Source: Bacteroidales bacterium (GTDB lineage Bacteria; Bacteroidota; Bacteroidia; Bacteroidales; F082). Taken from it: a stretch of DNA of 59,259 bases. The stretch is from NCBI GenBank assembly GCA_017460915.1, contig JAFUAA010000028.1, forward strand, positions 1 through 59,259. The letters are read 5' to 3'. This document shows, piece by piece, positions 1-59,259 of this stretch (positions are counted from its first letter, which is position 1; each line of letters opens with the position of its first letter). A model generated the notes under the pieces. The model did not search any database. It was not told the origin of the DNA and saw only the letters and a program-made list of their open reading frames with translations. The position numbers and the translations under genes are program-made.

Positions 1-18
1 GTATTTACCTTTGTGCAT
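1..18 (-). CDS. Possible 5' end of a gene leaving the window on the left
   Basis: On the minus strand an ATG at 18-16 opens MHKGKY and runs off the left edge. A good minus-strand -7 box (TATCTTTG at 49-42) lies 24 bases upstream, which is the usual Bacteroidota spacing. Only six codons are visible, so no function can be given and the start itself is an inference. Confidence 0.3.
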
Positions 19-19
19 A

Positions 20-49
20 TTGCCGTCGTTTGTTTTGACGGCAAAGATA
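20..49 (-). promoter_or_regulatory. Minus-strand promoter overlapping an 8-bp hairpin
   Basis: TATCTTTG reads on the minus strand at 49-42 and matches the Bacteroidota -7 box TAnnTTTG. It overlaps an inverted repeat (TTGCCGTC at 20-27, GACGGCAA at 37-44). A plus-strand box, TACCTTTG, lies at 6-13. The hairpin would sit in the leader of the leftward transcript. Confidence 0.4.
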
Positions 50-139
50 AATTCAAATCGGCGCGCTCGAAAAACCCTTGTAACTTTCTAACTTACAGTA
101 ATTTCAAAGAACTATTATGATTTTTTAGTGGACAGCAAT

Positions 140-147
140 GATCTTTG
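140..147 (+). promoter_or_regulatory. Probable -7 box of the Fic gene
   Basis: GATCTTTG matches TAnnTTTG at seven of eight positions and lies 18 bases before the ATG at 166. A TTG codon at 145 that could extend the reading frame falls inside this box, which argues for the start at 166. Confidence 0.4.
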
Positions 148-165
148 CATTTTAATTGTGAAGAT

Positions 166-1359
166 ATGTCCGAGGACCAGTACATCAACTTCGACGAATA
201 CATTCGCCAAGGAGAGCCGCAGAAGAAGGCGCGCGCCGATGCGTGGCGTGTGGCTATTGGCTTGCAGGCTGTGGACGGACTGAAGACTTCGGCGTACCTT
301 CAGGAGACTGCCCGCCGGAACATTGAGGGAGACATTACGATTGACGAGGCCAAAGAACTTGTCAACCAATATTATATCAAGAAGACCACCCACGATGAGG
401 GCGATGCCAATGTGGAAGAGGCCGACAAGGTCTCGGCGAACATCTCGAAACTGCTGCAAACCGATGCGTTCACCTATAGCGTGGCTGGATTTGCAGCCAT
501 TCACAGGGCCATTTTTGAGGGCGTTTTCAAACAGGCTGGCTGTTTCAGGGACTATGATATCACAAACAAAGAATGGGTGTTGCGCGGCGATACGGTGCTG
601 TATGCCCATTGGGAGGATTTGAATATGACCCTGCAATACGACTTGGAACAAGAACGACAATTCAACTACAAGTCGTTGGACAAGAACCAGTTGATGGAAC
701 ACATCTCCAAGTTTGTCTCGGGTCTGTGGCAGATTCATCCTTTTGGCGAGGGCAACACGCGCACCACGGCTATTTTCACTATCAAATACTTGCGTTCGCT
801 TGGTTTTGATGTGAACAACGACCTTTTTGAGCAACATTCGTGGTATTTCCGTAACGCCTTGGTTCGCGCCAACTATCGTAATGTGGCCAAAGGCATAGAT
901 TATGAGTTTGTCTTTTTAGAGCGTTTCTTCCGCAACTTACTTCTTGGAGAGGACAATGCGCTGAAAAACCGCTACATGATGATTAATCCGCCCGAGGAGT
1001 GGGAAATGCCTGAAAACGACCTTGCAAGTACCCCGCAAGCTCCCGACAAGTACCCCTCAAGTACCCCTCAAGTACCCCCCAAGTTACCCGACAACCTACC
1101 CGACAAGTTCTATAATAACAATCAGAAAATCATTGGTTTAGTTATGGTTATCGGGTTGAAGGAAATGTCAATCAAGGAAATGCTTGGACAGCTTGGCTTG
1201 AAGAACAGGGAAAGTTTCATGGATGTTTATCTCAATCCCGCATTAAAAGAAAAGTTTGTCCGTATGCTATACCGCGACAAACCTCACCATCCACGGCAGA
1301 AATACCTACTGACTGCGAAAGGCATCGTATTGTACAACGAAATCACTGCCAATCAGTGA
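166..1359 (+). CDS. Fic family protein (protein AMPylation-type) with C-terminal winged-helix-like region
   Basis: 397 residues. The Fic core carries HPFGEGNTR at about residues 191-199, close to the family motif HPFxxGN(G/T)R that binds the nucleotide and supplies the catalytic histidine. Fic enzymes usually transfer AMP from ATP to a protein hydroxyl. An N-terminal helical stretch (ARRNIEGDITIDEA, near residue 50) resembles VbhA-type inhibitory helices, but the inhibitory Ser/Thr is not clearly in place. A proline-rich linker with repeated STPQ and PDK units (about 285-320) leads to a C-terminal region that looks like a winged helix, as in many DNA-binding Fic proteins of Bacteroidota. No separate antitoxin gene is adjacent. 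The gene converges on the next one and overlaps it by 7 bases. The target protein is unknown. Confidence 0.85.
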   Translation: MSEDQYINFDEYIRQGEPQKKARADAWRVAIGLQAVDGLKTSAYLQETARRNIEGDITIDEAKELVNQYYIKKTTHDEGDANVEEADKVSANISKLLQTDAFTYSVAGFAAIHRAIFEGVFKQAGCFRDYDITNKEWVLRGDTVLYAHWEDLNMTLQYDLEQERQFNYKSLDKNQLMEHISKFVSGLWQIHPFGEGNTRTTAIFTIKYLRSLGFDVNNDLFEQHSWYFRNALVRANYRNVAKGIDYEFVFLERFFRNLLLGEDNALKNRYMMINPPEEWEMPENDLASTPQAPDKYPSSTPQVPPKLPDNLPDKFYNNNQKIIGLVMVIGLKEMSIKEMLGQLGLKNRESFMDVYLNPALKEKFVRMLYRDKPHHPRQKYLLTAKGIVLYNEITANQ

Positions 1360-1646
1360 TTTTTCCCTCGGTTTTCCACCCAAATCCAAAGCCGCCACAT
1401 CAAATAGCCCCAGGCGAAGAATAGGACATAGAAAATCCATTTCGGGACGGAGGTCTGGTAGGCGCCTTCCTTGTCGATTTCGCTGTATTGTTCGGTGGGG
1501 ATGTCGGCGTAGTAATAGGCCCCCGCGCCGAAGTCGTAGCCATCGACGACGCCGAGTTTGTTGGCCATAATCCAGAGGGCCAAAAGCAAAGTGATTACCA
1601 CCACGACGATGGTAATCACTTTGAATATTTTGTGGTTTTTATCCAT
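1353..1646 (-). CDS. Small two-helix membrane protein of unknown function
   Basis: 97 residues with two hydrophobic segments, about residues 8-28 and 70-88. They are separated by a polar loop rich in Tyr, Asp and Glu. Its ATG overlaps the stop codon of the YeiH-type transporter gene by one base (TAATG), which suggests translational coupling. It is therefore probably an accessory of that transporter, but I do not recognise the family. Confidence 0.65.
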   Translation of the reverse strand: MDKNHKIFKVITIVVVVITLLLALWIMANKLGVVDGYDFGAGAYYYADIPTEQYSEIDKEGAYQTSVPKWIFYVLFFAWGYLMWRLWIWVENRGKNH

Positions 1647-2989
1647 TATTTGAACATTTCAAGCACCGGGACTTTGAACACCACGCCCGACAGCAGGAAC
1701 CACACGGCAAACAGCGTGAGGGCGATGTTGAACAGCTGACCCACGATGTAGAGCCAGAGCACCTTGCCGCCTTGCATCTGCTTGAAGAGGCTCTTGAAGT
1801 TGGTGTCGAGGCCGATGCTGGTGAAAGCCAGCACGAAAGCCCAGTTCTTGTATTGGTCGAGGACGCCGTTGATGGACTTCACGGTAGCGCCGTCGGTGAG
1901 GGGCATCACGATGAAGGAGGCGACCAACGAGGCCACGAAGAAACCGATGATGAACTTCGGGAAGCGGGTCCAGATTTCGCCAGCACCGACTTTCTGGCCT
2001 TCGGTCTTGTCGACCTTGGTGGCGAAGAAAATGGCCACGAAGAAGGCGATGAAGCCGATGAGGATGTTCTGGATGCTCTTCACGAGGACGGCAGCCTGCT
2101 CGGCTTCTTCGCCGAGGGCGTTACCGGCCAGCACCACAGCACCCGTCGAGTCGACGGTGCCGCCGATGAGGGCGCCACCCATCAGTTGGTTCATACCGCA
2201 AGCGCGGATGATCATGGGCTCGAACACCATCATCAGGATGGTGAAGATGATGGAGATGCTGATGGCCAGCGAGAGGTCTTCCTTCTTGGCCTTGGCGGCA
2301 GCACCCGTGGCGATGGCGGCACTCGTACCGCACACCGAAGTGGCCGAAGCCAAGGTGATGACCAACGGCTTGTTTTCAAGTTTCAGGACCTTAGTGCCAA
2401 ACCACCACATGAAGATGATGACGATAGGCGTCACAATCCAAGCGATGCCGAGACCGTAGAGGCCGAACTTGGCGATGTTGGAGAACAGCACCGAGAAGCC
2501 CATGATGACCAGACCCGTCTTGATGTAGAACTCCGTGTGGATGGCGGGTTTCAGCCATTCGGGCGTGCCGACGGTGTTGGAGATGAGCAGGCCGATGAGC
2601 AACGCCCAGAAGGCCCATTCGAGGTAACGGTTCAGCGTGAACTCGGCGCTCACCAAGCGCACCACGATGCAGATGATGAACAGGACGATGAAAGCTGGGA
2701 TGAACTTCCCGATTTTCTCACCTTGCAGCTTGATGCCGATACCGAAAAGGATGCCAAGCACCAAGAAGGTACGGAGCAACTTGCCCCAGAAGGCGCCGTT
2801 GAATTGGGCGGCCAGTGATTTCTTTTCTTCCACGTTTTCCCACCAGTGCCAAGTGCCGAACTTGGCGGCGGAGAAATCGAAAGAACCGGTGAGGACAGCG
2901 ATGCAGCCGATGGCGATGACGATGAAGCCAATCCACACGGCGAGCCAGTCTTCTTTTTTCCAGAGGTTGGAGATGTTGTTGTTAGCCAT
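1646..2989 (-). CDS. YeiH/UPF0324-family putative sulfate exporter
   Basis: 447 residues with around ten to twelve hydrophobic segments. The central SATSVCGTSAAIATGAAA and the later GGTVDSTGAVVLAG are the conserved glycine/alanine/serine signatures of the Cons_hypoth698 (YeiH) family. Members are annotated as putative sulfate exporters, with little biochemical proof. The gene is in an operon: 12 bases after the porin and overlapping the small membrane protein. The pairing with a phosphate-selective-porin-type barrel suggests anion transport across both membranes, which is an inference. Confidence 0.85.
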   Translation of the reverse strand: MANNNISNLWKKEDWLAVWIGFIVIAIGCIAVLTGSFDFSAAKFGTWHWWENVEEKKSLAAQFNGAFWGKLLRTFLVLGILFGIGIKLQGEKIGKFIPAFIVLFIICIVVRLVSAEFTLNRYLEWAFWALLIGLLISNTVGTPEWLKPAIHTEFYIKTGLVIMGFSVLFSNIAKFGLYGLGIAWIVTPIVIIFMWWFGTKVLKLENKPLVITLASATSVCGTSAAIATGAAAKAKKEDLSLAISISIIFTILMMVFEPMIIRACGMNQLMGGALIGGTVDSTGAVVLAGNALGEEAEQAAVLVKSIQNILIGFIAFFVAIFFATKVDKTEGQKVGAGEIWTRFPKFIIGFFVASLVASFIVMPLTDGATVKSINGVLDQYKNWAFVLAFTSIGLDTNFKSLFKQMQGGKVLWLYIVGQLFNIALTLFAVWFLLSGVVFKVPVLEMFK

Positions 2990-3001
2990 AATGCTCAGAT
3001 T

Positions 3002-4228
3002 TTAGAATTTGTAGCTCAAAATGCCGACGATGCGGTGCGAATTGGTACCAGCTTCGGTTTGAATCAGCGAATAGTCGCACTTGAGGTTGACGGACTTCAG
3101 CGGCCAGTAGTTGAGACCAACGGTGTAGTAGTTGGTGCCGCCTTTTTCGATAGCTTGGTCAGCAGTGAAGTGCTCGTAACGCAACACGGGCATCAGCTTT
3201 TGGCTCTTGTCCTTGCCAAACTTGAAGTTGTATCCAGCCACGGCATAGAATCCATTGCTGTTGAGGAAACGGTCTTCCGTGATGGCAGTCCCAAGGTCGT
3301 TGATGGTACCAGCTTGATAACCTGTCTGTCCACTCACATATTCGCTGCGGACAAGAAGAGTACCGTCGTTAAATTGCCCGCCAACAGCCCAACGGTTGCG
3401 TGTACCATGGCCGAGATTGGTTTCACCGGTGGCGACATTGGCAGCATCATTGCTGCTTTTGTACTTGCCGTAGTAGTAAGAACCGCTCAGCGTCAGAGCC
3501 TTCAGGCCGGGATGCACTTCGAGGCGACCGACGAGGTCCTTGCGGTTGTTGTTGTCGGTAGTGGTCGGGCCGTTGCCGTTGAACACGCCGACGGCATAGT
3601 CGACGACGTGGTATTTGATGCCTTCCTCACCTTTCACAGGGAAGAGGCTGCCCGTGGCCATCAGACCGATGTCACGACCGATGCCGCCTACGCCGCAAAC
3701 GTCGCTGTAGCCGCCCAGTTTTTGGATGACCTCGCCGTAGTCGAAGATTTCGAGATTGACGGGGTTGATGGGGCTTTCGAGCGTGAACGGGGTCTTAAAC
3801 TGACCGGCTTGGATGGCGAACTCGTTGCACACCTTGTACTTCAGGAAGGCGTCAACCAGCATGAGGGAGCGGCTGAAGTCACCCTGGATCTTGTAGCTCA
3901 GGCCCTTATACAAGGTACCGTCCACCGACAGACGCACGCGGCGCATTCTGATCGTGTTGCTTGTCAATTCGCCTTCGTTGTCCAGGTTGGCTTGGTACAG
4001 GCCTTGCACGAAACCAGAGATCTTGGGCATTTCGGGACCGCCTTTGTGGTCTCTCTTTTCGCGTTTCTCCATTTCGCGCTTTTCTTTCTCGATTTTTTCC
4101 TTTTCGGTTTTTTCCACCTTGGCCTTTTCAGGGGTTTGTCCAGGCTTCACAGGTTTCACTTGTGCATTGAGGCACAACGGAATGGCAAACAGCAGCATTC
4201 CGATGAGGATACGAAAGTTGTGTTTCAT
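3002..4228 (-). CDS. Outer-membrane porin, phosphate-selective porin O/P family
   Basis: 408 residues. A signal peptide (to about residue 22, ending LNAQ) is followed by a charged Lys/Glu-rich segment (about 23-65), probably periplasmic or coiled-coil. The rest is a beta-barrel with family features such as ISGFVQGLYQ, RMRRVRLSVDG and GQFKTPFTLE. It ends in LSYKF, a typical outer-membrane C-terminal aromatic. It is the first gene of an operon with the YeiH-type transporter. It likely admits small anions through the outer membrane; the actual substrate cannot be told. Confidence 0.85.
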   Translation of the reverse strand: MKHNFRILIGMLLFAIPLCLNAQVKPVKPGQTPEKAKVEKTEKEKIEKEKREMEKREKRDHKGGPEMPKISGFVQGLYQANLDNEGELTSNTIRMRRVRLSVDGTLYKGLSYKIQGDFSRSLMLVDAFLKYKVCNEFAIQAGQFKTPFTLESPINPVNLEIFDYGEVIQKLGGYSDVCGVGGIGRDIGLMATGSLFPVKGEEGIKYHVVDYAVGVFNGNGPTTTDNNNRKDLVGRLEVHPGLKALTLSGSYYYGKYKSSNDAANVATGETNLGHGTRNRWAVGGQFNDGTLLVRSEYVSGQTGYQAGTINDLGTAITEDRFLNSNGFYAVAGYNFKFGKDKSQKLMPVLRYEHFTADQAIEKGGTNYYTVGLNYWPLKSVNLKCDYSLIQTEAGTNSHRIVGILSYKF

Positions 4229-4268
4229 TGTGGTTAGATTTAAAACGTTTTCAATTCAAAAATCGCGG

Positions 4269-4276
4269 CAAAAATA
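4269..4276 (-). promoter_or_regulatory. -7 box of the porin/YeiH operon
   Basis: TATTTTTG on the minus strand, 40 bases before the porin ATG. A perfect palindrome (4292-4305) occupies the place where the -33 element should be. Confidence 0.6.
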
Positions 4277-4291
4277 GTAAAAATACTTATT

Positions 4292-4305
4292 GTAAGTATA
4301 CTTAC
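4292..4305. promoter_or_regulatory. 14-bp perfect palindrome, probable operator
   Basis: GTAAGTATACTTAC is identical on both strands and lies 16 to 29 bases upstream of the porin -7 box, over the -33 position. A dimeric regulator bound here would block or recruit RNA polymerase. The regulator is not in the window. Confidence 0.5.
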
Positions 4306-4315
4306 TATTCAAAAA

Positions 4316-4447
4316 ACTACGAATTTCACAAATTATACGAATGAATTTTGCAGCTTGCGCTGCGGATTTCTACGAATTTGATTCGTTTAATTCTCGGCGA
4401 AGCAGCAAAATTCTTGCAAGGTTTCGTGAAATTATGTAGTTCGTAGT
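4316..4447. repeat. Intergenic inverted-repeat element (ACTACGAA type)
   Basis: Begins ACTACGAA at 4316-4323 and ends TTCGTAGT at 4440-4447, touching the idi stop codon. The inside contains further TACGAAT and ATTCG words. The same terminal word recurs at 4988 and 5561, so this is one of a small local family. Confidence 0.55.
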
Positions 4448-4974
4448 TACTTTTCAAGTCGTAGCACTTCCGCGTGATGGCTCATTTCCTCAAAGGTAAT
4501 CTTGAACCATTCGGTGTAAAGCTCTGGATGAAGTCGGATGTCGTCTTTCAAGGCATTGAGGCTCACGTATTTCCACGATTCCACTTCCTCGCGGTTGATT
4601 TGTGGCTCCTCGTCGCTTTGCCCAATCCAAACGTGGTCGAATTCGTGTTCGATGAGACCTTGCCCGACGGGAGCCTTATATATAAAGGTGTAGACCTCAT
4701 GCATCTCGCAGGTCATGCCCATTTCCTCCATGAGGCGGCGCGAGGTGGCCTCGGCCAAAGTCTCGCCGTCGCGGGGATGGCTGCAGCAGGTGTTGGTCCA
4801 CAGGCCGTGGGAGTGGTATTTCGAGAGGGCGCGTTGCTGCATGAGCAGTTCGCCCTTCGAATTGAACAGAAAAATAGAGAAGGCCCTATGCAGGTGCGGC
4901 GTGATGTGCGCCGCTTGTTTTTCCATTAGGCCGATTTGGCGGTCGTTTTCATCGACGAGAACTACGAATTCCAT
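4447..4974 (-). CDS. idi: Isopentenyl-diphosphate delta-isomerase, type I
   Basis: 175 residues. Interconverts isopentenyl and dimethylallyl diphosphate, the building blocks of isoprenoids, in the cytoplasm. The Nudix-like fold shows the active-site cysteine in NTCCSHP (about residue 63), the divalent-metal histidines (HLHRAF, YHSHG), the Nudix-like helix with RRLMEEMG, and the second catalytic region IEHEFDHV. Length fits bacterial type I enzymes. The gene stands alone between two inverted-repeat elements, and no clear TAnnTTTG box is visible close upstream. Confidence 0.92.
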   Translation of the reverse strand: MEFVVLVDENDRQIGLMEKQAAHITPHLHRAFSIFLFNSKGELLMQQRALSKYHSHGLWTNTCCSHPRDGETLAEATSRRLMEEMGMTCEMHEVYTFIYKAPVGQGLIEHEFDHVWIGQSDEEPQINREEVESWKYVSLNALKDDIRLHPELYTEWFKITFEEMSHHAEVLRLEK

Positions 4975-4987
4975 TTTCTTTTTGTTT

Positions 4988-5005
4988 AACTACGAATTAC
5001 ACGAA
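4988..5005 (+). repeat. Left copy of an 18-bp inverted repeat around the GxxExxY gene
   Basis: AACTACGAATTACACGAA. Its exact reverse complement lies at 5544-5561, so the pair encloses the GxxExxY gene and about 100 bases of flank. Confidence 0.75.
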
Positions 5006-5041
5006 ATGCTCCGCATTCGACGGAGCCAATGAATTTGGCAA

Positions 5042-5467
5042 CTAAAGTTGCAGATTTGTACGAATTTTGGCTTTCGCTGTAATGTTTGGATAACGTTTGT
5101 AGACGAGGCTCTCTTCGTTGAAGTTCAACAAGATTCCTAATTTAAAATTTGTTGCTCGAAGGTAATTGATAATTTGTGCTTCGTGTTCAGGTAGGATTGA
5201 GGAAACAGATTTCAATTCAACAATGATTTTGTCATAACACACAAAGTCTGCCACAAAACAATGCTCCATAGGAACATCTTTGTAGTGAATCTGGATTTTG
5301 GTTTGTGGAACAAAAGGAATACTTCGTTTGCTCATTTCGATCTCCATTGCCTCTTGATACACTGACTCCAAAAAGCCTTGTCCCAGCGTTTTATGAACCT
5401 CCATAGCCGCACCGGTAATCTCGTATGCCTCGTGAGGAAATATCATTTTGTTTGTTTCTTTTTCCAT
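5042..5467 (-). CDS. GxxExxY family protein (PDDEXK_3-like)
   Basis: 141 residues from the ATG at 5467. The name-giving motif is visible as GFLESVY (about residues 32-38). The middle has the nuclease-like beta strands CFVADFVCYDKIIVELKSV, with the D..ExK arrangement of PD-(D/E)XK folds, and the end has INYLRATNFKLGILLNF. The family is found widely in Bacteroidota and Planctomycetota and has no proven function. The gene lies between perfect 18-bp inverted repeats, which suggests that it travels as a cassette. Confidence 0.85.
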   Translation of the reverse strand: MEKETNKMIFPHEAYEITGAAMEVHKTLGQGFLESVYQEAMEIEMSKRSIPFVPQTKIQIHYKDVPMEHCFVADFVCYDKIIVELKSVSSILPEHEAQIINYLRATNFKLGILLNFNEESLVYKRYPNITAKAKIRTNLQL

Positions 5468-5543
5468 CAACTTGCAAGCCTTAGTAGTCTATTCGTAACA
5501 ATTCAGGACGTTTGCGTCCTCAAATTCAAAAAAATTCGTCCCA

Positions 5544-5561
5544 TTCGTGTAATTCGTAGTT
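5544..5561 (-). repeat. Right copy of the 18-bp inverted repeat
   Basis: TTCGTGTAATTCGTAGTT, the exact reverse complement of 4988-5005. It lies just left of the ychF stop codon. Confidence 0.75.
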
Positions 5562-5568
5562 TCTTTGT

Positions 5569-6639
5569 TTAAACATTGAATCTAATGTTCAGAATATCAC
5601 CATCTTGCACCACATACGTCTTGCCTTCCACGCGGAACTTGCCCGCTTCCTTCACGGCGGCCTCGCTGCCATAATGCAAGAAGTCCTCGGTGCTCATCAC
5701 CTCGGCGCGGATGAAACCGCGTTGCAGGTCGCTGTGGATGGCGCCGGCAGCAATCGGGGCGGTGTCGCCCACGTGGATGGTCCAAGCCCTCGTTTCGTCG
5801 GGACCGGTGGTGAAGAACGAGTGCAGGTTGAGGGTGTGATAGGCCGTGCGGACGAGCTTGTTCACACCAGGCTCGGTCAGGCCGGCGTCTTCCATGAAGA
5901 GTTGGCGGTCGTCGGCATCGAGATCGGCGATTTCGGCCTCCAGCTTGCCAGCAACAATGACCATCTCCTGACCTTCCTTCAAAGCGGCTTTCACCGCATC
6001 GGAATAATGGTTGCCTGTGGTGGCGGAAGTATCGTCCACATTGCAGACGTAGATGATGGGCTTTGCAGTAAGCAATTGAATGTCTTGCACAAACTTCTTG
6101 TCCTCGTCAGCCACTTTCGCGTCGCGGGCGTTGCCGAAGTTTTCCAAAGTCTCTTTGTAGACACTCAGCACATCGAAGGCTTTCTTGTTGTCCTTCTCGC
6201 CGTTTTTCAGCAGTTTCTGCACGCGCTCCAATTTTCGGGTGACCAAATCCAAGTCGCGCACTTGAAGTTCGAAGTCAACGAGTTCCATGTCGCGCACAGG
6301 GTCGATGCTGCCTTCGCTGTGGGGGATGTTAGGGTCGTCGAAGCAACGCAACACGTGGATGAGGGCATCCATGGTCTGCACCTCGGCCAAGAGTTTGTTG
6401 CCCACGCCCTGGCCGCCTTTGCTCAGTCCGGGCAGGTCGACGATTTCCACCGTGGCGGGCACGATGCGCTTGGAATGCGAGATGTTGTCGATGAGCTTGA
6501 GGCGCTCGTCCACCACTTCGCACATGCCGATGTTCGACTTCGAGGCAAAACCAATTTCCGCCTTAGTGTTTGATATACAATTGAATATAGTGGTCTTTCC
6601 TGTGCTTGAAAGACCGATGATTCCGCAATTGAGTGACAT
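5569..6639 (-). CDS. ychF: Ribosome-associated ATPase/GTPase YchF (Obg family)
   Basis: 356 residues, close to the family length of about 363. P-loop GLSSTGKTT (residues 9-17), G3 motif DLPGL (about 69-73), coiled-coil helical arm near 120-200, and C-terminal TGS domain ending in VVQDGDILNIRFNV. The G4 position reads CNVDD, the altered specificity motif that makes YchF prefer ATP. It binds ribosomes and is linked to oxidative-stress responses in other bacteria. It has its own promoter at 6664-6671. Confidence 0.93.
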   Translation of the reverse strand: MSLNCGIIGLSSTGKTTIFNCISNTKAEIGFASKSNIGMCEVVDERLKLIDNISHSKRIVPATVEIVDLPGLSKGGQGVGNKLLAEVQTMDALIHVLRCFDDPNIPHSEGSIDPVRDMELVDFELQVRDLDLVTRKLERVQKLLKNGEKDNKKAFDVLSVYKETLENFGNARDAKVADEDKKFVQDIQLLTAKPIIYVCNVDDTSATTGNHYSDAVKAALKEGQEMVIVAGKLEAEIADLDADDRQLFMEDAGLTEPGVNKLVRTAYHTLNLHSFFTTGPDETRAWTIHVGDTAPIAAGAIHSDLQRGFIRAEVMSTEDFLHYGSEAAVKEAGKFRVEGKTYVVQDGDILNIRFNV

Positions 6640-6663
6640 AATGTTGTTGTTTTAATTATGGCG

Positions 6664-6671
6664 CAAAGATA
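6664..6671 (-). promoter_or_regulatory. -7 box of ychF
   Basis: TATCTTTG on the minus strand, 25 bases before the ychF ATG, directly after the terminator hairpin of the preceding operon. Confidence 0.65.
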
Positions 6672-6722
6672 CAAAAAAGAAGTTGTTCTTGAATTGTTGG
6701 CAACAATTTCAAGAACAACTTC
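6672..6722 (-). terminator. Intrinsic terminator of the lipoprotein/barrel operon
   Basis: A 15-bp perfect stem (6679-6693 with 6708-6722) is topped by a further short palindrome. On the minus strand it is followed by TTTTTT (6678-6673). It separates the lipoprotein gene from the ychF promoter. Confidence 0.8.
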
Positions 6723-6743
6723 AGAAACAGAAGGTTCCGTGGC

Positions 6744-7355
6744 TTAATCTCTGAAATTCACGAAATTGGTGTTGTCTACGCCGAGGTCGAAGCGGCCACC
6801 GGTCACATCCAGTCGGGCGCCGTCGGTCGTAAAAGCGCGGAATTGGAATTTTCCGGAGACAATGATTTCCTTATCTTCCTTGTCCACAACGACTTGACGC
6901 ACATGGTCGAAGGTGATTTTGCCGCTGTAGATGCTCGCGATTTCAGGGGCGTTTGTTCCTTCCATCTTGACGCGGCAAGTAGTGCCGGTCGTGTCGATGG
7001 CAAACGACATTCCGTCCAACTTGAGCAGGTCGTGGTAGTCGTCCATGGCGAATGTGGTGTCAATCGGCAGGTCGAAAACCATGCTGAGATTGTGGCCGTC
7101 GAGCCAACCGTAAAAGGTCATGCTGAGACCTTCGCGGTCGGCAACCAAATAGAATTTTCGGTTGCTGCCGTAGTTCGTCGAAGTTTGGTACACCTGGTCG
7201 TTCATATAGGCGCCGTAGGTGTTGTAGCCCATGTCGGAATAGATGGGAAGTCCCGGATAATCAGGGTCTTCTATGTATTGTGTTTCCTTTAAATCGGATT
7301 TGGAGCAGGCCGCCATGATCAGCAATGCGGCTGCGAGGATGAGGTGTTTTTTCAT
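6744..7355 (-). CDS. Lipoprotein of unknown function
   Basis: 203 residues. The signal sequence ends in MAAC, a lipobox, with lipidated Cys17. The mature part is beta-rich (alternating strands such as KIIVSGKFQFRAF near the end). Its ATG overlaps the stop of the outer-membrane gene by four bases (ATGA), so the two are made together. No family recognised; probably a periplasmic-side or surface partner of the barrel. Confidence 0.7.
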   Translation of the reverse strand: MKKHLILAAALLIMAACSKSDLKETQYIEDPDYPGLPIYSDMGYNTYGAYMNDQVYQTSTNYGSNRKFYLVADREGLSMTFYGWLDGHNLSMVFDLPIDTTFAMDDYHDLLKLDGMSFAIDTTGTTCRVKMEGTNAPEIASIYSGKITFDHVRQVVVDKEDKEIIVSGKFQFRAFTTDGARLDVTGGRFDLGVDNTNFVNFRD

Positions 7356-8164
7356 GGTTTCTTAATTTTTATGGGGATGACTAATTCGATTTGAAGTTTG
7401 CTTCCGGCGAAGTTGGGTTTGGCTTGCAACAGACCCGTCGTGCCGCCAAAGTCGGCGAGGTGGAGCAAATAGTTGAATCCCACGCCGATGTGGTTGGTCT
7501 TGCCCACTTGGAAACCTACGCCGCAATAGGTGGAAGCGATGAAAGGGTCGGGGTTGCCGTCATGGGAAATGACCTGCCCGGCATGAGGCGCCATTTCTTT
7601 GTTGAGGAAATTGACGGTGTTGGTGTTGCCAACTAGGAAGTCCAAATCGGCTTCGGCGGCGAAGTACCAGCGGAATGCTGGCAAGTCGCTGTAGGTGAAG
7701 TAGTAACGCAGCTCGAGCGGCACGCCAAGATAATGCGAGGTTTGCTCGATGCCTCTGATACGCAGGTATTCCAACTGCTCGCCGTTGTTAACCTCAAAGA
7801 GGTAAAACTTTGGTTCATGGTTCGTTAGGTGGATTTCGTCAGGGGTGAGCGCGTCATAGCCCAGCTGCTTTTTGCAGAGGCTGTACTGCAATCCGGTACG
7901 GAAGCCCCAATGCTGGTTGGGACTGACGAGTTCGTAGCGTGCCGAGGCCTGCCATGTCTTCAGTTCGTTGTCCACATAGATGTAACTGCCCCAGCCGCCC
8001 GTCGGCCTGAAATGGCTGAGGTCGGGGGAGTAGTGTGACGTGAATTTCGGCCCCAATTCAATGTAAACATTGTGGCGCCATTGGTTTTGCGACTCTGCTT
8101 CTTGAGCCATCGCCGTGCCCGTCATCAGGAGCAGACACGACCAAAAGAGATTCTTTTTTCGCAT
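7352..8164 (-). CDS. Outer-membrane beta-barrel protein
   Basis: 270 residues. Signal peptide ending TAMAQ (about residue 21), then alternating amphipathic strands such as VYIELGPKF, WQASARYELV, WGFRTGLQYSL, LGVPLELRYYF and CGVGFQVG, and a final strand LQIELVIPIKIK. This fits porin-family OmpA-like or Opr barrels of Bacteroidota. It is the first gene of a two-gene operon with the lipoprotein at 6744. Confidence 0.7.
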   Translation of the reverse strand: MRKKNLFWSCLLLMTGTAMAQEAESQNQWRHNVYIELGPKFTSHYSPDLSHFRPTGGWGSYIYVDNELKTWQASARYELVSPNQHWGFRTGLQYSLCKKQLGYDALTPDEIHLTNHEPKFYLFEVNNGEQLEYLRIRGIEQTSHYLGVPLELRYYFTYSDLPAFRWYFAAEADLDFLVGNTNTVNFLNKEMAPHAGQVISHDGNPDPFIASTYCGVGFQVGKTNHIGVGFNYLLHLADFGGTTGLLQAKPNFAGSKLQIELVIPIKIKKP

Positions 8165-8190
8165 GACACAAATTGTTTGGTTTGTTGCCG

Positions 8191-8198
8191 CAAAATTA
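8191..8198 (-). promoter_or_regulatory. -7 box of the barrel/lipoprotein operon
   Basis: TAATTTTG on the minus strand, 27 bases before the ATG at 8164. Confidence 0.55.
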
Positions 8199-8323
8199 CA
8201 TCATTCTTCGATGAAAAATCCGTTTTGTCAAGGCATTACAAACTTTTTTGGAAAATATGTGTTGATAATGAGAAAGTTATGTTTTTCGGTTACAAACTTT
8301 TTCTCTTGGATTCCAAGCGAAAG

Positions 8324-9130
8324 TCAGTGTCTGTCGCCCGCGTTCCAGTTGATTTGCTTGTATTCCGAGTCGTAGTTTTTGTCGGCCTCGCCGATTTGGT
8401 AGTCCAAGTCGTTGAGCACGGCTTCCTGCGCTTGCAGGCGCGAGTTCTCCTGCTGCTTGTTGATGTACTTCAAACCCAATTTCCACAACTTGATGTCGGC
8501 CCATAGGAACACGAAATAAATGACGAATCCGATGATAGGCAACACGCTGGCAATCATCAGCATCCAGTCGAACAAGCTATGGGCGAGCATGGCCAAGAGC
8601 AAACCACTGATCAGATGGCCAAAGCGTTTTTCCTTCTTGAACTTGGCCAGCGAGAGGAAATAACCCATCACGACGCCGAAGAGGAAGTGTCCCGGCACGG
8701 AAAGAATGGCACGTACCACCCCCGTGCTGAGGCCGCTGCCAAGCGATTCGGAGGCGGCATCGAACACGTACATCACGTTCTCGACACAGGCAAAGCCTAA
8801 TCCGATGAATGTGGCATAGACAATGCCGTCAAAGTATTCGTCGAAGTTCTTGTCCCACCAGATGAGCGCCATGAAAATGATGAATTTGGAGAGCTCTTCG
8901 GGGATGCCGGCTTCCCAAAAAGCCATGTAAAACACGGTGTTGCCCACCCAAAGCTTGTTGATGAGGCTCACGATGAGCAAATCCATCGGGATGGCTAACA
9001 TGCCGCCGATGAAGGCTTTTATCAATGACTTGATGGGTTCTTTCTGGTATTTGTCCTGGCGGTAGATGTATATCATCAGGATGACGACGGGCAGCACGGA
9101 AAGGACTAACAGCAGCGTAGTAATCAGCAT
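8324..9130 (-). CDS. PrsW family intramembrane metalloprotease
   Basis: 268 residues with about seven hydrophobic segments. The PrsW signature is visible: EExxK in IPEELSK, FxxxE in FACVE, and HxxxD in HSLFD. These residues are the proposed metal/catalytic set in the membrane. PrsW of Bacillus cleaves the anti-sigma factor RsiW; the substrate here is unknown. The ATG at 9130 is chosen because it starts the first membrane helix and is 29 bases after a promoter box. The frame stays open far upstream, but only as antisense to guaA. Confidence 0.85.
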
Positions 9131-9158
9131 AATTGTTCGTGTTCGAAATTCTTTTGTG

Positions 9159-9166
9159 CAAAAATA
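9159..9166 (-). promoter_or_regulatory. -7 box of the prsW-like gene
   Basis: TATTTTTG on the minus strand, 28 bases before the ATG at 9130. It is back to back with the guaA promoter at 9191. Confidence 0.6.
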
Positions 9167-9190
9167 GGAAAAACATCCATGAAAAAAGCC

Positions 9191-9198
9191 TATCTTTG
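9191..9198 (+). promoter_or_regulatory. -7 box of guaA
   Basis: TATCTTTG, 16 bases before the ATG at 9215. An in-frame ATG at 9179 lies upstream of this box and so is an unlikely start. Confidence 0.65.
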
Positions 9199-9214
9199 CA
9201 GAAATTTTTCGTTT

Positions 9215-10789
9215 ATGCAAGAAATGATCCTCATCCTCGACTTCGGCTCGCAAGTGACGCAGCTCATCGGGCGCCGCCTTCGCGAACTCAATGTCTATTG
9301 CGAAATCCATCCTTTTAATAGGATTCCTGCCATTGGCGACAACGTCAAAGGCGTAATTTTGAGCGGAAGCCCGTTTTCGGTGCGTGACGAAAAGGCTCCT
9401 TTCGCCCAACTTGAAAACATCAAGGGGAAACTGCCGCTTTTGGGCATTTGCTATGGCGCGCAGTTCATCTCGCAGCATTTTGGCGGCGAGGTCAACGGCA
9501 GCATTGCCCGCGAATACGGCCGCGCCATGCTGACGGTCGTCGATGAGCAATCGCCTTTGTTCAAAGGTGTGAGCAAGACCAGCCAAGTGTGGATGAGCCA
9601 TGGCGACACGATTGCAAAACTTCCCACAGGAGCATGTGTCATTGCCTCGACTGACGATGTGGAGAACGCCGCCTACAAGATTGACGGCGAGGAAACCTAC
9701 GCCGTGCAGTTCCATCCTGAGGTGTTCCACACCAAGGAAGGCCCGCAGATGCTGGCCAACTTCGCTCTCGGCATTTGTGGCTGCAAAGGCGATTGGACAC
9801 CAGACTCGTTCATCGACAATACGGTGGCCAGTTTGAAAAGCCAACTTGGTGACGATAGGGTCATCCTCGGCCTTTCAGGTGGTGTTGACAGCACCGTGGC
9901 TGCCGTACTGCTCAACAAGGCGATTGGCAAGAACCTGACCTGCATTTTTGTCGATAACGGCTTGTTGCGCAAGAACGAGTTTGAAGAGGTTCTCGATTCC
10001 TATAAGGAAATGGGCCTCAATGTGATAGGCGTTCATTCGGGATCTTTGTTCCTCGAAAAGCTGCAAGGCGTCACCGACCCCGAGGCCAAACGCAAAGCCA
10101 TTGGCTCGACCTTCATCGATGTTTTCGATGCCGAGGCACAAAAGATTAAAGGCGCGCGTTGGTTGGCGCAAGGCACGATTTATCCTGATGTGATTGAAAG
10201 CGTGAGCGTCAATGGGCCGAGTTGCAAAATCAAGTCGCACCACAATGTGGGCGGCTTGCCCGAAAAGATGAACCTGAAAATCGTGGAGCCGCTGCGTTCC
10301 TTGTTCAAGGACGAGGTGCGCCGCGTGGGTCGCGCCTTGGGCATCAAGCGCGAGCTGATTGGCCGTCATCCTTTCCCAGGACCAAGCCTGGGCATCCGCG
10401 TCTTGGGTGAAGTCACGGAAGAGAAACTGCGCATCCTCCGCGATGCCGACGACATCTTCATCAAGGGCTTGCGCAACTGGCCTTGCGAGTTGCCGAGCGC
10501 TTCCTATCCTAACGAGATGGCCGACAACCTCTACGACAGCATCTGGCAGGCAGGAACGATATTGTTGCCCGTGAAGTCGGTTGGCGTGATGGGCGACGAA
10601 AGAAGTTATGAATACACCATCGCCTTGCGTGCGGTCATCTCCACCGATGGCATGACCGCCGACTGGGTGCATCTGCCTTACGAGTTCATGGCTAAGGTCT
10701 CGAACGACATTATTAATAAGGTGAAAGGTGTCAACCGCGTGTGCTACGACATTTCGTCGAAGCCGCCAGCGACCATTGAATGGGAATGA
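9215..10789 (+). CDS. guaA: GMP synthase (glutamine-hydrolysing)
   Basis: 524 residues. Converts XMP to GMP using ATP and glutamine. The N-terminal class I amidotransferase domain has the nucleophile in GICYGAQF (Cys79) and the His-Glu pair in FHPEVF. The ATP-pyrophosphatase domain has the PP-loop GLSGGVDST (about residues 219-227). The C-terminal dimerisation domain ends in the family signature [12 protein letters not shown]. The start at [11 protein letters not shown] follows from the promoter position; MILILDFG at 9224 is an alternative. A LysM protein gene follows after 20 bases. Confidence 0.96.
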
Positions 10790-10809
10790 GGTTGAAAATC
10801 AATGTGATA

Positions 10810-13134
10810 ATGAAAAAGATACTTGTTGTTATAACGTTTTTGATGGGCTTGTTCCTTTCAAACGATTTGAAGGCCCAAGCCCCAGTGGAACGTTCCACTG
10901 ACATAACAAAAATCGGTGGTAAGGAGTATTATTTGCACCGCGTGAAAGCAGGGCAGACCTTGTATGGCCTTTCCGAGGTTTACAATGTCACGATTGCTGA
11001 AATAGAGACTTTGAATCCAGAGGTGAAAAATGGTTTGAAGGTGGGACATGTGTTGGGCATCCCCGTGCGGCCTGTCGCCGAGCCTATGCCTTTGGTCGAA
11101 GAACCCGAACCCGAACCGATAGCGGTTGAGCCCGAACCAGTCGTGGTCGAGCCCGACCCCGAGCCAATAGCGGTTGATCCCGAACCAGTCGTGGTCGAGC
11201 CCGAACCCGATCCGATTGCGGTTGATCCCGAACCAGTCGTGGTCGAGCCCGAACCCGATCCGATTGCGGTTGAGCCCGAACCAGTCGTGGTCGAGCCCGA
11301 ACCTGATCCGATTGCGGTTGAGCCCGAACCGATGGTAATTGAAGAGCCTGCTCCAAAGCCGATTCATATCAATGCGGATGGGACTTACACGGTGCAGTTG
11401 AACGAGGATTTGTATGACATCGCCAAGAAATTCGGCATGGACTTGGCTGATTTCAAGCACATTAATCCTGGACTGACAGAAGAGCCTCAATATGGCACTA
11501 AACTCCGTATTCCCGCGATAGCCAATGAAAATGATTACATCTTGCATTCCTGCGAACGCAACGAACGCGTTTCGTCACTGCTCAAGCGTTGGAAAGTGGA
11601 CGAAGGCCAGTTCCGTGCAATGAATGTTTCGGTTGGCTCTCATGTCTTTGTCAATCAGGTGGTTCTGATTCCAATTCAACCCATTGCAGATTTTGTGTGG
11701 ACGACAAAGGCTTCGGAGATGGTTGATCCTGTAGCGGTTGAGCCTGAAATGGAGGAGCCTATCATGGAAGAACCTCATGTCTCTTTCGATTTTGAGGAAG
11801 AGCTGGGCGAGATTCCCCAGTGCGTTGCCGACCCTGCCAATGCCCGAAAACGTTATCACGTGGCTTTGATGGTGCCTCTTTATTTGCAAGACGTTGATAA
11901 TTTGAACTTGTCAAAGGAAGGGGCTGCCAAGACCCAAAAGGCGCGGGCATTGTCGTTCATCCAGTTCTACGAAGGTTTTATGATGGCAGCTGAGTCGTTG
12001 GCCGACAAAGGCTTGAAATTGGATTTGAACGTTTTTGATGTCACCGATAATGTGTCGACTGCTGAGCGGGCTTTGCAGCAGATCGAAGGACGGGATTATG
12101 ACTTGATCGTCGGTCCGTTTTTCGGCAAATCGTTCAACGTGATAGAGACCTACGCCAAAGCGAATGGCATCACGGTGGTCAATCCGCTGTCGAATCGTGA
12201 GCTGGTCATTGAAGACAACCCGAACGTGGTGAAAGTGAAACCTGGCGATTTGGGCTTGATTTTGTCGCTTTCCAATCTGGTCCGTAATTTCTATTTCGAT
12301 TCCAACGTCTTCATCGTCAGCAGGGAAAAGTCCGCCGATTCCGCTTTTCTTGCCCAACTTGAGCACCATCTGAACCTGGCTGTCAATGACGAGGTGAGGG
12401 TCAAGGGCGACGATTTCCTCCGCTTTGCGCGCAACGAAAGTGAACGCCTTGAGATGGGCAGCCGTCTGGTGCCAACCCTCGATGTGGAAGGTCAAGTGTA
12501 TTCCACCGATGACTTTAAATCGGGTGTGACGGATGAAGTGGTGATTTCCAACTCGGTGAAACGCTATCCTTATAGCGAAATCCGTCAGGTGAAGTCGCAG
12601 CTTTCGGGCGTGCGCAACAATCTGATTATTGCTTATGGCGACGAAAATGTCTTCGCCACCCAAATGCTCAACACCTTGTCGAAAGAAGCCGACCGTTTTC
12701 CGATTACGTTGGTTTGTGTGCACGATTGGGCCAAGTTTGAGAAGCTGCTTGTCGACAATCTGTTGAAGATGAATGCCATATATGTCTCTGATTATTTCGT
12801 TGATTATGAGAGTGAAGTGGTGAAACGTTTCGTGGCGCGTTTCCGCAGTAGGTATTCAAGCGAGCCACAGCAATATGCCTTCCAAGGCTACGATTTGGCG
12901 ATGTATTTCCTTACGGCTTTGCAGAATTATGGTGCTGACGACCTGTTGGGGTGCCTGCATTGTCACCAAGCGCCCATGATGAGTACTCAGTACAAGTTCT
13001 ACTATAGGAATTACCTGAAAAAGGGTAAAAACTTCGGGAAAGAAAACCTGTATTGGAGTATTTATCAATATGACAATGAGAATGTTGAATTGGTTCCGCT
13101 CGACCCTTTTAAGCAAACTGACGACAATGAATAA
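10810..13134 (+). CDS. LysM-domain protein with periplasmic-binding (type 1) domain
   Basis: 774 residues. Signal peptide (MKKILVVITF to about KAQ), a LysM domain (about residues 38-86), a Pro/Glu/Val repeat spacer (about 98-180), a second LysM-like domain (about 185-240) and a weaker third. From about residue 360 comes a periplasmic-binding fold like amino-acid ABC receptors (VALMVPLYL, DLIVGPFFG, VVNPLS). LysM domains bind peptidoglycan. In Bacteroidota this architecture is common and has no settled role; a cell-wall-anchored sensor or amidase-regulator function is plausible. It follows guaA by 20 bases and overlaps the next gene by 8. The start is placed at the MKK signal sequence. Confidence 0.85.
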   Translation: MKKILVVITFLMGLFLSNDLKAQAPVERSTDITKIGGKEYYLHRVKAGQTLYGLSEVYNVTIAEIETLNPEVKNGLKVGHVLGIPVRPVAEPMPLVEEPEPEPIAVEPEPVVVEPDPEPIAVDPEPVVVEPEPDPIAVDPEPVVVEPEPDPIAVEPEPVVVEPEPDPIAVEPEPMVIEEPAPKPIHINADGTYTVQLNEDLYDIAKKFGMDLADFKHINPGLTEEPQYGTKLRIPAIANENDYILHSCERNERVSSLLKRWKVDEGQFRAMNVSVGSHVFVNQVVLIPIQPIADFVWTTKASEMVDPVAVEPEMEEPIMEEPHVSFDFEEELGEIPQCVADPANARKRYHVALMVPLYLQDVDNLNLSKEGAAKTQKARALSFIQFYEGFMMAAESLADKGLKLDLNVFDVTDNVSTAERALQQIEGRDYDLIVGPFFGKSFNVIETYAKANGITVVNPLSNRELVIEDNPNVVKVKPGDLGLILSLSNLVRNFYFDSNVFIVSREKSADSAFLAQLEHHLNLAVNDEVRVKGDDFLRFARNESERLEMGSRLVPTLDVEGQVYSTDDFKSGVTDEVVISNSVKRYPYSEIRQVKSQLSGVRNNLIIAYGDENVFATQMLNTLSKEADRFPITLVCVHDWAKFEKLLVDNLLKMNAIYVSDYFVDYESEVVKRFVARFRSRYSSEPQQYAFQGYDLAMYFLTALQNYGADDLLGCLHCHQAPMMSTQYKFYYRNYLKKGKNFGKENLYWSIYQYDNENVELVPLDPFKQTDDNE
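11101..11340 (+). repeat. 48-bp in-frame tandem repeat (four full copies)
   Basis: Copies at 11131-11178, 11179-11226, 11227-11274 and 11275-11322, with partial copies on both sides. Each encodes a 16-residue unit PEPVVVEPEPDPIAV(E/D). Copies 2 to 4 are nearly identical at DNA level, so the number of units can be expected to vary between strains. Confidence 0.9.
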
Positions 13135-13666
13135 TCTGCACCGGGCTCTTGTTTTTCTGGCTCTTTTTGCCATGACTTCCTGCAGCAACACGCCACAGGA
13201 ACCATCCGATGGCGAAAGGGCTTATTGGGAGAACGGCAACGTGAAGTCGGAGTTGCACTATGAGAATGGGCAGCTCGATGGCGAATGCGTTTGGTATTAC
13301 GCCAACGGCAAGAAAATGACGGAAGCCACGTATGCAAACGGCGAAATCAATGGCGAGATGAGGAAGTGGTTCGAGAACGGGCAACTGTTTCAAGAGGGCA
13401 GCTACGTTGACGGGCTGATGGACGGTCTGTGGTTCGTTTATTATCCGAGTGGCGCTTTGGCAGCCAAGGCCGACTACAAAATGGGTACGGGCAAGCAGAT
13501 TTGCTATGAGGAATCGGGCTACAAATGCCTTGAAGTGCCCTACCGCAACAATCTGAAACACGGCAGGGAAATGTACTACAATCCCGATGGTAGGTTGACA
13601 AAAGTCGTTGAATATGAAGATGGTAAGGTAATCTCTGAAGACAACAATCCGCAAAATCAAGAATAA
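13127..13666 (+). CDS. MORN-repeat lipoprotein (YwqK-type toxin-antitoxin repeat)
   Basis: 179 residues. Signal sequence with lipobox MTSC (about Cys17). Then about five repeats of the form YWENGNVKSELHYENGQLDG, the MORN_2/YwqK pattern. Such repeats form elongated beta-sheet rods and are common in surface lipoproteins of Bacteroidota. The ATG at 13127 overlaps the end of the LysM gene by 8 bases, so the two are probably translated together. Function unknown; a cell-envelope role is inferred. Confidence 0.8.
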   Translation: MNNLHRALVFLALFAMTSCSNTPQEPSDGERAYWENGNVKSELHYENGQLDGECVWYYANGKKMTEATYANGEINGEMRKWFENGQLFQEGSYVDGLMDGLWFVYYPSGALAAKADYKMGTGKQICYEESGYKCLEVPYRNNLKHGREMYYNPDGRLTKVVEYEDGKVISEDNNPQNQE

Positions 13667-13723
13667 CGGTGTTGAGGAAAGAAAATATTTGCAATAATTT
13701 GGAATTTGTTCAAATAAAAGTCC

Positions 13724-13731
13724 TACCTTTG
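13724..13731 (+). promoter_or_regulatory. -7 box of gdhA
   Basis: TACCTTTG, 64 bases before the gdhA ATG, with TTTG words at 13698 and 13705 in the -33 zone. The leader of about 55 bases is A-rich. Confidence 0.6.
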
Positions 13732-13795
13732 CACCGCTTTACTAAGGAAGCAAACTTTCAAACACAACAATAAACCTTTAATAAAGTCAAAAAAA

Positions 13796-15139
13796 ATGAA
13801 AGTCAATGAAATTATGACCGCTCTGGAAGCCAAGCATCCAGGCGAAAATGAGTATCTGCAAGCAGTGCGCGAAGTGCTCGAAAGCATTGAAGAAGTCTAC
13901 AACCAGCATCCTGAGTTCGAAAAGGCCAAGATCGTCGAAAGAATCGTTGAGCCCGATCGTATCTTCACGTTCCGCGTGACTTGGGTTGACCGCAATGGCG
14001 AAGTTCAGACGAACCTCGGTTACCGCGTCCAGTACAACGCCGCCCTCGGCGCCTACAAAGGTGGTCTCCGTTTCCACAAGGCCGTCAACGTCTCCATGCT
14101 GAAGTTCTTGGGCTTCGAGCAAATCTTCAAGAACTCCCTGACCATGCTGCCTCTCGGCGGTGGTAAGGGTGGTTCCGACTTCGACCCGGTTGGCAAGACC
14201 GACGAAGAAATCATGCGTTTCTGCCAAGCTTTCATGTATGAACTTTGGAGAAACATCGGTCCCGACCAAGACAGCCCTGCTGGCGACGTCGGCGTGGGTG
14301 GCCGCGAAATCGGTTACCTCTATGGCGCCTACAAGAAGCTCGCTCGCGAGCACAGTACTGGCGCTCTGACTGGTAAGAGCTACGGCTGGGGTGGTTCTCT
14401 GATCCGTCCCGAAGCCACTGGTTTTGGTGCCATCTACTATGTCGAGCGCATGGTGAAGCAAACTGGCGACAAGATGGAAGGCAAGCGCATCGCCCTCTCT
14501 GGCTTCGGTAACGTGGCTTGGGGTGCTGCCATCAAGGCTACCGAACTCGGTGCCAAGGTTGTTGCTCTGTCAGGTCCCGACGGCGTTTGCGAACTGCCCA
14601 ACGGTATCGACAAGGAAATGATCGACTACATGCTGGAGATGCGTGCCTCGAACCGTAACAAGGTTCAAGACATGGCCGACAAGTTCCCCGGCAAGGCCGT
14701 CTTCACTCCTGGCAAGAAGGCTTGGATGGTGAAGTGCGACATCGCTTGCCCCTGCGCTTTCCAGAACGAGTTGGCCGAAGCCGACGCTAAGGAACTGATT
14801 GCCAATGGCGTGAAGTACGTTGCTGAGGTCTCCAACATGGGTTGCCAACCCGCCGCTATCGCCGCTTTCCAAGCCGCCAAGATTCCGTTCGGTCCTGGTA
14901 AGGCTGTGAACGCTGGTGGTGTTGCCACCTCTGGCCTCGAAATCTGCCAGAACGCTGAGCACCGCAACTGGACTGCCGAAGAGGTCGACAAGAACCTCCA
15001 CACCATCATGAACAACATCTATGACATGTGCGTCCAATATGGTAAGCAAGCCGATGGTACCATCAACTACGTGAAGGGTGCCAACATCGCTGGTTTCATG
15101 CGCGTTGCCAACGCCATGCTTGCTCAAGGTATCATCTAA
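13796..15139 (+). CDS. gdhA: NADP-specific glutamate dehydrogenase
   Basis: 447 residues, the length of hexameric bacterial enzymes. Makes glutamate from 2-oxoglutarate and ammonia with NADPH. The active-site region is visible in GGLRFHKAVN and PLGGGKGGSDFDP (catalytic Lys), the domain linker in GDVGVGGREIGYL, and the dinucleotide fold in SGFGNVAWGAA. Codon use is strongly biased to a few codons (AAG, GGT, ACC), as expected for a highly expressed gene. It has its own promoter and a strong terminator, so it is monocistronic. Confidence 0.96.
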   Translation: MKVNEIMTALEAKHPGENEYLQAVREVLESIEEVYNQHPEFEKAKIVERIVEPDRIFTFRVTWVDRNGEVQTNLGYRVQYNAALGAYKGGLRFHKAVNVSMLKFLGFEQIFKNSLTMLPLGGGKGGSDFDPVGKTDEEIMRFCQAFMYELWRNIGPDQDSPAGDVGVGGREIGYLYGAYKKLAREHSTGALTGKSYGWGGSLIRPEATGFGAIYYVERMVKQTGDKMEGKRIALSGFGNVAWGAAIKATELGAKVVALSGPDGVCELPNGIDKEMIDYMLEMRASNRNKVQDMADKFPGKAVFTPGKKAWMVKCDIACPCAFQNELAEADAKELIANGVKYVAEVSNMGCQPAAIAAFQAAKIPFGPGKAVNAGGVATSGLEICQNAEHRNWTAEEVDKNLHTIMNNIYDMCVQYGKQADGTINYVKGANIAGFMRVANAMLAQGII

Positions 15140-15160
15140 TCCAAGAGTTCAAAGGTTTTG

Positions 15161-15192
15161 CAAGGCGGCTCCAAAAGGCCGCCTTGCTTTTA
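15161..15192 (+). terminator. Intrinsic terminator of gdhA
   Basis: A 9-bp GC-rich stem (CAAGGCGGC at 15161-15169 with GCCGCCTTG at 15178-15186) is followed by CTTTTATT, 21 bases after the stop codon. Confidence 0.85.
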
Positions 15193-15213
15193 TTAATCCA
15201 GTTTTTTAAAATT

Positions 15214-15241
15214 ACGCAAAAAACGTAACGCAAAAAACGTA
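15214..15241 (+). promoter_or_regulatory. Two head-to-tail 14-bp repeats before the AAA ATPase
   Basis: ACGCAAAAAACGTA occurs twice without a gap (15214-15227, 15228-15241). With the neighbouring T, each unit reads TTACG-N7-CGTAA, a small dyad. The second copy covers the -33 position of the promoter at 15260, so it could be an operator. Confidence 0.5.
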
Positions 15242-15259
15242 ATATTTTGAAATAATATG

Positions 15260-15267
15260 TATTTTTG
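15260..15267 (+). promoter_or_regulatory. -7 box of the AAA ATPase/Nudix operon
   Basis: TATTTTTG, 31 bases before the ATG at 15299. An in-frame ATG at 15257 overlaps this box and is therefore not used as the start. Confidence 0.6.
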
Positions 15268-15298
15268 CGGCGATAAAACTGCAAAACTATTGTGTCGT

Positions 15299-16420
15299 AT
15301 GCCTAAAAATCCATTCGTGACATCCGGCTATGAAGGGCCAGAGTATTTTTGCGACAGGGAAGAGGAAACCGAAAAACTCACTCGGCTGTTGGCCAACGGC
15401 AACAATGTGGTGCTGATGTCGCCGCGCCGCATGGGGAAGACGGGACTTCTCTATCATGCCTTCCAGCAAGAGGAGATCAGCATGGAATACCATACATTTA
15501 TCATCGACATCTATTCGACCAAAAACATGAATGATATGGTTGCGGAGATGGGAAAGGAGATACTGAACACGCTCCAGTCGCGGAATAAGAAGGCCTTTGA
15601 CAAATTCGTCAGGGTGGCCACCTCGCTGCGTCCGGGCGTGAGTTTCGACCCGTGGGGTAACCCGACTTGGAATGTGGAAGTCGGAAATATCCAGAACGCA
15701 GATAATACCTTGGAACAGATTTTCGATTACATCAAGCAATCCGACCAACCCTGCCTCGTTGCCATCGATGAGTTCCAGCAGATTGCACATTACCCGGAAA
15801 AGAATGTCGAGGCCATTTTGAGGACCTATATCCAGCATTGCTGCAATGCCAATTTTGTGTTTTCCGGCTCTGAACGGCATCTGCTTGCAGAGATGTTCTC
15901 ATCGCCGTCGCGACCTTTTTATGCTTCCACATCGACACTTAATTTGGGAAGTATCAGCCCGTTAAGGTACGATGAATTTGCAAGAGCGCATTTCGAGAAA
16001 GCGGGAAAGCATTTGGCAGAGGGTGTCGTGGAGGCAATTTGCAATCGGTTTGAGGGTGTCACTTGGTATATGCAAAAGGTACTGAATTACCTTTTTGCCG
16101 ATACCGCCTCGGGCGAAACATGCGAAATGGATATGATCGATGTTGCTGTGAATGAAATTGTGAAAGACAACGGCACAATTTACGCCGACCTGCTTTACCA
16201 ACTGACAGCCAAGCAGAAAGAGCTTTTGGTTGCCATAAGCAAGGAAGGGAAAGTGAAAGCCGTCACGGGTTCGAAGTTCATTAAGAAACACTATCTGACG
16301 GCTGCCAGTTCGGTTCAAACCACCGTCAGGTCGTTGATGGATAAGCAGTTGGTGACGAGTCATCTCGGCATATATGAGGTTTATGACAAGTTTTTTGGAA
16401 TTTGGTTATCAAGGCTATGA
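15299..16420 (+). CDS. AAA family ATP-binding protein (archaeal-type ATPase_2 family)
   Basis: 373 residues. Starts MPKNPFVTSGY, with EYFCDREEE before the P-loop, a pattern typical of this family. Walker A is SPRRMGKTGL (about residues 40-49), Walker B is CLVAIDEF (about 160-167), and a sensor-like segment FVFSGSERH follows. The C-terminal 80 residues look like a winged helix (KELLVAISKEGKV, VQTTVRSLMDKQLV). Related to STAND-type or mobile-element ATPases of unknown role; not a known restriction or defence enzyme. Its stop overlaps the Nudix ATG. The upstream repeats point to specific regulation. Confidence 0.8.
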   Translation: MPKNPFVTSGYEGPEYFCDREEETEKLTRLLANGNNVVLMSPRRMGKTGLLYHAFQQEEISMEYHTFIIDIYSTKNMNDMVAEMGKEILNTLQSRNKKAFDKFVRVATSLRPGVSFDPWGNPTWNVEVGNIQNADNTLEQIFDYIKQSDQPCLVAIDEFQQIAHYPEKNVEAILRTYIQHCCNANFVFSGSERHLLAEMFSSPSRPFYASTSTLNLGSISPLRYDEFARAHFEKAGKHLAEGVVEAICNRFEGVTWYMQKVLNYLFADTASGETCEMDMIDVAVNEIVKDNGTIYADLLYQLTAKQKELLVAISKEGKVKAVTGSKFIKKHYLTAASSVQTTVRSLMDKQLVTSHLGIYEVYDKFFGIWLSRL

Positions 16421-16881
16421 AACAAACAACATTATGTTATCTGGAGTGCGGCAGCCAATACCTTATGCTGCACCGGACAAAAAAGGAAAATGACCTCAAC
16501 CACGACAAATGGCTCGGCGTGGGAGGCAAGTTTGAGGAAGGAGAAAGCCCAGAGGACTGCATGCTGCGCGAGGTGTGGGAGGAAACCGGCTTCACCATCA
16601 CCAAGTGGCGCTATTGCGGCATCGTCACCTTCGTGCACAACGTCTATGACGACGAGCACATGCACCTTTTCGTCTGCACCGACTGGACGGGCGAGCAAAT
16701 CGAATGCAACGAGGGCGACCTCGAATGGATCGACAAAAGCCGCTTGCTCGAACTTCCCGCTTGGGAAGGCGACAAGATTTTCCTTGGGCTGATTGCCGAG
16801 GAACGCCCTTTCTTCTCTCTGAAACTCACCTACGAATATGACACGTTGAAGGAGGCCGTTTTGGACGGAAAACCGCTGTAA
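16417..16881 (+). CDS. Nudix hydrolase, 8-oxo-dGTP diphosphatase-like
   Basis: 154 residues. The Nudix box GX5EX7REUXEEXGU is complete in GGKFEEGESPEDCMLREVWEETGF (first part at about residues 37-46). The WLGVGGK entry and the TLCYLE start resemble MutT-like enzymes that clean oxidised purine nucleotides. The ATG overlaps the stop of the ATPase gene (ATGA), so the two are co-translated. The substrate is not proven by sequence. Confidence 0.88.
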   Translation: MKQTTLCYLECGSQYLMLHRTKKENDLNHDKWLGVGGKFEEGESPEDCMLREVWEETGFTITKWRYCGIVTFVHNVYDDEHMHLFVCTDWTGEQIECNEGDLEWIDKSRLLELPAWEGDKIFLGLIAEERPFFSLKLTYEYDTLKEAVLDGKPL

Positions 16882-16916
16882 ATGAATTTTTTTCTTCGTT
16901 TGGTATGTTTTTTGCT

Positions 16917-16924
16917 TATTTTTG
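16917..16924 (+). promoter_or_regulatory. -7 box of the large T9SS cargo gene
   Basis: TATTTTTG, 29 bases before the ATG at 16954. An upstream in-frame ATG at 16882 precedes this box and is unlikely to be the start. Confidence 0.55.
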
Positions 16925-16953
16925 CGTTTGTTAATCGGTTAAAGCGAAACAAA

Positions 16954-19900
16954 ATGACAAGAACAATGGGTCCCAAGAAAACAGGAGGTTTTTTGACCTT
17001 GCTTTTCTTTTTGCTGGCATCAATGTCGTCGGCATCTGCTCAAAATCTCATCGTGAACGGCGATTTTGAATCATACAATGTATATGGGCAAATAACCGCT
17101 CCATCGTATACTGATTATGTTCGAGTGAATGGAAATTATGTCGTTGAGGCGGGGCATTATGTGATTAATTCTACTACTAGTGGACATGGCGGAGGACAAG
17201 GCTGGCCTATGCCTTCAGATTCGCATGGGAAGTTTATGATAGTGAATGGATTTGGAGGGAATTCCAACCCCACTAAAGTGGTGTGGCGACAAACGATTGC
17301 CGTTACGACTCAGACAAATTACACATTTTCTTATCGTTACGTGAATTTGAACAGAGTCATTTATGGACAAATTAATCCTTCGAAGTTGCAAGTGAAGATT
17401 AATGGAGTGAATTTCGGTGGTGAGAATAGTTTGCCCACAAACAATAATTGGCATAATTGGAATAACAATGGCGTTGCATGGAATAGCGGCACTGCCACGC
17501 AAGCGTTGATAGAGATTTTCGATAATTATACAGGGCTTGAAGGAATGGGCGACGACTTCTGCCTTGATGACCTTTCTTTTGTACCTAATGTGGTTTATAG
17601 TGTTGATGCCATAGATGATTCAGATATTTCTGCTTGTCAGAACATTTCGGTCGACATTGATGTGCTGGATAATGATGTTGTACAGCCCAATGCAAATGAC
17701 GCGGTGGTTTCAATCGTGACTCAACCATCGCACGGCACGGCTACTGTATTGACAAACAAAAAGATAAGATATGTTTTTGCGGGTGGTAACTATTCAACGG
17801 ATCAGTTGAAGTATCGCGTGACCAATCATGGTGTTACGGATGATGCTTGGGTGTATATTAACACGGCCAATCCGCCCACGGTGGGCAACATTACGGCTCC
17901 GGGCGCGATATGCGCGGGAGGCGCCTTAGGCATCCCAACACCCACGGTGAATCCTGCAGCCACGGGACAGTGGGAGTACGGCAGCTCTTCGACGGGCACA
18001 TTCACCACTTTTGACCCCAACAACGTTCCGCTTTCCATGAATGGCAAATACGTACGCTACTCGGCCTCCAACGACTGTGGCGCTGGCCATAGCAATGCGG
18101 TGCAGATTACGGTGACTGAGGGACCTTCTGTTGGGCAAACACCTCAAATACAGCCGATTTGTGCCGGACAGAGCTTGAATCTGGCAATTCCAACCATCAA
18201 TAACAATGGCTCTCAGATATTGGACCAAGGCTGGGTGGCGTCGCCAACACAAAACGGCAACTATACATCGTTTAATCCTAACAATGTTAGCGTCTCCTAT
18301 AACGGCTGGTATATCCGCTACATGGTGGAAGGCAGCTGTGGCTTCGTCTATAGCGAGCCGGCCCGTCAGTTGATTGTGAACGTGTCTCCTGACATTACGG
18401 GAATGCTTCAAGCGCCGGATGCCATTTGCGCAGGCGACGACTTGAGTCTTGTCGTGCCAACTTACGATGGCAACGGAACGGGCGTCTGGGAGATCAGCCA
18501 AACCTCGAACGGGACGTTCCAGCCTTTCACTCCTACGAATGTGCCTTCAACGTATAACAATTGGTACGTGCATTACAAAGTGAGCAACGACTGCGGCAGC
18601 GATGTCAGCAACGCGGTGCAAATCCATGTGAACGACGCGCCCACCATCGCCACGCCCGCCACTCCGCAGGCCATCTGCGCCGGTGGCAGCTTCGGCCTGA
18701 CTACGCCTACCATCCAAAACAACGGTTCGACGATCACCGACCAAGGCTGGCAGATTGCGGCGCAGCAGAGTGGCTCCTATAGCGCGTTCAACAACAACAA
18801 TGTGCAATATACCTACAACGGCTATTGGATTCGCTATTACGCCGTGAACGATTGTGGCACGACCTATAGCCCGGCGGTTCAGGTGACGGTGAACGACATC
18901 CCGTTGGTGAGCAACATCACGGCCCCCGCTGCCATTTGCGCCGGCGGCGCCTTCACGCTGACCACCCCAAGCGTGACTTGGCGACACAACAACCAAAACA
19001 CATGCTCTGGCGGTTGGGAGATCGCGCCTACTTCGTCGGGCGAATTCACTCTGCTGACCAACAATAACATTCCTTTCGAATACAACGGATATTACCTCCG
19101 CTACAAGGCCGTCAACGGCTGCGGAGAAGCCTATTCGGGCAATGTGGTGCAAGTCACGGTGTATTCGACCGAAGACACCTATGAAGAAATCACGGCTTGC
19201 GACACCTACGTCTGGCATGGCGTGACGTGCAACCACACTGGCGACTATACCGCCCAAGTGCAGAATGAAAACGGATGCATCATCACTGCCCATCTGCATT
19301 TCACCTTGAGCGACGCTTATACGGAGACGCAAAACTTTACGAGCTGCGAGTCGTTTACCTGGCCAATCAACGGACAAACGTATTATTCGACAGGCACCGA
19401 CACCTATACCATCGAAAGCGGCAATCCCTTGGTGTGCGACAGTATCTTTACCCTTAATGTGACCATCAATAACGCTCCAGAAATCATGGGTGGCATCGCT
19501 GCGCCTACCGGGGTCATTTGTGCGGGCAACGGTTTTTCGATGGCTGCTCCGCAATATGCGATGCATCACGTGGATGGGGGAGATGCGCATTGGGAATATG
19601 CCACCGCATCGAGTGGGCCTTTCACCGCATTTGATCCTACGACAAGCCAGTTGGGCCAAGGCATTTATTATCTGCGTTTTGCCGTCGTCAATGACTGTGA
19701 CGAAGCCTACAGCAACGTGGTCTCTTTCCATGTCAACGACGCTCCTGTGGCCAATATGCAGCTTACGGCTTTGCAGGTCTGCGAAGGCCAAGCCCTCGAC
19801 TTGCCAGAGATTAATGTGACATGGAACAACTTGGACGAAAATGACCGCGTGGCCGAATGGCAGATGTCGCCAACCCAAAACGGCACTTACGCCCCCATCG

Positions 19901-21612
19901 ACCCGACGATGCCGATGCAAAACAGCCATAATGGCTATTGGCTTCGTTTTGTGGCTTCCAATGCCTGCGGTGTCTTCATCGTTGGTCCCGTCCAAATCTC
20001 GGTGATGGCCGAGGCAGAGGAATGGCTTGAGACCATTTCGGCTTGCGACACGTACACCTTGCCTTCGGGTGAGGTGATCACGGAAAGCCAGGTGGTTGAC
20101 TATGAATCATACGCCCCCTGCTTCCATCTGGTGCATCAGCCTATTGTAATCAATTATAGCGACCATGTGGTGGATTCCATCACCACCTGCCATGAAGAGT
20201 TTGTCTGGAACGGGATGACTTTCAGCCATTCTGACGAAACACAGTATTATTCCGTCACGTTGCAAAATGAGCACAATTGTGATAGTGTGGTGAGCTTGGT
20301 CCTTGATTTCGGCAACTATGCCTCTTTCACACACAACAGGATAGCCTGCGGCTCCTATGTCTGGGAGATGAAGCCTGAGGTAACCTACACCGAAAGCGCC
20401 CGCGACTCGGTATTTGTGCCCGCCGTGGACGATACCGAATGCGACACATGGTATTACCTGAATCTGACGATAGGGCACGACACCTTGGTTGACGGAGGCC
20501 AGATGACGGAATGCAGCGGCTTCGTTTGGCATGGCGTGCCTTATTTCGACGACGCCATCGTGTACGATTCCCTGCAAACAACCGTTACCCATTGCGATAG
20601 TATCGTCTCTTACCAACTGACTATTGTTGCACCCGTCGAGACGGACACGGCCATCGTTTCGTGCAATGCGATTTGGTGGCAGGAGCATTTCTGCGAGGAA
20701 GAAGGCGACTATCAGCATGTCTTTGAATCCGTTCAAGGCTGCGACAGCATCGTGACCATGCATTTCAGCCTTTCCGAACAACTGGAATATGAGTTCGACA
20801 CCTTGGCTTGCGAGCCTTTCGAATGGTACGGCTATCAGTGCGAGCACAGCAATATGCTTTGCATGCATGTGTTCCAGACGCCCATGGGATGCGACAGTTT
20901 GGTGAAGATGCATGTCTTTATGAACGAGACGGTTAGCTCGACGCAATTCGTCCAAGCTTGTGACTATTATGAATTCGAAGGTGTGATTTATGATCAACCA
21001 GGCATAACCTATATTTATCTCGACACGCTGTTTACCGAAAATGGTTGCGACAGCTTGGTTACCCGCATTAGGCTGGAAATCACCGATTCCGAATCTTTGG
21101 GGACAATCAGTGGCAGTCCGGCGGTTTTCGTGGCTTCCAATCTCGTCAATGGCATATATCGCTATGACCTTGATGTGGAACATCTTAACGGTGATGTGAC
21201 CTGGACTTTGACCAATCCTGACTGGCAGATTGTGGAGGTGGGCGACACCTATTGCCGCATTTTGGCGGCCACGCCAGGCGAAGTCACGCTGAAGGCCATT
21301 TTCTCTGTTGAGGAATGCGGCGAGATGGAGCGCAGTTTCGACATCGTCGCGGGATTCTTTGGCATCGATGACAACGCGTTGCGGAATGTCAAGTTGTACC
21401 CCAATCCTACGAAAGATCAGGTGACCCTTGAAGCCGAAGGCATCCGAAGGGTGCGTGTCATCAATATGTTGGGCCAAGTGCTTGAAGTGCTGGAAGTTGG
21501 CAGCCAAGACCATGTCATGGTGGATTTGAGCACTTTTGGACGTTCTGTATATTTGTTTGAGATAGAGACGGTTAATGGCATGGCCAAAAAGCGGGTGGTG
21601 CTTTGCAATTAA
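16954..21612 (+). CDS. Giant multi-domain surface protein with T9SS sorting domain
   Basis: 1552 residues. Signal peptide to about residue 30 (SASAQ). An N-terminal jelly-roll-like module (LIVNGDFES to DFCLDDLSF, about 31-205) resembles carbohydrate-binding folds. A cadherin-like/Big_9 unit follows (VLDNDV, about 210-305). Then come seven Ig-like repeats marked by (I/V)C(A/E)G, starting near 17905, 18159, 18423, 18670, 18931, 19515 and 19777. A run of repeats with CDSI and W-G pairs follows (about 1030-1390). The C-terminal type A sorting domain (KLYPNPTKDQVTL to the end, about 1481-1552) sends it across the outer membrane by T9SS. Probably an adhesin or glycan-binding surface protein. A second protein of the same style follows. 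Confidence 0.85.
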   Translation: MTRTMGPKKTGGFLTLLFFLLASMSSASAQNLIVNGDFESYNVYGQITAPSYTDYVRVNGNYVVEAGHYVINSTTSGHGGGQGWPMPSDSHGKFMIVNGFGGNSNPTKVVWRQTIAVTTQTNYTFSYRYVNLNRVIYGQINPSKLQVKINGVNFGGENSLPTNNNWHNWNNNGVAWNSGTATQALIEIFDNYTGLEGMGDDFCLDDLSFVPNVVYSVDAIDDSDISACQNISVDIDVLDNDVVQPNANDAVVSIVTQPSHGTATVLTNKKIRYVFAGGNYSTDQLKYRVTNHGVTDDAWVYINTANPPTVGNITAPGAICAGGALGIPTPTVNPAATGQWEYGSSSTGTFTTFDPNNVPLSMNGKYVRYSASNDCGAGHSNAVQITVTEGPSVGQTPQIQPICAGQSLNLAIPTINNNGSQILDQGWVASPTQNGNYTSFNPNNVSVSYNGWYIRYMVEGSCGFVYSEPARQLIVNVSPDITGMLQAPDAICAGDDLSLVVPTYDGNGTGVWEISQTSNGTFQPFTPTNVPSTYNNWYVHYKVSNDCGSDVSNAVQIHVNDAPTIATPATPQAICAGGSFGLTTPTIQNNGSTITDQGWQIAAQQSGSYSAFNNNNVQYTYNGYWIRYYAVNDCGTTYSPAVQVTVNDIPLVSNITAPAAICAGGAFTLTTPSVTWRHNNQNTCSGGWEIAPTSSGEFTLLTNNNIPFEYNGYYLRYKAVNGCGEAYSGNVVQVTVYSTEDTYEEITACDTYVWHGVTCNHTGDYTAQVQNENGCIITAHLHFTLSDAYTETQNFTSCESFTWPINGQTYYSTGTDTYTIESGNPLVCDSIFTLNVTINNAPEIMGGIAAPTGVICAGNGFSMAAPQYAMHHVDGGDAHWEYATASSGPFTAFDPTTSQLGQGIYYLRFAVVNDCDEAYSNVVSFHVNDAPVANMQLTALQVCEGQALDLPEINVTWNNLDENDRVAEWQMSPTQNGTYAPIDPTMPMQNSHNGYWLRFVASNACGVFIVGPVQISVMAEAEEWLETISACDTYTLPSGEVITESQVVDYESYAPCFHLVHQPIVINYSDHVVDSITTCHEEFVWNGMTFSHSDETQYYSVTLQNEHNCDSVVSLVLDFGNYASFTHNRIACGSYVWEMKPEVTYTESARDSVFVPAVDDTECDTWYYLNLTIGHDTLVDGGQMTECSGFVWHGVPYFDDAIVYDSLQTTVTHCDSIVSYQLTIVAPVETDTAIVSCNAIWWQEHFCEEEGDYQHVFESVQGCDSIVTMHFSLSEQLEYEFDTLACEPFEWYGYQCEHSNMLCMHVFQTPMGCDSLVKMHVFMNETVSSTQFVQACDYYEFEGVIYDQPGITYIYLDTLFTENGCDSLVTRIRLEITDSESLGTISGSPAVFVASNLVNGIYRYDLDVEHLNGDVTWTLTNPDWQIVEVGDTYCRILAATPGEVTLKAIFSVEECGEMERSFDIVAGFFGIDDNALRNVKLYPNPTKDQVTLEAEGIRRVRVINMLGQVLEVLEVGSQDHVMVDLSTFGRSVYLFEIETVNGMAKKRVVLCN

Positions 21613-21654
21613 TAATAGCAGCTTTGTGATGCCTTATGCAAAGGATATTTTTAA

Positions 21655-21662
21655 TATCTTTG
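21655..21662 (+). promoter_or_regulatory. -7 box of the second T9SS cargo gene and its operon
   Basis: TATCTTTG, 20 bases before the ATG at 21682. It also lies 11 bases before the ATG at 21673, which would leave almost no leader. Confidence 0.6.
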
Positions 21663-21681
21663 CGGCTTAATAATGAATTGT

Positions 21682-24021
21682 ATGAGCTTGAAAAGATTAA
21701 TATTGGTGATGATGCTTGTTGCGATGGCATTGTTCGCAATAAGTCAACCTGTGACGATTACGCCACCGGCGGCCTTCATCGAGCCAGGCGAATCGGTTCA
21801 GCTGACTGCCACTGGAGCCTTGTATTACCGATGGTCGCCGGCAGCGTGGCTTTCGACCACCGAAGGCCCGGTGACAGTGGCTTCGCCAGAAGTGACCACC
21901 ACTTACACCTGCTCGGGCTTTGCGCCAGGAGCCGAAAGTGTGGTCAATGGCAACTTCGACCAAGGCAACGTCGGGTTTACCTCGGATTACGAGTACAATT
22001 CCAACCTCTGGGCTGAGGGCACCTATTATGTGGACTATGACGCCAGTTTGCACCATGAGAATTTTCAAGGCTTGGGACACGGCGACAGCGGCAATTTCAT
22101 GATAGTCAACGGCGCTACAATTCCTGGGACCAATGTCTGGACGGAACAAATCACGGTGAATCCTGGTTCTTACTATGCTTTCTCCACATGGGTGTGCTCC
22201 GTGGGCGGAAGCCCTGACCAAGTGGCACTGCTCCAGTTCAGCATCAACGGGACGCAAATTGGAGATGTTTTTGCAGCACCCCCAACCTACAACGGATGGA
22301 AGCAATTCTATGTGTTGTGGTATAGCGAGAACTGGACGACGGCTACTATCACCATCCTGAATCAGAACACGGGCGGCGATGGCAACGACTTCGGCCTCGA
22401 CGACATCTCGTTCAGCGAGTTGGTGCTGGTCGGCGAACCGCAATGCACCGTTCACGTCGACGGACTGACCGCTTCGGCCTATGCCGACGAAACCGAGCTT
22501 TGCAACGGCCAATCCACCATATTGCATGCCGAGGTTTCGGGCGGTCACGGCAATTACACCTATAGCTGGACACCTGCCAACACGCTCGACGACCCCACTT
22601 CGGCCCATCCTGTGGCCACGCCTCCAGTGGGCAATACCACCTACACGTGCCACGTCAGCGATGGCTATGACAACAAGGATGTTGATGTGACCCTTCTGGT
22701 TTTCCCGCCCAACGACACCACGCTTGTCGACCCGAGCATCTGCTTCGGGCAAACCTACGATTTCCACGGGGCGAATTACGACGAAGACGGTCAGATTGCC
22801 TATTTCGACACCATCGACAATCATGGTTGCCTGAAAGTGGAAAAGTTGGTGCTCACCATCGATGAGTACCAACGTCCGCCTGTCGTGATGCAGTTTGAAT
22901 GCTATGCCCACGGAACGATGCCATCGTGGTATTGGGACAAGACGGGTACGACCTATCATGAGGACACCTATGACGAAATCGTGCTCGACGACCCCGAGGG
23001 CGGTTGCCCCATCTTACATCGGCTCGACCTCAAGTTCCATGAGGAGTATTATCACGAGGAGAGCAAAACCGCTTGCAATGAGTTCTATTGGCCCATTACG
23101 GGTGTCACTTACATGGAGAGCCAGGAGGGCATGACGCACACGTTCCACAATGCCTTTGGCGATCAGGTTTGCGATAGCACCTATGTCCTCAATCTGACCA
23201 TCGCCAATTATGAGACCAGCGAAGAGTTTGTCCCCTATGAGGAAACATGCGACAGCTATTTTTGGGATCCAGCGGGGCATGCCTATGTCACTGAGGATGA
23301 ATATGACCCCGAAAACCATGTTTTTACGGTTTCGGGTACCTATCAGCGAACCTATCAGAACCAGATGGGCTGCGACAGCATTGTGACGATGCAGGTTGAC
23401 TTCGACTACCAACCTCACCCTGCCGAAATCACCGCGATAAATTCGACCAACACGGTTTCGCATTGGGTCATCACGGCTACCGAGTTCCAAATCAATTCCT
23501 ATGATTTCACCATGACCGACATCAATCCTGACTGCCATTGGGACACCGTGGTGTGGAGCTGTGACGATGCCCCGCAATGGGTGCTTGAACCCTTCGGTGA
23601 GATTGGAGAGAATTGCAAGTTGTATGTGCTCAACCGTGAGCCAGACACCGTTTGGCTGCGGGCCCGTGCCTTCAACCGTTGTGCTTCAGAAGACGGCGTT
23701 GAGCAAAAATATTGGTTGCTGAGTTCGTTCTATGGCGTGGATGAATATGGCCCTTCGTCAGGCTCAGGAACTGTCGGTTTTAACGTCCTGCCCAACCCGA
23801 ACAAGGGTCGAATGACCTTCGCTTTCGAAAACCTTACGGGGAAGATTGACGTCAAAGTGTACGACATGACGGGCAACCTCCTCGATCACATACAAACCTT
23901 CAACGGCTTGAACTCGAATTCCTTGCCTTACGAAATGAGGAATTGCGCCGATGGCATCTATTTCTTCGTGGCGACGGGAAAAGAAGGTTCGGTGGCGAAA
24001 AAAGTGATCGTTCAACGATAA
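21682..24021 (+). CDS. Multi-domain surface protein with T9SS sorting domain
   Basis: 779 residues. Signal peptide to about residue 23 (FAISQ). An Ig-like unit (VTITPPAAFIEPGESVQLTA), a jelly-roll-like module (VVNGNFDQGNVGF to FGLDDISFSE, about 85-245) similar to the one in the preceding protein, a PKD-like unit (YSWTPANTL), and several Cys-Asp-Ser repeats. A C-terminal T9SS sorting domain begins NVLPNPNKGRMTF (about 697-779). First gene of a run with gaps of 12 to 15 bases that continues through a lipoprotein, a barrel and a BatA protein. ATG 21673 is an alternative start. Confidence 0.82.
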   Translation: MSLKRLILVMMLVAMALFAISQPVTITPPAAFIEPGESVQLTATGALYYRWSPAAWLSTTEGPVTVASPEVTTTYTCSGFAPGAESVVNGNFDQGNVGFTSDYEYNSNLWAEGTYYVDYDASLHHENFQGLGHGDSGNFMIVNGATIPGTNVWTEQITVNPGSYYAFSTWVCSVGGSPDQVALLQFSINGTQIGDVFAAPPTYNGWKQFYVLWYSENWTTATITILNQNTGGDGNDFGLDDISFSELVLVGEPQCTVHVDGLTASAYADETELCNGQSTILHAEVSGGHGNYTYSWTPANTLDDPTSAHPVATPPVGNTTYTCHVSDGYDNKDVDVTLLVFPPNDTTLVDPSICFGQTYDFHGANYDEDGQIAYFDTIDNHGCLKVEKLVLTIDEYQRPPVVMQFECYAHGTMPSWYWDKTGTTYHEDTYDEIVLDDPEGGCPILHRLDLKFHEEYYHEESKTACNEFYWPITGVTYMESQEGMTHTFHNAFGDQVCDSTYVLNLTIANYETSEEFVPYEETCDSYFWDPAGHAYVTEDEYDPENHVFTVSGTYQRTYQNQMGCDSIVTMQVDFDYQPHPAEITAINSTNTVSHWVITATEFQINSYDFTMTDINPDCHWDTVVWSCDDAPQWVLEPFGEIGENCKLYVLNREPDTVWLRARAFNRCASEDGVEQKYWLLSSFYGVDEYGPSSGSGTVGFNVLPNPNKGRMTFAFENLTGKIDVKVYDMTGNLLDHIQTFNGLNSNSLPYEMRNCADGIYFFVATGKEGSVAKKVIVQR

Positions 24022-24036
24022 AAGACGGATAAGACT

Positions 24037-24687
24037 ATGAAAAGCAAGTGGATGATATTGAGCCTTTGGCTTCTTGCGACTGGCGGGTTGATGTTGGCTT
24101 CCTGTACCAAAAACGATGAAAGCACCATTGTCGTCATCGGAACGGAATATTACATTGACGACATCCTCACCGTCATTCCCGATTCTTTGCAAACCCAGTT
24201 TATGGCCAGTTTTGGCGAAATTCCCCGTGGTGCCGTGCCACCCAAGATTGAGGGCAGCTATGTGGTCGACCCAAAGGCTCGCACCGCTTCCAATGTCTCG
24301 GATTGGCCTTTGCAAATTGTCGAGCCAAACACCTATCTGCGTTTCGACCGGCAGCACAACGGTATCGCGGTGCTGGACCTGAACGAAGCCACCGAACAGA
24401 CCACCGACACGGTCTTTGTGATGGGCAACGGCAGCAAATTCACGGTGTATTTCATAGAAGACAAGAACTATCAAATGCCTGTCAATGGTCAGACTTTCCA
24501 AGTGTGGATGAAGCGTGGCGTCATCATGCGCGGCCAAGTGACCGCCGACGGGATCGCTGATTTCAGACTGGCTTCCATCATCATGAAAGCAGAGGACAAT
24601 TCGAATGGCATGCTGAGCCAATATGCTCCTGGCTCTTATTTCATTTACAAGGACGGCGATGGGACGGCCGCGAATTTTGACTGGTAA
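24037..24687 (+). CDS. Lipoprotein of unknown function
   Basis: 216 residues. Lipobox LASC at about residue 27. The mature protein is beta-rich (YLRFDRQHNGIAVLDL, KFTVYFIEDKNYQM). It lies 15 bases after the T9SS cargo gene and 13 bases before a barrel gene, a lipoprotein-barrel pairing like that at 6744-8164. No family recognised. Confidence 0.65.
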   Translation: MKSKWMILSLWLLATGGLMLASCTKNDESTIVVIGTEYYIDDILTVIPDSLQTQFMASFGEIPRGAVPPKIEGSYVVDPKARTASNVSDWPLQIVEPNTYLRFDRQHNGIAVLDLNEATEQTTDTVFVMGNGSKFTVYFIEDKNYQMPVNGQTFQVWMKRGVIMRGQVTADGIADFRLASIIMKAEDNSNGMLSQYAPGSYFIYKDGDGTAANFDW

Positions 24688-24700
24688 AATTTTTGAAACG

Positions 24701-25522
24701 ATGAAAAAGATACATGTCATCATGGCATTTCTGCTGGGCTTCAGCCTGGTGTCATTTGGGCAATCGAACAAGGGCAAAGGTCCTGAAAAAACCGTTTCAT
24801 TGGGCTTGAAAGGAGGCATTAATTTGCCAAGGATGCTCTATTACCAAAACGAGTCGCTGATTGAGTTGGACCAAGCCCTTGCCATCACTCCGATGGGCGG
24901 CTTGTTTGTCGACATCCCTTTGGGCGGAATCATTGTCTTTGCCCCCGAGGCTGTCTACGTGCAGCGAGGCACGGATATGACTTACGAACACCGTTCGGGC
25001 TCGACGGTTCACTATACCATGTCGGCTTCCTATGCCGACGTGCGTCTGCCTTTTGAATTGAAGTTGCCTATCAGCTCCTATTTCCAACCTTACTTGGTGG
25101 TAGGTGCCGAGGTGGGGATGCGGCTGTTTGGCCAAATCCACATGGACCGCACGGCTCCCATCGACCTTGATGTGACCATTGACGTTGGCGATGCCAACTT
25201 GGCCGTGGTTCATGCCGGCGCGTTGGCAGGCTTGGGTGTGTGTAGCAAAATCAACCTGGGTGCACAGGAAATTCTTCTCAAACTCAGCGTGACAGCGCAT
25301 CAGGGCTTGCTGGACAGTTATGCCTCTGGCGAGAAAGATGGCTCCATTGGGGCTCAGAACGTCAACGCCTACCAGATTACAGGATGGCGTCTGCCACAAG
25401 GTCTTGAGGCCTGTCTGTGCATCGGCATCCCGCTGAAAGCTCACGAGGATGATGCCTGTGCCTCTTTCGGCAAGGACCGCTTTCGCCGTCATGGCAGCGG
25501 ACGCCACTTGTTTGGATTCTGA
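24701..25522 (+). CDS. Outer-membrane beta-barrel protein
   Basis: 273 residues. Signal peptide MKKIHVIMAF to about FGQ. Strands include VSLGLKGGINLP, MGGLFVDIPL, ADVRLPFELKLP and PYLVVGAEVGMR, the pattern of OMP_b-brl_2 (PorT-like) barrels. After the last evident strand (LEACLCIGIPLK) there is an unusual 24-residue tail rich in His, Arg and Gly, which may be a frameshifted end. The ATG at 24701 begins the signal peptide; the frame is open further upstream inside the lipoprotein gene. Confidence 0.7.
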   Translation: MKKIHVIMAFLLGFSLVSFGQSNKGKGPEKTVSLGLKGGINLPRMLYYQNESLIELDQALAITPMGGLFVDIPLGGIIVFAPEAVYVQRGTDMTYEHRSGSTVHYTMSASYADVRLPFELKLPISSYFQPYLVVGAEVGMRLFGQIHMDRTAPIDLDVTIDVGDANLAVVHAGALAGLGVCSKINLGAQEILLKLSVTAHQGLLDSYASGEKDGSIGAQNVNAYQITGWRLPQGLEACLCIGIPLKAHEDDACASFGKDRFRRHGSGRHLFGF

Positions 25523-25534
25523 CGTGAAAAGCCT

Positions 25535-27559
25535 ATGCGTTTACTTTATCCCAATATGCTTTGGGGCCTGTTCGCCCTGCTGATTCCCATCCTCATCCAC
25601 CTGTTCAACTTCAGGCGGCATAAATTGGTGTATTTCAGCAATACCACTGTGTTGCGAAACATTCAGCAGGAGAACGCCAAGACGCGAAAACTGAAGTATT
25701 GGATTACGCTCTTGCTGCGTTGTTTGTTCATCGCGGCTTTGGTGTTGGCATTTGCGTTTCCGTATCATCCTGAAAAACAAATCACTACCGATGCGGCAGA
25801 CAATTTGGTCGGCATCTACATCGACAACTCGATGAGCATGAAGGGACAGTCGGCGCGGACGACGATGCTGGAGGATGCACGGCAGTCGGCGCGCGATTTG
25901 GTGCACAAACTCAGTCCGTCGAGTCGTTACTTGCTGATGACCAACAGCTTTGAGATTCAGAACGAGTACCCGATGAACCAAGAGGAGATGCTCGACCAAC
26001 TCGATTGCATGAACCCCGACGGTGCTCCCATCGCGATGGGAGAGGTGCTGGACCGTTTCGAGATGTTGCGCAAGCAACATGGCTTTGCGAGCTCTACTTT
26101 GTTCGTCTATTCTGATTTTCAGACAAATACATTCGATTTGTCGGCGGCGCAAGCTGACACTTCGATGCAAGTCGTTGTGGTGCCGATGCTGCCGGAGTTC
26201 AAGTCGAACATCTACATCGACTCGGTGTGGTTGGCTTCGCCCATCGTTCAAGCCAGCTTGACCAACGATTTGATGGTTCGTGTTGTGAACCAAGGCGACA
26301 AGGAAGTGAAAGGCTTGCCCGTCAACTTCACGATGAACGGCACGATGGCAGCCTCCACAACGGTCGATTTGGAGAAAAACGGCGAGACCGAGATTGAGAT
26401 GCAGTTTGTGGTGGACGGCGATGGCGAGCAACGCTGCACCGTCAGCCTGATGGACCATCCCATCACTTTTGACGATGCTTACGACTTCGTTATGAGCGTC
26501 AAGCCGAGCCTTTCCGTAGTGGAGTTGGGCACCGAAGCCTCAAATTGTGCCCTCGTTTTCGAGGACGACGAGCAGTTCCGTTACACGCTGATGGAGCCTT
26601 CGCGCTTCGATTTGGGCGCCATCGCTCAGGGCCAACTGCTGATTGTCGGCGAAACGGCCACCTTGAATGAGACCTTGCAGCAAAGTCTGCTGGATGCCGT
26701 CGCCGAAGGCGCGAGCCTGATGGTGTTTCCTTCCGTGAACGACCCTAAAGGCAATGCCTACCTTTATGAAAGACTGGGGCTTCGATTGATGGAAATCGAC
26801 ACCAACACCACATCGGTGGAGGATTTGGCCTTGCAGCACAGTTTCTTCAGCGACATGATTCTGGACTTGCCCCAGCACCCCGACCTGCCTAATGTAAAGC
26901 AGCATATCCGCTTGAAATCCAACGGTGTACCCACGCCCTTGCTGACCTTGAAGAACGGCGACCCGCTCTTGTTTTCGGAGCAAGTGGGGAAGGGGCAGGC
27001 CTTTGTGATGGCCACCACGCTCGATGCGAAATGGAGCGATGTGGCCGACAACGCGCTTTTCGTCCCGATGCTGGTCAAGATGGCGTTCTTGGGCGGCAAG
27101 ATGGACAGGGTCTCCTATACCATCGGAACGGACAAGATGTTGGTTCTGAGCGACATGAACCTCGAAGGTGACCGACAGTTGCTCTTCGCCAACGAAGACC
27201 GCAGCTTTGAGCTGATGCCTGCCTCGGAAGTCCGCAACGGCAAGGTCTATCTTTATTTGAGCGACAACCTTCCCTCGGCAGGCTTCTACGACCTGTTGGT
27301 GAACGACACGCTCAACCGAACCACTGCCTGGAACGAAAGCCGTGTGGAGTCCAAGATGGACTTCGCCTCTTGCGATGAAATCGAGCCTGTCTTCAAGAAA
27401 GCCGGCTTCGATGTGGCCGCCGTCCTCGACACTACCGATTTCGCCACCGCCGACCTCGTGGAGGCCATGGCGCACCAGTCGTCGCTTTGGAAAGTCTTTG
27501 CGCTGATAGCACTTTTGGCCTTGCTGGGTGAGATAGCTGTTCTTAGGTTTTGGAAGTGA
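25535..27559 (+). CDS. BatA-domain membrane protein with von Willebrand A-like region
   Basis: 674 residues. The N-terminus (LLYPNMLWGLFALLIPILIHLFNFRR, two segments) is the double-membrane-helix BatA domain (about 1-80), with PVLVHLFNFRR-like wording typical of the family. A VWA-like part follows (VGIYIDNSMSMKG, a DxSxS metal site, about residue 92), then large periplasmic domains and a last membrane helix near the C-terminus. Function unproven; Bat proteins are linked to aerotolerance and stress. It is the last gene of the operon starting at 21682. Confidence 0.82.
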   Translation: MRLLYPNMLWGLFALLIPILIHLFNFRRHKLVYFSNTTVLRNIQQENAKTRKLKYWITLLLRCLFIAALVLAFAFPYHPEKQITTDAADNLVGIYIDNSMSMKGQSARTTMLEDARQSARDLVHKLSPSSRYLLMTNSFEIQNEYPMNQEEMLDQLDCMNPDGAPIAMGEVLDRFEMLRKQHGFASSTLFVYSDFQTNTFDLSAAQADTSMQVVVVPMLPEFKSNIYIDSVWLASPIVQASLTNDLMVRVVNQGDKEVKGLPVNFTMNGTMAASTTVDLEKNGETEIEMQFVVDGDGEQRCTVSLMDHPITFDDAYDFVMSVKPSLSVVELGTEASNCALVFEDDEQFRYTLMEPSRFDLGAIAQGQLLIVGETATLNETLQQSLLDAVAEGASLMVFPSVNDPKGNAYLYERLGLRLMEIDTNTTSVEDLALQHSFFSDMILDLPQHPDLPNVKQHIRLKSNGVPTPLLTLKNGDPLLFSEQVGKGQAFVMATTLDAKWSDVADNALFVPMLVKMAFLGGKMDRVSYTIGTDKMLVLSDMNLEGDRQLLFANEDRSFELMPASEVRNGKVYLYLSDNLPSAGFYDLLVNDTLNRTTAWNESRVESKMDFASCDEIEPVFKKAGFDVAAVLDTTDFATADLVEAMAHQSSLWKVFALIALLALLGEIAVLRFWK

Positions 27560-27566
27560 GTTTTGG

Positions 27567-27620
27567 AAAAAATCTTGGAATGGTGTAAAATTGGGCACTA
27601 CAAAAATCTTGGAATGGTGC
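27567..27620 (+). repeat. Short direct repeat downstream of the BatA gene
   Basis: AAAAATCTTGGAATGGTG occurs at 27568-27585 and 27603-27620. Nothing else is recognisable in this part of the gap. Confidence 0.6.
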
Positions 27621-27648
27621 ATTTTGTTGGCCTAGCGATCCAAAATTC

Positions 27649-27725
27649 TGAGATTCCATACATATTTCGCCAAAAAAAAATGTGAGATTCCATACATATT
27701 TCGCCAAAAAAAATGTGAGATTCCG
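27649..27725 (+). promoter_or_regulatory. 33/34-bp tandem repeats upstream of the AAA/DUF4143 gene
   Basis: A unit beginning TGAGATTCCATACATATTTC starts at 27649 and 27683, and a third copy begins at 27716 but is cut short after TGAGATTCC. The last copies reach into the -33 region of the promoter at 27736, so they may be operator sites. The units contain A-tracts of seven to nine bases. Confidence 0.6.
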
Positions 27726-27735
27726 ACAAAAATGG

Positions 27736-27743
27736 TATTTTTG
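27736..27743 (+). promoter_or_regulatory. -7 box of the AAA/DUF4143 gene
   Basis: TATTTTTG, 31 bases before the ATG at 27775. Confidence 0.55.
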
Positions 27744-27774
27744 CGCTTGAAATAAGGCAAAAAAACTGAGGAAA

Positions 27775-29124
27775 ATGGAACCGAATTATAGGGTTTTTAG
27801 GCGCAAGATCTACGATGAAATGCTCGAATGGAAGCGGAGTAGAGACGGCGCAACGGCATTGCTCATCAAGGGGGCAAGGCGAGTGGGTAAGTCAACCATT
27901 GTGGAGGAATTTGCCCGCAATGAATACGAAAGCTATATCGTGGTGGATTTCGCCGATGCGCCACAAGCGGTTTGGAAAGCCGTGGATAACATCTCCGACC
28001 GCAACAACTTCTTTATGCAGCTTCAGTTTATTTATGGCGTTACACTGCGCGAGCGTCATTCGGTCATCATCTTCGACGAGATTCAGAAATGCCCCGCTTT
28101 GAGGCAAGCCATCAAATATTTGGTGAAAGACCATCGCTATGATTTCATCGAAACAGGGTCGCTGCTGTCCATCAAAAAGAACACAAAGGATATTGTGATT
28201 CCAAGCGAAGAGACGCGGCTGACGATGTATCCGATGGATTATGAGGAGTTCCGTTGGGCGTTAGGCGATTCAGCCACATTGCCTTTGCTGCAAACCACGT
28301 TTGACGACAAACGCTCTCTCGGCGATGCCTTGAACCGCAAACTTATGCGCGACCTAAGGCTGTATATGCTTGTGGGAGGGATGCCGCAGTCGGTGGATAC
28401 CTATCTTGGCACAACGAATTTGGCGGAGGTGGACGCGAAGAAACGCGAAATCATTGAGCTTTACAACGACGATTTCCAGAAAATAGACCCAACGGGGAAG
28501 GTCGCACGGCTTTTCAGCGCCATTCCCTCACAGCTTTTGAAAAACGCCTCTCGGTTCCAGGTGACAAGCGTTTTGGGACGCAGTGAGGACAAAGACACAA
28601 TGGACGAACTGTTGAAAGACCTGGAAGACAGCTTGACCGTCAACTTTTCCCATCACGCCGACGACCCCAATGTTGGGATGCCTATGCACACCAATTACGA
28701 TCAGTATAAATTGTTCGTTGGCGACACGGGCTTGTTCATCACCTTGGCCTTTTGGGACAAATCGGTGACTGAGAATGTCATATACCAAAAGTTGTTGACC
28801 GACAAGCTTTCGGCCGATCTTGGCTATGTCTATGAAAACCTTGTGGCTCAGATGTTGACGGCAGCGGGCAACCGTTTGTTCTATCATACTTGGCCGACGG
28901 AAAGTGGGAAGCACAACTATGAGATTGACTTTATCCTATCGCGAGGGAACAAAATATGCCCCATTGAAGTGAAATCTTCGGGATACAAGACCCACGCCTC
29001 GCTTGATGCATTCAAGGCCAAATTCTCCTCCCGAATAGGGCAGAACTATCTGGTTTACACCAAAGACCTTAGAAAAGATGCCGACATCCTATTGGTGCCC
29101 GCATATATGACAATGTTTTTGTGA
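27775..29124 (+). CDS. ATP-binding protein with AAA_14 and DUF4143 domains
   Basis: 449 residues. Walker A GARRVGKST (about residues 33-41), Walker B VIIFDEIQ (about 97-104), sensor-like FIETGSLLS. The C-terminal DUF4143 region has the PD-(D/E)XK-like pattern YEIDFILSRGNKICPIEVKSS (about 382-402). The family is very common in anaerobic gut and rumen bacteria and has no assigned function; nuclease or regulatory roles are only inferred. A separate transcription unit, with tandem repeats in front of its promoter. Confidence 0.85.
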   Translation: MEPNYRVFRRKIYDEMLEWKRSRDGATALLIKGARRVGKSTIVEEFARNEYESYIVVDFADAPQAVWKAVDNISDRNNFFMQLQFIYGVTLRERHSVIIFDEIQKCPALRQAIKYLVKDHRYDFIETGSLLSIKKNTKDIVIPSEETRLTMYPMDYEEFRWALGDSATLPLLQTTFDDKRSLGDALNRKLMRDLRLYMLVGGMPQSVDTYLGTTNLAEVDAKKREIIELYNDDFQKIDPTGKVARLFSAIPSQLLKNASRFQVTSVLGRSEDKDTMDELLKDLEDSLTVNFSHHADDPNVGMPMHTNYDQYKLFVGDTGLFITLAFWDKSVTENVIYQKLLTDKLSADLGYVYENLVAQMLTAAGNRLFYHTWPTESGKHNYEIDFILSRGNKICPIEVKSSGYKTHASLDAFKAKFSSRIGQNYLVYTKDLRKDADILLVPAYMTMFL

Positions 29125-29150
29125 TAGGTGAAAACAATCGTTTTTTTCCC

Positions 29151-29158
29151 TATCTTTG
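29151..29158 (+). promoter_or_regulatory. -7 box of the topoisomerase A-subunit gene
   Basis: TATCTTTG, 19 bases before the ATG at 29178. It follows the stop codon of the DUF4143 gene by 26 bases. Confidence 0.65.
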
Positions 29159-29177
29159 CACGCATCATAAAACGCTT

Positions 29178-32015
29178 ATGGATAACGAAGAAAAGACGGA
29201 ATTGGAAAACGAACCCATCGAGGAACAGCCTTTGGACGAGACCTTGGAAGGCGTGGAAGACGCTCAGGCTCAGGAGGATGAATATCACGTGATACCGCTG
29301 AAGGGGATGTTCGAGAACTGGTTTCTCGACTATGCCTCGTATGTCATCCTCGAACGCGCCGTGCCGGCCATCGAGGACGGCTTGAAGCCCGTGCAACGCC
29401 GCATCCTGCATTCGATGGACGAACTCGACGACGGACGCTTCAACAAGGTGGCCAACATCGTGGGCAACACGATGAAATACCACCCGCACGGCGACGCATC
29501 CATCGGCGATGCCTTGGTGCAACTGGCCCAGAAAGACCTGCTTATCGACATGCAAGGTAATTTCGGCAACATCCTCACGGGCGATGATGCCGCTGCGCCG
29601 CGTTACATTGAGGCGCGCCTCTCGAAGTTCGCCAAGGAAGTCGTCTTCAACCATAAGACCACCGACTGGACGCGCTCCTACGACAACCGTAACGCCGAGC
29701 CGGTGTCGCTGCCAGTGAAGTTTCCGCTGCTTTTAGCGCAAGGCACCGAAGGCATTGCCGTAGGCTTGGCCTCCAAGTTCCTGCCGCACAACTTCAACGA
29801 ACTGATTGACGCTTCGGTGGCCTATCTGCGCGACGAGCCTTTCACGCTCTATCCCGACTTCCCGACGGGCGGCCTGATGGACGTGACCAACTATAACGAC
29901 GGTCTGCGTGGCGGCAAAGTCCGCATCCGCGCGCGTATCAGCCAACAGGACAAGAAGACGCTGGTTATCAGCGAGATACCTTACGGAACGACGACGGGCA
30001 GCGTCATCGACAGCATCGTAAAGTGCAACGACAAGGGCAAAATCAAGATCAAGAAGATTGACGACAACACCGCCGAGCAGTGCGAAATCGTCATCTACCT
30101 GAACCCCGGCGTCTCGCCCGACCAGACCATCGACGCGCTCTATGCCTTCACCGACTGCGAGGTGTCCATCTCGCCCAACGCCTGCGTCATCGTCAACCAG
30201 CATCCGGCCTTCATGGGCGTGAGCGAAATCCTCAAACTCAGCACTGACCGCACGATGGAGCTGCTGAGCCTCGAACTGCGCATCCTCATCGACGAGTTGG
30301 AGCAAAGTTGGCACTGGATTTCGTTGGAGAAGATTTTCTTCGAGAAAGGCATCTATAAGGAACTGGAAAACAGGGACTACGAGACTTGGGACGACCAACT
30401 CACGGGCATCGAGCGCCGCTTCGACCCGTATCGCAAACTGCTGAAACGCGAAATCACGCGCGAGGATGTGGAGAGACTGTGCGAGAAACCCGTCCGCAAG
30501 ATTTCAAAGTTCGACATTAAGAAGGCCGACGAACAGTTGGCCGACCTTGAAAAACGGATGGAAGAGGCCAAGTACAACCTCGACCACATCGTGGACTACA
30601 CCATCGACTATTTCCTGCACATCAAGGAAAAATACGGCGAGGGTCGCGAGCGCAAGACCGAGATCCGCAACTTCGACAACATCTCGGCTGCGGCCGTGGC
30701 TGCCAACAATGAAAAACTCTATGTGAATAGGGAAGAGGGCTTCGTCTGCACGGGCGAGGGCCTGAAACGCGAGAAGAACAAGGAAGCCTACGAATATGTG
30801 TGCGACTGCTCCGACCTCGACGACATCATCGTGTTCCACGAGGACGGCAAGTATTCCGTGGTGAAGTTGCAGCCAAAACTCTTTGTGGGACAAAAAGTGA
30901 TTCACGTCGATGTGTTCCACAAGAATGACGAGCGCACGACCTACAACGTCGTTTATCGCGACGGCCGAAACGGCCAGCCGCACTATGTGAAGCGTTTCGC
31001 CGTGAAGGGCATCACGCGCGACAAGGAATACGACCTCACGCAAGGCAAACCCAGCTCGAAGGTGCGCTATTTCTCGTCCAACCCCAATGGCGAGGCCGAA
31101 ATCATCAAGGTGACTTTGATGATGTTCAACAAGAAACAAAAAACCGTGGATTACGACTTCGCCAAGTTGGATGTGAAAGGCCGTGGCGCACGCGGCAACC
31201 TGCTCACCAAGTATGAGGTCAAGGAGATTAAGAAGGGAGGGGAAGGCGTATCGACGCTCAACGCCCGCGATATCTATTACGACGACACGGTGCGCCGCCT
31301 GAATGCCGACAAACGTGGCCAGTACCTCGGCGCGTTTGAGGGCGAGGACAAGATTTTGCAGATCTTCGCCAACGGCGAGTTCAAGATTTCGGGCTTCGAC
31401 CTCAACACCCACTTCGACGACGACATGGTGGAAATTCGCAAGTTCGACGCGGACGAGATTTTCTCCGTCGTCTACATCGAAGGCGAGACGCAAAAGATGT
31501 ACCTGAAACGGTTCTGCATCGAGGCCGAGACCAAGTTGAACAGCCGCATTTCGTTCATCGGCGAGCATCCCGAGGCGAAATATTTGGGCAAGAGCACCGA
31601 CGACCTGCCGCGCCTGCTGCTGAGCTACAAGGTGAGCGATGCCGGCAACAGCTTCCCCGACGATGAAATCAACGTGGAGGAGTTTATCGGTATCAAGAGC
31701 TACAAGGCGAAAGGCAAACGCTTGTCGACGAGAGAGATAGAGAGTTGGCAGTTCTTGGAACCTTTCGAACCAAAGGCCCCTGAGCCTGTCGAAGGGCCGA
31801 CCGAAGAAGAAACGGAGGAGTCTGAGGCTCCTGAGCCTATTCCTGAACTTGTCGAAGGAGTCGAAGAGCCGAAATCAGCTGAGACAGATGAAGATAACGA
31901 GAAAGTGCCCGCCAATCCCGCCGATGTGCTGTTGGAAATCGTCGAGCCGAAAGGCGACGGTATTCAGATGGATTTGTTTAATGAATTAACGGATGGAGAG
32001 AATAGTAATGAATAA
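29178..32015 (+). CDS. DNA topoisomerase IV / gyrase subunit A
   Basis: 945 residues. The breakage-rejoining domain carries KPVQRRILHSM and the catalytic tyrosine in APRYIEARL (Tyr143). A coiled-coil arm lies at about 430-500, followed by a C-terminal beta-pinwheel. The GyrA-box QRRGGKG is not visible, which points to the ParC-like topoisomerase IV paralog of Bacteroidota. The last 90 residues are an acidic, Pro/Glu-rich tail with PEPVEG and PELVEG that coincides with an inserted DNA repeat. The start MDNEEKTE follows from the promoter. A lipoprotein gene follows. Confidence 0.88.
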   Translation: MDNEEKTELENEPIEEQPLDETLEGVEDAQAQEDEYHVIPLKGMFENWFLDYASYVILERAVPAIEDGLKPVQRRILHSMDELDDGRFNKVANIVGNTMKYHPHGDASIGDALVQLAQKDLLIDMQGNFGNILTGDDAAAPRYIEARLSKFAKEVVFNHKTTDWTRSYDNRNAEPVSLPVKFPLLLAQGTEGIAVGLASKFLPHNFNELIDASVAYLRDEPFTLYPDFPTGGLMDVTNYNDGLRGGKVRIRARISQQDKKTLVISEIPYGTTTGSVIDSIVKCNDKGKIKIKKIDDNTAEQCEIVIYLNPGVSPDQTIDALYAFTDCEVSISPNACVIVNQHPAFMGVSEILKLSTDRTMELLSLELRILIDELEQSWHWISLEKIFFEKGIYKELENRDYETWDDQLTGIERRFDPYRKLLKREITREDVERLCEKPVRKISKFDIKKADEQLADLEKRMEEAKYNLDHIVDYTIDYFLHIKEKYGEGRERKTEIRNFDNISAAAVAANNEKLYVNREEGFVCTGEGLKREKNKEAYEYVCDCSDLDDIIVFHEDGKYSVVKLQPKLFVGQKVIHVDVFHKNDERTTYNVVYRDGRNGQPHYVKRFAVKGITRDKEYDLTQGKPSSKVRYFSSNPNGEAEIIKVTLMMFNKKQKTVDYDFAKLDVKGRGARGNLLTKYEVKEIKKGGEGVSTLNARDIYYDDTVRRLNADKRGQYLGAFEGEDKILQIFANGEFKISGFDLNTHFDDDMVEIRKFDADEIFSVVYIEGETQKMYLKRFCIEAETKLNSRISFIGEHPEAKYLGKSTDDLPRLLLSYKVSDAGNSFPDDEINVEEFIGIKSYKAKGKRLSTREIESWQFLEPFEPKAPEPVEGPTEEETEESEAPEPIPELVEGVEEPKSAETDEDNEKVPANPADVLLEIVEPKGDGIQMDLFNELTDGENSNE
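31775..31859 (+). repeat. Palindromic repeat words inside the topoisomerase C-terminal tail
   Basis: CCTGAGCCTGTCGAAGGGCC at 31779-31798 with GGCCC before it (31775-31779) forms an inverted repeat. A longer variant ending CTTGTCGAAGGA follows at 31830-31859. The core CCTGAG..TGTCGAAGG is a repeat word I know from many bacterial genomes. Here it stays in frame and is translated as PEPVEG and PELVEG. Confidence 0.6.
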
Positions 32016-32023
32016 GGATGCGA

Positions 32024-32178
32024 GACACGAAACTGGGATCCACAATCCTCAATCCTTTTACAGTCTTGGCGGAGGAACATCCGCCATCTCCTACGCGCGA
32101 AGGTCTCCTCTTTGTGCTTGGAAGATTGCGGGTCGAGCCCGCAATGACGGTTTGGGACAAAGTCCTGTGTCCCGTGTC
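32024..32178 (+). repeat. Palindromic repeat element with terminal inverted repeats
   Basis: Bounded by GACACG (32024-32029) with GGGA nearby, and TCCC followed by CGTGTC (32170-32178). Inside are two strong hairpins: GGCGGA/TCCGCC (32068-32085) and ATTGCGGG/CCCGCAAT (32125-32145). It sits exactly between the topoisomerase gene and the lipoprotein signal sequence. It has no transposase and looks like a small non-autonomous element. Confidence 0.6.
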
Positions 32179-32943
32179 AAATGGTTGTTTTTGTTTGTCT
32201 TGGCGTCTTTTTTGCTCAGCAGTTGCCAAACCGAACTGAAGTTGGCCAAGAATTTCGTCGCGGAACAATCCAACACGCGCGTGGCGGTCTATTTCCCCGA
32301 ACAGGCCGAGGTGAAGGTGGAATACAACACGCAATACCAAATGCAAACGAATGTGCTGCAAGGCTTCAGCCAGGATTTGTTCTTGGACGTGATGTATGGC
32401 GCCTACGCGGATATGTTGCGCACCTACGGCTTGGATGTTTACATTCCCGAAGACATTGACAACGTTCACGTTGACTCCGCGCATTGGATGGTGATGCTCT
32501 CGCGGATGGAGATTTCGGGGCGTATCACGGAGTACGAGGACTATCTCTTCAGCGACACGGACGAGTACAGCTACAAGCATCCCTTGAACACGGTCAATGT
32601 GGCTTCGTGGTTCGAAATCAACGACGGCGAGTGGCGGCCCGTGCAGTTTTGCGAGCACAACCTGATGGACGGCTTCGATTCCAAGACGGATTATTCCTTC
32701 TGGACGAACAAAATCGATTACGACTACACGATTGATACACTGGAACTTAAGGATGTGTACAATTATGCCGTCTATCTCGGCAAACTCTACGCGGGTTACA
32801 CATACGATTATATGATGAACAGTTATGTAGGCAAAAAGATACAAAACATGAACTATTATTATAAGGTGTTGCTGCGCTACGACCCGTATAGGAAGCAAAT
32901 GCGCTACGCCGAGGACGGGGATGGGTTTGTGGAAGTGGAATAG
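32167..32943 (+). CDS. Lipoprotein of unknown function, 5' end inside a repeat element
   Basis: 258 residues from the GTG at 32167 (MSRVKWLFLF). Lipobox LLSSC (about Cys20) follows. The mature part is soluble with many Tyr and Asp residues (DLFLDVMYGAYADMLRTYGLDVYIPED). The frame is open upstream to an ATG at 31993 in the topoisomerase gene. That extension, however, reads through a palindromic repeat element and puts about 60 odd residues before the signal sequence, so it is unlikely. The original start may have been replaced by the insertion. No family recognised. Confidence 0.6.
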   Translation: MSRVKWLFLFVLASFLLSSCQTELKLAKNFVAEQSNTRVAVYFPEQAEVKVEYNTQYQMQTNVLQGFSQDLFLDVMYGAYADMLRTYGLDVYIPEDIDNVHVDSAHWMVMLSRMEISGRITEYEDYLFSDTDEYSYKHPLNTVNVASWFEINDGEWRPVQFCEHNLMDGFDSKTDYSFWTNKIDYDYTIDTLELKDVYNYAVYLGKLYAGYTYDYMMNSYVGKKIQNMNYYYKVLLRYDPYRKQMRYAEDGDGFVEVE

Positions 32944-33160
32944 AAAAGTCTTTTTTCTTTGAAAATAAAGATCACATTTTCTTGGGAAGAAAAATCTAAA
33001 AACCACACTTTTCTTGGGGTAAGTTATAGTACGTTGTACTCTTTGACTTGCTGATTCGTTTTTTTGTGTGTTTCTGAGAAAAAAACTCACATTTCTCGTC
33101 ACTTTCGTGAAATTTGTTTGTTTTTGCCGCGTCTTTGTCCGAAAGGCAGGGATGACATAA
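32944..33160. other. AT-rich gap without a gene
   Basis: Contains three variants of a CACATTTTCTTGG-like word (near 32971, 33004 and 33088) and a small dyad AGTAC-N3-GTACT (33028-33040). No convincing reading frame, RNA gene or promoter was seen. Confidence 0.4.
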
Positions 33161-33164
33161 CAAG

Positions 33165-33184
33165 AAGGCGTTTGCTAACGCTTG
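33165..33184. other. Short hairpin before the structured element
   Basis: GCGTT (33168-33172) and AACGC (33177-33181) form a tight stem with loop TGCT, extended by A-T and G-T pairs. It lies 18 bases outside the closing stem of the larger structure and may belong to it. Confidence 0.45.
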
Positions 33185-33201
33185 TTTTTGGTTTTGTTGA
33201 A

Positions 33202-33380
33202 CGTAGGAAATTCAGACTCATAAATCAAAAGCATGTCAGAGGTGGATGCCGCGCGGTGAAGTGTATTACTTCCCGTTAGTGTGCAGAGCGTAAAAAGCTC
33301 ATGCACACTTTTCGGGTTTAATGTTTATACCGCCTGCGTGGGTATCTTTTCTGTTTGTTTATTTATGAGGGTTTCCTACG
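33202..33380. ncRNA. Candidate structured RNA: long closing stem with three internal hairpins
   Basis: The outer stem pairs CGTAGGAAA (33202-33210) with TTTCCTACG (33372-33380). After a 6/2-base internal loop it continues as CTCATAAAT (33217-33225) with ATTTATGAG (33361-33369). Inside are three hairpins. P2 is GAAGT/ACTTC (33258-33272), extended by CGG/CCG across a bulge. P3 is AGTGTGCA/TGCACACT (33278-33309) continued by GAGC/GCTC across one bulged A. P4 is ATACC/GGTAT (33327-33345). Eighteen base pairs closing a junction with three arms is unlikely by chance. It matches no tRNA, tmRNA, RNase P or riboswitch class that I recognise. The strand is undecided; no clean TAnnTTTG box is seen on either side. 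Confidence 0.55.
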
Positions 33381-33540
33381 ACCTAACAAGACGGACGAGC
33401 GGATGCTTAGATTTTTGTGTGGGTCAGTGAAATTGATAAAAATCGGCTCGGATTTGGGTATTTGACGAGCTTGCAAATGCGTTGCAAACAACTTAATCCA
33501 TAAACATCTAAATATCCAAAACAATGAAAACATTAAACAA

Positions 33541-33763
33541 ATTCGGGAAACAGTTGCTTCTCGCAAAATCTCTCCTTCAAGATAAAGGTTGTTTAGATGT
33601 TTGTTGATGGCGGCCCCCCCACATCGAACAATGCCGCCATTGCCTTTTGAGTTCGCCAAATGGTTTCGTCCTTATAAACCACTTGGATGCCGTCTTCTTT
33701 GCCTTCTGCTTGGAAAATCAGAAACTCCGCAGTGCTATTCCTTATTTCGAGTTGTTTGCTCAT
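33541..33763 (-). pseudogene. Broken RhuM family gene (virulence RhuM-like), frameshifted and truncated
   Basis: From the ATG at 33763 the minus strand reads MSKQLEIRNSTAEFLIFQAE, KDETIWRTQKAMAALFDV, the conserved N-terminus of RhuM proteins. At a run of seven G (plus strand C, 33614-33620) the frame is lost. In the next frame it continues AAINKHLNNLYLEGEILREATVSR, again RhuM. Homology ends at about 33541, where full-length members continue for 250 or more residues. So there is a one-base slip in a homopolymer plus loss of the 3' part at the edge of the structured element. RhuM function is not established. Confidence 0.75.
33607..33640. other. Hairpin at the homopolymer in the rhuM remnant
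   Basis: ATGGCGGC (33607-33614) and GCCGCCAT (33633-33640) form an 8-bp stem. The run of seven C lies in its left flank and loop. It probably reflects the repeat-prone sequence at the frameshift rather than a terminator, since no T-run follows. Confidence 0.35.
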
Positions 33764-33805
33764 GCCGTTTTTGTTATCAGAGGCTTTCTTGCGGATTATT
33801 TGAAG

Positions 33806-34579
33806 CTAAACCTTCAGTTCCTTCTCGATCATTTCCTTCAATTCCGAGGCTTTCACGGTTTGGATTTCTCCGCCGGTGACCATGCTGATGCTGCCCGTTT
33901 CTTCCGAAACAACCAAAGCGATGCAGTCGTTGTCCTCGGTCACGCCGATGGCGGCACGGTGGCGCAGGCCGTAATGTCCGGGGATGTTGGTCTTTTGGGT
34001 GACTGGAAGGATGCAGCGCGCCGCTGTGATGCGGTTGTGGCGGATGATCATGGCACCGTCGTGCAAAGGGCTGTTCTTGAAAAAGATGTTCTCAATCAGC
34101 GGGTTGCTGATGTCGGCATTGACCGTTACGCCGGTCGTGACGATGTCATCCAGGTTATTTTTTCGGGTGAGCAGGATGAGCGCACCTTGTTTGATCTCCG
34201 ACATATTGATGCAGGCCTTGGTCAAGGCATCGATATTGAGGTCGACATTGCTTCTGACTTTCAGAAACTTGAAGCGTTGCGCCAGCTTGCCTTCCTGCGC
34301 CTGTGCCCCGATGGTGAACAGGAAACGCCGAATCTCAGGCTGGAAGATGATGATGAGCGCGATGAAGCCCACGCTGACGAAAGCTCCTAGGATGGCGGTC
34401 AGCATTTCCATCTGCAAGGCTTTGACCAACTGCCAGATGACGAAGATGGCCACGATGCCGATGAAGATGCTCATGGCCGATGTGCCTTTCAGCAAGCGAT
34501 ACAGACCGAAAAACACTAACGCCACAAAAAAGATGTCGATGATGTCGAAGACACGGATTTGGATGAAAAGGTCGATCAT
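33806..34579 (-). CDS. cdaA: Diadenylate cyclase (c-di-AMP synthase) CdaA
   Basis: 257 residues. Three N-terminal membrane helices (about 1-80) are followed by the DAC domain with the catalytic motifs LHDGAMII (DGA) and GLRHRAAIG (RHR). It makes c-di-AMP from two ATP at the inner membrane; c-di-AMP controls potassium, osmolyte and cell-wall homeostasis. The ATG overlaps the folP stop by four bases, so it is co-translated with folP, an order common in Bacteroidota. Confidence 0.94.
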   Translation of the reverse strand: MIDLFIQIRVFDIIDIFFVALVFFGLYRLLKGTSAMSIFIGIVAIFVIWQLVKALQMEMLTAILGAFVSVGFIALIIIFQPEIRRFLFTIGAQAQEGKLAQRFKFLKVRSNVDLNIDALTKACINMSEIKQGALILLTRKNNLDDIVTTGVTVNADISNPLIENIFFKNSPLHDGAMIIRHNRITAARCILPVTQKTNIPGHYGLRHRAAIGVTEDNDCIALVVSEETGSISMVTGGEIQTVKASELKEMIEKELKV

Positions 34580-35424
34580 GGCGTGAAATTTTGCGCAAAA
34601 TTACCAAAAGTCCCAACCAGCTCAATGGCTTCGCGTGCTTTTTTCACATCGTGGACACGCAAAATGTTTGCCCCATGAAGCAGGGCGATGGTGTTTAGCA
34701 CCGTGGTTCCATTTTCGGCTTCTAAGGGAGTGGTGCCTAATACCTTATTAATTAATGACTTCCTCGAAATGCCGATGAGGATAGGCAGATTGTTATAACG
34801 ATAACGCTCCAAATCGCTGAGCAACTGGTAGTTGGCTTCAAGGCTTTTCCCGAAACCGATGCCCGGGTCAAGGATGATTTGCTGTTCGCCAAAAGATTCA
34901 ATGGTCTGGCATTGCTTCTCGAAAAAGTCCATCACGGTCTGGTGGATGTTGCCGTTGAGGGCGTATTGGTGCATGGTTTCAGGCGTGCCTACGCAATGCA
35001 TCATCACATAAGGGATGTGGTTTTGCCCGATGTAAGGCAGCATTTCGGCATCGAAAAGTCCGCCCGAGATGTCGTTGATGAGGTCGGCGCCTTCGGTGAT
35101 GCAGGCTTCGGCCACACTTTTTCTAAACGTGTCTATGGAAACCAGAGCATCGGGAAAGGTCTTCCTGACCGCTCTCAGTATGGGAAGAACGCGCAACAGT
35201 TCTTCATTTTCCGTTGCGATGGCATTGTTGGGCCTCGTGGAGCAACCACCAATGTCGATGAAGTCGGCACCTAAGGAAAGCATGGCTTCGCAATGATGTA
35301 AAGCGTTGTCAATCAATTTGTAACGACCGCCATCGGAGAACGAGTCCGGGGTCACGTTGAGGATTCCCATCACGGCGGGGCGGTCGAAAATGTACTTTTT
35401 TCCTTGTAAAAAGAGTTGCATCAT
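34576..35424 (-). CDS. folP: Dihydropteroate synthase
   Basis: 282 residues. Joins 4-aminobenzoate to the pterin diphosphate in folate synthesis and is the sulfonamide target. Signatures MGILNVTPDSFSDGG (about residues 18-32) and DIGGCSTRP are intact, as is the later DPGIGFGK. The start MMQLFLQGKKY at 35424 is chosen because the frame's upstream extension crosses the promoter. It overlaps cdaA and is transcribed from a divergent promoter shared with the DUF1599 gene. Confidence 0.94.
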   Translation of the reverse strand: MMQLFLQGKKYIFDRPAVMGILNVTPDSFSDGGRYKLIDNALHHCEAMLSLGADFIDIGGCSTRPNNAIATENEELLRVLPILRAVRKTFPDALVSIDTFRKSVAEACITEGADLINDISGGLFDAEMLPYIGQNHIPYVMMHCVGTPETMHQYALNGNIHQTVMDFFEKQCQTIESFGEQQIILDPGIGFGKSLEANYQLLSDLERYRYNNLPILIGISRKSLINKVLGTTPLEAENGTTVLNTIALLHGANILRVHDVKKAREAIELVGTFGNFAQNFTP

Positions 35425-35436
35425 TGAAAAAAGATT

Positions 35437-35452
35437 TATTTTTGCAAAAATA
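35437..35452. promoter_or_regulatory. Palindromic divergent double promoter between folP and the DUF1599 gene
   Basis: TATTTTTGCAAAAATA is a perfect 16-bp palindrome made of two -7 boxes, TATTTTTG on the plus strand (35437-35444) and on the minus strand (35452-35445). It serves folP-cdaA leftward (ATG 21 bases away) and the DUF1599 gene rightward (ATG 17 bases away). Confidence 0.65.
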
Positions 35453-35460
35453 CAATTTTC

Positions 35461-36027
35461 ATGCAAACGAAAGACACAAAAACGCAATTTAAAGCGGTGT
35501 TGGCGCGATGTCGTAGGATGTTTGTCGACAAGATGAAAGACTATGGTCCGGCTTGGAGGATTCTCCGTACGCCATCCATAACCGACCAGATTTTCATTAA
35601 AGTAAAGAGAATCAGGACTTTACAAACAACAGCAGAACGGCTGGTCGATGAAGGTGTTGAGCCAGAATTTGTCGGCATCGTCAACTATGCGGCCATGGGA
35701 ATCATACAACTTCGTTTGGGTGTGGTCGACCAGCCTGACCTGACGGCCGAGTCGGCCACGGAATGGTTCGATAAGGTGACCACAGAAGCCTATGAGTTGA
35801 TGACCCGTAAGAACCACGACTATTCCGAGGCTTGGCGCGACATGCGCGTGAGTTCCATCACGGATTTGATTATGAGCAAGGTGTTGCGCACGAAGTCCAT
35901 CGAGGACCACGGCGGGAAGACCCTTGTGTCTGAGGGACTTGACGCCAATTATTACGATATGATCAATTACGCTGTTTTTGCACTGATATTAATGAACGAG
36001 GAGGTGAAAAATGAGACGGAAAAGTAA
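35461..36027 (+). CDS. DUF1599 domain protein
   Basis: 188 residues formed of two similar halves. CRRMFVDKMKDYGPAWRILR and the later EAYELMTRKNHDYSEAWRDMR are the repeated DUF1599 helices with K-DYxxAWR. The fold is predicted to relate to nucleotide-modification domains, but the function is unknown. Its end overlaps the DoxX-like gene by 17 bases, so they form an operon. The order folP/DUF1599/DoxX is conserved in Bacteroidales. Confidence 0.88.
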   Translation: MQTKDTKTQFKAVLARCRRMFVDKMKDYGPAWRILRTPSITDQIFIKVKRIRTLQTTAERLVDEGVEPEFVGIVNYAAMGIIQLRLGVVDQPDLTAESATEWFDKVTTEAYELMTRKNHDYSEAWRDMRVSSITDLIMSKVLRTKSIEDHGGKTLVSEGLDANYYDMINYAVFALILMNEEVKNETEK

Positions 36028-37264
36028 TTTGGGCTTCGACTGGCTGAGCATTTTGCTGGCGATTGCCACGGCGGCAGGCATTTTTTTCCTGACCGACTAT
36101 AAGTTTTGGTTTCTTGCCATTCTTTTGCTCAACATGTTGGTTTCCTTGGTCTTCGCAAAACGTTATGGTAAAGCGGCGTTGACGGTTTGCCGCCTTTTGG
36201 TGGGCGCATTGTTTGTTTTCAGTAGCTTCACTAAAGGAGTCGACCCCTTGGGGACGAAATACAAGATTTTGGATTATCTGGCTGTCTATCACATGGATTG
36301 GCTGAACGGCATGGCGATGGTTTTGGCCGTTGTCTTGATTTTGGCCGAGTTTGTCGTTGGCATATGCTTGTTTACCAATGTTTTGCCACGGTTGGCGGTG
36401 TTGGGTGCCAGTTTGCTGATGCTGTTTTTCACTTTCACGACCTTGTTTGATGCCGTGTATGACCTGGTGCCCGATTGCGGTTGCTTCGGGACAGCCATCA
36501 AGATGAGCAATTGGCAGACTTTCTACAAGAATCTGGTCATTAATGGGGTGCTTATTCCGTTGGTTTTGAATAACAAACGCTTGGAAAACCGATGGTTTGG
36601 CATTCCAATGCAGTTTGTCGTGGCCATTGCCTTGGCTCTCGCTTTTATGGGCTTCGAGATTTACAACTATCGCCATTTGCCTGTCGTCGATTTCATGAAT
36701 TGGAAGGTGGGCAAGCAAATGAACGCCGTGACCGCCGAGCCTAGCCGTATCTATGTGACTTACAAGAATAAGACAACGGGTGAGAAACAAGAGTTCCTTT
36801 CGCCAAACTATCCTTGGAATGACTCGGTTTGGATGTCGCAATGGGAGTTCGTGCAACAACGTGTGGAGGGCGGCACCGATTATTTGGGCTTCACCGCCAT
36901 GGATGAGGATGGCAATGATGTCACCGAGATGTTGCTGAATACTGAGAATCTCTTGATGTTCACTTCGAGCGATTTGACCAAAGTGACAGAAAGGGATTGG
37001 GCTAGGGTGAAAGCCATCACCGAGGCTGCCGACCAGCATGGTTATTATGTGGTTTGGACGGTTGCCGCCGAGCCTGAATACGTGGAACAATTGCGTGAGA
37101 AGTACGATTTCCTTTATGAGGCGTATTTTGCCGATGAGCTGGAAATCAAGACGATAGTTCGCTCCAATCCAGGCTTGATTTGGCTTGACAACGGCTTGGT
37201 GAAGGACAAGTGGAGCGCCATTGATTTCCCGCAAGGGGAGAAACTGAATAAGGTGTTTGAATAA
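36011..37264 (+). CDS. DoxX-like membrane protein, BT_3928 family
   Basis: 417 residues. Around seven to eight membrane segments in the first 230 residues, with the DoxX/MauE-type CRLLVGALFVFSSFTKGVDPLG and the cysteine pair VPDCGCFG typical of the BT_3928 group. The last 180 residues form a soluble, thioredoxin-like-sized domain (YYVVWTVAAEPEYVEQLREKY). The family is thought to act in redox or membrane functions, unproven. It overlaps the DUF1599 gene. Confidence 0.86.
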   Translation: MRRKSNLGFDWLSILLAIATAAGIFFLTDYKFWFLAILLLNMLVSLVFAKRYGKAALTVCRLLVGALFVFSSFTKGVDPLGTKYKILDYLAVYHMDWLNGMAMVLAVVLILAEFVVGICLFTNVLPRLAVLGASLLMLFFTFTTLFDAVYDLVPDCGCFGTAIKMSNWQTFYKNLVINGVLIPLVLNNKRLENRWFGIPMQFVVAIALALAFMGFEIYNYRHLPVVDFMNWKVGKQMNAVTAEPSRIYVTYKNKTTGEKQEFLSPNYPWNDSVWMSQWEFVQQRVEGGTDYLGFTAMDEDGNDVTEMLLNTENLLMFTSSDLTKVTERDWARVKAITEAADQHGYYVVWTVAAEPEYVEQLREKYDFLYEAYFADELEIKTIVRSNPGLIWLDNGLVKDKWSAIDFPQGEKLNKVFE

Positions 37265-37406
37265 TCCCAAATGATGCAAGACTTTCAACACATAAGGCAA
37301 GATTATGGAAAGCATGCCAACCGGCTGCTTTTCGGCGGTGCACGGTTGTGCAGCCGCCACTGCCATACGGAAAAGGTTTTGTGGGTTTTGGAGGTTTTGT
37401 GACAAT

Positions 37407-38474
37407 ATGGGTGCGTATATTATAAGAAAGTTATTGTACGGTATTGCGGTGCTTTGGGGTGTCGCGACGCTGGTGTTTTTCCTGTTCAACATCCTACCTG
37501 GCGATCCGGCCCAGATGATGCTCGGCCAGCGTGCCGACCAAGAGTCCGTCGAAGCCATTCATGAAGAGTTGGGAATGAACCAAAGCCTTGGGAAACAATA
37601 CCTTGACTACCTGAATGACTTACTCCCGATTTCGTTTTACGATGTCTCGAAAGGCACACAAAAACTGGACAAAATCGGGCGTTATGCCCAGCTTGTCCCC
37701 CTTGGGACAACGGCTGTCGTGCTGAAAGCGCCTTATTTGCGGATGTCGTACCAAAGCAAGCGCAAGGTCTCCGACATTTTGGGCGAGGCTTTTCCGAATA
37801 CCTTGCTTTTGGCTTTCGTTTCCATTTCCATTGCGATGGTTTTGGGTTTGCTCATCGGCATCCTGACGGCAGTGTTCAACACGAAGTTCCTCAACAAGTT
37901 GACCTTGTTTGTCACCACTATCGGCATGTCGTTGCCTTCGTTTTTTGCGGCCATCTTGATGGCTTGGGTTTTTGGGTTTTTGCTTGAGCATTGGACGAGA
38001 TTGGGCATGACGGGCAGCCTTTACACCGTCGATGAATATGGCAGGGGAGAGTTCCTCAGCTTGCGCAATCTCATCTTGCCCGCTTTAACCCTGGGAATGA
38101 GGCCTCTGGCCGTAGTGACGGAACTGACACGTACCTCGTTGCTCGAAGCTATGTCGATGGATTATGTGCGCACGGCACGCGCCAAAGGCTTGAAGCCATG
38201 GCGCGTCATCTGCATTCATGCTTTGCGCAATGCCTTGAACCCAGTGGTGACGGCGGTTTCGGGTTGGTTTGCCTCGCTTTTGGCGGGTGCCGTCTTCGTG
38301 GAGTATGTCTTCGACTGGAAAGGCATTGGCGTAGTGGTGGTCGACGCACTGGATAAATATGATTTTCCCGTCATCATGGGCGCGGTGCTGCTCATCGCGG
38401 TGATGTTGGTCATTGTCAACATTTTGGTTGACATCATTTATGGTTTTATTGACCCAAGGGTCAGGATTAGTTGA
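37407..38474 (+). CDS. ABC transporter permease (DppB/OppB type)
   Basis: 355 residues with about six membrane helices. N-terminus IIRKLLYGIAVLWGVATLVFFLFNILPGDPA is typical of dipeptide/oligopeptide permeases. The cytoplasmic EAA loop is MSMDYVRTARAKGLKPWRV. A large periplasmic loop lies at about 60-150. No partner permease, ATPase or binding protein is in the window, so it must work with genes elsewhere. The ATG at 37407 starts the first helix; a frame-open extension to 37305 reads through non-coding-looking sequence. Confidence 0.85.
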   Translation: MGAYIIRKLLYGIAVLWGVATLVFFLFNILPGDPAQMMLGQRADQESVEAIHEELGMNQSLGKQYLDYLNDLLPISFYDVSKGTQKLDKIGRYAQLVPLGTTAVVLKAPYLRMSYQSKRKVSDILGEAFPNTLLLAFVSISIAMVLGLLIGILTAVFNTKFLNKLTLFVTTIGMSLPSFFAAILMAWVFGFLLEHWTRLGMTGSLYTVDEYGRGEFLSLRNLILPALTLGMRPLAVVTELTRTSLLEAMSMDYVRTARAKGLKPWRVICIHALRNALNPVVTAVSGWFASLLAGAVFVEYVFDWKGIGVVVVDALDKYDFPVIMGAVLLIAVMLVIVNILVDIIYGFIDPRVRIS

Positions 38475-38523
38475 TGTTTGTAGGGCTGTCACACCGTGGC
38501 AACTGAATAATTGGAGATTTGAA

Positions 38524-39279
38524 ATGAACAAAATAGGAAAATACGAATTCATGGCCGAGCCGTTCCATTGCGACTTCTCGGGACGTTTGTTCCTCGGCCA
38601 CCTTGGAAACCAGATGCTTAACGCGGCAGATTTCCATTCCACCGACCGAGGCTTCGGGATGAAATACCTGATGAGCATCAAACGTTCGTGGGTGCTGTCG
38701 CGACTGGCCATCGAAATGGAGGAGATGCCCGCGCAATATGAGCATTATAACATCGAGACATGGGTGGAAGGCGCGATGAAGTTCTTCACCAGCCGCAATT
38801 TTTGTGTGTCGGATGCGAACGGTAAGGTTTACGGTTATGGTCGCTCCATTTGGGCGATGATTGACACCGAAACGCGCCAACCGACGGATATTTACGCCAT
38901 CGACAACGGTGCCATCAACAATTGGATTGTGGCCGACAAGCCATCTCCGATTGAAAAAAGTGGACGGGTGAAAATGTCGGAAAACGCTGGCTTTGTGCGT
39001 AGTATCGATATTAATTACAATGACATCGACATCAACGGGCATGTCAACTCGGTGAAATACATCGAGCATGTGCTGGATCTTTGGGATGTGGCTTGGTATC
39101 GTGAGCATCGACTCAAACGGTTTGAGATTGCCTATGTCGCCGAAACGCACCAAGGCGATACGTTGAGTTTTTATAGCGAGCAAACCGCTGAAAATGAATG
39201 CTGTGTGCGTTTGGTCAAGACGGAAAGCGGGACCCAAAATCTGGTGGAAGTGTGTCGTTGTAAGTTGGTTTTCAGTTGA
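38524..39279 (+). CDS. Acyl-ACP thioesterase (FatA/FatB family)
   Basis: 251 residues. Two hot-dog domains. The first carries DFSGRLFLGHLGNQMLNAAD, the second DINYNDIDINGHVNSVKYIEH with the conserved Asn and His of acyl-ACP thioesterases. It releases free fatty acids from acyl carrier protein. The start MNKIGKYEF is the one that fits the family. It converges on the barrel gene at 39272 with an 8-base overlap. Confidence 0.88.
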   Translation: MNKIGKYEFMAEPFHCDFSGRLFLGHLGNQMLNAADFHSTDRGFGMKYLMSIKRSWVLSRLAIEMEEMPAQYEHYNIETWVEGAMKFFTSRNFCVSDANGKVYGYGRSIWAMIDTETRQPTDIYAIDNGAINNWIVADKPSPIEKSGRVKMSENAGFVRSIDINYNDIDINGHVNSVKYIEHVLDLWDVAWYREHRLKRFEIAYVAETHQGDTLSFYSEQTAENECCVRLVKTESGTQNLVEVCRCKLVFS

Positions 39280-40030
39280 GGAGCCAAGCCACACCGCAAC
39301 CGATGGCATAATAACCGCCTAAGTTCTTGAAATCCAGATTGGCTTCAAGGTCGAGCTGAACGCGGCTCGATGCCAGCCAAGTGAGGCCGAATTCGGTTAG
39401 ATATTGGTTGCCTTTGGGATGAAGATAGTTGTTGGTTTCGAGATAGCCGCCAAGCCGATCGGTGATGCTGAACCATGCACCGATGGCGAGGAAGGTCGTT
39501 GGTGTGGACGATTCACCGTCCCATTCCAATCCTGCATTGTAGCAAAGGCTGAGGCGTTCAAAAATGGGCTGTTCAAGCAGAAAGTAAAGACAAGGCGCAA
39601 TGTCGGACGGCAGCAAATCCTTCGAACCGATGTGAGGCGACCTAATCTCAGCCAACACACCAACCGAAGGGAGGTAGCCATCACCTTCGTAGCACTTGAT
39701 TTTGACTCCGAAGAGCATCGGTGCGATGCCGATGGCATTGAAATCCCAACCTTGACCTTCATCGGTCACCTGAGCACCAGTGCCCAAATAGATTTCGGTG
39801 TTCTTGAAAACACCGTATCTGAGAATGGAACTGCTGAGACTCAGCGTCTTGGCTCCTTCAATGGATTTTTCAAATTGGAAACCGTTTTCCCATACGATTT
39901 TATGGTGTTGGAGCACTTCGGTCCCCCAGGTGTATCCTGGCCGGTCGGCGAGAATGGTGGGCAATTCTTCTTCCTGCCCATAGCAAATCCCTGTCCAAAG
40001 CAACAGGGCCATAAAGATTTTCGACTTCAT
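39272..40030 (-). CDS. Outer-membrane protein, MetA-pathway/phenol-degradation transporter-like barrel
   Basis: 252 residues. Signal peptide to about residue 18 (CYGQ). TILADRPGYTWGTEVLQHHKIVWENGFQFEKS near the start is the typical opening of the Phenol_MetA_deg family. The rest is amphipathic strands ending IGCGVAWLLN. The substrate is not predictable. Single gene with its own promoter at 40052. Confidence 0.75.
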   Translation of the reverse strand: MKSKIFMALLLWTGICYGQEEELPTILADRPGYTWGTEVLQHHKIVWENGFQFEKSIEGAKTLSLSSSILRYGVFKNTEIYLGTGAQVTDEGQGWDFNAIGIAPMLFGVKIKCYEGDGYLPSVGVLAEIRSPHIGSKDLLPSDIAPCLYFLLEQPIFERLSLCYNAGLEWDGESSTPTTFLAIGAWFSITDRLGGYLETNNYLHPKGNQYLTEFGLTWLASSRVQLDLEANLDFKNLGGYYAIGCGVAWLLN

Positions 40031-40051
40031 TTCCTATATCCATAGAGGCTG

Positions 40052-40059
40052 CAAATATA
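40052..40059 (-). promoter_or_regulatory. -7 box of the barrel gene at 39272
   Basis: TATATTTG on the minus strand, 22 bases before the ATG. Confidence 0.55.
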
Positions 40060-40103
40060 TCTATTTTTCGCATTCCGTGAGTGGATTTCGAAAATAGCGC
40101 GAA

Positions 40104-40137
40104 TTTGGATGACTGATTGAGAAATTTTGTATTTTTG
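40104..40137 (+). promoter_or_regulatory. Promoter of tpiA
   Basis: -33 TTTG at 40104-40107 and -7 TATTTTTG at 40130-40137 are 22 bases apart. The leader to the ATG is about 75 bases and AT-rich, with repeated TCTTGAATCTTGAG-like words. Confidence 0.6.
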
Positions 40138-40219
40138 CTCTTTTATACTGACTTTTGTTTAAAATCTTGAATCTTGAGTTTTAAATCTTTGAGTATTAAA
40201 CTTCTAAATCGAAAATAAA

Positions 40220-40999
40220 ATGAGAAGCAAAATCGTAGCAGGAAACTGGAAAATGAACCTCACGTTCGATGAGGCCGAAACCTTGGTCGATGATCTACTT
40301 GACCGTTTTGACGAAATGGACGAGATGAACTGCGAAGTCATCCTTTGTCCGCCGTTCCCTTATCTGGAAATGCTCACCGACTATGAGTTTGACGAGCAGC
40401 GTTTCAACGTGGGCGCACAGAATTGCAGCGCCTACGACAAGGGTGCCTACACGGGCGAAGTGTCGGCCAAAATGCTGAAATCCATCGATGTGGACTACTG
40501 CATCGTGGGCCACAGCGAACGCAGGAAATACTTCGGCGAGACCAACGAAGTGCTGGCCGAAAAGGTCAACCGCTTGATTGAGAACAATATGTCGCCAATT
40601 TATTGCGTCGGCGAAGTGCTGGAGGAACGCGAAGCGGGCCGTCATTTCGAAGTGGTGAAGGAACAACTTGAGAAAGGGCTGTTCCACCTCGATGGCGATG
40701 CCATCTACGATGCCATCATCGCCTACGAACCCGTTTGGGCCATCGGCACGGGCAAGACTGCCACACCCGAGCAGGCGCAGGAGACGCATGCTTTCATCCG
40801 TTCGCTGGTGAAGGAACACTACGACGAAGCCACCGCCGACGAAATCCGCATCCTTTATGGCGGCAGTTGCAATGCCAAAAACGCCACCGAGCTCTTCTCG
40901 CAGCCCGACGTGGACGGCGGCCTGATTGGCGGCGCCTCGCTTAAGGCCGACGACTTTGTCTCCATTTGCCTACAGGCCTCACAGATTGGCGAGGAATAG
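40220..40999 (+). CDS. tpiA: Triosephosphate isomerase
   Basis: 259 residues. Glycolysis/gluconeogenesis: interconverts dihydroxyacetone phosphate and glyceraldehyde 3-phosphate. Catalytic residues visible: Lys in GNWKMN, His in IVGHSERR, Glu in AYEPVWAIGTG; phosphate-binding ILYGGSC and GGASLKADDF. Full length. Confidence 0.96.
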   Translation: MRSKIVAGNWKMNLTFDEAETLVDDLLDRFDEMDEMNCEVILCPPFPYLEMLTDYEFDEQRFNVGAQNCSAYDKGAYTGEVSAKMLKSIDVDYCIVGHSERRKYFGETNEVLAEKVNRLIENNMSPIYCVGEVLEEREAGRHFEVVKEQLEKGLFHLDGDAIYDAIIAYEPVWAIGTGKTATPEQAQETHAFIRSLVKEHYDEATADEIRILYGGSCNAKNATELFSQPDVDGGLIGGASLKADDFVSICLQASQIGEE

Positions 41000-41010
41000 T
41001 TTGATTTTCA

Positions 41011-41083
41011 ACACGAATAGCCATGAATGATTCACGAACTTTTCATTAATGGTAATTTGTGTCAAATTTATGGAAATTCGTGT
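41011..41083. repeat. Intergenic inverted repeat (ACACGAAT type)
   Basis: ACACGAAT (41011-41018) with CCAT at 41021 pairs with ATGG (41070-41073) and ATTCGTGT (41076-41083). Words such as TTCACGAA and TTTGTGTC lie between. Related in wording to the elements around idi and the GxxExxY gene. It separates tpiA from prmA. Confidence 0.55.
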
Positions 41084-41097
41084 CTAACAATAAGAAA

Positions 41098-41928
41098 ATG
41101 AAAACATTAGAGTTTACATTCACGCTTCCTACTTCCGACATCCAGCACGACATGCTGACGACGATGCTGGCTGAAATCGGTTTCGACTCGTTCATGGAAG
41201 ACAAGCAAGGTCTAAAAGCTTATTGCTCAGAAGAAAACCGTGACGATACGGCGGTGGAAAACCTTCTGGCCGAACCTGCCTTTTTCGACCTCCATTTGCT
41301 GAAAGTGGAGGAGATGCCCGACAAGGACTGGAACGAGTTGTGGGAGGCTTCCTACCAGCCCGTGGTGGTCAACGAGCGGTGCCGCGTGCGTGCGCCTTTC
41401 CATGTGCCCGACACGAGTTTCGAGTTCGATTTGGTCATAGAACCGAAAATGTCGTTTGGCACGGCCAACCACGAGACGACTGCACAGCTCATGCAACTCA
41501 TGATGGATACCGACTTCAAAGACAAGGATGTCCTCGACATGGGATGCGGAACGGCGATACTCGCCATTTTTGCGGAAAAGCTCGGGGCAAGATGTGTGAC
41601 GGCCATCGACAATGACGAGTGGGCCTACAACAATGCCTCCACTAATATGGAGCTCAACGGTTGCCACGAAATCGACATCATTCATGGAGATGCCGGTTCC
41701 ATCCCCAGTATGTTGTTTGATGTCGTTTTGGCGAACATCAACCGCAATATCCTGCTACGTGACATGCACTTTTATGTGGACGCGATGAACACGGGCGCAC
41801 ACATTTTCTTCAGCGGCTTCTATACTGAGGATTTGGACAGCATAAAAGCTGAAGCCGAACACTTGGGTTTGCAATACCATCGCCATCTGAGTCGCAACAA
41901 TTGGGTGGCTGCTGAATTTGTCAAATAA
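41098..41928 (+). CDS. prmA: Ribosomal protein L11 methyltransferase
   Basis: 276 residues, start at MKTLEFTFTL. The SAM-binding fold has motif I DMGCGTAILAIFAEKLGA, and the catalytic-side motif IV is VVLANINRNIL. N-terminal substrate-binding domain about 1-100 (ends FGTANHETTAQ). It trimethylates L11 in other bacteria. It is followed after 24 bases by a very large exported protein gene, probably in the same transcript. Confidence 0.92.
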   Translation: MKTLEFTFTLPTSDIQHDMLTTMLAEIGFDSFMEDKQGLKAYCSEENRDDTAVENLLAEPAFFDLHLLKVEEMPDKDWNELWEASYQPVVVNERCRVRAPFHVPDTSFEFDLVIEPKMSFGTANHETTAQLMQLMMDTDFKDKDVLDMGCGTAILAIFAEKLGARCVTAIDNDEWAYNNASTNMELNGCHEIDIIHGDAGSIPSMLFDVVLANINRNILLRDMHFYVDAMNTGAHIFFSGFYTEDLDSIKAEAEHLGLQYHRHLSRNNWVAAEFVK

Positions 41929-41952
41929 CAGATTTTTAATGTTTTAAATGAT

Positions 41953-44900
41953 ATGAAGAAAGGAATACTGATTGCCGTTTGGTTGGTTCTGACGAGTTTA
42001 GGCTCGGCATGGGCCCAAGCGTTTTTCTCGACGGAGAAGACGGCGTTTTATAATGAGTTGTCGGCTTATCTGAATTCGTCGACTTCAAAGAAGGACCGCG
42101 ATGAGGCGGCTGTCATCCTGAAAGGCTTCGAAGGCGTTTGGGAGAGCTATTATAGCGACGCCGAAGCCAGCACGGTGATGAGGCTCTGCGAATTGTTTCA
42201 CGCCAAAGGCGGGGGCAAGGCCTATGCCAACATTTTCAATTTCGTGGAAGTGGTGCAGCGTGTCCCAACGGCTGGCCTTTCGCATTCTGATGTCAACAAT
42301 TGGCTGACTTTCACTGATTTGAAGGTGCAAAAATCGATGAACGGAATGGACAAATACCTTTCTTCGTGTCGTGACATTTTTGTCGACAAGGTGCTCTCGG
42401 CCAAAGGCAATTCCAGGTGGCTGCTTCGCGATGCCTTGATTGGTTTTCCATCGAAGGAACGTTTCGAGCTGAGGGCAGAAGGCCAGCTCGTTTTGGCTTC
42501 CCAAAAAGACGAGTCGGTGCTGAAAGACACGCGTGGCATCTTTTATTTGGAAGACAACCGCTGGGAAGGCTCGGGAGGACGCGCCGATTGGTCGCGGTTC
42601 GGTATTCCGGCCGACATGGTCTATGTTAATTTGCCCGATTATTACACGTTGAGTTTGAACCGTTCTGATTATGTCATCGACTCGGTGGTCTTCCATGAGG
42701 GGCAGCATTTCCATCAGGATATCCTTTGCCGCTATGAGGACAAAGTCTTGGTGAATGCGCCTAACGAAAAGACGATGTTTCCCGCCGCCCGTTCCTATCG
42801 TGCTGATTACGAAATCCCTAATTTGATGAAAAACATCGACTTCGAAGGTGGATTTGGCATGATGGGCAACCAAGTGGAAGTTTTCGGCGGCGTGAAGAAC
42901 AAGGCCGTTTTCCATTTCCGCCAAGGGGCGCGTGAAATCATGAAGGTGGAGGCACCTCAGTTCGTGCTTTCGGCTGACGAGGTGATGGTTTCGAATCACG
43001 TAGCTCTGAGGCTGTATCTGATGGATACGCTCACAGGGGTGGTGCAAGATTCGTTGTATCACAACAACTTAGGCTTCCGATATGACAATGCGACGCGTAA
43101 GATGATGGCTTTCCGTTCGGAAAAAGACTATGGCGATGGGCCGTTCCACGATTATTACCATGGCTTGGACCTTTTCATCGAGGCTTTGTATTGGAATGTG
43201 GATGGGCCACACGTAGATTTCAGGAGAATGGAGGGCGTCAACCCAACCAGCGAAGGCGATGTGGTTTCGGTGAACTATTTCCGCATAGAGGATTTCAAGA
43301 AACTGCAAGGCCTTGACGGGACACATCCCATGATTCGCATCGAGAAGTTCCTGAAAGGCTTTGACAATGTCGACAGACAGGTGCGTTTCTATTCCGGTGA
43401 CTTGGCTTCGTTTCTTCAATACCCGATCGAACAGGTGGTTTCGATGTTGCTGAAGCTGCAAGCTGAAGGCTTTGTGGAGTACGACCCTGATACCAAATGG
43501 GTGACGGCGTTGCCTCGGTTTTTTGATGTGGTCGAGTCGTTTCGCGAGGAAATTGATTATGACGTGATTAAACTGCATACACTAACGACCAAGCGCGAGC
43601 CAAATGCGCGTGTCGACTTGAATACCAACGATTTGCTGGTTTATGGCATCACCAGCCAGATTGAGGGAGTCGATGGCTCGGCCATCTCGTTGAGCGACCG
43701 CAAACGTGTGGTCATCGTCCCTGATTTCGGCAAGCTCGTCTTCAAGCAAAACAAGGATTTCGAATTCTCTGGCGGTATCCTCGCAGGAATGTTCGAGTTT
43801 TTCACCAAAGACAGCCGCTTCTCCTATGAGGATTTCACCATTAATATGAACAAGGTGGACTCACTGAGGTTCTATGCGCGTTACGAGAACCGCATCATTC
43901 CAGTGCAAGGCACGCTTGAGCGGTTGAAAGGCCGCTTGGAAATCGACCACGGCGACAACAAGTCGAGCCGCTACGAAACGCCCAATTATCCCATCTTCCA
44001 CAGCGATGCCGAGGGGTTCAAGTTCTATCGCAAGATCAATGGCGGTGTGTTCAATCCGGGCAGCCTCGATTCGGTGCAGTCGGCCGACGATTTGGAGGGC
44101 AAGTTCTACTTTAGCCTTTATCCTTTTGTCGTCGACAGTCTCAACGACCTGACAATGAGAAAAGTAAGCTTTGATGGCGAACTAGTCTCGGCGGGCATTC
44201 TTCCCAACATCGTTCAGCCTTTGGTCGTCATGGACGACTATTCCTTGGGTTTCGTCCACCAGATTGGCGACGACCCAATGGCTTCCTATCCGATGTATGC
44301 CGATTTGGGTCGTTTCCACAACAAGGTGTTCCTTTCCGAGAGTGGATTCTTTGGTGAGGGGACGCTTGATTATCAGACTTCTACGTTCCAGTCGGACCAG
44401 CTTATGTTCTATCCCGATTCGGTGGCGGGCATCACGAGCCAATTCAAGATGGTGCCAAAGGAAGATGGCACAGGCTATCCCATGGCCTCGGCGGATGCCT
44501 TGAAGCTGAAATGGGACATTGGCATTCCCGAACTGACTACGGAGACCATCGGCAAACCCATTTGCATGTATGGCGACACCTATTTTACAGGAAAGACCAC
44601 CCTAACCCCCGACGGCTACTCGGCTGACGGAAAGTTGCGCTTTGGACTGACTGAGTTCGACTCCGACCATTTCGCCTTGGATTCCAGGACTTTCGTTGCC
44701 GATTCGGCAAACTTCCTGCTGTATTCCGCCGACACCTCCAATGTCGCTTTTTCCGCAACCAACTATCGCGCTAATGTTGACTTTGATGCACAAAAGGTGA
44801 AATACGACTATCTCGACAAGACCAGCAACCTCGACTTCCCAATGAACCGTTTCATATGTTCGTTGAAGGAAGCCGAATGGGATATGGCCTCCAACAACCT

Positions 44901-46632
44901 TCACCTTTACAATCCCATTGAAAGCTTTGGCGCTTATGCCACGGCCACCACACACGAAGAGTTGCTGGCCATCCATAGCAACGCCTCCAAGTTCATCTCA
45001 TTGGTGCCCGAGCAGGATTCCTTGCAGTTCTACAGCATGAGTGCGGAATACGACATGACCAATTACGTGATTCACGCCCACGACGTGAAAATCATCCGCG
45101 TGGCCGATGCCGCCGTGTTCCCCTACATGCATGATGTCGACATCGATGCGGATTCGAAGCTCGAACCTGTGAGCGGCGAGCTGCTGGCCGACACGTTGAA
45201 TGGTTGGCATTTGTATAAAGATGCCGTTGTCAACATCCATAGCCGGAATCACTATGATGCCCAAGGCGTTTGGGATTACCTCAACGGCGGAGGAGCCAGC
45301 ACCCCGATTCATTTCGACACCATCACACCCGTTGAGGGAGTGACCCGTGGTTATGCCCATATTGAGGATGCTGATGAGTTTAAACTGAGCACACAATTTG
45401 GTTTCCAAGGTCGCCTTGTTTTGACGGCCACTGACCAGTTGGGTTATTTCGATGGCAAGTTTGCTTTGCTGGCGTTTGAAGAGCCGCAAATCGTTGTCGT
45501 TAAACTCGTTGAGGATTCTTTGATGGTCGATATGGACGAAATGTTAAGCGACTCTACAGGTGGGGAGCAGCCAGTCATCATGGATGATTTCAACCCTGCC
45601 ATAGAGCCCTTGGCCATGGATACCATAGCGGCCCTCAACCACTGGTTTGCCTCGGCGACATCCATCAATCCGGCCGACATTCGCATTCCCGTCGACATCA
45701 ACCGTATTAGGGAAGACGAGCCCGACATGTGCAACGGTTTGTATTATCAGTTGGCCATCGATGGCGGCTATTTCGGTTCGTTCCTCTCGCCAAGGAAGGG
45801 GAGAGCCGAAATTGTTGAGGCCGCGCCTTCCAACGGAACCTTGTGGTTTGATGCCGACAGCTTGCGTTTCGTGGTGACCGACGACGCGCTGTTCGACACC
45901 CATCTCGACCTCGACAAACGTGGCGTCATCACTGGCTTTGCCAGTTCCGATATGGCTTTCGACAAAGGATTGGTTGAGTTTGTGATGCATGGCAAATATG
46001 ACCAATATCCCAACGACAGCCTCACGCTGAGCGGCCTCAATGTGCTCAACGTGCCCATCTTCGACGACAAGGCGATGGAGGCCATGGCCGAAGTCTATGC
46101 CAATGCTGGAAGCGAGTCCATTGACCTGACGCAGACGCCGTATCTGCATTATTTCCAGTCGGAAAACTCAGCCGAGAAAGCCGAAGAACGTCAAAAAGCC
46201 ATTGAACTTGAAGGCTATCCGCAGTTGGAATCGTCTGATTTCTTCTGCAAAACCATCGTCATTCCCGACTTGAAGATGGTGTGGAACGACAAGATGCATG
46301 CCTTTGTCTCGGTGGGCAAAATCGGGCTGGGCAATTTCGGAAGCTATGTGGTGAACAAGTATGTCGACGGCTATGTGGTGTTCGACCGTCGTTTGGGCAA
46401 CATCACGTATTACTTCGAGAACGACATGTTCCAGACCTACATCAACTACAACTGCGGCGACGGTCAGTTGCAGGTGCATTGCACTTATTCCGACATTAAT
46501 CAGCGTTTGTCCGACATCAAGGAGAAAGCCCGCACGCGCACCAAGGACGACAAGCGTTTCCAATACGTGGCAGTGCCCTATGAATCGATGCTCGACTTCT
46601 TGAATCGCCTGCGTTATGCTGGATTGAACTGA
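41953..46632 (+). CDS. Very large exported protein of unknown function
   Basis: 1559 residues. Signal peptide MKKGILIAVW to about SAWAQ. No membrane helix after that and no T9SS sorting tail, so a periplasmic or outer-membrane-associated place is likely. The first 170 residues are helical. The rest is beta-rich with recurring DFGKLVFKQNKDFEFSGG-type stretches (about 590-660) and repeated phrases about 100 residues apart, resembling the long beta-taco scaffolds of lipopolysaccharide or lipid transport proteins such as OstA. The C-terminus ends YESMLDFLNRLRYAGLN. I recognise no domain with certainty. It lies between prmA and dnaN, so it may be made in step with core genes. Confidence 0.7.
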   Translation: MKKGILIAVWLVLTSLGSAWAQAFFSTEKTAFYNELSAYLNSSTSKKDRDEAAVILKGFEGVWESYYSDAEASTVMRLCELFHAKGGGKAYANIFNFVEVVQRVPTAGLSHSDVNNWLTFTDLKVQKSMNGMDKYLSSCRDIFVDKVLSAKGNSRWLLRDALIGFPSKERFELRAEGQLVLASQKDESVLKDTRGIFYLEDNRWEGSGGRADWSRFGIPADMVYVNLPDYYTLSLNRSDYVIDSVVFHEGQHFHQDILCRYEDKVLVNAPNEKTMFPAARSYRADYEIPNLMKNIDFEGGFGMMGNQVEVFGGVKNKAVFHFRQGAREIMKVEAPQFVLSADEVMVSNHVALRLYLMDTLTGVVQDSLYHNNLGFRYDNATRKMMAFRSEKDYGDGPFHDYYHGLDLFIEALYWNVDGPHVDFRRMEGVNPTSEGDVVSVNYFRIEDFKKLQGLDGTHPMIRIEKFLKGFDNVDRQVRFYSGDLASFLQYPIEQVVSMLLKLQAEGFVEYDPDTKWVTALPRFFDVVESFREEIDYDVIKLHTLTTKREPNARVDLNTNDLLVYGITSQIEGVDGSAISLSDRKRVVIVPDFGKLVFKQNKDFEFSGGILAGMFEFFTKDSRFSYEDFTINMNKVDSLRFYARYENRIIPVQGTLERLKGRLEIDHGDNKSSRYETPNYPIFHSDAEGFKFYRKINGGVFNPGSLDSVQSADDLEGKFYFSLYPFVVDSLNDLTMRKVSFDGELVSAGILPNIVQPLVVMDDYSLGFVHQIGDDPMASYPMYADLGRFHNKVFLSESGFFGEGTLDYQTSTFQSDQLMFYPDSVAGITSQFKMVPKEDGTGYPMASADALKLKWDIGIPELTTETIGKPICMYGDTYFTGKTTLTPDGYSADGKLRFGLTEFDSDHFALDSRTFVADSANFLLYSADTSNVAFSATNYRANVDFDAQKVKYDYLDKTSNLDFPMNRFICSLKEAEWDMASNNLHLYNPIESFGAYATATTHEELLAIHSNASKFISLVPEQDSLQFYSMSAEYDMTNYVIHAHDVKIIRVADAAVFPYMHDVDIDADSKLEPVSGELLADTLNGWHLYKDAVVNIHSRNHYDAQGVWDYLNGGGASTPIHFDTITPVEGVTRGYAHIEDADEFKLSTQFGFQGRLVLTATDQLGYFDGKFALLAFEEPQIVVVKLVEDSLMVDMDEMLSDSTGGEQPVIMDDFNPAIEPLAMDTIAALNHWFASATSINPADIRIPVDINRIREDEPDMCNGLYYQLAIDGGYFGSFLSPRKGRAEIVEAAPSNGTLWFDADSLRFVVTDDALFDTHLDLDKRGVITGFASSDMAFDKGLVEFVMHGKYDQYPNDSLTLSGLNVLNVPIFDDKAMEAMAEVYANAGSESIDLTQTPYLHYFQSENSAEKAEERQKAIELEGYPQLESSDFFCKTIVIPDLKMVWNDKMHAFVSVGKIGLGNFGSYVVNKYVDGYVVFDRRLGNITYYFENDMFQTYINYNCGDGQLQVHCTYSDINQRLSDIKEKARTRTKDDKRFQYVAVPYESMLDFLNRLRYAGLN

Positions 46633-46740
46633 GCCTGAAACGAAAAAAAAGAGAAAATTTTTATCCAAATAGGACTTCATATTCCAATTATTTGTAATTT
46701 TACGACTTCAAATTTGAGTGAAATAAAAACCTATATCGCG

Positions 46741-47868
46741 ATGAAATTCATTGTATCAAGTTTAAAGCTTTTGAAGAGTCTGCAAGCCTTAAGTGGCGTC
46801 ATCGGATCGAAAAACACGTTGCCGATTTTGGACGACTTCTTGTTTCAGTTGACCGAACATGAACTGAAAATCACGACTTCCGACCTTGATGTGACCATGA
46901 CGGTCAGCATGGTGCCTGATATGGTTGACGGCACGGGCGAGGTGACGATTCCGGCACGTTTGCTCCTCGAAATCATGAAGAACTTCCCCGATGTCCCGAT
47001 TACGATTGCAGTCGACAGCAACACCCTTGCCGTCGAACTGATTGCTGGTGAAGGTCGCTATAAGTTGGCGGGTCACAAGAGCGACGAGTTCCCGCAGCTG
47101 CCCGTGATGACCGATACTTCGGTTTGGGAGATTCCAGCCGACGTGTTGGCCAAGGGGTTCGAGAAAACCGTTTTCGCCACAGGTCAGGACGAAATTCGTC
47201 CCATCATGTCGGGCGTGCTGATGGAGATGACCGAGAATTTCCTCACTTTCGTCGCCACCGATGCCCATAAATTGGTGCGCTACAGAAGGATGGATGTTAA
47301 ATCGGACGTGGCGGCCTCCTTCATCATGCCGAAGAAACCTATCAATCAGTTGAAGAGCATTCTGGGCTCCCTCGCCGACGAGCCCGTCCGCATCGAGTTC
47401 AACAAAACCAACGCCAGCTTTGTCTTTGGTGACTATATGCTGATTTGTCGCCTCATCGAAGGCCGCTATCCCAACTACGAAGCCGTCATCCCGAAGAACA
47501 ACCCCAACCAGTTGGCCATCGACCGCCAGACCTTCCTTTCGGCTATCCGCCGTGTGGCGGTCTTCTCCAGCAAGGCCACACACCAGGTGCGTTTCCGCAT
47601 CACGGGCCAGGAAATCATGCTGACTGCGGAAGACATTGACTTCTATAACGAAGCCAAGGAACGTCTGACTTGTAGTTATACCGGAGATGACATGGAAATC
47701 GGGTTCAATTCGCGTTTCTTCCAGGAAATGCTGGTCAACTTCGATAGCAATGAGGTGAAGCTGGAAATGTCGGCCCCCAACCGTGCAGGTATCCTCACCC
47801 CCGTCGACAACGAGAACGAATCTGAGGATTTGCTCATGTTGCTTATGCCGGTGATGCTCAACTCGTAA
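46741..47868 (+). CDS. dnaN: DNA polymerase III beta subunit (sliding clamp)
   Basis: 375 residues. Three clamp domains. Opening MKFIVSSLKLLKSLQALSGVI, LPILDDFLF, TVSMVPD, TDAHKLVRYRR and IEGRYPNYEAVIPK are the usual clamp signatures, and it ends with the MLLMPVMLNS hydrophobic tail used for partner contacts. The start at 46741 is chosen over an earlier in-frame TTG at 46714. A weak -7 box (TAATTTTA) lies about 47 bases upstream. Confidence 0.95.
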   Translation: MKFIVSSLKLLKSLQALSGVIGSKNTLPILDDFLFQLTEHELKITTSDLDVTMTVSMVPDMVDGTGEVTIPARLLLEIMKNFPDVPITIAVDSNTLAVELIAGEGRYKLAGHKSDEFPQLPVMTDTSVWEIPADVLAKGFEKTVFATGQDEIRPIMSGVLMEMTENFLTFVATDAHKLVRYRRMDVKSDVAASFIMPKKPINQLKSILGSLADEPVRIEFNKTNASFVFGDYMLICRLIEGRYPNYEAVIPKNNPNQLAIDRQTFLSAIRRVAVFSSKATHQVRFRITGQEIMLTAEDIDFYNEAKERLTCSYTGDDMEIGFNSRFFQEMLVNFDSNEVKLEMSAPNRAGILTPVDNENESEDLLMLLMPVMLNS

Positions 47869-47889
47869 GAACGCATTCAAGCCAAAAAG

Positions 47890-47925
47890 AAAGCCCATCG
47901 AATTGCTTCGGTGGGCTTTGTTTGT
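47890..47925. terminator. Bidirectional terminator between dnaN and the DUF6263-like gene
   Basis: A stem AAAGCCCATCGAA (47890-47902) with TTCGGTGGGCTTT (47907-47919), loop TTGC, one mismatch. T-rich to the right and A-rich to the left, so it can end transcripts from both converging genes. Confidence 0.8.
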
Positions 47926-47942
47926 TGGGCAAGTGCCAGAGT

Positions 47943-48743
47943 TTATTTCTCGGTGACGGTCACCGTTGTGTTGGCGGCCATTGTCATGGGGATGCTCAGG
48001 CCTTGTTGGCTGATGGTCGTTGAGATGTTCTGCTTTTCGGAACGTGTCGTGACAAGGCCCGTCTGGGGATTGATGCTGGCTGTGCCAGTGACATTGCCTG
48101 TCGTGTCGTCGTCGGCTTCGATTTTGCCGGAATAGCAGACCTCGACACTCTTCTTCGAGATGGAAGTGACCGTGTATTCCACGCTAACTTTGAATTCGCT
48201 GCCGCTCATGTTTTGTGTCTTTTCGTTGGTCCACTTGCTGCCAACGGATAGTTCCTCAGCCGGAAGTTTGATGATGACGGTCGAGAGTTGGTTCATGTCA
48301 AGGTCGGTGGCATCGCCCACGAATTCGCCTTGGGCATTGTAAACGACGGTGGCGGGTTTGTTGAGGATCTTGTCAAATTCGGAGGTCTGCGAAGCCAGCA
48401 TCGGGCTGGTTTTTTCAGGATGTTCGGAATCGTATTCCAGTTTCATTCCGCTTGCACCAATGTTCATCTTGATGGCCTCGATTTGGGTCTCCAAGGTGGA
48501 TTGGCTCGCGTCAACTTCCTTCACCGTGAAGGTTTGGCGGGTCTCGATGGTTTGCGATTGATTTTGGGTTTGCCCCATCACTTCCATGATATTCATGGAC
48601 GTGTTTTTCACGTTGATGGTGTAGTGTTTTCCCTTTTGCGGCTGCAGCTTCAGTGTGATGCCGTCTTTTGCGGTGAACGAAAGGGTTGTCAGTCCAAGGA
48701 GGACAATTGCCACAGGGGCGATTCTTCTGATGGTTTTCTTCAT
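47943..48743 (-). CDS. DUF6263-like exported protein
   Basis: 266 residues. Signal peptide to about residue 26 (LSFTAK), then a beta-rich body with the pattern LKLQPQKGKHYTINVKNTSMN typical of the DUF6263 family, and IKLPAEELSVGSKWTNEK, found in proteins that compare with LolA-like folds. Function unknown. It follows the T9SS cargo gene at 48776 by 32 bases and is probably its operon partner. Confidence 0.75.
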   Translation of the reverse strand: MKKTIRRIAPVAIVLLGLTTLSFTAKDGITLKLQPQKGKHYTINVKNTSMNIMEVMGQTQNQSQTIETRQTFTVKEVDASQSTLETQIEAIKMNIGASGMKLEYDSEHPEKTSPMLASQTSEFDKILNKPATVVYNAQGEFVGDATDLDMNQLSTVIIKLPAEELSVGSKWTNEKTQNMSGSEFKVSVEYTVTSISKKSVEVCYSGKIEADDDTTGNVTGTASINPQTGLVTTRSEKQNISTTISQQGLSIPMTMAANTTVTVTEK

Positions 48744-48775
48744 TGTAGATGATTTTGTTGTTATTTTTGAATTGA

Positions 48776-49399
48776 TTAATGTGCGATAACGAAACGTCGT
48801 GTCTTGCCATTGGCTGTCTTAGCAAAATATATGCCATTTGGGTAGTGGGTTGTAGAAATGGCCAAGTTTTCGCTTTCCGTGAAAAAGTCTTCGACTTTCT
48901 GTCCCAACATGTTGAAGATGCTAATGGAGCCGAGATTTTCGCCTTCGATGTTGACAAAGTCGTTGGCGGGATTAGGGGACAAGCTGAATGTAGAGCCAGT
49001 CTCATTCACAGAATACGTGGATTCGTAATAAATGGTGATGGTGAAAATGTCAAAATCGGTATCAATGTACAAGGTGCCATAAATGTCCTTGGCATATGGC
49101 GTGGCATAAGTGTCGAGTATCACGGTCTCTCCGATGGGAATGATCATGCCTGTTTCAGCGATGTTCTCACCATCGTAAAGACATTCCACATGGAAATTCT
49201 CGGCATAGCAACCGTTGACGACCAGGTCTTCCGAAGTGTAGTTGGCGATGACCACCCTTTCGCCATGGGGAGAACAACCGTGGAAATAGAGATGCAACGA
49301 GTCGGGGGTGACGACGACTTGCTCGTCTTCGAAGAAGTTTTGCGCGCTTAGGTTGAAACACAAAACGATAACAGCAATGAGTGTGAGTGTTTTTTTCAT
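48776..49399 (-). CDS. Small secreted protein with T9SS sorting domain (paralog 1)
   Basis: 207 residues. Signal peptide to about residue 20 (NLSAQ), a beta-sandwich middle (about 25-130) and a type A sorting domain starting FSLSPNPANDFVNIEGE (about 138-207). The same length and layout as the protein at 49568-50191, with shared phrases (PDSL, MI.IDTDF.., ET), so the two arose by duplication. Role unknown. Confidence 0.8.
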   Translation of the reverse strand: MKKTLTLIAVIVLCFNLSAQNFFEDEQVVVTPDSLHLYFHGCSPHGERVVIANYTSEDLVVNGCYAENFHVECLYDGENIAETGMIIPIGETVILDTYATPYAKDIYGTLYIDTDFDIFTITIYYESTYSVNETGSTFSLSPNPANDFVNIEGENLGSISIFNMLGQKVEDFFTESENLAISTTHYPNGIYFAKTANGKTRRFVIAH

Positions 49400-49463
49400 A
49401 GGTATAGTCGCTTGTTTTAGTCGGTTTAGTATTGTCAGTTCGATTATTTCGATAAATTAGGTG

Positions 49464-49471
49464 CAAAAGTA
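49464..49471 (-). promoter_or_regulatory. -7 box of T9SS paralog 1
   Basis: TACTTTTG on the minus strand, 64 bases before the ATG at 49399. Confidence 0.5.
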
Positions 49472-49515
49472 TGCAAAAAATAACGAACATGGCAAATATT
49501 CTTTGAAATGAAGGA

Positions 49516-49547
49516 AAAGGCCGTTCCGAACTGTCGGAACGGCCTTT
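49516..49547 (-). terminator. Terminator hairpin after T9SS paralog 2
   Basis: A 14-bp perfect stem (49516-49529 with 49534-49547, loop ACTG). It lies 21 bases downstream of the paralog 2 stop on the minus strand. A similar hairpin occurs at 50311-50334. Confidence 0.75.
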
Positions 49548-49567
49548 GGATTCGTGTTGGCTCACCC

Positions 49568-50191
49568 TCAATGAAGGATGACGAGGCGACGAACTTCCTT
49601 GTCGCCAATTTGTACGAAGTAGACTCCATTGGCGTATTTTGAAGTCGAAACCGTGACGAGGTCGCCTTCGGCAACCCATTCGTCAACATGTTGTCCCAAG
49701 GCGTTGAAGACCTTGATGTTTTGTTGGCCCTGGCTTGCGATGGTGATGAAGTCCTTGGCGGGATTGGGATAAATCTCGACGTGGGCAGGACTTTCCTCCA
49801 AGCCATAGGTTTCTTCGTAATTGAGGTAAACCGCATACTCACCGAAATCCGTGTCGATGATCATGGTGCCTTCGCTGTCTCCAGTATCCATTGGGCCAAT
49901 GCTAACGGAGACTTCTACGCTTTCGCCAGGAGCAATGAACAAGCCGTCTTCGGCAACATTGATGTCTTTGTAGAAGCATTCAACATAAAATGCGTCTGAG
50001 TGCATTCCGTTGATGACCATGATTTCGTCACTCATGTTTTCAATGAGGATGAAGTTGATGGTAGGGCAGCATTCGCCTCCTGAGTAATACAACGAGTCAG
50101 GGCTGATGGCCACGTTTTCGTAAGCGTTGCTTTGAGCTTTGAGTCCCAGTCCAACGAACAGGACTGCTGCAAGTAAAAATAGCTTTTTCAT
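49568..50191 (-). CDS. Small secreted protein with T9SS sorting domain (paralog 2)
   Basis: 207 residues. Signal peptide to about residue 20 (GLKAQ), a beta-sandwich middle with GGECCPTINF and ETYGLEESPAH, and a sorting domain beginning EIYPNPAKDFITIASQ (about 138-207). Paralog of the gene at 48776. Separate promoter at 50243 and own terminator, so it is monocistronic. Confidence 0.8.
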   Translation of the reverse strand: MKKLFLLAAVLFVGLGLKAQSNAYENVAISPDSLYYSGGECCPTINFILIENMSDEIMVINGMHSDAFYVECFYKDINVAEDGLFIAPGESVEVSVSIGPMDTGDSEGTMIIDTDFGEYAVYLNYEETYGLEESPAHVEIYPNPAKDFITIASQGQQNIKVFNALGQHVDEWVAEGDLVTVSTSKYANGVYFVQIGDKEVRRLVILH

Positions 50192-50242
50192 ATAGATTTA
50201 GATTTAAAATGTTGATTTCTTATGTCTTATAAAAGACAGCGA

Positions 50243-50250
50243 CAAAAGTA
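50243..50250 (-). promoter_or_regulatory. -7 box of T9SS paralog 2
   Basis: TACTTTTG on the minus strand, 51 bases before the ATG. Confidence 0.5.
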
Positions 50251-50310
50251 GAAAAAAAACTGGAATAGAATTCAGATTGGAAAAGAAATCCAAATTTAAT
50301 GTATGGAAAA

Positions 50311-50334
50311 GCCGCTCCGAAATGTCGGAACGGC
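50311..50334. repeat. Hairpin similar to the terminator at 49516
   Basis: GCCGCTCCGA (50311-50320) and TCGGAACGGC (50325-50334), loop AATG, one G-A mismatch. Stem wording nearly matches the hairpin at 49516-49547, suggesting a shared palindromic repeat that came with the duplicated gene. Confidence 0.6.
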
Positions 50335-50361
50335 AGAATTGGACTATGTACTTGTCGCTTT

Positions 50362-50464
50362 GCGTCATTGCGAACGAAGTGAAGCAAATCGAAGATTCGA
50401 CGAAGTCAATCCAGGAATAAAGACGGTACCTGAATCGCTTCGTCGTTCCTTCTCGCAATGACGC
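50362..50464. repeat. 103-bp palindromic element between pckA and the T9SS paralogs
   Basis: Ends are a perfect 12-bp inverted repeat, GCGTCATTGCGA (50362-50373) and TCGCAATGACGC (50453-50464). Further in, GAAGTGAAGC and GCTTCGTC continue the pairing. The word CGTCATTGCGA with GAAGC is a repeat type seen in many bacterial genomes. It carries no gene. Confidence 0.65.
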
Positions 50465-50481
50465 GATGCGCGTCAATAAAG

Positions 50482-52113
50482 TTACAGTTTAGGACCGGCG
50501 GCCACCAAAGCCTTGCCCGCCTCGTTGGTCGTGAACTTCTCGAAGTTCTTGATGAAGCGCGAGCTGAGGTCTTTGGCCTTCTCTTCCCAAACGCTCTTGT
50601 CGGCGTAGGTGTCGCGCGGGTCGAGGATGTTCGGGTCGACGTCTGGCAGTGCGGTGGGCACCTCGAAGTCGAAATACGGGATTTTCTTGGTCGGAGCTTT
50701 CTCAATCGAGCCGTCAAGGATGGCGTCGATGATGCCGCGCGTGTCGCGAATCGAGATGCGCTTGCCCGTGCCGTTCCAGCCTGTATTGACGAGATAAGCC
50801 TTGGCATGGCTCTTTTCCATCTTCTTCACCAGCTCCTCGGCATACTTGGTCGGGTGCAGTTCGAGGAAGGCTTGGCCGAAGCAGGCGCTGAAGGTCGGCG
50901 TGGGTTCGGTGATGCCGCGCTCGGTGCCGGCCAGCTTGGCGGTGAAGCCGCTTAGGAAGTAGTATTTGCACTGTTCGGGCGTCAGGATGCTGACGGGAGG
51001 CAGGACGCCGAAAGCATCGGCGCTGAGGAAGATGACGTTCTTGGCGGCAGGACCCGATGAGACGGGACGCACGTTCTTGACGATCTTCTCGATGTGCTCG
51101 ATGGGGTAGCTGACGCGCGTGTTCTCAGTCACGCTCTTGTCCTTGAAGTCGATCTTGCCGTCCTTGTCGACGGTGACGTTCTCCAGCAGGGCGTTGCGTT
51201 TGATGGCGTTGTAGATGTCGGGCTCGCTCTCCTTGTCGAGGTTGATGACCTTGGCGTAGCAGCCGCCTTCGAAGTTGAACACGCCTTCATCGTCCCAACC
51301 GTGTTCGTCGTCGCCGATGAGCAGGCGCTTCGGGTCGGTGCTGAGGGTGGTCTTGCCCGTGCCGCTCAAGCCGAAGAAGATGGCGGTGTTTTCGCCTTGC
51401 ATGTCGGTGTTGGCAGAGCAGTGCATGGCGGCGATGCCTTGCAGCGGCAGGTAGTAGTTCATCATCGAGAACATGCCTTTCTTCATTTCGCCGCCGTACC
51501 AGGTGTTCAGAATCACTTGTTCGCGCGAGGTCACGTTGAAGGCCACGCAGGTGTCGCTGTTCAGGCCGAGTTCCTTGTAGTTGTCGACCTTGGCTTTCGA
51601 GGCGGTGTAGACGGTGAAGTTCGGCTTGAAGTCGGCCAGTTCCTCAGCCGTCGGCTTGATGAACATGTTGAGCACGAAATGCGCCTGCCAAGCCACTTCC
51701 ATGATGAAGCGGACGGCCATGCGCGTGTCCTTGTTGGCGCCGCAGAACGCGTCGACCACATAAAGGTTTTTGTCGCAGAGTTGTTTCTTGGCGAGGCCTT
51801 TCACCTGTGCCCACACCTCTTCGCTCATCGGGTGGTTGTCGTTCTTGTAGCCCTCGGTGGTCCACCAAACGGTGTCCTTCGAGTTTTGGTCCATGACGAT
51901 GTATTTGTCCTTGGGCGAGCGGCCAGTGTAGATGCCCGTCATCACGTTGACGGCGTTGAGCTCGGTCAAGACGCCTTTGTCGTAGCCCGTCAGGGCGGGA
52001 TCCATCTCGTCCTTGAAGAGTTGCTCGTAGCTCGGGTTATAGTAGATTTCCTTTGCGCCGGTGATGCCACATTCGGCCAACGCGGCTCTAATTTCTTCGA
52101 TGTTTTTTGCCAT
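50482..52113 (-). CDS. pckA: Phosphoenolpyruvate carboxykinase (ATP)
   Basis: 543 residues. Converts oxaloacetate and ATP to phosphoenolpyruvate, or in many anaerobes fixes CO2 in the reverse direction to make ATP on the way to succinate. P-loop [11 protein letters not shown], metal/substrate-binding [21 protein letters not shown] and the kinase-2-like [24 protein letters not shown] are all intact. The start [12 protein letters not shown] is 28 bases after the promoter. It is monocistronic, and its codon bias suggests high expression. Confidence 0.96.
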
Positions 52114-52141
52114 GATTTTGTTTTTGAAGTGATATTTCCTG

Positions 52142-52149
52142 CAAAAATA
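52142..52149 (-). promoter_or_regulatory. -7 box of pckA
   Basis: TATTTTTG on the minus strand, 28 bases before the ATG at 52113. Confidence 0.6.
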
Positions 52150-52211
52150 GGTAATAATTCTTTCGCTCAAAAAAAAAAGGGAAAATCTTCCCAATTCTTT
52201 CGATTATTTCA

Positions 52212-52219
52212 TATTTTTG
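52212..52219 (+). promoter_or_regulatory. -7 box of the frameshifted surface-protein gene
   Basis: TATTTTTG, 64 bases before the ATG at 52284. Confidence 0.5.
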
Positions 52220-52283
52220 CACTTGGAACACAAATCCCATTGCTATACAATGGTTATTTGACACAATTCTAGAATTTAATGAT

Positions 52284-54078
52284 ATGAAAAGACTGATTTT
52301 GTTCTGCTTGTTGTTTGCGATGACGGCCTCTATGTCGGCCCAAGACGCGGTTACGCTCCAGTTTACGGCGGTTTCGCAAAGCGACGCTTATTGTCCGTTC
52401 GACTATGTGCAAGTCACAAATCTTTCCCGCGGTTGGACGGAGGTTTTGCACTATCCTGACACTACTTTGGTGTTGGCTTGCACCGATGGAATCGAAGTGC
52501 AACAAGCCCAAACGATGGCTCTTGAGGTCTTTCCCAATCCGTATAATGATTGCGCTTCCGCGAATTTTTCAGTTGACGAGGGTGGGACGGTGCGGATACA
52601 ATTGCGGTTGCTCAATGGAATGTTTGCGGCTGAGTATCAAGGATTTGTTGAGGCCGGAAAATATCAGGTCTCTGTTGTGATGGAACGTCCGCAAATGGCA
52701 TTGTTGGTCGTCGAAAGTCCTGGTGGACGGCAAGTGGCCAAGGTGCTTCAAACGGGTTTCGGACAGGGCAACAAGTTGTCGGTGAAGCGCGTGGAAGGTC
52801 AAAAGGACACACCGACCACAAGGGATGTGGTTCGTGGCTATTTTTTGCCTGGGGACACGATGCGTTATGAGGCCGTAATAATGGACTATGGGACAAAGGT
52901 GTACAGCGCAGAAGTGACGCAAACGCAATATGTTGACGAAACCATCACATTGGATTTTGCTGTGGATGTCCCCACGGTCAATACCATAGATGTGCTCGAC
53001 ATCACGCAAACCACGGCACGCGGGTATGCCGAGGTCGTCGAATCAGGCGGATTAACGGTCTTGGAACGTGGTGTTTGCTGGAGCGTGGATCCCAATGCGT
53101 TTCCCGAGCAGAACCAAATAGCTTCGGGAATGGGTTTGGGCGAGTATTTCGTTGGAATAGCGAACCTCGCTCCTGATACAACCTATTTCACAAGTCGTAT
53201 GCGACGAATCGTGTTGGGATCGCGTTTGGCAAGGTAATTGGTTTCAGGACATTGGAGCATTGGCCGAATGGCACGTTGCCTGGTCTGTTTGCGGTAAGCG
53301 ACACGCTTCAGGTGCATTTCTCGCAAGGCAATCTCCAGTATCGGGCTTCTACCGACACTTGGCGTTTCGCACTTTCCCAAGAGGCCGTTGTAGGGATGGA
53401 AAATGAAGCCATATCGCCCAGCAATTCAGATTGGATTGACCTTTTTGGTTGGGCCACAAGTGGTTACGACCATGGTTCGGTGGCTTATCAGCCTTGGTCG
53501 ACGAGCGCAATTGGCAGTGATTATTACGCTTATGGCTTGGCGAACTATGACCTCTATGACAGTATATTGATAGCCGATTGGGGCTACAATGCCATCTCAA
53601 ATGGCGGCGATGAGGAAAACCGTTGGCGAACATTGCACGGACGAGATTACGGCGAGTGGAACTACCTTTTCAATGTGCGCTCAGCTTCCACCATCAATGA
53701 GACGGCTGACGCCCGATACATCAAGGCGATGGTGAATGGCGTATACGGTGTGATTCTTTTCCCCGACAGCTATGTTCATCCTGATTTGGCGGCCCTTCCG
53801 GTGCATATCAACGACCCTGAGGTCTTTTTCGGACTCAACGTTTACTCGGGCTGCGATTGGGCTGCTATGGAGATGGCGGGTTGCGTCTTTTTGCCAGCTG
53901 CAGGTTTTCGTGTAGAGACCACGGCCTCGGACATGGACCATGGTTGTTATTGTCAGCTGACCATTTCAGCAGTAGCCATGCTCGTCATCTCTTTTTCCGT
54001 GGCGAAGAACTCGATGCCGACCATACCGATTTTCGCTTCATAGGCTTCTCGGTGCGCCTTGTGAGCGATGCGTACTAA
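52284..54078 (+). pseudogene. Surface-protein gene with two single-base deletions (FISUMP-like C-terminal domain)
   Basis: Three consecutive reading frames join into one protein of about 597 residues. Frame 1 (52284 to about 53190) has a signal peptide (SMSAQ) and a fibronectin-like unit ending LAPDTTYFT. Frame 2 (about 53190 to 53945) resumes as SYATNRVGIAFGKVIGFRT, then a GNLQYRASTDTWRFA domain with WRTLHGRDYGEWNYLF. Frame 3 (about 53948 to 54078) gives SADHFSSSHARHLFF and RFIGFSVRLV, the usual end of this domain. Each switch needs one inserted base to mend. No amber, duplicated or foreign segment is seen. Either a recent pseudogene or sequencing/assembly error. Confidence 0.75.
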
Positions 54079-54106
54079 GTTGAGCTGAAATTCACGGCTC
54101 CTGTTT

Positions 54107-54589
54107 TCAGAAAACCTTACGCCAAACGTGACATTCCGGCGTTTCCTGCCGCTCGTCGAGGTAGTCCTGATGGTAATCCTCGGCGAGATAGAACGGCTTG
54201 GCCTCGCGGATTTGCGTGGCGGGATGGTAGCCCATCTGCATCAGTTCGCCAAACACCTTGATGGCCGTGTCGCGCTCCACCGTGTCGTTGAACCAAATGG
54301 CGGAAGGGTATTGCGTCCCGATGTCCACGCCTTGGCCGTCCACTTGCTCAAAGTCGTGGATTTCAAAGAAATAGCGTACCAAAGCTTCATAGGAAACCAG
54401 TTCGGGGTCGTATGCCACTTCGATGGTTTCCAAATGCCCCGTCGTGCCAGTTTTCACTTGCTTGTAGCTCGGGTTCTCGATTTCTCCGCCCATGAATCCG
54501 ACGGAGGTCTTCGTCACGCCTTTGAGCCGCTTGAAGTAATACTCCACGCCCCAAAAGCAACCTGCTGAAAAATAGGCTTTTGCTGTCAT
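54107..54589 (-). CDS. msrA: Peptide-methionine (S)-S-oxide reductase
   Basis: 160 residues. Repairs oxidised methionine. Catalytic GCFWG (Cys11), TGTTGHLETIEVAYDP and the HDFEQVDGQGVDIGTQYPSAIW loop are all present. Its ATG overlaps the stop of the thioredoxin-like gene by 4 bases. A rare clear Shine-Dalgarno sequence, AAGGAG, lies 5 bases before the ATG. Last gene of the C10 peptidase operon. Confidence 0.94.
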   Translation of the reverse strand: MTAKAYFSAGCFWGVEYYFKRLKGVTKTSVGFMGGEIENPSYKQVKTGTTGHLETIEVAYDPELVSYEALVRYFFEIHDFEQVDGQGVDIGTQYPSAIWFNDTVERDTAIKVFGELMQMGYHPATQIREAKPFYLAEDYHQDYLDERQETPECHVWRKVF

Positions 54590-55221
54590 GGTTTCTCCTT
54601 TCTCATCATTTCTATTCCTTGTCGAAGGGCTTCCTCGCGTCGTTCCGATTCCATAGAAAAGCACATGTGAATTTGTCTGACGATTTGCTTCTTGTCGATG
54701 AAAAACTTGGTCGGACTGCCCGCAAGATTCATCCGTAAGGCATCCTCTTGGTCGATAATGAAAATGTTCGGGTAATTGCCTTGAAGACTCTTGGCATAGT
54801 TCAGCACCTCGCCAGGTTCGGAATCTTCCGCATCTTCAATAAGGCACAGAATGTCAATATCTTCCAACTCTTCCTTCATGTTGTTGATGGCGATGTGGAA
54901 CTCCGTTTCGACTTCTTCCTTCCCAAACCCGCAATGCGTGTCGGCGAAAACTAGGATGGTCTCCCTCTTGAGCCATTTCTTAAGCCTAATAGCCTTTCCG
55001 TCAAGGTCTTTCACCTTGATGTCGGGGATTTCTTTTTCCATCGTGTTGTAGTACCACTCCGTTGTGATTTTTTGCTGCAACTCTTGACCTTCCTTTTCAG
55101 TGAGACTAGTAATGTCTTTATAATACTTCTCGTAATCCAAGGGGATGATGTAATTGTCTGTGTTTTTGCAAAATGCAAAAGACAGAAGAAGGACAACGAA
55201 AACAAAAGCGAATCTTTTCAT
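54586..55221 (-). CDS. Exported thioredoxin-like protein with a single active-site cysteine
   Basis: 211 residues. N-terminal hydrophobic export signal. A thioredoxin-like (AhpC/TSA or TlpA) order is visible: IPDIKVKDLDGKAIRLKKWLKRETILVFADTHCGFGKEE, with the catalytic position THCGFG, i.e. one Cys where CxxC is usual. A conserved-looking SPTKFFID (cis-Pro loop) follows near residue 170. Lies 6 bases after the C10 peptidase and overlaps msrA, so a link to methionine-sulfoxide repair or export-linked redox work is plausible. The single Cys argues against a classical disulfide reductase. Confidence 0.7.
   Translation of the reverse strand: MKRFAFVFVVLLLSFAFCKNTDNYIIPLDYEKYYKDITSLTEKEGQELQQKITTEWYYNTMEKEIPDIKVKDLDGKAIRLKKWLKRETILVFADTHCGFGKEEVETEFHIAINNMKEELEDIDILCLIEDAEDSEPGEVLNYAKSLQGNYPNIFIIDQEDALRMNLAGSPTKFFIDKKQIVRQIHMCFSMESERREEALRQGIEMMRKEKP
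54594..54600 (-). promoter_or_regulatory. Strong Shine-Dalgarno site of msrA
   Basis: AAGGAGA on the minus strand, 4 to 5 bases before the msrA ATG. It decides the start over a longer in-frame opening at 54664. Such sites are scarce in the other genes of this window. Confidence 0.6.
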
Positions 55222-55227
55222 GGTTTG

Positions 55228-57864
55228 TTAGTCTTTTACGACTTTGATAACGCGCTTCTCGTCTTTGTTATTGTCAAATATCAGGAAATAAACGCCACTT
55301 TCAAGGTCTTTAAGATCAATGGTTTGCGTGTTTTCGTCTTTCATCACCAATTGCCCCAAAAGGTTGCGGATTTCGAATGTGAAATCGCCTTCCGCGTCAA
55401 TGTGCAAAACATTTTTTGTAGGGTTGGGCCACACTTGGATGGATGGTTCAGCAGTTTCGTCGGTTCCCAAAAGGACATCAAGGGTCAAGCCGATGACACT
55501 GTCGCAGTCGTAGCCATTGAGCACGGCGGTGTAATAGCCAGGCTCGTTGAGTTCCCGGTCGAAAAACGAGTAAGGGAGGCTGCTTTCATAAAGCTGGTCC
55601 TCAATTGAGGTAAGCGAGGCGCAACTTTCGTAAGCACCGATTTCAATGTGGCCTTTCTGGACGCGCGGGTTGCCTGCAATGTCGGTGTCGCCCGCCCCAG
55701 TGGTGTTGGGCTTGCCTGCATTGAGGCAGATGCTGTTCGGTTGCAACGCCCAACTTTCGTTTTGGAAAACGGCGCCCGCACCCTCAGGTAGTTGGGCAAA
55801 ACGGACGAATACGCCTGGCTCTTCGCCATCGTTTTCCGCAGGCAGCGAAAGGTTGCCCGTGCCGTTGATGTCGCCTTGCACGGCGCAATACTCAAAATCG
55901 GCCAAGCCGCTGTTTTGGTTGGGCTGACCGTTGGCGATGTTTCCCCAAAGGATGCAGTTGTAGTATTTGTTGTGCGTCACTTCGTTGAAGATGGCACCGC
56001 TCGATTCGGTGGCGAGGTTCATCACGAAGTCGCAGTTGTAGGCCGTGACGCTGCCTCGGGCGTAAATGGCTGCGGCTTCCTTGCAGGTGTTGTTGCCAAA
56101 GACACAGTTGGCGAACGATGCGCTCGTATTATTATAAAGGTATAGTCCGCCGCCTTTGGCCGTGCCCGTGTTGTTGCTGATGATGCAGCCGTCGTAAGTC
56201 GCACCAAGGCGGTCGCAGATGCCGCCGCCCATCGCTGCGCTGTTGCCCGTGATGGTGCAACGAATCAGGTCGGATTGGGGTGCTGAACCGCCCGAGTTGA
56301 TGTAAACGCCGCCACCATACATCGTAGCTGCATTGTTGATGATGCGGCAGTTGACCAAAGTCCCGCAGTTGTTGAGGTAAGCGCCCGCGCCACTCCCGGC
56401 CGCACCGTTTTGCAGGGTAAAGCCGTCCCAGATGGCACCCAAATTGGCCTCGAAAGACGTCTCTTGGCACAATGCCCGGCGAAGGCCTTGGCCGTCGATG
56501 ATGGAGGCGTTGTTGACGAAATCGCGCTGCGAGAGGTCGTAGTCGGGGCCTTCGTCACCGTTGAAGCTGCCATAGACGCGGTTGTTTTCGGTGATGAAAT
56601 AGGCACTTTCTGACGCATCATCCTCACCATAATAGGTGCCTTTTTTCACCCACACGCGGATGTTGTTGCCGCTGGAAACACCCGAGGAGATGTTGAGCTT
56701 GTTGGTGGCGTTTTCCCACGAAGAGCCGTTACCGTCGCCATCGGGAGTGACATAAATGATGCCGTTTCCATCCGCTTGAATGTCATACGGATAGGCGTTG
56801 ACAATCGTTCCTTGCACGCGGTCGTAACCGTTCACATCGTAAATCGAGTAGTACCCGTTGCTGATGCCGCTCCAGCCGAAGTTGAAGTGGAAACGGTCGC
56901 TGTTGTCGTAGCCGTCGCAAACGAAGACGTGGCCGTTGCCATACTCGTCGCGGCCAGCGTAATACAGCGGGCGCGAGAGATCGAGTTCCGCTTTCAGCAG
57001 GGCAATCCATTCGTCGTCGGAGAAGTCGCCCTTGTTTTTGTAGGTGGCGTCGCAATAGCCGAAATAGCGCCGCATCGCGTTGGTGGCGCTGGTGGCCGCG
57101 GCTCCGCTGGAGCTTGGACCAAAGTCCATATTGACCGCCACGGCGCAGTGGTAGAGTAGGGTGGCCACAGCGTCGTTGGCGTCATAGAGCTGGTCGGGCA
57201 TCTCGTCCCAGCGGTAGGTGGTGGTGCCGAAGTTGGCGCTTTGCTCTCCGTAGTCGCTGTGGAAGTAGGAATGCATGCCCCAGCCTTGTTCGGGATAGCT
57301 CCAGTATTTCAGGACTTGGGCCAAGGCAGTGGCCACGCAGCCCGCAAAAGTGTGTCCGCAGGGGTCGCTAGCCTCAGGGCAATATTCATTGAAGTAGCAG
57401 TCTTGGTTCCATTTCGTGCTGACCAACGGCTCCACCGTTTGGGCATCCTTTGCGCCAAAAACGCCTTTCGAGGCTAAGTCCCATTCGCGTTGGATTTTCG
57501 CCTCGGGCTGGATGTGGTTGGCTTCGGCAAAGTCGATTATCTCGTCATAATGGGCTAACCACGAGGCGATATGCTCAGGCATATCCTCGGAAGCGACGAA
57601 ATTTCCTTCGTCGGAATAAGCCAAGATGGGAGGGAGGACAGTGTTGCCCGAGACGATGACAAAGCCTTGTTTGTCAACATTGTAAATGAAAATCTTGGAG
57701 GCCGAAACCAGTTCCAATTCCGCGTTTTGGAATTTCTGGTTGGCATTGACAAAAGCCAGTGCCACTTGTCGGGCTTGGCTGTCGCTGATTTGTTGCGCCG
57801 GTTGCGCAAAAGATTGGCCTAAAAAGGCGAAAAACGATAAAACGAGGAAAAACGGTTTTCTCAT
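55228..57864 (-). CDS. C10 family cysteine peptidase fused to a beta-helix, with T9SS sorting domain
   Basis: 878 residues. Signal peptide (1-20, SFAQ), an N-terminal Spi_PR-like propeptide (about 21-130), a streptopain (peptidase C10) domain with catalytic Cys176 in AGCVATALAQ and His312 in NGHVFVCDGY, and WSG at 331. Then a Gly/Asn-rich right-handed beta-helix (about 375-710; GGGVYINSGG, GGGLYLYNN, many N-rungs) of the choice-of-anchor Q kind. The C-terminus has a T9SS type A sorting domain (IQVWPNPTKNVLHID to the end). It is predicted to be secreted and to cut proteins at the cell surface. Start at MRKPFFL from the promoter at 57887. Confidence 0.88.
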   Translation of the reverse strand: MRKPFFLVLSFFAFLGQSFAQPAQQISDSQARQVALAFVNANQKFQNAELELVSASKIFIYNVDKQGFVIVSGNTVLPPILAYSDEGNFVASEDMPEHIASWLAHYDEIIDFAEANHIQPEAKIQREWDLASKGVFGAKDAQTVEPLVSTKWNQDCYFNEYCPEASDPCGHTFAGCVATALAQVLKYWSYPEQGWGMHSYFHSDYGEQSANFGTTTYRWDEMPDQLYDANDAVATLLYHCAVAVNMDFGPSSSGAAATSATNAMRRYFGYCDATYKNKGDFSDDEWIALLKAELDLSRPLYYAGRDEYGNGHVFVCDGYDNSDRFHFNFGWSGISNGYYSIYDVNGYDRVQGTIVNAYPYDIQADGNGIIYVTPDGDGNGSSWENATNKLNISSGVSSGNNIRVWVKKGTYYGEDDASESAYFITENNRVYGSFNGDEGPDYDLSQRDFVNNASIIDGQGLRRALCQETSFEANLGAIWDGFTLQNGAAGSGAGAYLNNCGTLVNCRIINNAATMYGGGVYINSGGSAPQSDLIRCTITGNSAAMGGGICDRLGATYDGCIISNNTGTAKGGGLYLYNNTSASFANCVFGNNTCKEAAAIYARGSVTAYNCDFVMNLATESSGAIFNEVTHNKYYNCILWGNIANGQPNQNSGLADFEYCAVQGDINGTGNLSLPAENDGEEPGVFVRFAQLPEGAGAVFQNESWALQPNSICLNAGKPNTTGAGDTDIAGNPRVQKGHIEIGAYESCASLTSIEDQLYESSLPYSFFDRELNEPGYYTAVLNGYDCDSVIGLTLDVLLGTDETAEPSIQVWPNPTKNVLHIDAEGDFTFEIRNLLGQLVMKDENTQTIDLKDLESGVYFLIFDNNKDEKRVIKVVKD

Positions 57865-57886
57865 ATTATTATAAAGAATTAGGTGG

Positions 57887-57894
57887 CAAAGATA
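57887..57894 (-). promoter_or_regulatory. -7 box of the C10 peptidase operon
   Basis: TATCTTTG on the minus strand, 22 bases before the ATG at 57864. Confidence 0.65.
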
Positions 57895-58038
57895 GGAAGT
57901 TGTCTTGGATAATGGAGAGATTTTTGTGTGAATTGAATGAAATGCAGTTTTTGGTGGCGGGGATTGAAATCGCCCGATGATGTAGGGCCGCCCTTTCAAG
58001 GCTTTCATAGAAGTGGATACCGCCTCAAACCAAAAGAA
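57895..58038. other. Gap between the peptidase promoter and the CRISPR array
   Basis: Contains an imperfect hairpin (GGGGATT and AATCGCCC, about 57957-57974) but no gene. In the direction of array transcription this is the downstream (trailer) side, so it is not the leader. Confidence 0.5.
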
Positions 58039-59259
58039 ATCTACAATAGTAGAAATTAAATGTGCCTCATAGAGCATACTGGGCAGGGTAGAACCAATCA
58101 AATCTACAATAGTAGAAATTAAATGTGCCTCATAGAGAGGATATGGTGAATCTTGGGTTTAATCATCTACAATAGTAGAAATTAAATGTGCCTCATAGAG
58201 CTCACCAAGACCATAGCCGCCTACTTTCAATCTACAATAGTAGAAATTAAATGTGCCTCATAGAGTCCGAAGCCTATGCTGTTCCAGCCGAAGATCTACA
58301 ATAGTAGAAATTAAATGTGCCTCATAGAGATGGGAAGAGGATGTCGGTCATTCCGCAATCTACAATAGTAGAAATTAAATGTGCCTCATAGAGTTCCGTC
58401 ACAATGAAAGAGATACCGACAATCTACAATAGTAGAAATTAAATGTGCCTCATAGAGAGAATGGCCGATACGAGAACCTTCGCCATCTACAATAGTAGAA
58501 ATTAAATGTGCCTCATAGAGACGCGCCCTACGTCTACGGTTGATGTCATCTACAATAGTAGAAATTAAATGTGCCTCATAGAGTTCAATCCTGCTCATAA
58601 CAGTAATCACATCTACAATAGTAGAAATTAAATGTGCCTCATAGAGGTCATCGGTTCCATACTCGCATGAGAATCTACAATAGTAGAAATTAAATGTGCC
58701 TCATAGAGACACGCAGGTTGGCGTTGAATTTCTTATCTACAATAGTAGAAATTAAATGTGCCTCATAGAGCTTTATGCGCCCTAACATTGCCTATGCATC
58801 TACAATAGTAGAAATTAAATGTGCCTCATAGAGTTGTCAAGCACCTCGTCCGCAATCAGAGGATCTACAATAGTAGAAATTAAATGTGCCTCATAGAGTT
58901 GAAAAACTTAACCCATGTTTAACACTTATCTACAATAGTAGAAATTAAATGTGCCTCATAGAGGAACCGATTCAACGCCGATGAAGCGGAATCTACAATA
59001 GTAGAAATTAAATGTGCCTCATAGAGTGGACGGCTCTTTACGAAGAATGTAAGAATCTACAATAGTAGAAATTTAATGTGCCTCATAGAGTTTTGAAACA
59101 AGATTTACCGTTTTACATCTACAATAGTAGAAATTAAATGTGCCTCATAGAGGAAGCCGAAGAATAACGGGTGCCAGGTTATCTACAATAGTAGAAATTA
59201 AATGTGCCTCATAGAGGTTGCTGAGGGACGGCTATCCTATGGAATCTACAATAGTAGAA
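58039..59259 (-). CRISPR. Type V-A (Cas12a-type) CRISPR array, 19 full repeats plus one cut by the window end
   Basis: Repeats of 36 bases start at 58039, 58102, 58165, 58230, 58294, 58358, 58422, 58485, 58548, 58611, 58673, 58735, 58798, 58863, 58928, 58991, 59055, 59117 and 59181, and a partial one at 59244. The plus-strand unit opens ATCTACAATAGTAGAAATTA and closes TGCCTCATAGAG. On the minus strand it ends in AATTTCTACTATTGTAGAT, the Cas12a crRNA handle, whose TCTAC/GTAGA stem with loop TATT is processed by Cas12a itself. So it is transcribed right to left. The leader and any cas genes are expected beyond 59259. The 19 spacers are 26 to 29 bases. All repeats are identical except the one at 59055, which has one A-to-T change at 59074. 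No spacer duplicates or matches inside this window were noticed. Confidence 0.97.

Follow-up and report, generated by a model that had tools for sequence, protein, structure and literature searches.

An RNA fold without a family assignment

The 59,259-nucleotide stretch of a Bacteroidales contig analysed here (the window) contains a 179-base segment, 33202–33380, that was initially annotated from its letters as an unrecognised structured RNA with a closing stem of two 9-bp helices around three hairpins. This locus raises the question of whether the pairing reflects an RNA maintained by selection and, if so, what such an RNA may do. Both helices are found where they were described: 33202–33210 (CGTAGGAAA) pairs with 33372–33380 (TTTCCTACG) over 9 bp to form P3, and 33217–33225 (CTCATAAAT) pairs with 33361–33369 (ATTTATGAG) over 9 bp to form P4, the latter being also recovered by a repeat search. 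The folding energy of 33160–33420 is –103.9 kcal/mol, as compared with –67.5 kcal/mol (sd 4.85) in 200 dinucleotide shuffles, none of which folds equally well (0/200; z = –7.5). A competing reading frame had been said to be absent, which is a fair description, the region holding two small overlapping ORFs that lack a Pfam match.

The layout of the initial annotation needs revision in two respects. The stems stand, but the element is longer than 179 bases and spans about 33119–33470. The locus does look like a four-way junction, but its true source is a rod plus a side arm, the latter missing from compact relatives. In addition, the proposed contact with a broken rhuM gene was dropped, as the 56-aa minus-strand piece at 33596–33763, whose likeness to rhuM is our presumption, matches neither Pfam nor NCBIfam models.

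Compensating changes in relatives of the element

A blastn search placed another copy in the window's own genome (C24:1692–1937) and located more in further genomes belonging to the genus, with several in each. The element is branched, about 190–280 nt in size, and its parts follow one another in the order promoter box, variable hairpin, ACATA, P0, Q, P2 5′ strand, H1 (whose loop is the P3 5′ strand), P4 5′ strand, U, optional side arm, M, P4 3′ strand, H2 (whose loop is the P3 3′ strand), P2 3′ strand, T with a U-run, D hairpin and gene (Table 1). The bases beside P3 are conserved, with AA preceding it and GG and CC flanking its 3′ strand (conservation of 0.94 or more in each case).

Table 1. 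Parts of the element in window coordinates. Gains (kcal/mol) compare own with swapped partners; "above half" and "above 90%" count copies whose own partner exceeds that share of the swapped ones.
Feature	Position	Strand	Evidence
Promoter box, degenerate (TGTTTTTG in place of TAnnTTTG)	33119–33128	+	Assigned by position
5′ hairpin, variable sequence, between promoter and element	33131–33156	+	By eye, window and relatives
ACATA motif before P0	33155–33161	+	ACATA at most 25 nt before P0 in 64/87 copies
P0 hairpin (GGCGTT..AACGC)	33167–33183	+	Sequence conserved; covariation weak: gain 0.6, 27/79 above 90%
Q, hairpin 1 5′ strand	33177–33191	+	Q:U5 gain 2.2; 76/88 above half
P2 5′ strand (3′ strand 33382–33397)	33188–33201	+	Gain 7.1; 85/88 above 90%
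H1 hairpin; loop 33202–33210 is the P3 5′ strand	33196–33217	+	Stem gain 1.5; 77/88 above half, 22 above 90%
P3 (H1 loop : H2 loop)	33202–33210 : 33372–33380	+	Gain 7.8; 88/88 above half, 62 above 90%
P4 5′ strand (3′ strand 33361–33369)	33217–33225	+	Gain 6.4; 80/88 above 90%
U, partner Q or M	33225–33253	+	U:M gain 3.7; U5:M3 2.3, U3:M5 1.3
Optional side arm (the inner hairpins of the initial annotation)	33254–33333	+	Missing from compact relatives, e.g. L041, L045, L048
M, partner U (antiterminator) or T (terminator)	33334–33359	+	M:T gain 7.8; 87/88 above half, 47 above 90%
H2 hairpin GGY..RCC; loop 33372–33380 is the P3 3′ strand	33370–33383	+	Variable-pair counts
T, remnant only (terminator 3′-arm core gone)	33390–33411	+	Alignments with relatives and terminator energy
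D hairpin; loop TTTGGGTATTTGA, complementary to T in intact copies	33444–33470	+	T-core:downstream pairing gain
27-codon ORF after leader; no long same-strand gene beyond	33524–33607	+	Sequence

Pairing energies of own and swapped partners were compared in 88 copies below 85% identity, filtered from 139 copies of which at least eight represent the same place twice. The 139 exclude L124, L132 and L145, as well as copies that are partial, truncated or tandem-degenerate (L046, L050, L051, L054, L095, L105 and the upstream ones of L048 and L088). P2, P3, P4, U:M and M:T show gains between 3.7 and 7.8 kcal/mol (Table 1), as compared with 0.1 for U:T, –0.2 for P2 5′:T and 0.3 for H1 loop:M, control pairings through which these statistics, otherwise blind to ancestry, take account of it indirectly. 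Among the finer segments, M3:T5 and M5:T3 gain 3.3 and 3.9 kcal/mol in addition to the values in Table 1, and the corresponding controls give 0.4, 0.2, –0.2 and –0.3. The core of T gains 2.6 kcal/mol with the 110 nt downstream that contain D (66/87 above half, 32/87 above 90%), as compared with 0.1 for an upstream control (42/87 and 7/87). The short H2 stem has a gain of 0.0 in the duplex-energy test (n = 88), and its single variable pair is C-G in 43 copies, T-A in 38, T-G in 5, C-A in 0 and another combination in 2. Pairing of Q with T5 as a plain closing stem was ruled out, with a gain of 0.0 and no covariation. When double changes were counted separately in an alignment of 14 copies, 19 pairs had both sides altered, as compared with 11.8 after shuffling (0/500 shuffles as high) and 5–14 in slid controls.

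Compensating changes across the 88 non-redundant copies thus support the helices. Since the relatives preserve the pairing through such changes, the pairing in the window is not a product of chance, and the reading of the locus as an unrecognised structured RNA is supported at the sequence level.

Promoter and downstream genes

The motif TAnnTTTG, which we take to be the Bacteroidota promoter box consensus, lies at most 140 nt upstream in 72/87 copies, own and other, as compared with 8.9 expected from shuffles and 6 in a downstream control. Among 68 pattern-found copies, 65 have the next gene on their own strand, and so do 63 of the 70 copies of another set, the two sets sharing eight places; both thus show the placement before a same-strand gene that characterizes attenuators. 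The pattern-found set derives from 80 loci, 72 of them with a match to R1 (a sequence-only model built from 14 copies), after removal of the partial L176, L209, L214 and L224, and its same-strand count includes L216, although the ORF of L216 overlaps the element. The seven exceptions in the other set either lack an ORF (L052, L097, L098, L122, L125) or have a longer opposite-strand ORF (L088, L092). Upstream genes show no preference in the pattern-found set (n = 68), with 26 on the same strand, 22 on the opposite strand and 20 cases without a gene.

C5 DNA methyltransferases make up 33/64 next genes in the pattern-selected, Prevotella-rich sample, which also yields three N6_N4_Mtase and four Eco57I matches (overlaps not removed). 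By comparison, in the non-pattern sample (65 next genes) the top Pfam families are C5 methylase, AdoHcyase, ResIII and PLD-like with two each, and PADLOC assigns at most 3/65 to any one model. The contrast of 33/64 with 2/65 C5 methylases indicates that the methyltransferase link belongs to one subtype and not to the whole family. In this subtype the leader precedes genes for which the timing of expression can mean either self-damage or protection. Many of the other next genes are, by eye, lipoproteins or secreted or HTH proteins, and those in the window's own genome include HTH proteins, lipoproteins and restriction-type genes. The two AdoHcyase (S-adenosylhomocysteine hydrolase) genes stand behind leaders L087 and L100. 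Inspection by eye of L225, L150, L197, L201 and L162 pointed to another structured stretch of similar build, lying after the first element and before the methyltransferase gene, the distance from leader end to start codon being ~280 nt.

Two mutually exclusive folds

At the end of T, at least seven T within 12 nt are present in 85/88 copies, and the computed energy of M:T averages –36.8 kcal/mol in the 87 copies other than that of the window. By its form, a long hairpin followed by a U-run, M:T would be a terminator. Two hallmarks of an attenuator are found in the family: a covarying terminator helix with a U-run, which the window copy lacks, and an exclusive antiterminator, as U:M also covaries and has strand M in common with M:T. 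Because M is shared by U and T, T by M and D, and U by Q and M, only two combinations are self-consistent: Q:U with M:T, predicted to be the terminated state with a U-tailed hairpin, and U:M with T:D, in which the terminator would be undone.

The mean computed energies are –77.9 kcal/mol for the rod and –72.6 kcal/mol for the two hairpins plus arm, the two hairpins being better in 26/87 copies. With the side arm uncounted, the rod is better in 88/88, so that termination would need kinetics or help.

We consider it probable that the element represents a new family of bistable, cis-acting 5′ leader RNAs, each regulating its downstream gene through transcription attenuation and probably deciding between an early stop of transcription and run-on. 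Transcription would begin at the leader's own promoter, and the first half would fold into hairpin 1 (Q:U, with H1 inside). The emerging strand M would then either invade U to form the antiterminator U:M, stacked on the P4–P3–P2 rod, or stay free until T can pair with it into M:T, the U-tailed terminator hairpin that encloses H2. Upon read-through by the polymerase, hairpin D would emerge and its loop could take T, which would lock the read-through fold. Because the H1 and H2 loops are complementary (P3), hairpin 1 and the terminator hairpin may kiss through these loops and then exchange strands, and a global cue (a protein, a small molecule or polymerase speed) may bias the choice of fold. 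The covarying helices, the sharing of strands, the U-run, the promoter box and the fixed orientation to the next gene are directly observed in the copies, and from them we infer termination at M:T in the cell and interconversion of the two folds. Against the attenuator reading, the genes that would be regulated are too varied to name a signal. If the element terminates transcription as its anatomy says, it would constitute a common layer of gene control in Bacteroidales.

Distribution and novelty

R1 matches 75 of 99 genomes of the genus (E up to 0.01), 36 of 295 sampled Bacteroidales genomes (E up to 0.001) and 3 of 296 genomes of a phylum-wide sample, the window's own genome counted in. A second, loose sequence-only model built from 58 diverse copies (R2) matches 91 of the 295 Bacteroidales genomes, representing 61 of the 183 genera sampled in the order, and 7 of the 296 phylum-wide genomes. 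These seven comprise the window's own genome, a further member of the order and five other genomes from the class; three of the five (L266, L296, L297) were inspected by eye and show the same parts, including U, M, T and D, making them members outside the order Bacteroidales. With at most seven candidates scored per genome, copy numbers in the R2 order and phylum samples are to be read as "at least". Some genomes carry 5–20 related copies. Carriers include Prevotella communis E15-14 (5 matches), Prevotella sp. ne3005 (2), P. pectinovora P4-76 (5), Prevotellaceae bacteria MN60 (2) and HUN156 (6) and Bacteroidales bacterium KHT7 (7). R2 has 28 matches in the window's own genome (E up to 0.01), some of them partial; at least one of the 19 inspected consists of a 5′ half alone, and the 28 include one pair that overlaps on opposite strands.

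Tandem copies, a degenerate one just upstream of a full one, occur in L048 (G034:C4:88404 and 88705) and L088 (G073:C2:28952 and 28630). In L091 and L092, from one genome, the element is identical and the upstream sequence and next genes differ, which may be read as recent copying or gene conversion. A viral-contig scan with one narrow pattern found no copy.

Searches of Rfam 15 with the whole window and two groups of 17 and 20 loci gave no family at its gathering score over the element; the accepted matches lay elsewhere and were tRNA and one abiF RNA (RF03085), the latter at L129:910–946 on the opposite strand, ~550 nt upstream of an element copy. Permissive searches (E up to 10 or 1) returned sub-threshold matches only, and known RNA families were rejected as the identity of the element. 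The literature search, which included parts of PMC8040213, PMC2864571, PMC11697453 and PMC7366714, yielded no description of it. Despite the intense study of gut and rumen Bacteroidales, these searches found no entry for the element in Rfam 15.

Comparison with known RNAs and alternative readings

Attenuator leaders and terminating riboswitches, from which the element is set apart here by description, likewise lie between promoter and gene and have one strand, the counterpart of M, common to the antiterminator and the U-tailed terminator. Unlike them, the element has a five-segment ladder (Q–U–M–T–D) together with hairpins of complementary loops, and its hairpin past the terminator has a loop complementary to the terminator arm; it is not known to use a ligand or a leader peptide. 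Leader attenuators as such are known; neither this family nor its ladder, with the extra hairpin past the terminator, turned up in the searches of Rfam 15 and the literature. In antisense control of the pT181/CopA type, loop–loop contact is followed by an extended duplex that alters a terminator or start site. The proposed passage from loop contact to duplex is similar, but here both partners lie within one RNA and the basis is covariation. Like the FopS and GibS sRNAs, the element is a multi-copy Bacteroidales RNA family with promoter and terminator (PMC11697453, in part). FopS RNAs of Bacteroides thetaiotaomicron are described in the same part of that source as about 65–70 nt long, with a single-stranded 5′ seed and one terminator hairpin, and as acting in trans; at 190–280 nt, with several covarying helices and a tie to the next gene, the element does not fit that description. 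Bacteroidales-1, Bacteroid-trp and 6S-Flavo, Rfam families of Bacteroidetes according to the part of PMC2864571 covered, are structured RNAs of the same phylum, from which the element differs in scoring below every Rfam gathering threshold.

The terminator-type layout is also that of many riboswitches, and the element could be an orphan riboswitch in which the 5′ half (P0, Q and H1 with H2) is the aptamer and one bound small molecule or ion picks terminator or antiterminator. The conserved bases beside P3 suit this possibility, and AdoHcyase after 2/65 leaders together with the methyltransferases of one sample hints at methylation metabolism. We nevertheless regard it as doubtful, as the diverse next genes of the non-pattern sample and the own genome are unlike a metabolic feedback regulon: no Pfam family exceeds 2/65 in the former, the enrichment for C5 methylases being confined to the pattern-selected set. 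The nearly balanced fold energies and the support for every rung of the strand exchange would also suit an RNA-only switch in which chance or polymerase speed sets the fold without a ligand, producing cell-to-cell differences as an RNA counterpart of phase variation. Restriction- and surface-type genes are prominent among the next genes inspected, but the conserved bases could mean a binding partner and the energy models ignore pseudoknots and kinetics, so that such a switch appears unlikely. Its broadest form, in which ligand-free bistable leaders across Bacteroidales would turn restriction-modification, defence and surface genes on and off from cell to cell without DNA change, is less likely again.

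Two further readings would place the function elsewhere than in control of the adjacent gene. An own promoter, an own terminator, complementary loops and 5–20 related copies in some genomes would be expected of a separate sRNA gene whose 190–280-nt product ends at T and works in trans, for instance through loops that pair with other copies; the strong fixed orientation to the next gene and the conserved D hairpin past the terminator would both be useless to a free sRNA and make this very improbable. Least probable of all, the folding may reflect DNA, the element being a mobile or gene-converted unit (MITE-like or a recombination site) between promoters and genes. In favour of such a unit, L091 and L092 carry an identical element in different flanks, L162, L169, L196 and L205 have near-identical leaders with different genes behind, and several copies lie at contig ends, but the fixed orientation, promoter and U-run suit RNA, and one Prevotella-type query (L225:480–1125) had no blastn match in plasmid or phage records.

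The window copy as a damaged member

Beyond the structured RNA of the initial annotation, the locus is best described as a copy of a multi-copy leader RNA with a putative terminator/antiterminator arrangement, from which the core of the terminator 3′ arm has been lost. Alignments with relatives place the loss in T, and the best terminator energy is –20.4 kcal/mol, as compared with the mean of –36.8 kcal/mol in the other 87 copies. The promoter box is present only in degenerate form, and D and M are retained. The next gene with a family match, a diadenylate cyclase (33806–34579), lies on the opposite strand. Judged from these remains, the window copy would be unable to terminate by the M:T route and is perhaps always on. 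Because the terminator core is lost and no intact gene stands behind it, it is probably a decaying relic. The C24 copy of the same genome has all parts and is followed by a lipoprotein-like gene. In the window, an imperfect 22-nt inverted repeat (33496–33517 and 33587–33608) flanks the 27-codon ORF.
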